From a virus, in the IMG/VR virus record IMGVR_UViG_3300020172_001410, positions 1 to 36,316 of that record: DNA of 36,316 nucleotides. One strand, 5' to 3'. The notes under the pieces were generated by a model that did not search any database, had not been told where the DNA came from, and saw only the letters and a list, made by a program, of their open reading frames with translations. The position numbers were made by a program, and so were the translations under genes. Below, piece after piece: positions 1 to 36,316 of this stretch. How positions within the stretch are numbered: position 1 is the first letter of the stretch; every line of letters starts with the position of its first letter.

Positions 1-233
1 CTTGCAAGACCAACAACACTAGGTATTGATGGCTTATCTGAGAGATCGTTATATGAACCACTTGTTGCTACTGATGCAAGATTTCCTGCGTCAGCTTTTG
101 CAGCAACGTCTGTTTGAAGAGTTGCAACATCGCTCTGGAGAGTGTCGAGAACACCAGACACTTCTGGTGCTAAGTCTACAAGTTCAACCGAGCCGTCTTT
201 TAATTGTTTTCCTGAAACTTCTGTCTTTGACAT
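1..233 (-). CDS. Tail fibre protein, N-terminal part only (cut by window edge)
   Basis: The reading frame is open from an ATG at 233-231 down to base 1, giving 77 complete codons with no stop, so only the N-terminus is present. AGGAT lies seven bases upstream of the ATG, a good ribosome binding site. The protein starts MSKTEVSGKQLKDGSVELVD, resembling the 'IRGNxQIK...DGSVEL' anchors of the fibre genes to its right. It then has a short helical stretch and the motif VATSGSYNDLSDKP, which recurs many times in the fibre encoded at 5488-8490. I infer a tail fibre or fibre-like virion protein whose N-terminus attaches to the tail. It is the last gene of the fibre array in the direction of transcription and has its own late promoter box at 266-273. 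The distal domains, and so the target, cannot be known from this window. Confidence 0.75.
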   Translation of the reverse strand, partial: MSKTEVSGKQLKDGSVELVDLAPEVSGVLDTLQSDVATLQTDVAAKADAGNLASVATSGSYNDLSDKPSIPSVVGLA

Positions 234-265
234 GATAGTTATCCTATTTACCTAAAATCTTAAAC

Positions 266-273
266 TATTTATT
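266..273 (-). promoter_or_regulatory. T4-type late promoter box AATAAATA
   Basis: On the minus strand this reads AATAAATA, matching the NATAAATA late promoter motif of T4-like phages (T4 itself uses TATAAATA with no -35 box). It lies in the short gap between the fibre gene ending at 297 and the fibre gene starting at 233. The predicted leader is about 25-30 bases and includes the AGGAT ribosome binding site. Confidence 0.6.
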
Positions 274-296
274 AAACTGAGTAATATACTTTAATA

Positions 297-2525
297 TTAT
301 ACCCATCCGCCAGATGAAGATGTCGAACCAACATCATTCGCAGTAAACCAATATAATCTAATTCTACAAGGTACGCTGTTTGTGCCATAATACTGAGCCA
401 CATGCTGATATAAACTAATAATAGTTTTGTTGCTTGGGTCATTATTGTTTGAAAATGAGTTATCAAACCACCCTCTGCTGGTATCACTAACATATGTATA
501 ATATGATGGCTCCTCAGACCATATACCGTTGTATTTAATAAACACTTTAATCATATCAGGTCGGCGACCTTTATTATGGGTTATGGTGCGATTAACGTTA
601 GGTGCATTTGATACTGATACAGACCACGTAAACTCTGCATCTTGATAAACATCAGATGTCGGTATTACAGGTTTGTCGGTCAGATCGTTGTAAGAACCAC
701 TGAAAAGTGTTGGCTTACCAGTAAGATCTGTATAAGCTCCACTGAACAATGTTGGCTTATCTGTCAGATCGTTGTAAGAACCACTAAAGCTGCTTGAGCC
801 ACTTCCTGCAGGTGCTACGAGATAACTACCTGTTGCATAGCTAACATGAATTTTCCATGTAGATAATGGTGCATCAGCAAATGTAATAGTGTCACCAGAG
901 ATTGTATAATCTTCTCCAACACCAGGTGCTTGCAACAATCCGTTTACATATACTTGCTCACTACCAGCAACTGGTGTGTTAGCAAGAGTGAAAACAGCAT
1001 TGGTTCCATCAACATCACCACTTGGCACTTCACGAGTTATAAATGCGTTATCTTCAAGTGCTTCTACACGAGCATCTACAGAGGACAAATCAGAATCAAG
1101 AGCATAAACACTCAAGTCTGGTTTGTTTGTAAGATCGTCATACGAACCACTGAATAAAGACGGCTTACCAGTCAAACTTGAGTATGGAATGTTTGGTATA
1201 TCTCTTCCATCAATGTTGATTCGTTTACCAGCACCAAGATTAGTCCAGTACAATGTGCTGGATGTTGGCATACTTTCATTTTCGTAATTTGCAACGTAAA
1301 TGTTTCCGTTGTCGTATACGATGTCACCAATCAAATATCTTGTTCCATCAGCTATTGTGTGATTAGCAGACCATTGGTGGGCAGCTAATGCTATAGTTGG
1401 TTTGTTAGAAAGATCGTCATATGAGCCACTGAACAAGCTAGGCTTGCCAGTAAGACTTGCATACGCACCATCAAACAAAGTAGGTTTGTTAGAAAGATCA
1501 ATATATGATCCACTAAACAAACTAGGCTTATCAGTAAGATTGTTATATGAAGTTACAGGAGCTGGAGCATTTTCAAGAGTAGTAACACGAGAACTAAGAG
1601 CACTATCAGCACTTGTTCTTGCAGATGTTTCAGACTGAAGTCCATCTTCAATAACACCAACACGAAGATCCATAGCAACATCAGCAGCTTCAAGATCAGT
1701 GATGTCACCTTCAGTAGCAGTAACTCTATTTCCAATAGAAGTGATGCTAGTTTGAACTGATGTTACTGTGGTGCTAAGAGCACTATCGGCAGCAGCACGA
1801 GTCGATGCCTCAGATGATAATCCAGATTGAAGTGTGCTAACACTTGACTGAAGAGAAGACACACTTGCTTCAACAGCACCAACGTCACCTTCAAGAGCAG
1901 TGATGTCACCTTCGGCTGAAGTTAAACGAGCATTTACTCCAGATAAATCACTATCAAGAGAACTGACATCACCTTGTGTAGAAAACAACTCACTTTCAGC
2001 AGTTGTTAATCGAGAATTAAACTGATTAAGAGTGTTTGTTATGTCTAAGCTAACTACAACAGCATCAGTAACATAGTTTACAAGCACTACATCTCCACTT
2101 TGTGGAGCAAGAGTAAACGTAATGGTTGAACCATCAACAACGTAATCAGAGTTTGCTCCAGCATTAAGAAGCGAACCGTTTATGAACACTTGCTCAGTAC
2201 CAAGATTTGGTGTACTAGCGAGTGTAAAGTTTGTGTTTGTTCCATTGATTGTGCCAGATGGAATTTCTCTAGTGATTGTAGTGCCACTAGAAATAGCATC
2301 AAGATCAACTTTACGAACAGCGTCGTTGTCGTCTATAGGCGCACCAACATTTTTAATTTGATTGCTATTAAAGTCAAAGTCGCCAGTTGCAACTACCGAA
2401 CCATCTCTTTTTAAGAGTTCTGATCCGTCTTTGAGTTTGTCGAGTTCGATTGATCCATCGGTGATTTGTGCATTCCCGATGGTGATATTTTTGATTTGTT
2501 TATTACCACGAATCTGTGTTGACAT
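297..2525 (-). CDS. Modular tail fibre protein with beta modules and a carbohydrate-binding-like insert
   Basis: This 742-residue protein is a mosaic virion fibre. Residues 1-75 are an anchor shared with the fibre at 2662-5235 (IRGNKQIK, then ELLKRDGSV). Residues 85-152 and 496-565 are two copies of a beta module ('ITRE.PSG...GTN..FTLA.TP...EQV..NG'). Residues 160-320 are helical coiled-coil-like repeats with 'AEGDI.ALE' signatures. SYxDLxxKPxLF repeats fill about 326-380, 448-470 and 581-620. Between them, residues 383-430 carry an aromatic-rich insert resembling chitin-binding CBM5/12 domains (GDIVYDNGNIYVANYENES, then YW). The C-terminal 120 residues look unique and may be the receptor-binding tip. 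The ATG at 2525 follows a weak GGAA site. Fibre identity is well supported by architecture; ligand and attachment point are inferred. Confidence 0.8.
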   Translation of the reverse strand: MSTQIRGNKQIKNITIGNAQITDGSIELDKLKDGSELLKRDGSVVATGDFDFNSNQIKNVGAPIDDNDAVRKVDLDAISSGTTITREIPSGTINGTNTNFTLASTPNLGTEQVFINGSLLNAGANSDYVVDGSTITFTLAPQSGDVVLVNYVTDAVVVSLDITNTLNQFNSRLTTAESELFSTQGDVSSLDSDLSGVNARLTSAEGDITALEGDVGAVEASVSSLQSSVSTLQSGLSSEASTRAAADSALSTTVTSVQTSITSIGNRVTATEGDITDLEAADVAMDLRVGVIEDGLQSETSARTSADSALSSRVTTLENAPAPVTSYNNLTDKPSLFSGSYIDLSNKPTLFDGAYASLTGKPSLFSGSYDDLSNKPTIALAAHQWSANHTIADGTRYLIGDIVYDNGNIYVANYENESMPTSSTLYWTNLGAGKRINIDGRDIPNIPYSSLTGKPSLFSGSYDDLTNKPDLSVYALDSDLSSVDARVEALEDNAFITREVPSGDVDGTNAVFTLANTPVAGSEQVYVNGLLQAPGVGEDYTISGDTITFADAPLSTWKIHVSYATGSYLVAPAGSGSSSFSGSYNDLTDKPTLFSGAYTDLTGKPTLFSGSYNDLTDKPVIPTSDVYQDAEFTWSVSVSNAPNVNRTITHNKGRRPDMIKVFIKYNGIWSEEPSYYTYVSDTSRGWFDNSFSNNNDPSNKTIISLYQHVAQYYGTNSVPCRIRLYWFTANDVGSTSSSGGWV
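831..1040 (-). repeat. Second copy of the fibre beta module
   Basis: These bases encode residues 496-565 of the 742-residue fibre. They match, at protein level, residues 85-152 of the same protein (2070-2273) and the C-terminus of the 857-residue fibre (2665-2877). All three share an ITRE.PSG start, EQVYVNG or similar in the middle, and a closing V.Y strand. Confidence 0.7.
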
Positions 2526-2661
2526 GTTCGTTGTTCCGTTAAGTAAAGTTCGTTTCTAAAAAATTGGTAATATTATAGTTTTACACTGTAAGAGAAGTGT
2601 GAGGGTGGTGCCCCACTAGGTAGGGCACCACACTTTTTTAGTATTTAACTACTAAGGTCAA
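2526..2661. other. Intergenic gap between two fibre genes
   Basis: This 136-base gap holds a strong hairpin (2605-2631) and, on the minus strand, a TATAAT hexamer at 2577-2572. I see no convincing -35 box at 16-18 bases and no NATAAATA late box. How the fibre gene at 2525 is transcribed is therefore unclear: read-through from upstream, or a weak TATAAT promoter with a leader of about 40 bases. Confidence 0.4.
2605..2631 (+). terminator. Strong hairpin with T-tract on the plus strand
   Basis: GTGGTGCCC (2605-2613) pairs perfectly with GGGCACCAC (2623-2631) across a 9-base loop. Six T follow on the plus strand at 2634-2639, so by the usual rule it would terminate plus-strand RNA, yet no plus-strand gene precedes it. 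Read on the coding minus strand, an A-run precedes the stem and no clean U-run follows. The alternative outer pairing AAGTGT with ACACTT lengthens the stem on that strand. It may act as a bidirectional terminator, an RNA 3'-end stabiliser or a processing site after the 857-residue fibre gene. Confidence 0.45.
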
Positions 2662-5235
2662 TTAAGCCTTCATGTAGCTAACACGAATACGATCTCCACT
2701 CACAGGAGCGACAGCAAATGTTACTGTTCCACCAGAGATAGAGTAGTCGTTTCCAATACCAGGCTCTTGCAAGAGACCGTTCAGATACACATGCTCACTG
2801 CCTAACACAGGAGTAAATGCAAGTGAGAAGTCAGCATTACTGCCGTTGATTGAACCACTTGGAGACTCACGAGTGATAACATTTGCAACGTAGAGTACAG
2901 TTGACTCAAGCGCAGCAATATCAGACTCAGCAGTATCCATGCGTCCTTCAAGAGCAGAGATATCAGATGCAAGTCCAGCCTCAGCAGCCATAGCTCTCGA
3001 CTCTTCATCGGAGATATCAGATGCAAGTCCAGCCTCAGCAGCTTCAGCACGAGCTTGTTCAGCATCAACGTCAGCAGCACGATTGGTTACTTCAGCAGCA
3101 AGGTCAGCAGCTACGTCAGCAAGGTCAGCAGCAAGAGCAGCATCACCAGCAATACGAGCAGTTGCCTCAGCACTTACAGCAGCGGCACGAGCAGCTTCCT
3201 CGGCATCAATCTCAGCCTGAAGAGCAGCTTCGGCAGCAAGAGCACGAGTCTCTTCTGCATCAACGTCAGCAGCACGATTGGTTACTTCTGATGCAAGATC
3301 AGCAGCAACGTCGGAGATATCAGATGCAAGTCCAGCCTCAGCAGCCATAGCTCTCGACTCTTCAGCAGAGATATCAGATGCAAGTCCAGCCTCAGCAGCC
3401 ATAGCTCTCGACTCTTCTGCATCGATATTACCTTGGAGGGTAACGTCAGCAGCAGCACGAGCAGCTTCTTCAGCATCGATCTCGGACTGAAGGGCAGCTT
3501 CTGCACCCATAGCACGAGTCTCTTCTGCGTCGATGTTTCCTTGAAGGGTAACATCAGCAGCAGCACGAGCAACTTCCTCAGCATCGATCTCTGCTTGGAG
3601 AGCAGCATCAGCAGCAGCACGAGCAACTTCCTCTGCATCAACTTCAGCTTGTACAGCACCGATTTGACCAGCTACAGTTGTAGCAAAGTTTGCATCAGCT
3701 CCAAGAGCGTCACTGAGTTCCTTGAGGGTATCAAGTACACCAGGAGCACTGTTTACAAGAGCAGAAATCTCTGCATCTGTGTAGCTATTAGCACTTGCAA
3801 GTACAACAGCGTCAGCAGCCAAGTAGTCAGTCTCGATAGCATCGATGTTGCCTTGAAGAACAAGGTCAGCAGCGGCACGAGCAGCTTCTTCAGCATCAAC
3901 TTCAGCTTGAACACCTGCTACAGCAGTAATGCGAGCAGACTCTTCAGCAGCGATGTCAGAAGCCAAATCAGCCTCAGCAGCAAGAGCACGAGTCTCTTCG
4001 GCGTTTACATCTGCAATACGAGCAGCAGTCTCAGCCGAAAGATCGGCTTCAACGTCGTCAATGCGAACTCCAAGAGCAGCTTCAGCAGCACTTGCACGAA
4101 CAAGTTCTGCATCAATAGCAACTCCAGCAGCAGCCTCAGCAGCCTCGGCGCGAGCTTGTTCAGCATTTACATCTGCAATACGAGCAGCAGTCTCAGCAGC
4201 AAGGTCAACAGCTACATCAGAAATGTCTGATGCAAGTCCAGCCTCAGCAGCTTCGGCGCGAGCTTGTTCAGCATCAACGTCGGCAGCACGATTGGTTACT
4301 TCTGATGCAAGATCAGCAGCAACATCTGCGATATCAGAAGCCAATCCAGCTTCAACACCCATTGCACGAGTCTCTTCGGCAGCGATATCAGAAGCCAATC
4401 CAGCTTCAGCAGCCATCGCACGAGTTTCCTCAGCAGCAAGGTCAGATTGAAGTTCAGCAACATCAGCTTCAACAGCAGTTGCACGTCCTTCAAGAGCGTC
4501 GATGTCAAACTCTGCACCATTCAAACGACTTGTGTGAGTTGCATCAGCAGCTACACGAGCAGTTGTCTCAGCAGAAAGACCATTCTCAAGATCAGTTACA
4601 CGACCATCAAGAACAACATCAGCAGCTTCAAGAGCATTGATGTCAGACTCAGCTTGATCCATGCGAGTGTCAAGAGCAGCCTCAGCAGCCATTGCACGAG
4701 CTTCTTCAGCAGCAAGGTCATCTTGTGTTCCGTCTAATTCTGATTGAAGAGCAGCAACCGCAGCAGAGCGAGTAGCTTCTTCAGCATCAATATCAGCTTG
4801 GAGTGCAGCTTCAGCAGCACCAGCACGAGAAACTTCAGCAGCAAGTCCAGCTTCAAGAGAGTTAATGTCTCCCTCAGCAGTTGTCATGCGGCCTTCGAGA
4901 GAATCAATATCTCCCTCAGCAGTTGTCATGCGGCCTTCGATAGCATCAAGTCTTGGATCGAGATCGTCCTGTACTTGAGCACGAAGTGTCTCTAAACCAG
5001 CATCAACGTATTGTTTGTTAGCCGCATCCATAGCAGCGGTTGGAGCAGATACGTTTACAACTTTGTGTGATCCAGCATCTACGTTACCTGTAAAAGCAAC
5101 AGAACCGTCACGTTTAATGAGTTCTGCGCCTTCGGCGAGTTTTGAAAGTTCAATACCAGCGTTAGAAGCAATTTCTACGTTGGTAATAGAACTAGATTTA
5201 ATTTGTGTATTACCACGAATTTTGGTTATGGCCAT
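2662..5235 (-). CDS. Long alpha-helical tail fibre with 18-residue repeats
   Basis: This 857-residue fibre shares its first ~85 residues with the fibre at 297-2525 (MAITKIRGNTQIK, ELIKRDGSV, then a predicted 'KQYVDAGL' exit). Most of the rest, from about residue 130 to 760, is Ala/Glu-rich helix made of roughly two dozen 18-residue units such as AEESRAMAAEAGLASDIS. These are interrupted once by the common fibre segment LVNSAPGVLDTLKELSDALG. The last 71 residues are the shared beta module (ITRESPSG...VSYMKA). The composition is almost free of aromatics and cysteine. The start is supported by AAGGA eight bases before the ATG, and a late promoter lies at 5406-5413. It probably forms a trimeric helical shaft. 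It ends directly after the beta module with no obvious receptor tip, so it might be a connector or half-fibre. Confidence 0.78.
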   Translation of the reverse strand: MAITKIRGNTQIKSSSITNVEIASNAGIELSKLAEGAELIKRDGSVAFTGNVDAGSHKVVNVSAPTAAMDAANKQYVDAGLETLRAQVQDDLDPRLDAIEGRMTTAEGDIDSLEGRMTTAEGDINSLEAGLAAEVSRAGAAEAALQADIDAEEATRSAAVAALQSELDGTQDDLAAEEARAMAAEAALDTRMDQAESDINALEAADVVLDGRVTDLENGLSAETTARVAADATHTSRLNGAEFDIDALEGRATAVEADVAELQSDLAAEETRAMAAEAGLASDIAAEETRAMGVEAGLASDIADVAADLASEVTNRAADVDAEQARAEAAEAGLASDISDVAVDLAAETAARIADVNAEQARAEAAEAAAGVAIDAELVRASAAEAALGVRIDDVEADLSAETAARIADVNAEETRALAAEADLASDIAAEESARITAVAGVQAEVDAEEAARAAADLVLQGNIDAIETDYLAADAVVLASANSYTDAEISALVNSAPGVLDTLKELSDALGADANFATTVAGQIGAVQAEVDAEEVARAAADAALQAEIDAEEVARAAADVTLQGNIDAEETRAMGAEAALQSEIDAEEAARAAADVTLQGNIDAEESRAMAAEAGLASDISAEESRAMAAEAGLASDISDVAADLASEVTNRAADVDAEETRALAAEAALQAEIDAEEAARAAAVSAEATARIAGDAALAADLADVAADLAAEVTNRAADVDAEQARAEAAEAGLASDISDEESRAMAAEAGLASDISALEGRMDTAESDIAALESTVLYVANVITRESPSGSINGSNADFSLAFTPVLGSEHVYLNGLLQEPGIGNDYSISGGTVTFAVAPVSGDRIRVSYMKA
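2957..4842 (-). repeat. Array of 54-bp (18-codon) repeats
   Basis: Units of 54 bases encode the consensus AEExRAxAAEAxLxxxID/S. The clearest tandem DNA pairs are 2957-3010 with 3011-3064 and 3314-3367 with 3368-3421; the latter pair is almost base-identical. Other units have diverged but keep the period. Eighteen residues equals 7+11, or exactly five turns at 3.6 residues per turn. Confidence 0.75.
3701..3760 (-). repeat. 60-bp module nearly identical to 7940-7999
   Basis: By eye, 57 of 60 bases are identical between this segment and 7940-7999 in the neighbouring fibre gene. Both encode the fibre segment 'LVNSAP.VLDTLKELSDALG'. A third, more diverged protein-level copy lies near residues 569-602 of the 1,000-residue fibre. 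Confidence 0.75.
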
Positions 5236-5405
5236 TTGTATATTCCTTAAAAAGAATTATGGTTTTGTTATGTTACTTGACAGATAATGAGATTCAGAGT
5301 CAGTCACAGAGCATGACAGAAAGCAGTTGAGGTCAATAGAGTGACCTGTAAGAATAATGACTCAGTTTTTTATGAATGATGTAGCAGTTTAGCCTGTTGT
5401 GAACT

Positions 5406-5413
5406 TATTTATA
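5406..5413 (-). promoter_or_regulatory. T4-type late promoter TATAAATA
   Basis: The minus strand reads TATAAATA, an exact match to the T4 late promoter box. It lies in a true intergenic gap downstream of a hairpin and upstream of the fibre gene starting at 5235. No -35 element is expected for this class. Confidence 0.75.
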
Positions 5414-5428
5414 CATGGAACGAGCTAG

Positions 5429-5450
5429 TTTCCAAAATTATTTTTGGAAA
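5429..5450 (-). terminator. AT-rich hairpin after a fibre gene
   Basis: TTTCCAAAA (5429-5437) and TTTTGGAAA (5442-5450) form a perfect 9-bp inverted repeat with a 4-base loop, 38 bases after the stop of the fibre gene at 5488. No U-tract follows on the minus strand, although a run of six T precedes it. It could be a weak terminator or a processing site. Confidence 0.35.
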
Positions 5451-5487
5451 TCTTGAAAAAAGTGGAATGTTGAGACGAATTGCTATG

Positions 5488-8400
5488 TTATGTCTTGATG
5501 ATGTGGTTCAATATGACGTAGTTGTGATTGTTTGTGCTAGTGCTAGTCATCGTCAGTGGTGAGTTTCCATCAACACCACCAGTAACAAGCCCTATGTTTC
5601 CACTAAAAGATGAGTGTGTATGGTTGATTGTGTGTGAATGATTGACACTCACACCACCTGTAGTTCCAGAGTGTGTGTGATTTGCGCTTTGCGTTCCTGT
5701 TCCAAAATTGTGTGTGTGATCTGAGCTTGCTCCACCGGTTGAAAATCCGTGATAATGTAATGCACTTTGATTGCCTACAGATATACTAGGGCTAGAATCG
5801 CTTGGTTTGTAGTATGCATTATAACCGCCGGAACTAGCACTCGGAACCCTCACCGTGTCTATATCACCAAAGGCGTGAGTGTGCCAGGCGCTCTCTGTGC
5901 CTGTATTCCCAGAATGTGTATGATCTGCCGAGTGTCCTTGAGTTGTGCCTGAGTGTGAGTGATTTGCACTTTCTATACCTGTAGTAAAACTGTGCGTATG
6001 ATCCGCACTCTCTGTGCTGGAATATCCTGTATGTGTTGTGCTCAATCCAGCACCAGAACCAAAACCATGGTAGTGGCCTGGCATAGTAGCCGAGTGTGAG
6101 TGTGTCAATCTTCTTGAACTTTCTGCAATACCATCATTTGTCCCTAGTGTTGCAGCACCGGTGGCAACAGTCTCGGCTTTACCAACTATAACTCTAGATC
6201 TCAAGTCAGGAAGATTAAATGTTGTGCTACCGTTGCCAGATCCGAATGTTGTGCCTATTACACTAAACAATAAACTGTTATCGGCTCTACTAACTGCCGA
6301 ACCATCACACAACAGCCATCCGTTTGGTGCAGAAGATCCCGCAAATGCTATGACACTTCCTGTTGGACCATATAAGAGATTTTGATTTTGTAGAGATGTT
6401 ATTGTTGGAGATGTGATGTGTCCTGTGTTGTCAATGGCTGCAAGAACATTTCCAGAGCTATCTTTTGCTTCAAGCAAATTGGCCGATTGGGATACCGCAG
6501 CTTTAATCACTACGGGTGTGGATAATGTTGTGTTTGCTTCGATAGTATTTGAGTTTACAAACTGAGTACCGTTGTGTACTACAAACTGTCCTTTGACGGC
6601 AGATGTAATAGCAACGTCAGATATTGCATCGAGATTTGTTATGTTTGGTCTAGCTTCGAGTGTTGTTATTCTACTTTCTGCTGTTCCGATTCGATTAGAA
6701 ACTGTCGTCGAAAAGTTTGCATCAGAACCTAAAGCATCAGCAAGCTCCTTCAATGTGTCTAGTGTTGACGGTGCGCTGTTTACTAAGCCAGCAACTGTAT
6801 TATCAACATACACTTCTGTTGCATATCCAGACAAACTAGGAATAGATGGCTTATTTGAAAGGTCTGTGTATGAGCCGGTTGTGGCAACCGTAGCCAACCC
6901 ACTAACATTCGATGCTGTAATGTTACTGTTGACCCAAGCAGAGCCGTTATACTTCAAGAATTGTCCAGACGTTGGTGAGGTCAGTGTAGTAAACGATGCT
7001 AATGTCGGCTTATCGGCAAGGTCGTTATATGAGCCGCTAGTTGCCACAGTCACGAGAGATGGCTTATCGACAAGATCGTTATATGAAGCTGAAGTAGCAA
7101 CCGTAGCCAACCCACTAACATTCGATGCTGTAATGTTACTGTTTACCCAAGCAGAGCCGTTATACTTCAAGAATTGGTTTGATGATGCTGTTGTTATAGT
7201 AACATCAGTGAGATCGTCTATAGATCCTGCGAGTGTTGATAATGTGGGCTTGTTTAGAAGATGTTCATACGATCCGCTAGTTGCCACGAAAGCTAGAACA
7301 GGACGTCCGGACAGATCGCCATAAGCACCGCTAGTTGCCACCCCAGAGAGAGATGGCTTCCCGGAAAGATCCTCATAAACACCGCTAGTTGCCACTGTAG
7401 AGAGAACAGGCGCATCGACAAGGTCCATATAGCTTGCACTCAGAGCAACAGCAGCTAGAGCTGGAGTATTGTCAAGATCATTGTAGTCATTACTTGTGGC
7501 TACTGTTGATAATCCACTAACATTTGATGCTACGATGTCGCTATTAACCCAACCAAGACCATCATATCGCAAGAACTCATTCTGTTGAGGGTCTGTAATA
7601 CTAACATCAGTGAGATCGGAAATGCTACCGGCAAGAGAGTTTAGTGTCGGCTGATCGATAAGATCGTTGTATGAGCCGGATGTTGCGACTGTAGAAAGTC
7701 CACCCACATCACCAGCAACAATACTAGAATTTATCCATTCTGATCCATTATACTTTAAGTATTGTCCTGATGTTGGATCTGTCAGAGTTGTGAAGCTGTT
7801 GAATGTTGGCTTATCAATCAGATCGTTGTATGAGCCTGTATCAGCAACCGTAGCAAATTGACGAGCTTCTAAAATCGAGACTCGCCCCTCTACTGCACCA
7901 ATATTACCGGCGACTGTTTGTGCAAATTCTTCATCACCGCCAAGAGCATCACTGAGTTCCTTGAGAGTATCAAGTACAGCAGGAGCACTGTTTACAAGAT
8001 CGGAAATTTTTTGATTGACGTATGCTCTTGTCGCCGCATTGTTCAATATAGTCTGAACATTTTGTTCTAATTGCGGAAGATTTTGAATAGTAGGGTCGGA
8101 GTTTATCCATCCGGTTCCTGCATACTTCAACACTTGTCCCGGCAAAGGATTGTTTATCGTAACGTCTTGTATGTTTGCTACGCTACCTAAAGTTGCGTTC
8201 AGCAATTCTTTTCCTAAATATAGAACGTGTAGTTGAACGTTACCTATAGTCTCGTCGTTATTTTCTATTGCTTCAAAATCTACAAAGAATTTTATCTTCT
8301 GTTCTGTTCCGTCTTTGAATACCTTATAGTCAACATTAGGTTGCAAAACGACCTTGTCACACACAACAATGATTGAGGCTTCGCTACTTATTCTGTGATA

Positions 8401-8490
8401 AAGAGTGTATGTGTCTGTACCAAGTAGTATCGTGATCTTTTGTCTTTCAAATATTCCGTATGGTAAATCTTCACCAATATACTTTCCCAT
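5488..8490 (-). CDS. Tail fibre with tail-collar domain and HxH-rich tip
   Basis: This 1,000-residue protein has an N-terminal domain (residues 1-100) unlike the other fibres. It then carries a long array of 'VATSGSYNDLxDKPxL' and 'FLKYNGSAWVNSNITASNVSGL' repeats (about 110-550) and two copies of the LDTLKELxDALG segment (about 165-200 and 569-602). A phage tail-collar domain follows at about 709-770 (GSVIAFAGSSAPNGWLLCDG, then NLPDLRSRVIVG). Residues 797-959 hold about eleven HxH motifs, which in T4 gp37 and gp12 bind metal inside trimeric needles. The end (YVILNHIIKT) matches the usual C-terminus of collar fibres. Its ATG lies one base after the stop of the preceding gene, so translation is probably coupled. 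It is likely a receptor-binding fibre; the receptor is unknown. Confidence 0.85.
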   Translation of the reverse strand: MGKYIGEDLPYGIFERQKITILLGTDTYTLYHRISSEASIIVVCDKVVLQPNVDYKVFKDGTEQKIKFFVDFEAIENNDETIGNVQLHVLYLGKELLNATLGSVANIQDVTINNPLPGQVLKYAGTGWINSDPTIQNLPQLEQNVQTILNNAATRAYVNQKISDLVNSAPAVLDTLKELSDALGGDEEFAQTVAGNIGAVEGRVSILEARQFATVADTGSYNDLIDKPTFNSFTTLTDPTSGQYLKYNGSEWINSSIVAGDVGGLSTVATSGSYNDLIDQPTLNSLAGSISDLTDVSITDPQQNEFLRYDGLGWVNSDIVASNVSGLSTVATSNDYNDLDNTPALAAVALSASYMDLVDAPVLSTVATSGVYEDLSGKPSLSGVATSGAYGDLSGRPVLAFVATSGSYEHLLNKPTLSTLAGSIDDLTDVTITTASSNQFLKYNGSAWVNSNITASNVSGLATVATSASYNDLVDKPSLVTVATSGSYNDLADKPTLASFTTLTSPTSGQFLKYNGSAWVNSNITASNVSGLATVATTGSYTDLSNKPSIPSLSGYATEVYVDNTVAGLVNSAPSTLDTLKELADALGSDANFSTTVSNRIGTAESRITTLEARPNITNLDAISDVAITSAVKGQFVVHNGTQFVNSNTIEANTTLSTPVVIKAAVSQSANLLEAKDSSGNVLAAIDNTGHITSPTITSLQNQNLLYGPTGSVIAFAGSSAPNGWLLCDGSAVSRADNSLLFSVIGTTFGSGNGSTTFNLPDLRSRVIVGKAETVATGAATLGTNDGIAESSRRLTHSHSATMPGHYHGFGSGAGLSTTHTGYSSTESADHTHSFTTGIESANHSHSGTTQGHSADHTHSGNTGTESAWHTHAFGDIDTVRVPSASSGGYNAYYKPSDSSPSISVGNQSALHYHGFSTGGASSDHTHNFGTGTQSANHTHSGTTGGVSVNHSHTINHTHSSFSGNIGLVTGGVDGNSPLTMTSTSTNNHNYVILNHIIKT
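6884..6963 (-). repeat. 80-bp direct repeat, copy 1 (copy 2 at 7097-7176)
   Basis: The segment is repeated 213 bases away at 7097-7176 with one mismatch in 80 by eye (GTTGACCC versus GTTTACCC). It encodes the FLKYNGSAWVNSNITASNV unit. The spacing is 71 codons, so recombination between copies would remove or add 71 residues in frame. Confidence 0.85.
7940..7999 (-). repeat. 60-bp module shared with 3701-3760
   Basis: This is the partner of the segment at 3701-3760, about 4.2 kb apart in another fibre gene and in the same orientation, with three mismatches in 60. Confidence 0.75.
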
Positions 8491-8491
8491 A

Positions 8492-11035
8492 TCACTTAGC
8501 TTTTATCATGTAGTTTACAACTATGTGTGGAAGAGTAACCTCGTCGGTTCTGTTAGAGCCGTACGAAGCTCCGCTAGTTTGATTTGTTGATTGTTCTGTA
8601 GTCGTTATGCTTGAGTTTCCTTCGGGATCAGATGTTGCAGATCCAACAAATCCAGAAAATGATGCTGAAGTGTGTGTGTGAACGCCGCTAGAGTTAGACT
8701 TTGTTTTATCTAACGACGAGCTTGGTATAGAAAAGGTATGACTATGTGTAAGCTCATTTGCTATACCGGAAGTGAGTGTTAATGATCCACCAGTATTATT
8801 TGTTTGTGCAGCAATAGACAAATTATGATAGTGGGTAATGGCTGCCGCATCTGTTTGAACACCATGAGTGTGTGTAGATTCCGACGCTATAAAATTTCCG
8901 CTTCCGGCAGCTCTTGCAAAGTCTGAATAACCGCCACTAGAACTTGAACTGAATCTAGCACCCTCTACTCGCAAGCTATGGCTATGTCCTGTGTTTGATA
9001 TTGTTCGGCCGGTATGTGAGTGATCGCCACCAATATTCGATTGTGTGCTACCATCATGTCCGTGTGTTAATTGATGATAGTGATTTAACGATGTTGCATT
9101 TGTAGAAAGTGTTCCTTGATTATGACTGTGTGATATTTCTGTATCATGACTTCCCGAATCTGAAGATATGCTAATACTTCCAGATGCTGAGGATACGACA
9201 GTATGTTTGTGGCCAGGAACAGTATGTGTGTGAGATAATGTGTGGGTGTGTTCTGCGCCCGTGTGTTTATGTGATAATGAACGTTGCGTCTCGTTTGTCT
9301 CCCCCTCGCTCGCTCCGAGAGAATCGCCGGATGTTTTTCCAACAACAGCTCGTCGCCGCATATCGGGAATAGAGAAGCGTGTGTCATCACAAACTCCCCA
9401 CGGCCATCCAGCAGCTTTTTGTGTGTCTCCGCCAAGAGCATTGAACAATTCGTTAAAATCAACTCTCAGCAGAGTTCTTCCATCACATAAAAACCATTTG
9501 CCATATTTGTCTGATGTTGGTGTGTTTGCTGTGGCTGTAGGGACTATAGTTCCGATGGGAATCAAAAATTTTATTATTTCTTGAACTTCGTCTGTCAATG
9601 CATCAACATCATCTCTCAGAACAGAAACGTCTGTGCTGTCTATTGTTCCATTTTGTGCTATAGTAATGTTGCCGGTGACTGTTATATTTTCAACAGTTAT
9701 TGAGGATAGATTTGAACTACCTGATACATACAAGTTCTTGAAAGGCTGAGCACTAGAACCCAAAGAGATTCCTGCCGCATTAGTCGTTGTTGGTGTGATA
9801 GAAGTTTCGCCGAACGTGTATGTACTATTGCTTGGCTTAATTTGAACTGAGCTGTTCGACACCAGTTGTGTGTCGTTATTCGTTTGATCTAGTTTGATTA
9901 CACCAATTTCTGTGGATGAAGATGTATTAAATCGAAGGCTATCTTGTTTGCGAAGAAGTATTTTTGTGCCGATTACGGAGTCATCACTAATCTTTTGTGT
10001 AGTAACAGATGATTGCGCCAGTGCATTAGTTGAGACAGCGCCATCAGCGATAACTTTCGGATCTTGTCCAACCACAAACGAAGCCCGTCTTGATATGGTA
10101 CTAAACGAAAGATGTAATACACGAATAGAAACTGGAGACGTTACTGCATCTTCAAACAAAGATTCTTTGAGCGTAATTGTTTGTGTTGTGCCTTCAGCAC
10201 CATTAAGAGTCCAAGTTCCTGAATTCTGCTCATTTGTGCTGACTTGAACAACACCGTTTGCTGTTACAATGAGTGTTGAAGCTGCCGGAGCAATCTGACT
10301 TAGAGTAAGAGTCTTTTCTCCAACTGCACTATACGTCTGAGCATCAACAGCAAAGTTTCTTAAATTTGGCGACAACTGTTCTGGACCAACAGAGTATGGC
10401 GATGGAACAAAGTTATATGTACCCTCTCCTCGATGAAGAACATACAAAACATCAAACTCTTCGGGAACAAGGTCTTTGATCTCTATCTTTCTGTTGGTGA
10501 ATCCAGATGTTGATATGATTTCATATTGTGTCTCTGGATCTAATATCTCCCAAGGTCCGTAGAAGTTTCTTTCTACTTTCGATATAGTAGTTCCAACGGC
10601 TACATAGACATCGACAACACCATCAAGAATGATTGTAAGAGAATCTCGATTGTATGTTACAGACTCAACTGCCAATCCTTTGGATTTTGAACCATTTTGA
10701 TATGTGATGGTAAGAATATCCCCATCCGAAAAATTAGCGGATAGAGCGTTTGACGAATTAGGATTTACAACTGAAAATGCCGAAGCGAGATAGTTATCTT
10801 GTATAATAATCTGCGATTTTGTGGTTGATCCGGTAACAGCAGAGAACTCAATAAGATTTGTGTTATTTACGAGAACATCAGTTAGGTATCTTCGTCGAAC
10901 TACACAAACATTGACTGCCTCTCCGCCAGGGACTTCCTGAGACAACTCAAAGACATTTGTTCCATTAGGAACTAAGTCATCTCTAACATTAGAGGCGAGC
11001 AACAGAGGTGTTTTTGCATTTCCAATATATGACAT
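8492..11035 (-). CDS. Tail fibre / virion protein with tail-collar domain and HxH-rich tip
   Basis: This 847-residue protein begins with a large beta-rich N-terminal half (residues 1-320) that includes an 'FYGPWEILDPETQYEI' segment. A shaft with 'DGAVSTNALAQSSVTTQKI' and related fibre motifs follows at about 325-485. Residues 491-567 are a tail-collar domain (IPIGTIVP, WFLCDGRTL, FSIPDMRRRAVVGKT). Residues 589-788 carry about thirteen HxH motifs. The C-terminus, LPHIVVNYMIKAK, is the usual end of collar fibres. Compared with the 1,000-residue fibre downstream, the tip is clearly related but the N-terminal half is not. The two may attach at different places or one to the other. It ends one base before the next start codon. 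The tip class is confident; the exact position on the virion is inferred. Confidence 0.83.
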   Translation of the reverse strand: MSYIGNAKTPLLLASNVRDDLVPNGTNVFELSQEVPGGEAVNVCVVRRRYLTDVLVNNTNLIEFSAVTGSTTKSQIIIQDNYLASAFSVVNPNSSNALSANFSDGDILTITYQNGSKSKGLAVESVTYNRDSLTIILDGVVDVYVAVGTTISKVERNFYGPWEILDPETQYEIISTSGFTNRKIEIKDLVPEEFDVLYVLHRGEGTYNFVPSPYSVGPEQLSPNLRNFAVDAQTYSAVGEKTLTLSQIAPAASTLIVTANGVVQVSTNEQNSGTWTLNGAEGTTQTITLKESLFEDAVTSPVSIRVLHLSFSTISRRASFVVGQDPKVIADGAVSTNALAQSSVTTQKISDDSVIGTKILLRKQDSLRFNTSSSTEIGVIKLDQTNNDTQLVSNSSVQIKPSNSTYTFGETSITPTTTNAAGISLGSSAQPFKNLYVSGSSNLSSITVENITVTGNITIAQNGTIDSTDVSVLRDDVDALTDEVQEIIKFLIPIGTIVPTATANTPTSDKYGKWFLCDGRTLLRVDFNELFNALGGDTQKAAGWPWGVCDDTRFSIPDMRRRAVVGKTSGDSLGASEGETNETQRSLSHKHTGAEHTHTLSHTHTVPGHKHTVVSSASGSISISSDSGSHDTEISHSHNQGTLSTNATSLNHYHQLTHGHDGSTQSNIGGDHSHTGRTISNTGHSHSLRVEGARFSSSSSGGYSDFARAAGSGNFIASESTHTHGVQTDAAAITHYHNLSIAAQTNNTGGSLTLTSGIANELTHSHTFSIPSSSLDKTKSNSSGVHTHTSASFSGFVGSATSDPEGNSSITTTEQSTNQTSGASYGSNRTDEVTLPHIVVNYMIKAK

Positions 11036-11041
11036 GACTTA

Positions 11042-11413
11042 CTAATCTAAATTGACATGATCTACATGAGATATGATAACATCGGCAGATTGCCCTTCAG
11101 TTTCACAAGCAACTTCTAATATATCACCAGTCTGAAGAACTAATTTCTGTCCATCAATAATTTGTAGTGTTGACCCTTGAGGTATTGGCGCTTTCTTCAC
11201 GAGATATGCGAAGTTTACACCGCGTCTTATCTTAACGGAAACTTGAATACCAGTCTCGCCAGTACATGCAATATCACACTGTAAAAGATATGCGCTCTGT
11301 GCAGCACCAGTCAATATCGTCTCAAATTTAACTTGAGTTGGTGTAACATTAGAAACTGTAGCATAGCCAACAGTCTTAAATGTGCTCTTAAATGTGCCCG
11401 AAAGATTTGACAT
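11042..11413 (-). CDS. Small virion structural protein (putative)
   Basis: The 123-residue protein (MSNLSGTFKSTFKTVGYATV...) is beta-rich with hydrophobic/polar alternation and no membrane segment or catalytic motif. Proteins of this size and style next to DUF4815 and fibre genes are commonly annotated as virion structural proteins in marine T4-like phages; I recall the type but cannot name a family with certainty. AGGAA nine bases before the ATG supports the start. It sits between a small helical protein and a collar fibre, seven bases before the latter's start, so it may be an adaptor for fibre attachment. That role is inference from position. Confidence 0.6.
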   Translation of the reverse strand: MSNLSGTFKSTFKTVGYATVSNVTPTQVKFETILTGAAQSAYLLQCDIACTGETGIQVSVKIRRGVNFAYLVKKAPIPQGSTLQIIDGQKLVLQTGDILEVACETEGQSADVIISHVDHVNLD

Positions 11414-11414
11414 A

Positions 11415-11678
11415 CTAACTCATTCCTATTGATTTCACTAAAATGTGTCTTAATCTTTTTTGTGTACTATTATACGTCTCTTTGATTGCTGTGGTGAGAT
11501 CCTCTATATGCTCCGTATTATCTGTGATGTTTTCTGTTTGTCTGTACGTTGCGTTCAATTCTTCAGGGATGTTGTTGAGATCGCCAACCTCTGTTGATAT
11601 GATGTTTGTGATTTGACGCCAAATATCAAAATTGTGATACTCATCAACTATCTTTTCTGGTAGTGTCTTATGACCCAT
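11415..11678 (-). CDS. Small helical protein of unknown function
   Basis: The 87-residue protein (MGHKTLPEKIVDEYHNFDIW...) is strongly helical and polar, ending in a basic segment (STQKRLRHILVKSIGM). It has no cysteine, signal or membrane segment. GGAG precedes the ATG by ten bases, and the start overlaps the end of the upstream small gene by 11 bases, so the two are probably co-translated. Its place between the DUF4815 gene and the fibres suggests a virion assembly factor or small structural part, but no family was recognised. Confidence 0.5.
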   Translation of the reverse strand: MGHKTLPEKIVDEYHNFDIWRQITNIISTEVGDLNNIPEELNATYRQTENITDNTEHIEDLTTAIKETYNSTQKRLRHILVKSIGMS

Positions 11679-11910
11679 GTTTCAGTAGCTCCAAAATCTG
11701 ATTGATGCCGTCTTTGAGGTTATTTACGTCTTGCTCCAAATTATTTAGTCGAGTTTCTTTTCTCTTCTCTTCTTCGTGCTTCTTTCGTGCAAACTCTTTG
11801 TTTCGTTTGTGGTTCAAGTATGCCGAGTTGTCCATGTTCACCACAGCGCCAGTATCTGAGTCTCGATACAATCCATCTTTGTCTTGAACTTTCAAGTATT
11901 TTGGTTTCAT
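11668..11910 (-). CDS. Small coiled-coil protein conserved in T4-like phages
   Basis: The first part (KYLKVQDKDGLYRDSDTGAV, then NMDNSAYLNHKR) follows a pattern I recognise from short conserved proteins of T4-like marine phages ('..V.G..GLVRD..TGAIINTD..AY...K.KR'), whose function is unknown to me. The C-terminal half (LNNLEQDVNNLKDGINQILE) is a clear heptad coiled coil. I chose the ATG at 11910 (80 residues). The upstream in-frame TTG at 11922 lies inside the preceding gene's last codons and overlaps the GAGGA ribosome binding site, which is five bases before this ATG. The gene starts one base after the giant gene's stop. It is probably a small virion or assembly protein that oligomerises through its coiled coil. 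Confidence 0.6.
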   Translation of the reverse strand: MKPKYLKVQDKDGLYRDSDTGAVVNMDNSAYLNHKRNKEFARKKHEEEKRKETRLNNLEQDVNNLKDGINQILELLKHGS

Positions 11911-11911
11911 A

Positions 11912-14900
11912 CTAATCCTCAAGAGCTATAATTCGCAAGTTCTTCATTTTTGGATACAGAGGGGTGTGGCCTCCTCTGAGAACAATCTTAATCTTTGCGA
12001 GAGTGAATGGTGGCAACTGAAGTGCATTTGCTTCATACGAACTAAACGACAGTTGTGTTGGATTCTCTTCAGGAGTCACCTCTTCGAGAACACCATTTGT
12101 TTCCACCGAGTATTCCAGTTTAGTCCAATTCTTAGAGTCCAACGGCACCTGCTCTGAGTCTGATCCAACTTTGTAGTAAAGTTCGATCTTAGAATTCTTA
12201 GGACGACATCCATCAAACATAACTCTCAGGGTGTTTGCAGACTCTTTCAGCTTCATAGTCTTGCCAACATACTTCGATGCTACCGAGCCTCCCATAGGCG
12301 CAATCTCATCAATAAAGTTGTTTAGCTGTTTGATTACGAATGTAGAAGATCCCTCAAGTCCTGGAGTTGCAGTATCTTTCAATCTGTGCTCAACAGTAAT
12401 CTCACACAAACATGCGGTTGATGTGTTGTTGTGGGCACCTGTCAACTCAACATCAGATACGGTCGATGTAGGAGTGTATTTGACGGCCAAAATTCTCTTG
12501 TTATCAAAATTTCGATTTCCACTTGTTGTGCCAGACACACTAATATATTTACCAACATCGAGTGTTGATAGATGTGCAGCTACGTCTGAATTTCCAGTCT
12601 TGAGTCTGAGATATGGTGGATTATATAACAGAGTTGTCGTTCCTCCACCATCATCGCCGCCGCCAGGAAGGTCCGAAAGTGGGAATTCTTCATTAATATA
12701 CATCTCCGTGTCTGATATTATCTCAAGAACTTTTCTGGTGTCATCCAACATAGGATGTTTAATTGTATCGCCAACATTAAGCTCAGATAGGAATAGTGTG
12801 CCAACACCTCGAACTTTTTTACCTTCATAGTAGAAATTGCTTCCTGTGAGGTAACTATCGGTATCAGAGAAAAATATCTCGTTTTGAAGAATTGTGTTTG
12901 ATACGGCAGGTGTACTCGTCGCCGGAAGTATCTGAATCGTATCAAAACTACTATTGTTTATGTTATTGTACTCTAATCCTGTTCCGACTGGATCATCAAG
13001 CCGAACACCCTTCAAGTCTACTGCAATTCTTTCATCATCCAACACTGGTGATATATACTCACTCTTACTGCTCAGATATGCAATAACTTTGAGAGAGTTG
13101 CCCGTTCCTGGACGATGATTTGCGGATAGTTGAGCAACTTCGTTCATAGTAGAGCAAATCATTGAAGATTGTGGTAATGCTATACTCGTGTTGTGTGTGA
13201 ATCCAACCTCATCGGTAGACTTCCATGGCGTTGAGTCCGGATCATACGCAGCTTTAGCTGTTGTTCCCAAAAACTTCCATGTTATTTCTGTATCTTTCGG
13301 TATTACAGGATTAGATCTAAGCAAGAACTCTTCAAATCGTAATTGTCCTGTTGCCGCAACTGTTCTTCCTCCAATTCGTCCAGTCTCTGTAGCAACATTA
13401 GATGTTCCTAACTCAATTATGTATGAATCTAATGTTGGATTTAATATTGTGTGTCCTTCAGGTCTAGCAAGAACTTGATATGGTATTCCATTAAGAGATG
13501 TGCTTGATGGGAGACCAACAAACCTCACTTTACCCGTATCTGCTGGTATATTATGATTTCTGTGATATACTCTAATTTGCGATTGGCCCTCGACCGTCTC
13601 AAATGGATCATATATCAATGGTGAAAGAGATAACTTCTCATTCACAAACTCAATTTGGGCGTTTCTGGTGGTGTTGAACTTTGCTCTATATAGCTTGTAT
13701 TTAAGATCGGCCTTTTGATCTGACTCCCAACTAATGCCGTTAATAGACTTGAATAGCACTCCATCCGAACCGGGAATAGTATTCAGTCTATCTGTAGTTC
13801 CCAGTATGTAGTTATAGTCATCTTCGCCATCTTCAAGAGCAGTAAGCAAATGAATTGGAGTCGCCGTTGGCGTATTTGCAAGTTGAGTTATCGGCGCCGC
13901 GCCCGTCTGTGCCATATAGACTTGATATGTCTGTGTAAGAGTCTCTACTCCAGTCCCTGGCGCTTGAATTGAGTCGGTCAACAAGACAAATGCATAGTTC
14001 GTGTTGTTTCCTGGAAGATATATTGGATGTTCAAATACAAATCTTGTAGGAATCATATCTTCACAAGGACTTGCAACTCCACCTACTGTTGTGTATGTGA
14101 AAGGTTTGTTATGTTCAATCGCAGCAGTATTCTTTCCTGTCGCTTGATTCTTACTCATTACATGATATACACCGGTGTTGTTTCCTGATGGAGTATTTGT
14201 CCAAGGTCCTTTGTTAAAGCCATCTTTGCCATTAGGATTTCCTACGACAGTCAAAGTCTGCTTTGCCAAGTCTAGTTTATTAACAACCACATCTTCAGCA
14301 TCCAGTGTCATTTCATATATCAACTTAACGCTAGGATTTCCGCCATCGTCGAGAGGTCGAACTTGAAGTATGACTGGCAATACAGGGTCTTTAGAGAAGA
14401 AGAATACGTCAATCGCCGTCAAGAATATACCTGTTTCTTCAGAGACAGTAAAGCTCTGTGCCAATGGATCTCTAGGACAAACTTTACCGGCGCTCTCAAA
14501 TGTATCAGATAAAGATATTGGAGTTCTATTACCTTCTACATATTGAGAATCGATCTTAAATTGCTTCGTTGAGTATAGCTGCTCTTGCTTAACGTCAATC
14601 CATCCAGACGCATTGTACTTAGCTTCTGCTCTGGATACTGTAGGTACTTCTTCATTCTTTGGAGAGTTAGTCAGTCTGAATACTCTCTCGCCAACTCTAA
14701 ATCGAGGATTACCATCAACCTTAGGATCAGGAATCACAAACTTACCTTTGATTTTTCCTGTAGCATCGCATTGAATTGTTAATGTGCCTTGGTCAATATC
14801 TTTATCTGTCGATCTGTTTTTGACTTTTAGGGCAACCGACGCTGTAGCTGTTGAACCAAAATCTACCTTATCATCCAGTTTCAGTATCAAACTAGCAATA

Positions 14901-17900
14901 GTATTTGTGCCAGTTGCCGGTATGTAATTTGCGCTGACAACTTCTTTGTTGTTTACGTTATGGGATGTAGTAGCAGAGCCCGAAACGTCAACATACTTCT
15001 TGGCATATAGTTTCTGTAATACTTCCAAAAGATCCACACAACTTCTAGCAGCATCAGTTTCGTCCATCATGTAATCTGTCGCTGTATATCCAGTGCCTGA
15101 TCTCATGTATGGCGTTGAAATTAAAGCAAGTGTGTCGCTCTTAACACCGCCTATAGCAACTTGATATTCTCCCAAAAGATCATCAATCACTAACACAGAC
15201 TGTTGTGTGTTTGTTCCGGAGAGTTCCTTAAGAAATTTTGTTGCTTCCGGATCGGTTGCTGGATCTCCAGACTTACCCAAAAGATAGTAATCACCAGGTT
15301 TGACATGGGTTAATATGTTTTCTGTTGTGTCATTTCTGAGCAACTTAACCTTACCCGTCAACTTACAACCAACAAAATCTAAATCCGGTTCGTTTTGTCC
15401 AGGAGCTGGCACAAAAGGTGTAATAGCATCATACGACAACCCAGCAAGAGTTGTTCCTCGTGATGTTGATGTTGGATCAGAGCCGTCAGACTTCTTATGC
15501 TGATCTCCAGCATCGGTTGTTTTGTTACCTTTGATTGTTAGTGTGTTGCTAGTAAACTCACATGACAATCCAGAATATGGTCCTCGCCTAATAGCATCTG
15601 GTGTTTCTAGTTTACCACCGTAGTTGACATCAGGAATACAATACTGAGATACGTCAACTCCATCAAAGAACGCATATAGTTTGCTGTTAGGAAGAAAGCA
15701 TTTGCCTTCAAACTTGATTTCATTCGATCTGATATGATCGGCAGCCCGGGCGTCAATTACTCGGGTTCCCATAGACACTGGAGCCGAGAAGCCAGCTTCA
15801 ACTATGGTTGATTTTATACCAGTTGCATATTGCTCACCCTTCATGGTCAATGTGTTATTATACACTTCTTGACCAGAGCCGCTATGACCATATCTAACCC
15901 TCTCACCAGAGTTTGCATATCCGGGTGGTACTGTTACCCATTGCCCCTTCTTAGGAGTTCCATCAATTAACTGGCCCGTCTTAGGGCTCATGTATTTGCC
16001 ATCTTTTGCTGGCCAAGAATGTCCAGCTTTAAGAACATTGTCGGCTTTTCTGTCTTGGGTTATATCAATACCTTGCCAATCAGTCTTTGTTCCGTTCCAA
16101 TCCGTCTTTTCTCCATTCTGATTGAATTGCTGTCTAGCGAAGTCGTATGCTGATGTGTCATAGACAACTAAAGGCTCTGAAACTACAGTATCTCTCCATG
16201 TGTCAGTCCATGGGGATATCTTCAAGATTCCCATGAAGGTTTGTACTTGATATGGGTTGATATTGATAAGTCTGCTTGCAAGTGGTTGTTCCATATATTG
16301 AACGTTGGTGTAGTTCAATGTAAGTAATCCGCCAGTAAGCGTGTAGTTATTGTTTTCTCGTGATGTTCCTCCAGTATAGGATGGAATTGAATATGTCTCT
16401 AGCAGTTTTATGTGATTATCAAAACATCGAGGCTTTAACTCACCAGAAATTTTGTCGAGTGCAGCCGTATAGTCTGGATGCTCTGTATCAGACACAGACT
16501 CGTTTGCAAAATTATCGACCATGAAGCCGTGCTTGAACTTGTCTTGTCCTAGAGCATCTTTAATTACCAGATTGTTTGTGTCACTTTCGAGTAATGATAG
16601 TGATGTATAGTATTCAAGATTTTTTACACGCTCTTCAATCTTGCCGATATCTCTCATCGTATAACGGCGATTGTCTCTCATTATAAGAATACACTTTCTA
16701 TAATCTTCTGTGTATGGTAACATCTGAGCATCATACAGAACCAATCCATCTGCCGGATCTTCTGGCGTATTTGCAATTAATCCAGGAACTCCATACTTAA
16801 CCTTGATCTTACCATCCTTGTCGATGAATATCTTATCTCGTCGCTCTTCATATACATGATACGAGCAAGTGAAGTCTTGCACCGGCAATTCTCGATACAC
16901 ATTAAACGCATATCGACCATTCTGAACAGCATCATTGCCAGGAAGACAAGTAGGTCTAAAATCTAAACAACTTCCGAGATCGTATTTTCCATTTCTTTCC
17001 GATGAGTACTCCGGTATCTCATCATATGTCATTTGAACTTCAGTTAGATTGGCATCTAGTGTGTTGCTATCCCAAGGATATGAATCAACAGAGAAGTAGT
17101 CGCCAGTTACAGTATGCTCAAAATAATCAAACTCAATTCTCAGACGTCCCTTGGGAGCGTCATATCCAGGACGCAATAAAATCTCTGCTATGCCATAATA
17201 GTAGTCTCGTTGGCCATTATCGAGCATATACTTGAATGTTATGTCGTTGTGTCCATCCGGGAGTGTCTGGAGAGCACTCGCATCAGTCTGATCATTTGGT
17301 GATTCTACAATTCTAGTGACACGCAATACATCCGGAACGCCCAAAGAGATTTTTTTGTAACTATCTTTCTTGTTTGTGTTTGGAAGATTCGCAGGAATTA
17401 CAAGTCCACCGCCAGTATATGAAGGTATCGCACCAGCAAAATTGCCTTTAGTGAGAGTCTTTTTTCCTTCTTTAGCAACAGACTGAGATTTTTCGACCGC
17501 AACTATCAGTCCAAATCTTCTGTTATTGTTTGTTGTAGAGTCTCCTATATCAACATTAAAAGTGATTTCTTGGCCAGAAAATTTAACTTCAGCTCTATAT
17601 GATGGTGTTTCTCCACTAACACCTATGGTTCCTACATTTCCTGTGCCTGGAGAGAACAACTCAAACCAGTGACCTTCATCGAGGTCTACTAATCCATAGT
17701 TAGAAAGGCCTCGCTCGAAACTTTCGTTTCCGGCAGGTAACGTATATTTTATTCCTGTAGAAGAGATTGCTGCACCGGGAGAGCCGCCAGTTTTTGCTGC
17801 CACAGCATATCGAGATGCAACATACGTTGCTGCAAAAGAGCTGTATGTGGGAGAGTCCTTAGTACCTCCACGAATTGCCCTAATATCAGTATTAGGCAAT

Positions 17901-20188
17901 CGATATACAAGACCTGCATTACCAAGACTAGAATCTTGAATAGGCTCAGCGACAAGATAGTTCATTACAGAGCCGTCATCCCAAGGAGCGTTTGCAGAAA
18001 CCGTGGGATCTGGATTTAAGCTCAACTCGTTATCATTTGAGGGATTAGAATACACAGTGTATATTCGCATCTTGTCGCCTGTTCCTACAGCAACTTGATC
18101 TCCCTTCTCCAGCTTTTCTCCAGCATTTGATTTCCAGAGGGTTCCCACACCCTTAACTTTTCTGATCGTTTCAACTTTAGTCAATGGTGATGTGAATGTT
18201 GCCGAAGGTAAAAGTTCGTTGATGCGAACTGACAACCTATACTTGGCGTTTACAACAGACGATTGGCTGCTCACTACAACTCTCTCAACCGTAGTTGTAT
18301 TATCTGCGATTGATAAAAATGTTCCTGGAGTGTAGTCTATGTTTATCGCTGTAAGTCTTTCAGCCTCTGTGTCATAGTCAAATATCAAGTCTGTGTTGGA
18401 CGTGCCCGCAAATGTAACATTCGTCACACTCTTTTTGTCATATTTGCTTATTGTTCCTGCAAATCTCAAGGATGGATTTGTTGTTACATCCTTAAATAGC
18501 ATGTTTGCAGTAAACGTTCCTGTTCCTGCACCACCAGGATAGTAGATCGATGCTAAATCTCTTGCGCTATACCCAGCCTCGAACTGAACATCGAAAATGC
18601 CTAAAGCATATACTGAGTTGAACGATCCATTAGCACCAGAATATAAAGAGATTGAGTATACTCGTGCCGTTCCTATCTTTGATGACGGCGACGGCGTTGA
18701 TTCTCTATCTGGTAGAACAACAGAGTGAAGTTCTATCTCATCGTATGACAGATTTGAATTACCAGCGTCTTGTATCGGCGGCAGTCCAACAACATTCTTG
18801 ATGAGTAGTTGTGTACCCTTGGGAGTCTGTACTGTTTGATTTTGAAGAAAGTCTGATGTTCGAGATTTCTTGATTGATACGTTCGTGATTACCGACTTTT
18901 GTTGAAAGTATCCTTCAACGTAGGCAGCACCCGGCTGAAATCTAAGACCAAGGCGACCCTCACACAACTTCTTAAAGGACTGCAAATGAGATGCGGTGTC
19001 ATACGAAGTTCCCGGATAGTAGCGGCCGTTGTGTGCAACAATTTTTGGAGTAGCATTTTCCGCCCAAGTAAGTTCAAAAACGTCTTTAGCAATCTGAATT
19101 GCTTTTTCTTGTGCCAACAACTCACTAAGCTCATCGCCACTCTCAAAAGGAACAGAAAGTGCTTCTTCTGTAAACAAACCTTTGTTGTCTGTGGCTAAGA
19201 AAGGTCTAGTCTCTACTATGAATGGCTTTGTTGTGTAGTTTCCAGACTCATCGAACGTTCTCTTAGCCAGTATGGCTTTGTATGGGTCGTTATAAGGATC
19301 CGTCTCTAACTGCCAGGCTTTCGTGATGATTCCCTTCGTGACAGTCAACAATTTAACAAAGTTTTGGTCTGTCGTGTTTAATTGTTTTACTACAAGTTTA
19401 CCTTCAATCTTCAACCGATCTGCTCCTGGAGCAGAAAAGTTAGATGCACCAGTTGCATTATCTAACAGACTTTCATCATCCTCAAATGTAACTTTTGACT
19501 GTATCATCTCAATACCAACTTCACATGTTGGTGATGCGTTCCATGCCAGGTCATCATTCACATTGTCTGGTGTGACAAACAGCCATTGTCTGTCGACCAA
19601 AACAAAATACTCTTCATAAAAATAAATGCTATCTGGAATTTCAATAGAAGCAATACGACCTACAGCATTTGTTGTTCCTTCTATTGTAGTAGTCAGAGTA
19701 GTTGTGACCGATGTTGTTCCATCGGGAAGAGTGTCCACAACATTAACAGTAAGTGTATCATTTTTGGCAAAGTTATTTGCTCCAGTTCCTGCCTTTTCTA
19801 ATGAGATGAACAGACGAACAAAGTCATCAGTCTTTTCATAACCTATAACCAATCCCTCAACACCAAGCTGATTATTAACTCTCTTATTCAACCAGTAGTT
19901 GTTTAAGTTACTCTCAGTTTGTGTTCTTGAATCTGATGTTGCAGGTATCTTCACAAATACTGTGGTTGGGTCATATTTACATCCAAGAGATGGACGAGGA
20001 CTTACAAGAGCAAAATTTTTGAATAGATGTTTACCAAATCGACCGATTTGATTTTGAATGATTGATTGAATTTGCGTCAGTTCTCGGGCCTGAATTGCAC
20101 GTCCGGGACGAAATAAAATCTTATAGAACTTCTTAGACTCTGTGTAGTCATCGAAGTACGGAGATGTGTTCAGGTCTATTTTTGTCAT
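11912..20188 (-). CDS. Giant DUF4815-type virion structural protein
   Basis: At 2,758 residues this is by far the largest gene. The N-terminus (MTKIDLNTSPYFDDYTESKK, then FYKILFRPGRAIQARELTQI and QNQIGRFGKHLFK) is the hallmark of DUF4815 proteins found in T4-like cyanophages and other aquatic myophages. Near residue 1,186 lies EERVKNLEYYTSLSLLESDT and near 1,910 lies DPLAQSFTVSEETGIFLTAI, both typical of the same long structural proteins. The rest is beta-rich repeats without enzyme motifs. The family is virion-associated and thought to belong to the tail or fibre apparatus; a proximal long-fibre or baseplate-peripheral role is inference. The ATG at 20188 has no clear ribosome binding site and lies 10 bases after a late box. 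The frame is unbroken throughout. Confidence 0.8.
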   Translation of the reverse strand: MTKIDLNTSPYFDDYTESKKFYKILFRPGRAIQARELTQIQSIIQNQIGRFGKHLFKNFALVSPRPSLGCKYDPTTVFVKIPATSDSRTQTESNLNNYWLNKRVNNQLGVEGLVIGYEKTDDFVRLFISLEKAGTGANNFAKNDTLTVNVVDTLPDGTTSVTTTLTTTIEGTTNAVGRIASIEIPDSIYFYEEYFVLVDRQWLFVTPDNVNDDLAWNASPTCEVGIEMIQSKVTFEDDESLLDNATGASNFSAPGADRLKIEGKLVVKQLNTTDQNFVKLLTVTKGIITKAWQLETDPYNDPYKAILAKRTFDESGNYTTKPFIVETRPFLATDNKGLFTEEALSVPFESGDELSELLAQEKAIQIAKDVFELTWAENATPKIVAHNGRYYPGTSYDTASHLQSFKKLCEGRLGLRFQPGAAYVEGYFQQKSVITNVSIKKSRTSDFLQNQTVQTPKGTQLLIKNVVGLPPIQDAGNSNLSYDEIELHSVVLPDRESTPSPSSKIGTARVYSISLYSGANGSFNSVYALGIFDVQFEAGYSARDLASIYYPGGAGTGTFTANMLFKDVTTNPSLRFAGTISKYDKKSVTNVTFAGTSNTDLIFDYDTEAERLTAINIDYTPGTFLSIADNTTTVERVVVSSQSSVVNAKYRLSVRINELLPSATFTSPLTKVETIRKVKGVGTLWKSNAGEKLEKGDQVAVGTGDKMRIYTVYSNPSNDNELSLNPDPTVSANAPWDDGSVMNYLVAEPIQDSSLGNAGLVYRLPNTDIRAIRGGTKDSPTYSSFAATYVASRYAVAAKTGGSPGAAISSTGIKYTLPAGNESFERGLSNYGLVDLDEGHWFELFSPGTGNVGTIGVSGETPSYRAEVKFSGQEITFNVDIGDSTTNNNRRFGLIVAVEKSQSVAKEGKKTLTKGNFAGAIPSYTGGGLVIPANLPNTNKKDSYKKISLGVPDVLRVTRIVESPNDQTDASALQTLPDGHNDITFKYMLDNGQRDYYYGIAEILLRPGYDAPKGRLRIEFDYFEHTVTGDYFSVDSYPWDSNTLDANLTEVQMTYDEIPEYSSERNGKYDLGSCLDFRPTCLPGNDAVQNGRYAFNVYRELPVQDFTCSYHVYEERRDKIFIDKDGKIKVKYGVPGLIANTPEDPADGLVLYDAQMLPYTEDYRKCILIMRDNRRYTMRDIGKIEERVKNLEYYTSLSLLESDTNNLVIKDALGQDKFKHGFMVDNFANESVSDTEHPDYTAALDKISGELKPRCFDNHIKLLETYSIPSYTGGTSRENNNYTLTGGLLTLNYTNVQYMEQPLASRLININPYQVQTFMGILKISPWTDTWRDTVVSEPLVVYDTSAYDFARQQFNQNGEKTDWNGTKTDWQGIDITQDRKADNVLKAGHSWPAKDGKYMSPKTGQLIDGTPKKGQWVTVPPGYANSGERVRYGHSGSGQEVYNNTLTMKGEQYATGIKSTIVEAGFSAPVSMGTRVIDARAADHIRSNEIKFEGKCFLPNSKLYAFFDGVDVSQYCIPDVNYGGKLETPDAIRRGPYSGLSCEFTSNTLTIKGNKTTDAGDQHKKSDGSDPTSTSRGTTLAGLSYDAITPFVPAPGQNEPDLDFVGCKLTGKVKLLRNDTTENILTHVKPGDYYLLGKSGDPATDPEATKFLKELSGTNTQQSVLVIDDLLGEYQVAIGGVKSDTLALISTPYMRSGTGYTATDYMMDETDAARSCVDLLEVLQKLYAKKYVDVSGSATTSHNVNNKEVVSANYIPATGTNTIASLILKLDDKVDFGSTATASVALKVKNRSTDKDIDQGTLTIQCDATGKIKGKFVIPDPKVDGNPRFRVGERVFRLTNSPKNEEVPTVSRAEAKYNASGWIDVKQEQLYSTKQFKIDSQYVEGNRTPISLSDTFESAGKVCPRDPLAQSFTVSEETGIFLTAIDVFFFSKDPVLPVILQVRPLDDGGNPSVKLIYEMTLDAEDVVVNKLDLAKQTLTVVGNPNGKDGFNKGPWTNTPSGNNTGVYHVMSKNQATGKNTAAIEHNKPFTYTTVGGVASPCEDMIPTRFVFEHPIYLPGNNTNYAFVLLTDSIQAPGTGVETLTQTYQVYMAQTGAAPITQLANTPTATPIHLLTALEDGEDDYNYILGTTDRLNTIPGSDGVLFKSINGISWESDQKADLKYKLYRAKFNTTRNAQIEFVNEKLSLSPLIYDPFETVEGQSQIRVYHRNHNIPADTGKVRFVGLPSSTSLNGIPYQVLARPEGHTILNPTLDSYIIELGTSNVATETGRIGGRTVAATGQLRFEEFLLRSNPVIPKDTEITWKFLGTTAKAAYDPDSTPWKSTDEVGFTHNTSIALPQSSMICSTMNEVAQLSANHRPGTGNSLKVIAYLSSKSEYISPVLDDERIAVDLKGVRLDDPVGTGLEYNNINNSSFDTIQILPATSTPAVSNTILQNEIFFSDTDSYLTGSNFYYEGKKVRGVGTLFLSELNVGDTIKHPMLDDTRKVLEIISDTEMYINEEFPLSDLPGGGDDGGGTTTLLYNPPYLRLKTGNSDVAAHLSTLDVGKYISVSGTTSGNRNFDNKRILAVKYTPTSTVSDVELTGAHNNTSTACLCEITVEHRLKDTATPGLEGSSTFVIKQLNNFIDEIAPMGGSVASKYVGKTMKLKESANTLRVMFDGCRPKNSKIELYYKVGSDSEQVPLDSKNWTKLEYSVETNGVLEEVTPEENPTQLSFSSYEANALQLPPFTLAKIKIVLRGGHTPLYPKMKNLRIIALED

Positions 20189-20198
20189 ACTATATGAT

Positions 20199-20206
20199 TA
20201 TTTATC
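20199..20206 (-). promoter_or_regulatory. Late promoter-like box GATAAATA before the giant gene
   Basis: The minus strand reads GATAAATA, overlapping the last codons of the gp8 gene. If used, RNA would start only a few bases before the ATG at 20188, giving an almost leaderless message. That is consistent with the lack of a ribosome binding site there but unusual. Confidence 0.4.
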
Positions 20207-20207
20207 A

Positions 20208-22046
20208 TCAAAATTCAATGATAGTTTTGATATCTTCGATCTGATCTACTGATCTAAGTACTGGCCTTCGGTTTTCGATGTAGAGAATGTCACCCGAAAA
20301 CTTCTTCAGTTCCTCGTTGCTAATATCACGAATGATTGCTCTAGCATTTGATACTGTTCCAGAAACTTCTTGGTCAAGCTCAACATTAGTATATCGTGTA
20401 TCTGGCGTTTGAACAAATGTTATTTCTCCAGTATATGCCGAAACCTCACTCGTTCTGTCAAAAAACTTGAAGTCGATTGCTTTGATTTTACCTAAAACAT
20501 CTCCAGAAGAGTTCTTGATTTCAATCTCCTCATCAGATTTGAATCCAGGATCTCCAGTAATTCCCAAGGTGTTTGCGGCAACAAACTCCACTTTAATTCG
20601 TTTTGTTGCCCTCAGTGTTTGAGATGTGCATAGAATTGGGTTTGTGGTTCCATCATTAACACGAGCATTTTGTAGAATTCCTATTTGTCTATAGTCATTC
20701 TTAACGGGAAAGTCAGCCAAATGTGGCTGTGCATTTTCATCTTCTTGATCTGTCCCTTCGTCGTATTTTATCTGGGCACTGACCATCACGAAAAATGCAC
20801 CCAAATCTTTTTCTGGATCTTTTCCAAGACCGGCAAGAGATGCTAGTAACACCCGCACGGAAGGAAGCGCCTGTGTTGTTCCAACAGCAGGTCGAACAAC
20901 ATCAGCAGAAACGAACGTTGCATTTTCTCCAGAGTCTAGTACATTGACAGAAACTAACTGTTTTGATGCAGAGTCTACCACAGGAACTAATATGGGTTTT
21001 GTAGATCCGTTTGAGTATACATCTAACTTCGGTAAAATGTTGCAAGCATAAGATTGTCCGGCAACGAGCCCAACAAACGTCTCTGATATTGAAAGACCAT
21101 TCTCTTGTGTTATATCATTGTAAGTGTAAGACGATATGTTAAAAATATGTCTGACATTAGTTGATGGATTAATAATATGTAAATGGTAGCCGGCGTAGGC
21201 ATTCGATATTTCTGAAGGAGATGTGTTTATCGTCGCCTGTTTATTAGACGCTGTTGATATAGTTACTGTCCCAGTATACACATTAGGAAATTGTGCTGGA
21301 GATGCCACATTAGTGACAACAACTCCCAGAACTTGCCCCTTCTTGGCAGCATTTTGAACCTGTATTTGTCCAGTGCCATTATCTTCATTTTCACCTAATG
21401 TCTTTATAGGAATCCAGGCGTCAGTCAAAAATTTTACTGCATCGCCTGATGTTATGCTTGTAATGTACTTCCATACATAATTATCGGTGGGTGAGTGTGC
21501 CAGATTTAGCGGGTTGCCGGCACGCATAGGCTCAACTGTACTAACACCTCCGTTATTATTCCATAAGCACACGAATAATTCATTCAAACTATTCAGCGCA
21601 TAAAAATTTCCAGCTTTTCTAAAACCTAAATTTGGGTCTGATATTTCACTGGCCGGTGTTGTCGCTCTCGCTCGCTCCACATCTTGTAGAGTCGGGTGTC
21701 TATGAAGATTTGCATCACCATCATCAAAGATTGAATATATGGTTCTTGTCTTCCAGTCACTTCGAGGTATTACTAAAGTAACATCACCCTGTCTAATGCG
21801 TTTTAGACCAAGCATTTCATCCCAGATTCTTCTGTCACTATTGAGAGTATCGTCGGGAAGCGGCGGATACAAATCTGCATTAGAAGATGTGATAGTGACA
21901 GAATCGGTTTGATTCTCGGGTGCCTTCCATGGGAGAGGTTTTCCCACAAACAAGTAGTAGTTCTTGTCAGTGACCGAAGTTGCAAAGTTCTTTATGAACT
22001 CTTTAGCGCCTTGAAGTCTGAAATTGTTTTTTATGATCGCTACCAT
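20208..22046 (-). CDS. 8: Baseplate wedge protein gp8
   Basis: The 612-residue protein matches T4 gp8 at both ends. Near the start it has 'FRLQGAKEFIKNF', 'YLFVGKPLPW', then RRIWDEMLGLKRI and VTLVIPRSDW, echoing T4 gp8's 'FGRSEPW', 'MWTHMMGTVKV' and 'AVIPRRDW'. The C-terminus YIENRRPVLRSVDQIED parallels T4's YMENRPPIIMAMDQTEE. T4 gp8 has 334 residues, so this one is nearly twice as long, with inserted beta domains in the middle, as in other aquatic T4-like phages. gp8 dimers join the baseplate wedge with gp6, gp7, gp10, gp25 and gp53. It follows the gp7-like gene after 47 bases and possible late boxes at 22138-22145 and 22069-22076. The start ATG at 22046 has only a distant AAGG. Confidence 0.88.
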   Translation of the reverse strand: MVAIIKNNFRLQGAKEFIKNFATSVTDKNYYLFVGKPLPWKAPENQTDSVTITSSNADLYPPLPDDTLNSDRRIWDEMLGLKRIRQGDVTLVIPRSDWKTRTIYSIFDDGDANLHRHPTLQDVERARATTPASEISDPNLGFRKAGNFYALNSLNELFVCLWNNNGGVSTVEPMRAGNPLNLAHSPTDNYVWKYITSITSGDAVKFLTDAWIPIKTLGENEDNGTGQIQVQNAAKKGQVLGVVVTNVASPAQFPNVYTGTVTISTASNKQATINTSPSEISNAYAGYHLHIINPSTNVRHIFNISSYTYNDITQENGLSISETFVGLVAGQSYACNILPKLDVYSNGSTKPILVPVVDSASKQLVSVNVLDSGENATFVSADVVRPAVGTTQALPSVRVLLASLAGLGKDPEKDLGAFFVMVSAQIKYDEGTDQEDENAQPHLADFPVKNDYRQIGILQNARVNDGTTNPILCTSQTLRATKRIKVEFVAANTLGITGDPGFKSDEEIEIKNSSGDVLGKIKAIDFKFFDRTSEVSAYTGEITFVQTPDTRYTNVELDQEVSGTVSNARAIIRDISNEELKKFSGDILYIENRRPVLRSVDQIEDIKTIIEF

Positions 22047-22068
22047 ATTGTATCATGCCTTATCAGAT

Positions 22069-22076
22069 TATTTAGC
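22069..22076 (-). promoter_or_regulatory. Late promoter-like variant GCTAAATA before gp8
   Basis: The box differs from NATAAATA only at position 2 (C for A). It lies in the gap between the gp7-like gene and gp8 and predicts a leader of about 16 bases. The same substitution occurs in the box before the spike gene (29609-29616), which suggests a tolerated variant rather than two chance hits. Confidence 0.35.
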
Positions 22077-22093
22077 TGCAAAATCTAGTTACG

Positions 22094-24802
22094 TTACTCA
22101 ATCGATATTCCACGGGTTACAATCGCATCTGGCATTATATTTATTCCCAAATTTGGACTCAATAGTGAGACTGGATATGGAATTTCTATAGTAGCAACAT
22201 TAGGTTCATGATGAAGTCGTTTTGTCGTTATTCTCTTTGTATTGATGTCCCTGTATATCACCTCAAACACATCTGACGTAGATGGTGAGTTTTGTGTGTG
22301 TAACAGTCGTATCGAAACGTTGCTGTGGGTGTTGTGTGATTTATCCACAATCAAATAGTCATAGTTATCTCTCAATGAAGTTCCATTTCTAATAACAAGT
22401 ATTTCTGGAACGTCACCTCGCTCAAGTGATTTTGGAATAATGTGCTTAAAGTGTCGTATTTGAGTGTTTGAGAATTGCATCGCAGGTGATGACAAATCTC
22501 CCCAATACAATGTGTTATCCACATTAGGAGTTTTTTCACAGTCGGCATGATATGTGTTATATGAGACTTCTTGACCATTATCGTCGAAAGAGTCGAGCCA
22601 TCGTGAAATGGAAGATTCAGTAGAAGGTGTGTACGATATGTTGATAGGATTATAGTCGGGATAAACAGCAGGCAAAGACTCTCGTTGAGCCTCTATTATA
22701 TTAAGTCTTTGTATGAAATCTTGCAAACCTACAGAAAAGAATTCGTTTGGGATATATCGAAACCTATCTCGATATATGGATCTCAACGATGCTCCTGCTG
22801 TGTTATGATTTCTGGAACATAGTCTGAGTTTTTGTGTAGCTGAACTGTGCTTGATGCCGTCCAATGCAGGAGATTTTTCTGGCCGGATAGCTTTGTGTTC
22901 TATTTGTGGTGCTTTTATGTCTAGCGCATGAGGTAAAAGCTGTTCTTCTGGCTTTGTGTGTCTGACGTTTATAGGAAGACTAACAAAAGATCCAGGCTCA
23001 AATTCCAGAGAAGCAACAACAATTATGTTCAAATCATTTCGGTAGATGGCATAAACCGAATCGGTTGATACTAGAGGAGAGTTAAAGAACTTGACTACAT
23101 ATCGATCCGATTTTGATGGGAATATAGGAGATGTTTTGAGTATAGTAAAATCAACATTCTGTTTTTGTGGTATGTCATTCTTTATTAGAACAAAATTTGG
23201 TATAGAGCTTATCTTGAATAGAGTTTGACGAGGATGTTGTTGAAACTTTCTGATTACCGGCGCAGTTTTTCTGGTCTCTATGCTGGCGTTGATGTGACTG
23301 GGATCTCTAAACCCACCATAAAACTTCAGTCCAAGGGGGTGTACCATATCTTTGAGATATGTTCTATATGTCTCTGCACTCTCTTTGTTATACACAACAT
23401 AGGAGAACTGCTGATAGAATTCTCCATCTTGAATATACTTGGACTCGCTAGGTTGGCCATTGTTTGATATGTAGTATCCCGAATACTCACAGAAAACACC
23501 TGGCGTTATATTGACTCTTGCGCCCAGCCCAGAAACACTCTCAACAGAGCTTATATCAGATTCAAAATTAGAAGGGAACTCATGCTCACCTATAGTGATT
23601 AAGAAAAATACTATCTTGTTGGTATAAAAATCAAATCTCTCTTTTATGCGAAAATATTTTTCTGTATTGTCGGACACTATTCTTAAAATCGATTGTGGCG
23701 AAAACTTAGAAGCAATTTGTGATTTTTCTGCTACACTAAAAGTGCCTGCTATTTCTAATACGCTTTCTGTTTGTTCTATAGACAGAGAGATTTTGTTAGC
23801 TGCCGAAGATACCGAAAATTTGATTTTAGGGGTTGAATTTTGCGGGCCAAGGTCTTTCGAGAAAGATGATTTGGAATAAACAACACCAAAATCTTTGACG
23901 GTCATTTTTTTGATTGATCCGTCTTGATTTATAGAAGAGACTTGTATCACCCCCATTTTTCCTGTTGATTGTTCAACAAGGAATGCATCACCCACTTGAT
24001 AACCAGAACCTGACATAGGTCGATCTGTATCAGGATCTATATCTAATGTTATTTTTGATACTATAGGCAAAACAGTGCCCGTAAAGTTTAATGTTCCGTC
24101 TGTTGCGTGAGAATCAATTTTCTCATCAAACTCAAACACCCCCGTTATACTTGAGACATTCAAAAACAACTCATAGTATGTTCCGTGTGGTGTTGGCAAT
24201 GTTCTGCACTTGTCTACAAATGCTTGTGTCCCGGTACTTCTTCCTACGATTGTTGCATTTTGAAGTTTCTTGGGATCTCCAGCAATCAAAGATATACGAA
24301 TCGATTTTTGTCGAATGTATTTTCCGTCTGATAATTTCAAGATGTCTTGTCTTGGGTAGTAGAACTCTACTGGAGAATCATACAGAGTTCTAAAGAAAAA
24401 CTGGAATGACTTTTCTGTGCCTTTTGACCTATAGAATTGTCTGATGTTTTTTAGGAGTGGTGCCTTGTTTGTCAGTACCGTTCTTGGAACATGAACAAGA
24501 AATTGGCGATGTAGTGCTTCTTGAAACTCGTCAATGGCATAATCGACATCTGCATATTCTTTGAGCCGTTTGATTTCGTATGATGTGTTTCCTTTAACAT
24601 CGAGCCAATCATAGTATGTTTTCAAAAATTGAACAAACTTGGGATGATCTTGTCTGACAAACTCAGGAAGTTGTGTTCCTATGGATGCTGTGGTGGATGG
24701 TTTATCCAATATAGAACACACCACAACTTTTGAAGGATCGCCGGTTCTCTCTTCGGATACAATACCAAAAGTGTTTTGATCTAAGACGAACTCTGAACTC
24801 AT
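22094..24802 (-). CDS. Baseplate wedge protein, gp7-like by position
   Basis: The 902-residue protein lies between gp6 and gp8, exactly where T4 has gp7 (1,032 residues). Its N-terminal 150 residues carry TQLPEFVRQDHPKFVQFLKT, then YYDWLD, and LLKNIRQFYRSKGTEKSFQF, then FFRTLY. This block is familiar from structural proteins of aquatic T4-like phages. The remainder is beta-rich with repeats such as 'VLIKNDIPQKQNVDFTIL' and 'ILVIRNGTSLRDNYDYLIVD', likely small beta domains. I see no direct motif match to T4 gp7, so the assignment rests on synteny and size. In T4, gp7 is the wedge scaffold that binds gp10 first and then gp8 and gp6. The start codon lies one base after the gp6 stop, so translation is probably coupled. 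Confidence 0.72.
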   Translation of the reverse strand: MSSEFVLDQNTFGIVSEERTGDPSKVVVCSILDKPSTTASIGTQLPEFVRQDHPKFVQFLKTYYDWLDVKGNTSYEIKRLKEYADVDYAIDEFQEALHRQFLVHVPRTVLTNKAPLLKNIRQFYRSKGTEKSFQFFFRTLYDSPVEFYYPRQDILKLSDGKYIRQKSIRISLIAGDPKKLQNATIVGRSTGTQAFVDKCRTLPTPHGTYYELFLNVSSITGVFEFDEKIDSHATDGTLNFTGTVLPIVSKITLDIDPDTDRPMSGSGYQVGDAFLVEQSTGKMGVIQVSSINQDGSIKKMTVKDFGVVYSKSSFSKDLGPQNSTPKIKFSVSSAANKISLSIEQTESVLEIAGTFSVAEKSQIASKFSPQSILRIVSDNTEKYFRIKERFDFYTNKIVFFLITIGEHEFPSNFESDISSVESVSGLGARVNITPGVFCEYSGYYISNNGQPSESKYIQDGEFYQQFSYVVYNKESAETYRTYLKDMVHPLGLKFYGGFRDPSHINASIETRKTAPVIRKFQQHPRQTLFKISSIPNFVLIKNDIPQKQNVDFTILKTSPIFPSKSDRYVVKFFNSPLVSTDSVYAIYRNDLNIIVVASLEFEPGSFVSLPINVRHTKPEEQLLPHALDIKAPQIEHKAIRPEKSPALDGIKHSSATQKLRLCSRNHNTAGASLRSIYRDRFRYIPNEFFSVGLQDFIQRLNIIEAQRESLPAVYPDYNPINISYTPSTESSISRWLDSFDDNGQEVSYNTYHADCEKTPNVDNTLYWGDLSSPAMQFSNTQIRHFKHIIPKSLERGDVPEILVIRNGTSLRDNYDYLIVDKSHNTHSNVSIRLLHTQNSPSTSDVFEVIYRDINTKRITTKRLHHEPNVATIEIPYPVSLLSPNLGINIMPDAIVTRGISIE
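22138..22145 (-). promoter_or_regulatory. Late promoter-like box AATAAATA inside the end of the gp7-like gene
   Basis: The minus strand reads AATAAATA within the last ~20 codons of the gp7-like gene, about 90 bases before the gp8 start. It matches NATAAATA exactly and could add late transcription of gp8 and the giant gene. It is the only exact match that I noticed well inside a coding region, so chance remains possible. Confidence 0.4.
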
Positions 24803-24803
24803 G

Positions 24804-26681
24804 TTATGATAGTCTTACATAATCTAGGTTTACTGTTGATACTTTGATGTCATCGTCTTGAAGCAACAAAATTTGATTCTTGTATGCAATAACGTCATCA
24901 TTTTTAGGCATGACATATATGTATATGCTATTTTGTTGAGATGGGATTTCATCAACTATTAGCTTGTCGATGTATATGTCACCTGTGTCGTATTGTACTC
25001 TTCCAACTTTTGCTATCGGCACCTTCATATTTGATGATGTGCGGTAGAGAACTAGATTTCCTTTTCCGTCATCGCCTAACGTGACCGACACATTAGCATA
25101 ATAAAATGGAGTGCTTGTGATAGCAGAAATGTTGTTTAGTATGTCACCTTTCGATATAGGATTTGATAGCTTTATAGTCTGCGTTAAGGCATTTCCTATA
25201 GAAGGTTGTATTTGATACTTGAGCTTGATCGTTGTTGCGTTACTTTCTATAGATGGATTTGCTGTGTCTATAAATGCAACCAATTTTGAGTATCGCAAGT
25301 CTGAGTCAAACCCTTGAATGTTGTTATCACGAAACTCAACAATCTTTTTTCTGACGAGGTCTTTTATTCCCGCATCGTCAATCTTCGTCTTTTTGCCAAA
25401 GTAGTTTACAGTGCAGTCTAGTGTGAGTCCAACATAGTCTGGCTCAAGAATTTCAACTTGAACTGAAATGAGATTCTTGGGACGAATATACTCTTCGATA
25501 ATACGCAGCTTCTCTTGTTCATTAAGACGCAATCCGGAAGCAGGTTTCATAGCAAAGAATACTTTGCCATATTCTGGAGGGCTGTTCTCTTCCCCTCCCC
25601 ACACTCTCAGATATTGAATCTTTGGTTCAATAATGCTGATGTCCTTCTGTAGTAAGATTTCATAATCGTTCTTAGTCACAGCTCTATTTTGAGCATCATA
25701 CATTCTGGGTGCACGATACTTGATTGCATCTGTTGTCTCTTTCTCGGCAAAATCTCTAGCTGGAATTTTTGTGGTGACTTTAGTTATCTCTTTTGGTACT
25801 AACTTGTCTAAATTATTTCGTATTGCTGTTACAGGTCCAATGTTAGAGTCGGTGATGTAGAACTTATTTGCACCGGCTGCTTCGCCAGTTCCGGGCACAA
25901 TATACTCTATCTCTATAACATTCCCTTGCTTCAGATTCTTGCCTAATATGCCATCACCAAATACTAACTCAAACTTAGATCCTGCAACTTCTTGTATGAA
26001 GTATATTTCATCCGTAGGACCCAGAAGAGTTAGGTCTTTGAATTCTGTGTATCGTGTTCGATTTGAACTCAAAGATCTCTCACTCACATAAACTGCCAAT
26101 GTCGATAGATCGATATTAGGATTTGGTATTATGAATTGCTGTTTTGTAGTTAGGTCCACCGTCCATGTATAGGTCAGTCTTTTGCCCTGAACTAGATGAA
26201 CATTTTTGGCAATGTATTTTGTGGGTGACACAGGAACTGCAATAGCGGCAGACTTTGGATAAAAAGAAAACTTCGACTGATCAATAAAACAATGAAATGC
26301 GTCGTCGGTTTGTATTAAGAACTCAGAACCAGGGTTGTAGTTGGTTGGCGCACGATTGTATTTCCCAGATGATGCATCAAAGTCAATCTCAACATCAACA
26401 AACGCACTAAGAGCACGACGAGATGATGGTGTGTAGCCTAAATGTTTTGCTATAGACACAACACTTTCACGCATATATGCGCTGTCTAAGAACATCTCGC
26501 TTGCTAACATATTCAGATAGAAGCCGTTGTATGCTGTATTGTATGCTAATACATCAAGCAAAACAGAAAATCCAGAACCATCAAAGTTGTAGTCTTTGAA
26601 CTTACTCTGACTCTTGAGATAGTTCTTTAGATTCTCTTTTATCTTAGCAAAATCAAGCTCAGTAAATTTGATCTCACTCAT
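24804..26681 (-). CDS. 6: Baseplate wedge protein gp6
   Basis: The 625-residue protein is close in length to T4 gp6 (660). Its N-terminus has the conserved pattern FTELDFAKIKENLKNYLKSQ, FKDYNFDGSGFSVLLDVLAY, then NGFYLNMLASEMFLDSA and HLGYTPSSRRA, shared by gp6 and the wider baseplate J-like family. The centre has 'FGDGILGKNL' and 'VPGTGEAAGANKF', also typical, and then ETTDAIKYRAPRMYDAQNRA with VTKNDYE, the strongest signature of the family. gp6 forms the inner ring joining the six wedges around the hub and drives sheath-linked conformational change. GAGG lies ten bases before the ATG, and the gene begins one base after gp25 ends. Confidence 0.92.
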   Translation of the reverse strand: MSEIKFTELDFAKIKENLKNYLKSQSKFKDYNFDGSGFSVLLDVLAYNTAYNGFYLNMLASEMFLDSAYMRESVVSIAKHLGYTPSSRRALSAFVDVEIDFDASSGKYNRAPTNYNPGSEFLIQTDDAFHCFIDQSKFSFYPKSAAIAVPVSPTKYIAKNVHLVQGKRLTYTWTVDLTTKQQFIIPNPNIDLSTLAVYVSERSLSSNRTRYTEFKDLTLLGPTDEIYFIQEVAGSKFELVFGDGILGKNLKQGNVIEIEYIVPGTGEAAGANKFYITDSNIGPVTAIRNNLDKLVPKEITKVTTKIPARDFAEKETTDAIKYRAPRMYDAQNRAVTKNDYEILLQKDISIIEPKIQYLRVWGGEENSPPEYGKVFFAMKPASGLRLNEQEKLRIIEEYIRPKNLISVQVEILEPDYVGLTLDCTVNYFGKKTKIDDAGIKDLVRKKIVEFRDNNIQGFDSDLRYSKLVAFIDTANPSIESNATTIKLKYQIQPSIGNALTQTIKLSNPISKGDILNNISAITSTPFYYANVSVTLGDDGKGNLVLYRTSSNMKVPIAKVGRVQYDTGDIYIDKLIVDEIPSQQNSIYIYVMPKNDDVIAYKNQILLLQDDDIKVSTVNLDYVRLS

Positions 26682-26682
26682 A

Positions 26683-27165
26683 CTATCTCAACCTCTCTAA
26701 TGTAGTTTCATACTCTATCTGTTGAGAAAGACCGTCGATAGAAAACACAAACGAAACGTCATATTGATACTCATCGGCCGACGCCTTCACCTGAAGAGAC
26801 ACGATCTTGACTCTAGGCTCAAAGTATTTAATTGCATCACTTATGTATAATTTTATTTGCAGCTCTGTTGCCGGTGTGATGGGCTGAAACAACATCTGTC
26901 GTAAGTTTGCGCCAAATTTTGGATTGAAGAGGCGCTCGTTTTGCCCGGTAAACATGATGTTTCGTACTGAGCGTTTTACTGCTTCTGCGTTTGTTAACGG
27001 TATCAGATCGCCAGATACTGGGTGTGCATGAAAATCTAGGTTAAGGTCAGAAAACTCAATCGTAGTTCTGTCATATATCTCTTCTTTGATGGTACCAAGA
27101 AGTGTATCGACCGTCTTGTTTTCTGGGTCTTCGAGATTGGTTAGTGTTCCTACTATGTTTGCCAT
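26683..27165 (-). CDS. 25: Baseplate wedge protein gp25
   Basis: The protein belongs to the gp25/GPW lysozyme-like fold family, which is not an active lysozyme. Typical segments are DLNLDFHAHPVSGDLIPLTN, AVKRSVRNIMFTGQNERLFN, then PKFGANLRQMLFQP, followed by a C-terminal beta-alpha part. T4 gp25 has 132 residues. I chose the ATG at 27165 (160 residues) over an in-frame TTG at 27192 (169 residues). The late box at 27202-27209 predicts RNA starting near 27197, leaving about 30 bases of leader for the ATG but almost none for the TTG. Neither start has a strong ribosome binding site. gp25 initiates sheath polymerisation at the baseplate inner ring together with gp6 and gp53. Confidence 0.9.
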   Translation of the reverse strand: MANIVGTLTNLEDPENKTVDTLLGTIKEEIYDRTTIEFSDLNLDFHAHPVSGDLIPLTNAEAVKRSVRNIMFTGQNERLFNPKFGANLRQMLFQPITPATELQIKLYISDAIKYFEPRVKIVSLQVKASADEYQYDVSFVFSIDGLSQQIEYETTLERLR

Positions 27166-27201
27166 TAGGATTGCCGCAACGTAAGTATACAAATACCTAG
27201 T

Positions 27202-27209
27202 TATTTATG
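27202..27209 (-). promoter_or_regulatory. T4-type late promoter box CATAAATA before gp25
   Basis: The minus strand reads CATAAATA in the 62-base gap between the membrane protein gene and gp25. It fits NATAAATA and would drive the compact gp25-gp6-gp7-gp8 run. Its position favours the ATG at 27165 as the gp25 start. Confidence 0.65.
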
Positions 27210-27227
27210 CGTACATCCATAACAGTG

Positions 27228-27524
27228 CTATTGAACAATTCCCAATAGTATGAAAATCCAAACAACAGAAGATATGGTGTATATTCCACAAACCAGAGAT
27301 AAGACTATGGGTGATGTCAAAGCACGATAAACTTGTAATACAGCAACAACACCGACTGCCTTTATTATGAATAATGCGGGAATAACCCCTAGCACTCGCA
27401 TAGCTTCTTTCACTAAGGGATTGCCTTCCGAATCTAGCCCGGCGGGTAGAACATTAACTCCCAATCCAGTTAAAATGCCGTCTAACACTTGAAGAATGAT
27501 ACAAATAATAGCCAAAGACTTCAT
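27228..27524 (-). CDS. Small integral membrane protein (DUF5658-like)
   Basis: The 98-residue protein has three to four hydrophobic helices: about residues 2-24, 42-64 and 69-97, the last likely split by a short turn. The start MKSLAIICIILQVLDGILTG followed by a short loop and 'GNPLVKEAMRVLG' resembles DUF5658 proteins, small membrane proteins with a 'LLD...T..G...E.NPL' pattern. It lies between the spike gene and gp25, four bases after the spike's stop, so it is transcribed with virion genes. Phage membrane proteins of this size can be holins or can modify the envelope. A holin role is possible given timing, but no endolysin is adjacent and no holin family was recognised. Confidence 0.55.
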   Translation of the reverse strand: MKSLAIICIILQVLDGILTGLGVNVLPAGLDSEGNPLVKEAMRVLGVIPALFIIKAVGVVAVLQVYRALTSPIVLSLVCGIYTISSVVWIFILLGIVQ

Positions 27525-27528
27525 AATT

Positions 27529-29577
27529 TTAAGGAACTATAGGTATGTTTGGTGGAAAAGGTGCTGCCATGTGATGACGAATTGAGCTGTCTAATATCAA
27601 CTTCAACCCGCCGCCGGTTTTTAAGAACATTACCTTTGGATACTTGGCTCCAGGCTTATCCCATCTCTGCAACATTCTCACGCCATCTTCAAATTGTTTG
27701 ATTGTTGTGGGTGTGTCTATTAGTTTTCCTGGAACATGAATAGGTCTTACAACTTTCCATGTTGTGATGGTTTTATCGGCGTTTTCATATTTGATGTACG
27801 CACCCTCAAGGCCTCCCGCAGGTATAGCTTCTAATAGCTGATGGGGTTCTGGACTTGGACTGAGAGTCACTAATTTGCCGTTGCTGTCTGATGTGGGTTT
27901 ATACACTTCTCCGGGAAGTCCGGCCGGCCACAGAAACCCAGGCTTTGGAGAAGAGTCTGTAGTCTCTGTCTTTTTGTCTGCATCATTTTCTACCTCTGGT
28001 GATTGTGGAGATGTGTATGGTGGGTCAGGAGCAAATACTGTACCATCCAAGTGAATTTCTGGAGCCTTCAGATGAATTGCTTTTCCAGAAATTAAGTCAC
28101 AATCACCTTCTGCCTGGATACTGATCGTCTTAGCACCCTTTATGAATATGTCACCACCTTTGGCGTAAATGTATATTCCATCGCCGGTCGCAAGATGAAA
28201 ATTCTCAGATACTTCTGCATTTAAGTTTGCCCCAACAGCAAGATTGGTATCATTTCCAGATTTGATTCGGATTGCCTCTGTGGCTTCAGCATTTATACTT
28301 TTTGCACCCAAGAAGTAATCGCTGAGAACGAAGTTGTATTGCTCTTTCACCACTTTATTGACTTCTTTTCCGTCGGGGTGAACTTCTGTGAAAGTTCCAG
28401 AACGATGATACCAATGCAATCGTTCTGCGCCAGGTGTATCATCAACTTCAATCACATGGCCAGACTCGCTTTCGTGGACGTGATTGTATGGATATTTTGC
28501 TGCATATGGTGTGACCGGTTCTTGAAATGCAAACGCGGCAGACTGTGCTGTTTCGTCTTGTGCATCATGGCCGGTGCCTAACCCTACAGATAAGTTTTCT
28601 TTTTTCAACCCAACAACAGTTTTTTCTGGATCTTCACCTCGCGCCAGTCTCGATATTGAAGGCTCTCCCAATTTATCGGCATTTGGATAACTAGATGGAG
28701 GAACCCGGCCGGCAACACCCGTTGCCGCTCCGCCTGTGTAAAATCCGGCGGCGTTGAGTGCTTCCCGAAGCATTATCTCCACATCTTCTAATGTAAATGC
28801 TCCGTCTTTGTTTCTATCAAATTTTGATGTTGTTATGCTCCATCCATTCATCAATTCTCCAAATGCGGATGTAGATCCAGGAAGAGCATCTTCTTTTGAA
28901 AATCTGTCTTGTATTTCTTCATCACCGAAGAGAGCCTCAGTGAACATGTCGGTTATTGCAGTAACTTGAGATACAAGCCACGCTACAGCCTTTTTTATTG
29001 CATCTTGTACTTCGGCAGATAACGCCGCTATAGCATCAGGAATTCTGGCTAGTGCAGAACCAAGCTCAGATACAGGAATACTATTCTTTCCCTCGAACAT
29101 AATATCAATCGATTGATTGACAGCATCCATAAGATCATCTGGCGGCCCTAAACTCGCTACATACTTTCTTATTGCCATCACGTTGATGCTCGGCACAATT
29201 TCTGTGGCAGGCATCATGACCGGCGGTGTAGGCCGGCTTGCAGGGGATAGATCTGTGGTTGGATCGTTGAACCCTTTTTCAGGGTCTGCTGGGTCTTTGG
29301 GAATACCAGGAAGAGAACCCGCAATAACTGGCTTTTGGGCATCGTGATCCATAAAGAATCCCCAAACCCAGTCACCTTCTTTTAGAGTTATGTTCTGATG
29401 TACGGCGTTTACTCCCATGCTGGGAAGTGCCCAGAGTAGGTCGTTTGTCGGCAGCTCACTCTTATCTTCGGTGTGCATTCCGAATATGCGAACACGAACA
29501 CGACCCAATTTGACCGGGTCGTTTCGATCCTCAACAACACCTATGAACCAATGAAATCCATTTCTGCCGACAAACAT
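27529..29577 (-). CDS. 5: Baseplate central spike / hub protein, gp5-like, without lysozyme domain
   Basis: Residues 1-95 form the gp5/VgrG-type OB domain (FHWFIGVVEDRNDPVKLGRV, then LKEGDWVWGFFMDHDAQKPV and IAGSLPG). Residues 362-400 hold PYNHVHESESGHVIEVDDTP followed by GAERLHWYHRSGTF, the usual entry to the spike. About 425-512 is a beta-helix of short repeats (INAEATEAIRIKSGN, IYIYAKGGDIFIKGAK, then IHLKAPEIHLDG). T4 gp5 has a lysozyme domain between these parts. Here the same interval (about 100-360) is helical and low-complexity with no E-D-T lysozyme motif. It contains an EF-hand-like loop, DRNKDGAFTLED (254-265). A C-terminal extension of about 150 residues follows the beta-helix. The gene would encode the membrane-piercing spike of the tail tube. 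A possible late box lies at 29609-29616, and GGATAGTTAGAG precedes the ATG. Confidence 0.85.
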   Translation of the reverse strand: MFVGRNGFHWFIGVVEDRNDPVKLGRVRVRIFGMHTEDKSELPTNDLLWALPSMGVNAVHQNITLKEGDWVWGFFMDHDAQKPVIAGSLPGIPKDPADPEKGFNDPTTDLSPASRPTPPVMMPATEIVPSINVMAIRKYVASLGPPDDLMDAVNQSIDIMFEGKNSIPVSELGSALARIPDAIAALSAEVQDAIKKAVAWLVSQVTAITDMFTEALFGDEEIQDRFSKEDALPGSTSAFGELMNGWSITTSKFDRNKDGAFTLEDVEIMLREALNAAGFYTGGAATGVAGRVPPSSYPNADKLGEPSISRLARGEDPEKTVVGLKKENLSVGLGTGHDAQDETAQSAAFAFQEPVTPYAAKYPYNHVHESESGHVIEVDDTPGAERLHWYHRSGTFTEVHPDGKEVNKVVKEQYNFVLSDYFLGAKSINAEATEAIRIKSGNDTNLAVGANLNAEVSENFHLATGDGIYIYAKGGDIFIKGAKTISIQAEGDCDLISGKAIHLKAPEIHLDGTVFAPDPPYTSPQSPEVENDADKKTETTDSSPKPGFLWPAGLPGEVYKPTSDSNGKLVTLSPSPEPHQLLEAIPAGGLEGAYIKYENADKTITTWKVVRPIHVPGKLIDTPTTIKQFEDGVRMLQRWDKPGAKYPKVMFLKTGGGLKLILDSSIRHHMAAPFPPNIPIVP

Positions 29578-29608
29578 TCTCTAACTATCCAGAATAACAA
29601 ACACACCC

Positions 29609-29616
29609 TATTTAGG
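29609..29616 (-). promoter_or_regulatory. Late promoter-like variant CCTAAATA before the spike gene
   Basis: The minus strand reads CCTAAATA, one base from NATAAATA, overlapping the TAA stop of the upstream gene. It would give a leader of about 27 bases to the spike ATG at 29577. The flanking CCCTA/TAGGG symmetry could also form a very small hairpin. Confidence 0.35.
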
Positions 29617-30055
29617 GGGTTTCCTGAGTTTGATTTTTCTTCAAATCAAACTCTCGGGTGTGTTGCTCACATGCCGTGTATAACCAAGCGTCACCTCGGA
29701 GTTCGCCCGGAGCGCCGCAAACCTCACATGTCTCTGATGACTTTTTTGAGGCGTCTTCAATTAATTTATCTAACGTTTTGTCATACCCAGAAACATAGAA
29801 CCTTAGAGTTCCATACTTCTCCTTAACTTGTAGGGCGACTAATTCCGACACAGCTTCTGGAGGTAGCGTTTGAATATGTTTCTGTATGCCTTCACACAAC
29901 TCAACTAACAGGTCGGCCCATCCGTCACCACACTCAAAGTAAAATGCTATAGGCATAAACATTTCACCAAGAGACATTTTGTTCTGCTCATCTTCTATCG
30001 TTTCAAATATGGATGGGCAAGCTCGTATTACTCGTCTTGTATTTTCGTCGTTCAT
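29612..30055 (-). CDS. Conserved phage protein with C-terminal zinc-finger-like motif
   Basis: The 147-residue protein has the pattern ECGDGWADLLVELCE (41-55), then LVALQVKEKYGTLRFYVSGY (72-91), and CEVCGAPGELRGDAWLYTAC followed by EQH. The last part gives C110, C113, C129 and H132 as likely zinc ligands. I recognise the combination 'CGDGW..L...LC', 'VKEK.G.LRFY', 'C..CG.PG' from widespread phage and prophage hypothetical proteins without known function. It lies between the small accessory genes and the spike gene and overlaps a possible late promoter at its stop. Nucleic-acid or protein binding through the zinc site is plausible but unproven. Confidence 0.6.
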   Translation of the reverse strand: MNDENTRRVIRACPSIFETIEDEQNKMSLGEMFMPIAFYFECGDGWADLLVELCEGIQKHIQTLPPEAVSELVALQVKEKYGTLRFYVSGYDKTLDKLIEDASKKSSETCEVCGAPGELRGDAWLYTACEQHTREFDLKKNQTQETP

Positions 30056-30056
30056 A

Positions 30057-30359
30057 TTAGATACAGTCGGCGTAGCCTTTATTTTCTGCCGATTTTAATT
30101 CCATCTTATCGACATGTGCGATCACTTGCTGATACAAATCACGAATGGCTTTCGCTCGCTTAGCCATCTCAAGAATCCTATTCTCTTTCTTGTTTCGGAA
30201 TGCTTTGATAATATCATCTTCGTCGAAGTAGAAACCCAATCGAGCGTAGAGCATATCAACAACCTTTGAGTCTCCCATTCTCATAGCATCATGGAGCTGA
30301 GTGTTGTCTGGGAACAAGGTTCTTGCCATCTTCATCATTTCGTCAGTATATTTCATCAT
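30057..30359 (-). CDS. Small helical protein of unknown function
   Basis: The 100-residue protein (MMKYTDEMMKMARTLFPDN...) is charged and helical, with a basic stretch in the second half (FRNKKENRILEMAKRAKAIR). AAGGA lies five bases before the first ATG and eight before the second, so either start is possible. It begins 11 bases after the end of the MGCDIH gene, consistent with one message. The acidic patch YFDEDDI is not a recognised EF-hand. No family was recognised. Confidence 0.5.
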   Translation of the reverse strand: MMKYTDEMMKMARTLFPDNTQLHDAMRMGDSKVVDMLYARLGFYFDEDDIIKAFRNKKENRILEMAKRAKAIRDLYQQVIAHVDKMELKSAENKGYADCI

Positions 30360-30370
30360 ATTTTTCCTTA

Positions 30371-31000
30371 TTACGAGTCAAACCAAAAAACCAGTCTTGT
30401 TTTATACGGTCCACTATTCTCTATAGCAATCATGCTCGCTATAGTTGCGTTTAGTGGAGCACATTCAATTTCAGGAAAAGATAGCTTCATTAAATCATAT
30501 TGATCGGCCTGTTCGAGCCTATTCAAAACTTCTTTACGCTTCTTACCTTTGTAGCTACAATCGTAGTCTAGTGCATCGGTCAAATAACTTCTTCTAACTG
30601 TAATCAGATCATCCATCTCCAGATTGCTTGCTGAGTGCCAGTCGGGATTTCTGATATACTTACCTCCACTAAAATCTTCCTCTATAAGATTGTATCGCTC
30701 AATCATTTGTGTGGCATCTGCTTGCGTTACCGTGCGCTCGCTCCAATACTTAAACGGACTGTTCTCGACAACTTCATCGACAATTTTCAAGTAATACTTA
30801 CCGAATGTTATCGAACTTATTGTGGGCGTCTTGGGTAATCCTCTGGGATCAAACGGACCTCCGAAGCCTCTAACACCCGCAAGGGCATTAAATAAGGTAT
30901 AGTTTCTATTGAACGATATGTCTGATGCATACACATCAACCCAAGGCGTTTTATCCTCTATGTTGAAATACTCCAAGTATGCGTGAATATCACATCCCAT
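30371..31000 (-). CDS. Conserved phage protein of the MGCDIH type
   Basis: The 209-residue protein opens with MGCDIHAYLEY, continues with 'FNRNYTLFNALAGVRGFGG' and then 'DPRGLPKTPTISS'. This trio (MGCDIH..., RNY.LF..LAGVR, PRGLP) marks a widespread phage protein usually annotated only as hypothetical. The conserved Cys3, Asp4 and His6 cluster looks like a metal or catalytic site, but no activity is established to my knowledge. It has no signal peptide or membrane segment. The gene starts two bases after the stop of the upstream small basic protein, in the packed run 31685-29612, and a GGTGAG stretch precedes the ATG. Confidence 0.6.
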   Translation of the reverse strand: MGCDIHAYLEYFNIEDKTPWVDVYASDISFNRNYTLFNALAGVRGFGGPFDPRGLPKTPTISSITFGKYYLKIVDEVVENSPFKYWSERTVTQADATQMIERYNLIEEDFSGGKYIRNPDWHSASNLEMDDLITVRRSYLTDALDYDCSYKGKKRKEVLNRLEQADQYDLMKLSFPEIECAPLNATIASMIAIENSGPYKTRLVFWFDS

Positions 31001-31002
31001 AT

Positions 31003-31233
31003 TTACTCACCAGCATCAAGCGAGAGTGAGTCTGATGATGGTGTTACTAAATCTGCGTTCGATGCTGTTGATTCTTGCTCATGTAATTGCTGCAAGAGTC
31101 CCTTGAAAAACTCAAGACGACCCTTCAGGTTTTGCTTTCTTGAAAATTTCGTCGTCTTTCTTCGATGAAGCCTAACATACAACTCAGTTATCTTTTTCTC
31201 TATGCTTTTTTTAGATCTGTCGTTTCTCGTCAT
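31003..31233 (-). CDS. Small basic protein of unknown function
   Basis: The 76-residue protein has a strongly basic N-terminal two-thirds (MTRNDRSKKSIEKKITELYV, then LHRRKTTKFSRKQNLKGRLE) and an acidic serine-rich tail. The charge pattern would suit binding of nucleic acid or of an acidic partner, but no domain was recognised. It lies between two similarly short genes in one tight cluster, with a 12-base gap to the gene upstream. Confidence 0.45.
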   Translation of the reverse strand: MTRNDRSKKSIEKKITELYVRLHRRKTTKFSRKQNLKGRLEFFKGLLQQLHEQESTASNADLVTPSSDSLSLDAGE

Positions 31234-31245
31234 ATAACTATTATC

Positions 31246-31479
31246 TCATTCCCTATACTCAAAGTCAATCTTCAAAGAGGAGATCTTGTCCCTTTTTTCA
31301 GAATCCAATTTTTCGTATTCCATTCCCAATTTGGAAATCATAATCATTACGAAATTGGAAAAGTCCTTTGGAAGTAGCTTCATTCCAAGCCATATACGGA
31401 AATTAGTCCAGGTCGCGGACGGATTCTCACGGAATAGTATCTGACTGGAACGCTTTAATTCTCGTAAAAAATCACTCAC
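31246..31479 (-). CDS. Small protein of unknown function (GTG start)
   Basis: The 77-residue protein (MSDFLRELKRSSQILFRENP...) starts at a GTG whose bases overlap the preceding TGA stop as GTGA, a classic translational coupling junction. The protein is mixed helical with many charged residues and a hydrophobic patch (FSNFVMIMISKLGM) too short and interrupted for a membrane segment. No family was recognised. Confidence 0.45.
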   Translation of the reverse strand: MSDFLRELKRSSQILFRENPSATWTNFRIWLGMKLLPKDFSNFVMIMISKLGMEYEKLDSEKRDKISSLKIDFEYRE

Positions 31480-31685
31480 TGATACCCCTGCGCTACCATA
31501 CGAACCTCTTTCTCTTCTTTAGATACAGTCAAGAACGTTCTAAACGTAGTGCTATCTTGACGATGTGCTGAGAGATACTTGATATGCTCTTCTAACATCC
31601 ATATCTCTCGACACAGCTCTTCATCTGTCAATCCCATTATCGTTTGTGCATAGCCCCTGAGCGAGCTTCGGTCGATATCATGCAT
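31476..31685 (-). CDS. Small acidic helical protein of unknown function
   Basis: The 69-residue protein (MHDIDRSSLRGYAQTIMGLT...) is helical, with DEELCREIWMLEEHIKYLSA forming an amphipathic segment. It is the first gene after the protease. A promoter-like element at 31692-31719 lies directly before its ATG, so close that the message would be nearly leaderless. It is coupled to the next gene by a GTGA overlap. No ribosome binding site is evident and no family was recognised. Confidence 0.45.
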   Translation of the reverse strand: MHDIDRSSLRGYAQTIMGLTDEELCREIWMLEEHIKYLSAHRQDSTTFRTFLTVSKEEKEVRMVAQGYQ

Positions 31686-31691
31686 GACGTT

Positions 31692-31719
31692 AGTATAGCA
31701 AACCTGTTTTGTAAGTCTA
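31692..31719 (-). promoter_or_regulatory. Putative host-type promoter with extended -10, after the protease gene
   Basis: The minus strand has TAGACT (31719-31714), a 16-base spacer, and TATACT (31697-31692) preceded by TGC, so the extended -10 is TGCTATACT. The -35 begins right after the protease stop codon. The same nine bases occur in the promoter of the protease itself (33573-33565). Confidence 0.5.
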
Positions 31720-33522
31720 TTATTTTATCTGTTTTGTGAGAAGTCCACACAACTCATTTATCTGACTTGTGGTGGCGGTTCCTCGAAACGTCGTGGATAT
31801 GCTCGCGGAAGAAATCACGGTCTTTTCATTCGTCTTCGCAAGAACATACACTTGTGAAAAGTATTTTGACAGTTCTGGTATAACAACACTCAGTTGGTTG
31901 CTGCCATTTTGAAGTGTAGTAGTTGCGTAGTTGGAACAACCGTACAACTTGTTTCCTGGCGTCTTCAACACAAACTGAATCCTGGCTGATGTTGCTGCTG
32001 TGGAAAATCCAGAGATAGAAACTGTTGTTGTATCTCCAAGACTTACAGTAGATGGATTAAACGACACCTGAGGGTTCGGAGTAGGCGTATTCGTAGGCGT
32101 CTGTGTTGGCGTGGCAGTTGCTGTGGGTGTATGCGTATACGTTGGTGTTGAAGTGATTGTCGGGGTGAATGTTGGTGTGGGTTGTGGCGTGCCTGTACCT
32201 ACAGGTGCTGTAGTGGGGACCGTCGTGGGTGCTGCCGTAGGTACAGCACAAGTGCTATTTGCTGCATATACGGCGCCAACTGCATTTGCCAAAGATGCGC
32301 TCGAAACTTTGCCCTGTAGTGCTGATAGTTTCAGTCCGTTGTTTAGTATGACACTTCTGACCTGAGCTACAGATAAGTTACATACAGAATTTGTGAGTAC
32401 AGCCAAGCCAGAAACGTGCGGCGCTGCCATCGATGTGCCACTTTTGTATCCGTACTTATGCTTTAGAATTGAGCTTAGTATGCCCGATCCGGGCGCTGCT
32501 ATATGCACAGACGTTGCGCCGTAGTTCGAGAATGATGATAGTGAGCCGCTCGATGTCACTGATGCTACAGAGATGACGTTACCTGCCGAATAGTTAGCAG
32601 GATATGATGGATAAACATCCGTGTTTGCTGCACTATTTCCCGCAGATGCTACAAAGAGTATACCTTCACTTTCGGCCAATTTTACTACATCGAGAAACGG
32701 CTTAGAAAATGCACTAGAGCCATACGAGTTGTTCATCACAACAACTTTATGTCCAGCCCGCTTGAGGGCGATGCCGTAATTGATTGCACGAATGGCGTTT
32801 ACAGAACTACCAACACCAGACGATGACAAAAACTTCATACTGACGAGTTTAAGTTTATGTGCTATGCCAGCGATTCCTATTGTGTTGTTACCCACTGCGC
32901 CGATAATACCAGCAACATGTGTGCCGTGTCCATTGTCGTCTATGCCAGAACCAATTCTTGTGATGGCATTCATGCCATTCACATCGTCGATGTAGCCATT
33001 GTAATCATCGTCGAGTCCATTATTCGGAACTTCTTTGGGGTTCACCCAGATATTCTGCGCCAAGTCTGGATGATGAACTTCTATTCCAGTGTCGATGACT
33101 AGCGCCAACAAATCATCTTTGCCTGTAGTAACGTCCCACGCTCCGGGAGCTGCCATCAGTTGTGGACCATACTGATAGCTATAATACACATCGTCGGGGG
33201 TTGATGTTATAGTGAGCGCATTATTAGCAACACAAAGTATTTTGCCTTTTGACGCTTTTTGAATTCTTCGTATGCTTGCTTTTCGACACAACGAAGATGA
33301 ACGATTATACACTAGAGGAACATCTCGATTCTGTCTCTTATCTGCCACAAATACTGAGCTGCTGGACAGCTTCTCGTAATTCAAATTGGCAAACTTATGC
33401 GACTTATATGAGACGCCTCGATGTGATGTTAGAATCACACCCGAATAGACCGACCGTTCTTCTGCACTCACTGTTGATACGACAACAAGGAGGGCTGCAA
33501 CAATTTTCACAAACGCTTTCAT
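31720..33522 (-). CDS. Secreted subtilisin-family (S8) serine protease
   Basis: The 600-residue protein begins with a signal peptide (MKAFVKIVAALLVVVSTVSA, cleavage likely after residue 20). A prodomain-like segment runs to about 115. The subtilase domain runs from about 118 to 420, with a complete triad: D144 in ALVIDTGIEVHHPDL, H199 in DDNGHGTHVAG and S364 in SGTSMAAPHVSG, plus oxyanion N296 in SAGNS. An insert with NNGLDDDYNGYIDD (about 167-180) is typical of many bacterial secreted subtilases and may bind calcium. Residues 428-483 are a Thr/Pro-rich linker (TPTATATPTQTPTNTPTP), followed by a beta-sandwich-like C-terminal domain. There are six cysteines. I prefer the ATG at 33522: GGAG lies eight bases upstream and the signal peptide begins there, whereas the longer frame to 33555 adds eleven residues in front. 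The protein should leave the cytoplasm or act at cell or virion surfaces. Confidence 0.93.
   Translation of the reverse strand: MKAFVKIVAALLVVVSTVSAEERSVYSGVILTSHRGVSYKSHKFANLNYEKLSSSSVFVADKRQNRDVPLVYNRSSSLCRKASIRRIQKASKGKILCVANNALTITSTPDDVYYSYQYGPQLMAAPGAWDVTTGKDDLLALVIDTGIEVHHPDLAQNIWVNPKEVPNNGLDDDYNGYIDDVNGMNAITRIGSGIDDNGHGTHVAGIIGAVGNNTIGIAGIAHKLKLVSMKFLSSSGVGSSVNAIRAINYGIALKRAGHKVVVMNNSYGSSAFSKPFLDVVKLAESEGILFVASAGNSAANTDVYPSYPANYSAGNVISVASVTSSGSLSSFSNYGATSVHIAAPGSGILSSILKHKYGYKSGTSMAAPHVSGLAVLTNSVCNLSVAQVRSVILNNGLKLSALQGKVSSASLANAVGAVYAANSTCAVPTAAPTTVPTTAPVGTGTPQPTPTFTPTITSTPTYTHTPTATATPTQTPTNTPTPNPQVSFNPSTVSLGDTTTVSISGFSTAATSARIQFVLKTPGNKLYGCSNYATTTLQNGSNQLSVVIPELSKYFSQVYVLAKTNEKTVISSASISTTFRGTATTSQINELCGLLTKQIK
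32074..32241 (-). repeat. Low-complexity Thr/Pro linker coding repeat
   Basis: About 56 codons alternate ACN and CCN, giving GT-rich plus-strand DNA. They encode the flexible linker between the protease domain and the C-terminal beta domain. Such tracts are common in secreted bacterial enzymes and rare in phage virion proteins. Confidence 0.8.
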
Positions 33523-33564
33523 AATGACATTCTCCAAAAGTAGTAATATACGCACCTACATTGG

Positions 33565-33592
33565 AGTATAGCATAATGTGTGAATCCACACA
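33565..33592 (-). promoter_or_regulatory. Putative protease promoter with operator-like inverted repeat
   Basis: TATACT (33570-33565) is preceded by TGC, an extended -10. Just upstream, where a -35 box would lie, is the inverted repeat TGTGTG-GATT-CACACA (33592-33577 on the minus strand). No good -35 hexamer is seen, which is tolerated with an extended -10. The predicted leader to the ATG at 33522 is about 35 bases with a good GGAG site. The inverted repeat could bind a regulator. Confidence 0.5.
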
Positions 33593-33618
33593 GAACTATC
33601 TTCTACGAGTTTTTCGTA

Positions 33619-33840
33619 TTATTCGTCGTAGTGCTGCATTACCAGTTTCGAGAGCTGCATCACTTTAGAATTGATTTTACGACTCATGGTACTCTCGGCT
33701 TTGTGTTGGATATCAGTCTTAGTGCCGTATGACAGAGCAGAACGTATTCGAGCCAGCTCGTTTATTTCCACAACCAACTGACCAGCTTCATCTGTGACTA
33801 CGCCAGAACTAAACGCCTTTTCACCCTTTGCTTTTGTCAT
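33619..33840 (-). CDS. Small protein of unknown function
   Basis: The 73-residue protein (MTKAKGEKAFSSGVVTDEAG...) has a basic start, a helical middle (LVVEINELARIRSALSYGTK) and a helical end. The frame extends two codons further to an ATG at 33846. I prefer 33840 because AAAGG is then six bases before the start, while for 33846 it abuts the ATG. It is the last gene before the protease promoter. No family was recognised. Confidence 0.5.
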   Translation of the reverse strand: MTKAKGEKAFSSGVVTDEAGQLVVEINELARIRSALSYGTKTDIQHKAESTMSRKINSKVMQLSKLVMQHYDE

Positions 33841-33849
33841 TTTCATCCT

Positions 33850-34134
33850 TTAACTTCTAGTCAACTTCAGTATCTTTTCAATCTGATTTTCAATGATAGG
33901 TTTTCTATTCGGCCAATAAATGTATTCTTTGTCGGCAGTCTTCAGCAACTTGACTAGAAACGGAACAATCATCTTTTCGACTTCAGACAACTTCTTCTTA
34001 TATGTCTCTGCGGTTTGTTCTGTCTGAGCTACAACTTGATTGTACTCCTCTTCACTTACCGCAGAAAAACCAAAGTCATCTTCGTTGTCGAGGTATTCTC
34101 CGAGTATTGCTTTGACATCTATACTATCTGCCAT
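33850..34134 (-). CDS. Conserved small protein of T4-like phages, unknown function
   Basis: The 94-residue protein has an acidic N-terminus, a helical centre (EQTAETYKKKLSEVEKMIVP) and the C-terminal pattern KEYIYWPNRKPIIENQIEKI, then LKLTR. I recognise 'YI.WPNR...I..Q..KIL.LTR' from short proteins present in many T4-like phages, always hypothetical as far as I know. The gene begins two bases after the preceding one ends. The WPNR block is likely the functional core. No membrane or signal features. Confidence 0.6.
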   Translation of the reverse strand: MADSIDVKAILGEYLDNEDDFGFSAVSEEEYNQVVAQTEQTAETYKKKLSEVEKMIVPFLVKLLKTADKEYIYWPNRKPIIENQIEKILKLTRS

Positions 34135-34136
34135 AT

Positions 34137-34319
34137 CTACACCTCAAAATCAAACAATACGATTCCTGAATTTGTGTTTGCTCGTCCACTATCTGTACTC
34201 TTCTTTTCTGAGAAAGAGATAACAAATAGACCACCTTCATTTATAGGCATCTCAGGTGTTGAACCCAACCCAAATGTAATATACATCGGCAAAATAAAAA
34301 ATACAAACATTTTTCTCAT
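34137..34319 (-). CDS. Short secreted or membrane-anchored peptide
   Basis: The 60-residue protein opens with a basic residue pair and a hydrophobic run (MRKMFVFFILPMYITFGLGS) that fits a signal peptide or a single membrane anchor. A polar, glycine/serine-rich remainder of about 40 residues follows. AAGG lies six bases before the ATG. It lies directly after the endonuclease VII-like gene and two bases before the WPNR protein. No family was recognised. With the protease and the 24-residue peptide it is one of three products here predicted to reach the envelope. Confidence 0.5.
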   Translation of the reverse strand: MRKMFVFFILPMYITFGLGSTPEMPINEGGLFVISFSEKKSTDSGRANTNSGIVLFDFEV

Positions 34320-34339
34320 ACACTACCTTCTTATTGCGT

Positions 34340-34684
34340 TCAATCCAAATACTTCTTTATATTCCTAAGATATTCATCGATGTGGAGTGTGACACAAGCT
34401 CTCTCAACTTTTCCTATTAGCGTGTTGCATTGTCCACACAAAATTCCTCTAACTTTTCCTGTTGTGTGGCAGTGGTCTATAACTCCAGCCTGATTGTCAT
34501 TAACAAACAGACCCACTTCACATCGACACAATTTACACCTACATTTTTGTAAAGTTAAAAGAGCTTTCTGTTGAATTCTGTTCAGTCCATATCTCATTAA
34601 GCCGTTTTTGCACGTTTTGCATTGTAGCCCTTCGTGATACACAAACTCATTCAATTCTATGCTGCAATGTTTGCATCTTTTCAT
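34340..34684 (-). CDS. Recombination endonuclease VII-like nuclease
   Basis: The 114-residue protein carries the endonuclease VII/HNH signature IDHCHTTGKVRGILCGQCN followed by LIGKV. D70, H71 and H73 are likely catalytic or metal-binding. Two further cysteine pairs, C4/C7 and C22/C25, precede a cluster C48, C50, C53, C55 that with C83/C86 would hold structural zinc. T4 gp49 (157 residues) resolves branched DNA before packaging. Many phages also carry short free-standing homologues like this, so the role may be junction resolution or DNA nicking/homing. I chose the ATG at 34684, preceded by GGAG at nine bases. An in-frame GTG at 34729 would give 129 residues but lacks such a site. The GGAG lies inside a hairpin (34689-34708). 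Confidence 0.82.
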   Translation of the reverse strand: MKRCKHCSIELNEFVYHEGLQCKTCKNGLMRYGLNRIQQKALLTLQKCRCKLCRCEVGLFVNDNQAGVIDHCHTTGKVRGILCGQCNTLIGKVERACVTLHIDEYLRNIKKYLD

Positions 34685-34688
34685 ATCA

Positions 34689-34708
34689 GCAATCTCCAGC
34701 GAGATTGC
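34689..34708 (-). promoter_or_regulatory. Hairpin hiding the ribosome binding site of the endonuclease gene
   Basis: On the minus strand GCAATCTC (34708-34701), loop GCTG, and GAGATTGC (34696-34689) form a perfect 8-bp stem, extendable by a G-U pair. The Shine-Dalgarno GGAG comprises the last loop base and the first three bases of the 3' arm. The ATG follows four bases after the stem. Confidence 0.7.
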
Positions 34709-34733
34709 CCGGTGAGCAGAATACAACACACAT

Positions 34734-35117
34734 TTAGACGGAACTGCTTTTTACTATTTTATTCAAATACTCAAGCATCCACCAATGCCAAGTATCAACA
34801 TCGTAGCTATACTCAACACCTTCTTTATTGACTCGAAAGTATTGTTGTGGAAATTCTTTGTATGCTTGAAGTTTAAGATCCAAGTCGAGTGTGACACCGA
34901 ACGTATTAGTCTTGGGCTTCATAATCTCATACACTCGGCGAGCTGCTTGCTCTGCCGTATCTTGAGGAAACTGTTCACGATTGTATGTAATGCCTGATGT
35001 TTTAATCGACAGAACTTTAGGACCATTAGGTTCTGCAATAAGCACTGACGGTTCTGTAGGTTCGGCGAACTTAAATCCTAGACTCTGCGTATTGTTCCAC
35101 TCGTATTGATTAAACAT
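34734..35117 (-). CDS. Protein of unknown function
   Basis: The 127-residue protein (MFNQYEWNNTQSLGFKFAEP...) is mixed alpha/beta, with EPSVLIAEPNGPKVLSIKTS and EQAARRVYEIMKPK. It ends with an aromatic-rich stretch (YDVDTWHWWMLEYLNKIVKS). There are no cysteines and no signal. It lies three bases after the upstream 187-residue gene and 49 bases before the endonuclease ATG. No family was recognised. Confidence 0.5.
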   Translation of the reverse strand: MFNQYEWNNTQSLGFKFAEPTEPSVLIAEPNGPKVLSIKTSGITYNREQFPQDTAEQAARRVYEIMKPKTNTFGVTLDLDLKLQAYKEFPQQYFRVNKEGVEYSYDVDTWHWWMLEYLNKIVKSSSV

Positions 35118-35120
35118 AGC

Positions 35121-35684
35121 TTACGTCCACATAAAGCCACGATACTTAATTACTTTGTTCAACATTTCAGTATCCTCTTTTTCATACTGTTGTTCAATTT
35201 TAACTGTGCGTTTTATTAATTTGTCTGCAACTTTATCGGGCGATGTATAATTACGAGCATTAGGATTATTGTTTGCATAATCTATAAGTCCTGAAGCAAC
35301 ATCAGGATCAATTCTGTTTGGTCTAACGTCTTTCCACCACAAATACACTTCACGGATTGCTTTTGGCGCATCGCTTGGATTTTTAACTAGATCGCTATAT
35401 GTTTCTTCGAGCATTTTTATATGCCGCAACCCCAGCTCTCTATTACGATAGACTTCATCACTTCTCAGAAACCACGGCAGTTTGAAATTGATTCTCTGTC
35501 GTAACGTATATGGAGCGTCAAGCTCCATGAATGAACATTCAACTTCAACAAAATCTACAACAATTTGCATGACGGCATAAAGCAAGATGGTGTCCTTGTC
35601 CCAGTAATTCGGAGACAACTCCCGGATCTTGAGAACATTGTACCGCTTAGTGCTACGAAATGCGATCCAATCCAACAGTTTCAT
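35121..35684 (-). CDS. Conserved phage hypothetical protein (VDFVE/YLWWK type)
   Basis: The 187-residue protein has two blocks that I recognise from a common phage hypothetical family: YWDKDTILLYAVMQIVVDFV followed by EVE (27-49), and AIREVYLWWKDVRPNR (in the middle). The family is mostly helical and found in unrelated tailed phages; its function is unknown to me. The ATG overlaps the stop of the upstream zinc-ribbon gene as ATGA, so translation is coupled, and AAAGAG precedes it. Confidence 0.6.
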   Translation of the reverse strand: MKLLDWIAFRSTKRYNVLKIRELSPNYWDKDTILLYAVMQIVVDFVEVECSFMELDAPYTLRQRINFKLPWFLRSDEVYRNRELGLRHIKMLEETYSDLVKNPSDAPKAIREVYLWWKDVRPNRIDPDVASGLIDYANNNPNARNYTSPDKVADKLIKRTVKIEQQYEKEDTEMLNKVIKYRGFMWT

Positions 35685-35881
35685 ACACTCTTTACTTCGC
35701 TCATGTCTTCAATGTTTTCTATTTCACCACCGCGCCGAAAGTAATCTTTACCGCCGTCAACAAATATCGAGCCGCATGAACAGAATTTGAAATCGCGGCG
35801 ATGCTCACTTTCAATAATGTCGCTGCACTTTCGACACTTGATTTTGTTTGTGACAATTTGAGTTTTTTGTTTTGATTCCAT
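35681..35881 (-). CDS. Small zinc-ribbon protein (DUF7695-like)
   Basis: The protein reads MESKQKTQIVTNKIKCRKCS..., then RRDFKFCSCGSIFVDGG and DYFRRGG. The pairs C-x2-C and C-x-C, the HRRDFKFC core and the 'VDGG.DY.RR' motif define a small zinc-binding family common in phages and Gram-positive bacteria (I recall it as DUF7695). I chose the ATG at 35881 (66 residues), where homology begins. The frame runs 23 residues further upstream to 35950 but overlaps the 24-residue membrane peptide, and those residues look unlike the family. It is coupled to the next gene by an ATGA overlap. Confidence 0.68.
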   Translation of the reverse strand: MESKQKTQIVTNKIKCRKCSDIIESEHRRDFKFCSCGSIFVDGGKDYFRRGGEIENIEDMSEVKSV

Positions 35882-35921
35882 ACTTACACCCGCTTGGGTA
35901 GTTTCACTCTCTCTTCCACAA

Positions 35922-35996
35922 TTAGCGAATAGCGAACGCACCGAGAACAATAATCAGCAACGTAGCGAAAAACGACACAAACACCTCCGTCATCAT
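35922..35996 (-). CDS. 24-residue single-helix membrane micropeptide (putative)
   Basis: The frame starts MMTEVF and ends FAIR. The middle (VSFFATLLIIVLGAF) is one hydrophobic helix long enough to span a membrane. Its ATG overlaps the TGA stop of the upstream gene as ATGA, the same coupling seen elsewhere in this cluster. That overlap, plus the clean hydrophobic segment in an otherwise unexplained gap, is the evidence. An internal GGAGGT could also serve a downstream GTG (18 residues). No homologue can be named. Confidence 0.45.
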   Translation of the reverse strand: MMTEVFVSFFATLLIIVLGAFAIR

Positions 35997-36316
35997 AGAT
36001 CGTACTCTCCGAGAGAACTCGACAGTGCATGAACACAGTGCGTTTGTTTTCCGTTACTCTTCTGCCAACAATTCTGGCAAATGGTCATCGGAATACTCGA
36101 CACATTCGTATTGCCGCTCGTCGAGATTGTATATGGATATGCAGGCTGTGAAGAAACTGTACTCTGATTGCCACGGTACTGAAAGTGTCCATAACTCAAC
36201 TCTCGTTCTGCTAAGTATCTCACAAAATTGAGTACAGAGTGTGTGAGTACAGTTTCTTTATCTTTACTCTTAGAGTTTTCGATGTCTAAGATCTTTCTGT
36301 CAAGCAAGTGTAACAA
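35993..36316 (-). CDS. Protein of unknown function, N-terminus cut by window edge
   Basis: The last 107 residues of a longer frame are visible. The codon at the edge is TTG and need not be a start. The visible part has a charged helical segment (RKILDIENSKSKDKETVLTH), a polar linker rich in Ser/Thr, and a possible metal site CQNCWQKSNGKQTHCVH near the C-terminus. The stop overlaps the ATG of the membrane micropeptide. No family was recognised. Confidence 0.5.
   Translation of the reverse strand: MLHLLDRKILDIENSKSKDKETVLTHSVLNFVRYLAERELSYGHFQYRGNQSTVSSQPAYPYTISTSGNTNVSSIPMTICQNCWQKSNGKQTHCVHALSSSLGEYDL

Follow-up and report, generated by a model that had tools for sequence, protein, structure and literature searches.

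The cargo known from isolate T4-like phages, where metabolic, is known to act mostly inside the cell. Proteases with the S8 catalytic fold are encoded by some isolate phages, among them Bacillus SP-15, Herelleviridae such as BSP12, and Moorella MTATph1. In bacteria, the deseasins are described as secreted, multidomain, collagenolytic enzymes that come mainly from sediment species and carry a C-terminal collagen-binding domain (PMC9549277). No T4-like phage with an exported subtilase came up among the titles and abstracts listed from the open-access literature, for which coverage was incomplete. Here we analyse a candidate for such an enzyme. Its gene is probably moron-like cargo that a T4-like lineage acquired horizontally, and probably encodes an exported, active subtilase.

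The window analysed, 36,316 bases long, corresponds to a complete IMG/VR virus record. Its minus strand carries homologues of gp5, gp25, gp6, gp7 and gp8 in T4 order, as judged by Pfam, phrog and gp6 comparison; gp8 is followed on the same strand by the gene for a 2,758-aa protein and then by tail-fibre-type genes. Relatives of this phage have T4-type terminase and sheath genes. On gene content and order, the window phage is accordingly placed among the T4-like phages, as an earlier note on this DNA had proposed. By gp6 and by the terminase of one relative (G001), the nearest T4-like isolates are cyanophages, Pelagibacter phages, Caulobacter Cr30 and Sinorhizobium phages. The G001 terminase is 54–56% identical to its nearest isolate counterparts. 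Because gp6 of the window phage is just 31–34% identical to that of the nearest isolates, we regard it as a member of a deep, uncultured lineage. Together with G001, G002 and G011, whose contigs are fragments like its own, it makes up what we call group A. The protease gene is separated from gp5 by six small genes, and the spike gene begins 2.1 kb away (29577), in agreement with the roughly 2 kb given before. An Endonuclease VII-type HNH ORF (34340–34729), possibly a mobile or homing element, also lies near the protease gene. Features of the locus are collected in Table 1.

Table 1. Features of the protease locus, numbered from the first base of the window.
Feature	Coordinates	Strand	Basis
gp5 baseplate hub/spike gene	27529..29577	-	phrog_430 (9.2e-79); Pfam Gp5_OB
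Gene flanking the insertion site downstream, 69 aa	31476..31685	-	Homologue abuts that of 33619-33846 in L171
Second TGCTATACT, ahead of the next gene	31692..31700	-	Pattern count; sequence
S8 protease gene, 600 aa, intact	31720..33522	-	Pfam Peptidase_S8 (1.5e-48, cut-off passed); catalytic residues; kept in relatives
Ig-like beta domain at the C terminus (residues 484-600), two Cys conserved	31723..32073	-	AlphaFold pLDDT 94; five-relative alignment; generic Ig-like matches
Thr/Pro linker, residues 426-483	32074..32247	-	Sequence; pLDDT about 33, disordered at ~427-480
Catalytic domain, residues 106-425	32248..33207	-	Pfam match; PDB match to deseasin MCP-01
Region resembling a pro-domain, residues 21 to about 105	33208..33462	-	AlphaFold beta/alpha fold at ~24-104, pLDDT mostly 73-83
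Signal-peptide-like N terminus, residues 1-20	33463..33522	-	MKAFVKIVAALLVVVSTVSA followed by EE, read by eye; model helix 2-16; similar in G001, G002, G011
Ribosome-binding-site-like GGAGA	33531..33535	-	Conserved in four phages
TGCTATACT, resembling an extended -10 promoter element, ahead of the protease gene	33565..33573	-	Shared without change by the window phage, G001, G002 and G011; distance to the ATG 47-51 nt
Palindrome TACGAAAAACTCGTA, possible operator or hairpin	33604..33618	-	In all four group-A phages; upstream of TGCTATACT
Gene flanking the insertion site upstream, 75 aa	33619..33846	-	Homologue abuts that of 31476-31685 in L171

The earlier note had read the gene as a complete S8 protease, and this was borne out. 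The reading frame is open, and D144, H199, N296 and S364 lie in canonical S8 context and are invariant across nine aligned phage homologues. The Asp-His-Ser triad and oxyanion Asn that define peptidase family S8 are all present. An alternative GTG start 33 nt upstream would give a protein of 611 aa; the ATG at 33522 was taken as the start because the GGAGA motif and the relatives favour it. The Thr/Pro linker and C-terminal beta domain described previously were also recovered, and the N terminus, read by eye, looks like the signal peptide described there. Confidence in the AlphaFold2 model is modest for the catalytic domain. Pfam matched no family to the pro-domain-like region and none over its cut-off to the C-terminal domain, for which fold searches returned generic Ig-like matches only. 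Both Cys residues of the C-terminal domain are kept in five of five relatives that have this domain, which would fit a protein working in an oxidising compartment. In its predicted architecture, the protein matches multidomain subtilases that are exported. Comparison of the window phage with G001, in which synonymous sites are close to saturated, gives a dN/dS of 0.09 for the whole gene and 0.04 for its catalytic part, a sign of strong purifying selection.

Four other contigs carry the protease gene at the identical place upstream of gp5, with the same neighbours. Identity to the window protein is 76% in G001, 51% in G002, 55% in G011 and 52% in L172/G175, where the gene sits at the contig edge. 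In the sister phage L171 the site is empty, with 1 nt separating the homologues of the two flanking genes; the protease gene thus lies between two genes that adjoin in a related phage, as is characteristic of a moron. A different small cargo ORF (L176:3500-4620), with ATGCTATAGT ahead of it, occupies the site in L176. In G003 the neighbouring genes have homologues but leave no space for a protease, and its 30 kb contain no S8; none was found in the 164-kb contig G189 either. Among 46 further gp6-bearing viral contigs, many of them fragments, two have an S8 over the family cut-off. On the gp6 tree, S8 presence needs at least three state changes, and four on the best tree. An S8 match was found in 42 isolate-phage records, none of them named as a T4-like phage, against a gp6 homologue in 2,360 isolate records. 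Judged from this distribution, the protease gene is clade-restricted cargo and lies outside the known T4 core, as the earlier note had held. The contrary case which that note had allowed for, a normal core gene present throughout related T4-like phages, is ruled out by the two in 46 gp6 contigs with S8 and the lack of T4-like-named isolates with S8.

In two trees, the proteases of the window phage, G001, G002, G011, L172, G012, G013 and G014 form one clade (support 100/97 and 99/97). This phylogeny, suggested earlier as a check, nests the phage clade among secreted bacterial S8 proteases, with deseasins nearest, and so gives the kinship to cellular genes expected of an auxiliary metabolic gene. 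A sister position to Pseudoalteromonas is not supported (64/53). The S8 and gp6 trees disagree on the position of L172; a clade of group A plus L172 is not rejected (AU p 0.33). Bacteroidota were weakly rejected as donor (AU p 0.044). Recent capture from a sampled host is unsupported: in the catalytic domain, the cellular homologues found reach no more than about 47% identity.

Protease relatives are also carried a few kb upstream of the terminase gene by a second T4-like group, comprising G012, G013 (145 kb), G014 and G016. These proteins terminate in a Thr/Pro tail and are without the C-terminal domain. In G012–G014 a tyrosine integrase gene lies between the protease and terminase genes. Tyrosine integrases (L118:2368-3003 in G012; L124:4062-5180 in G013, which has two) may mark this group as temperate. 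Another S8 is found in the T4-like contig G015 (104 kb), and other viral S8 proteins (L038, L040 and L042, from G015, G017 and G019) have short Cys-rich C-terminal tails. The distant T4-like contig G199 (177 kb) encodes a secreted S8 with a GC-type dockerin (L245:241-3267) that adjoins an HtrA/trypsin-like protein and a sliding-clamp gene. In the later tree, the two Bacillus isolate-phage S8 proteases that were retained branch outside all the above enzymes of T4-like phages.

The control region of the protease gene is conserved as well. The promoter-like TGCTATACT, called by a consensus-like match, begins 45–46 nt after the start of a palindrome of the form TACGA-N5-TCGTA in the window phage, G001, G002 and G011. 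In a shuffled-sequence control, 0 of 2,000 sets had a common 9-mer in register. Common descent also contributes to this sharing, although these phages have diverged to saturation, or close to it, at synonymous sites. We take this conserved element to be a putative promoter belonging to the protease gene itself. Exactly one further copy of the palindrome in each of G001 (62121), G002 (18526) and G011 (7033; contig coordinates) may be a shared operator. A simple scan found no terminator-like site directly downstream of the protease gene. Codon usage in codons 1–425 lies at a distance of 0.324 from the phage structural genes, which were the only control genes, whereas none of 78 control windows exceeds 0.287; such atypical usage is a further mark of a moron. 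The suggestion that the gene is a moron taken from a host can therefore be upheld in part: the empty site, promoter-like element, codon usage and nesting in cellular S8 speak for it, and a recent single acquisition does not stand. The gene is old, conserved in its clade, and common to the second T4-like group at another locus.

We propose that in the host-infection phase RNA polymerase would transcribe the protease gene from its own promoter. The pre-pro-protein would leave the cytoplasm via the host Sec pathway, and the pro-domain would steer folding and then be removed. The linker and Ig-like domain may serve the mature enzyme as a spacer or targeting module. This enzyme would cleave its protein targets beyond the cytoplasm of the host. 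Its likeliest benefit, which we put forward tentatively, is the breakdown of extracellular, matrix or surface protein, by which amino acids would be freed or the surroundings opened. This purpose is given the lead because of the likeness to deseasins and because of accompanying genes in relatives, namely a second exported protease and, in one phage, aminotransferases.

The second protease, also exported, is a reprolysin-like metalloprotease of the M12B type in which both zinc motif and Met-turn are intact; it is present in G002 (L024:4376-5686), G011 (L113:4495-5799) and G013/G016 (in G013 at L121:16964-18253). Among 28 contigs, a small and fragmentary sample, it is confined to S8 carriers. 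Eight IMG/VR viral contigs match it in all; isolate phages and plasmids gave no match, and Bacteroidota gave weak matches only. G002 has two aminotransferase ORFs (L023:6535-7818 and L023:12460-13665), an L-lysine 6-transaminase (530 bits against an NCBIfam cut-off of 520.8) and a second PLP aminotransferase. The best match of the lysine 6-transaminase (56%) is in Bacteroidota and is not decisive as a host clue; the tRNAs of the relatives gave none. All these genes lie outside the window and are absent from some relatives. It is conceivable, if rather doubtful, that the exported S8 and M12B proteases, with the lysine 6-transaminase and second aminotransferase of the one phage, act as an exoproteolysis kit with which infected cells digest external protein for phage replication.

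The same export architecture would also serve an enzyme that cuts the cell's own receptor, S-layer or envelope, thereby blocking superinfection, freeing progeny from debris or aiding lysis. The C-terminal domain might bind a cell surface, and the gene sits among tail genes. No anchor motif was recognised in the window protease, however, and its deseasin-like catalytic part points to broad protein degradation, while the aminotransferases and second protease of the relatives fit nutrition at least equally well. We consider such remodelling unlikely, though a serious contender, and we lean somewhat towards the breakdown of extracellular protein rather than envelope remodelling, lysis or superinfection control. 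The place of the gene upstream of gp5, kept in five contigs, could instead suggest an enzyme carried on the virion to help the particle through surface layers or matrix at entry. A signal peptide would, however, export the protein from the cytoplasm, where virions are assembled; the gene has its own promoter-like element, lies far from baseplate genes in the second T4-like group, and is missing in sisters with the same baseplate. A virion-borne role is accordingly improbable.

Strong constraint and a single locus in all four group-A phages are also what a maturation protease acting on phage structural proteins might display. Sister phages with the same tail genes nevertheless lack it, and T4 already has gp21, of an unrelated family, as its head maturation protease. 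The signal peptide, linker and Cys pair would place the enzyme outside the cytoplasm, and we hold a maturation role to be very improbable. Atypical codon usage might finally raise the suspicion of an assembly chimera, as the earlier note had anticipated, or of host contamination. However, four further contigs, whose IMG/VR sample numbers differ, show the same junctions at 51–76% identity, and these shared neighbours exclude both in practice.

The cargo reading of the locus, with an exported subtilase, suggests that these phages alter the surface or surroundings of the infected cell, or help the cell feed on protein. If this is true, these T4-like viruses would alter the exterior of their host or its use of environmental protein.

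Compared with known systems, the S8 proteins of isolate phages share the catalytic fold with the window protease at about 30–36% identity, are short and annotated as intracellular-type or plain proteases, and lie outside the phage cluster in the tree. The T4-like isolates nearest to the window phage (cyanophages, Pelagibacter phages, Caulobacter Cr30 and Sinorhizobium phages) gave no S8 match in records so named. Secreted S8 proteases of Bacteroidota and Chloroflexota are 38–47% identical to the phage enzyme in the catalytic domain, with no close donor among them; Thr/Pro-rich stretches like that of the phage protease also occur in the Caldilineae genome searched. Deseasins (MEROPS S08.130) come closest. 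MCP-01 of Pseudoalteromonas sp. SM9913 is the best PDB match to the catalytic domain (280 bits, the next being 147), and Pseudoalteromonas proteins are the top cellular S8 against the phage profile (451 bits). Like deseasins, the window protease is multidomain and, by its architecture, probably secreted. Deseasins have a PKD domain, whereas the window protease has no PKD match in Pfam; because this domain is missing, we do not file it as a deseasin. Unlike deseasins, it is encoded by a phage, and its catalytic domain is followed by a Thr/Pro linker and then by a C-terminal domain unrelated to theirs.

Follow-up and report, generated by a model that had tools for sequence, protein, structure and literature searches.

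We identified, in a T4-like myovirus, a gene for an endonuclease VII (EndoVII)-family nuclease whose Shine-Dalgarno (SD) is predicted to be locked in an RNA hairpin. The gene lies in the analysed 36,316-nucleotide stretch of DNA, here referred to as the window, which is a piece of the phage genome that also carries several T4-type baseplate genes. We consider it probable that this is a horizontally gained, free-standing, homing-endonuclease-like gene with the EndoVII (DHHRN) motif, that its translation is throttled by the hairpin over the SD, and that its nearest kin is a tRNA-linked mobile cassette. This reading is built on the predicted pairing of the SD, its recurrence in six relatives, the positions of late boxes in those relatives, the release predicted for them, and one empty insertion site. 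More interesting than the analogy with T4 gene 49, drawn in the first-pass annotation, is the broader picture of EndoVII cassettes associated with tRNA genes, in one clear case with a tRNA that was split and replaced.

Table 1. Positions of the nuclease gene, its leader and its neighbours in the window
Feature	Position	Strand	Basis or remark
EndoVII-family (DHHRN-type) nuclease gene, 114 aa; ATG 34684, stop 34340-34342	34340..34684	minus	PF02945, PHROGs, common start
SD, GGAG	34694..34697	minus	Sequence; one loop base and three stem bases
Hairpin, 8 Watson-Crick pairs and one G-U, loop GCTG	34688..34709	minus	Folding and opening energy (9.9 kcal/mol, predicted)
15-codon ORF, MCVVFCSPGNLAGDC then stop	34686..34733	minus	Sequence; candidate for translational release
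Upstream gene, 127 aa; stop TAA 34736-34734	34734..35117	minus	Homologues in L016 and L017, same locus
Downstream gene, 60 aa	34137..34319	minus	With the 127- and 187-aa genes, borders the slot holding tRNA-Thr(UGU) in L017 and L018

The nuclease and its buried Shine-Dalgarno

The product matched PF02945 with an E-value of 8e-15 (54.9 bits against a curated cut-off of 23.6) and several PHROG families named endonuclease VII. Two C-x2-C pairs around D-H-x-H, followed by R and N, are conserved in the family and present in the window protein (C50, C53, D70, H71, H73, R79, C83, C86 and N87), the reading frame and catalytic residues of which are intact. Searched against solved structures, a profile built from six family members hit T4 EndoVII (1.7e-10) and Hpy99I (7e-7); T4 EndoVII also came first in a Foldseek comparison that used an AlphaFold model of moderate confidence (mean pLDDT 71). 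The catalytic motif occupies residues 50-87, in the C-terminal half, with no C-terminal domain after it, and such a position is typical of the endonuclease clade, not the resolvase clade (Fang et al., PMC6083498). The window protein thus carries the D, H, H, R and N residues and the C-terminal motif of a DHHRN homing endonuclease such as F-CphI, and does not have the N-terminal motif and further C-terminal domain of a gp49-type resolvase. Given its motif position, the missing C-terminal domain, its patchy presence and its tRNA-linked kin, it looks like a free-standing homing endonuclease rather than a gp49-type resolvase. No isolated phage was found with a member of its subfamily at 60% identity or more, and a scan of genome contigs gave one distant match.

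All six near homologues begin with M-K-x-C-K-H-C, which the window protein shares, at the point matching ATG 34684; this ATG is therefore the likely start, and GTG 34729, which was also considered, is disfavoured. The sense strand of both gene and hairpin is the minus strand. The sole good SD of the gene (34697-34694) stands 9 nt upstream of the ATG, and the stem is formed by GCAATCTC (34708-34701) and GAGATTGC (34696-34689) around the loop (34700-34697), with a G-U pair (34709/34688) extending it. Sequence and folding bore out the earlier description of an 8-bp stem with a 4-base loop covering most of the only good SD, and the hairpin over the SD is confirmed. A motif scan likewise agreed that no late box lies between the hairpin and the ATG; there was no ATAAATA near the window gene.

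The predicted cost of opening the SD was the second highest of 74 gene starts taken from this contig and related ones (median 2.6 kcal/mol) and was reached in 10 of 2000 leader shuffles in which GGAG was kept fixed. The folding z-score was -2.2 for an 81-nt stretch. Perfect stems of at least 8 bp number four in the window, with 3.7 +/- 1.8 in shuffles; the stem per se is unremarkable, and it is its position over the SD that stands out. An Rfam search with the hairpin returned nothing useful. We also examined whether the hairpin derives from a tRNA or from a cassette leader that has diverged, and rejected both as no significant similarity was found; since the leader resembles no cassette leader or tRNA, the hairpin may have a separate origin.

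The genomic spot of the window gene

No EndoVII match was detected in the examined contigs of four syntenic relatives (L016, L017, L018 and L024), but the spot is also rearranged. L016, with a baseplate wedge protein 79% identical to that of the window, has its 187-aa and 60-aa genes abutting, while in L017 and L018 a tRNA-Thr(UGU) occupies the slot of the window nuclease gene. The order of the 127-aa and 187-aa genes in the window (34734-35684) is opposite to that in L016, which indicates a rearranged spot beside the nuclease gene. A neighbour-gene scan with the 127-aa protein gave no match. There is no tRNA in the window, and hence the gene end has no tRNA overlap. In L017 (2290-2300), the 127-aa gene terminates at the TAG that forms positions 8-10 of the tRNA-Thr, a cassette-like overlap without a nuclease.

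A subtilase (S8) gene of the same lineage has a similar leader in the window (33522-33582, minus strand), L016 (3130-3192) and L017 (3117-3179), with the pattern TGCTATACT...GTAGGTGCG...TTTGGAG-ATG, likely an extended -10 promoter followed by a leader. Its SD is likewise predicted to be buried (7.0-9.8 kcal/mol in the three).

Six tRNA-linked cassettes share the leader design

The nearest homologues of the window protein, at 41-61% identity, come from six distinct cassettes (L108, L027, L119, L026, L109 and L128, the last on four contigs). In all six, an SD hairpin whose 5′ half or loop contains the T4 late box TATAAATA comes first, followed by the EndoVII gene and an intact tRNA, and the box begins 25-38 nt 5′ of the ATG. 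The nuclease gene always ends inside that tRNA (Thr in L108, Asn in L027, Arg in L119 and L026, Pro in L109 and L128), its stop being the TAG at tRNA positions 8-10 in five of the six. Opening the SD on a long RNA is predicted to cost 6.6-13.7 kcal/mol, for which L026 requires 80 nt of leader; when the RNA is truncated so as to begin at the predicted late start, the cost falls to 0.3-2.2 kcal/mol. Within 60 nt, a cost of at least 6.6 kcal/mol was found for 6 of the 7 family genes versus 4 of 67 other genes (p=7.5e-6), the genes compared being not entirely independent of one another, and orthologues of a single subtilase gene making up three of the four high controls.

The hairpins of L119 and L027 are recognisably related, with outer stems that differ on both sides (GUUA/UAAC versus GCA/UGC), and most other cassette hairpins are unrelated in sequence. 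The recurrent trait is the sequestration, not the stem sequence. The window protein fell inside the cassette group, together with L108 and L027, in a tree built on few columns, with modest support (84/93 and 87/81). Given this placement, the common ancestor probably had a late box and a tRNA, and the window lineage lost both; what the window copy still has is a hairpin.

A tRNA 5′ fragment upstream of the cassette is clear in L108, and in L026 through its empty site; it is suggestive in L027 and L109. None was found in L119 or L128, and the idea of such a fragment before every cassette was rejected. In L128, two different tRNA-Pro(UGG) follow the cassette (4129-4206, which overlaps the nuclease gene, and 4281-4359), an arrangement that would fit a cassette having brought its own tRNA.

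The first-pass annotation had proposed that these nucleases repeatedly need tight control. Tight control holds for the subfamily of the window gene; the general rule does not, as 19 broader EndoVII-like genes with an SD were no more sequestered than controls (median 1.6 versus 2.0, p=0.64), and general SD sequestration in EndoVII genes was thus rejected. Among control genes on other contigs, 12 of 174 reached at least 6.6 kcal/mol. A scan for TATAAATA, GGAG and M-K-x-C-K recovered the same leader design on unrelated HNH genes (L142/L144 and L149), which stand within tRNA arrays with the box inside the hairpin, and on L136. Nuclease genes in this leader scan were more sequestered than other genes (p=0.013); by a post hoc observation, the two highest of the other genes are L138, which resembles a LAGLIDADG nuclease, and L130, which resembles a truncated EndoVII gene. 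The LAGLIDADG-like L138 carries the same leader design, an SD hairpin with TATAAATA inside.

A split and replaced tRNA-Arg in L026

Three contigs (L156, L157 and L166), whose DnaB proteins are 98-99% identical to that of the L026 contig, have an intact tRNA-Arg(UCU) after dnaB. The corresponding tRNA-Arg(UCU) of L026 is split, with ~26 nt of its 5′ end upstream and ~20 nt of its 3′ end downstream, and the stretch between the two pieces holds the nuclease gene along with a tRNA-Arg(UCU) that is complete but diverged. The 5′ remnant constitutes the outer 5′ arm of the SD hairpin. The EndoVII motif occurred in none of the 80 dnaB relatives retrieved, and presence and absence at one site in close relatives is clear only for L026. 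In the papers searched, which cover open-licence text, we found no description of EndoVII cassettes tied to tRNA genes in this way.

On balance, we lean towards the view that EndoVII-type homing endonucleases invade tRNA genes of T4-like phages and carry in an additional tRNA of matching specificity that presumably resists cleavage, and that a hairpin, which can use the broken tRNA as one of its arms, delays translation until late infection. For one case, the split tRNA-Arg(UCU) of L026 with its same-anticodon replacement is direct evidence from the sequence. Here the timing, the homing activity and the cleavage of tRNA genes are what we infer. Long early transcripts of a cassette would form the hairpin and stay silent, and late transcripts would start inside the hairpin and leave the SD exposed. 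If the spare tRNA is brought along, the insertion would do little harm. Since near-identical phages exist in both states, carrying the cassette and lacking it, the claim of insertion can be tested.

Comparison with known systems

T4 gene 49 shares with the window gene the catalytic motif and an SD buried in a hairpin (7.5 kcal/mol), and its opening cost falls to 0.9 kcal/mol when the RNA starts at its late box. On the other hand, it has a resolvase-type domain order, with the motif at residues 23-62 of 157 (PMC6083498), and a late promoter at the hairpin that has no counterpart in the window. The earlier analogy with gene 49 is therefore right for the RNA logic, as the predicted sequestration of the window SD matches that of gene 49 and segB in strength and as the six near homologues have the same design with a predicted late-promoter release; that release does not extend to the window copy, and the analogy is probably wrong for the role of the protein. 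Set against the T4-type control of genes 49, e, soc, segB, I-TevI and mobE, the window shows the predicted SD sequestration and lacks a late promoter that would remove the 5′ arm of the hairpin, which all six relatives have.

T4 segB is tied to tRNAs as the cassettes are, lying between tRNA-Arg and tRNA-Ile and ending 5 nt before tRNA-Arg, and its SD hairpin (9.2 kcal/mol) is close to that of the window (9.9 kcal/mol). Its hairpin control has been grouped with that of I-TevI (PMC2988022), and the SegB protein of phage T6 cleaves within tRNA genes (PMC13096335). SegB is also a free-standing homing endonuclease, but of the GIY-YIG fold, and the window copy differs in having neither late box nor tRNA; unlike in L026, no split tRNA is annotated beside T4 segB. 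F-CphI of cyanophage S-PM2 is closer in protein type, being free-standing in a T4-like phage with an EndoVII motif (D, H, H, R, N) in the C-terminal half. It is linked to the psbA intron, not to a tRNA, and is ~32% identical to L027; our scan found no SD at its start. I-TevI, I-TevII, I-TevIII and Aeh1 mobE have an SD hairpin and a late promoter that lets late transcripts escape (PMC2988022), but these genes are intron-borne or stand among nrd genes, and their products are of the GIY-YIG or HNH type, not the EndoVII type.

How the window SD could be freed

The window copy, with a hairpin and no late box, is the odd member of the group. ATAAATA lies on the coding strand in 16 of 17 occurrences over four contigs of the window lineage (p=1.4e-4), and this near confinement makes it likely that T4-type late promoters are in use in the lineage; in the window, the motif stands at 5406-5412, 20199-20205 and 27202-27208.

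The 15-codon ORF begins with an ATG (34733) directly at the upstream stop codon, runs through the stem and stops 1 nt short of the EndoVII ATG (TAAATG...TGATATG). An ORF so placed arose in 1.3% of shuffles, and it has no clear SD of its own. Its course through the stem makes release by ribosomes from the upstream gene plausible. Ribosomes would restart at the ATG touching the upstream stop, translate through the hairpin and thereby open it, terminate at TGA 34688-34686 and initiate anew at ATG 34684. We tentatively regard this as the likeliest release in the window, at somewhat less than even chances.

Alternative explanations

The hairpin could be a relic, left on a poorly expressed gene, or one on its way out, after the late promoter and the tRNA were lost, with no active release. 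Mobile nuclease genes often decay, and the late box and tRNA of the six relatives are indeed absent from the window; however, the reading frame and the catalytic residues are intact, and the window stem matches those of the relatives in strength but differs from them in sequence, which a passive relic would not lead one to expect. We thus regard this as unlikely. Still somewhat less likely is a stem that fell on the SD by chance, with little effect on translation. The number of such stems in the window is close to the expected one (4 versus 3.7), and 12 of the 174 controls on other contigs are at least at the 6.6 kcal/mol level, but the SD-fixed shuffles (10 of 2000), the rank of the window start (2 of 74) and the sequestered SD of all the nearest homologues argue against it.

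That the window gene is instead a phage Holliday-junction resolvase, controlled like T4 gene 49, appears improbable. The EndoVII catalytic motif, the T4 EndoVII match of the predicted model and the SD hairpin would agree with it, but the motif position (50-87 of 114, with no C-terminal domain, versus 23-62 of 157 in gp49), the absence of the gene from syntenic relatives, the tRNA-linked cassettes as its kin and the missing late box all speak for another role. With regard to release, RNA processing within the hairpin could replace the lost late promoter, as its product would be the same as that of a late start, and T4 RegB acts at GGAG motifs (PMC3014915). Nevertheless, structure shields GGAG motifs from RegB (PMC3014915), the loop is only GCTG and no processing site was identified; we consider this route very improbable.

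Implications

SD hairpins with internal late promoters are already known for T4-type homing endonucleases of other folds, and the same control on a tRNA-attached EndoVII-type nuclease would extend this convergence to a further fold. The pattern also suggests that the tRNA arrays of large phages owe part of their makeup to nucleases that disrupt tRNA genes and provide substitutes for them, which bears on why these phages have so many tRNAs.
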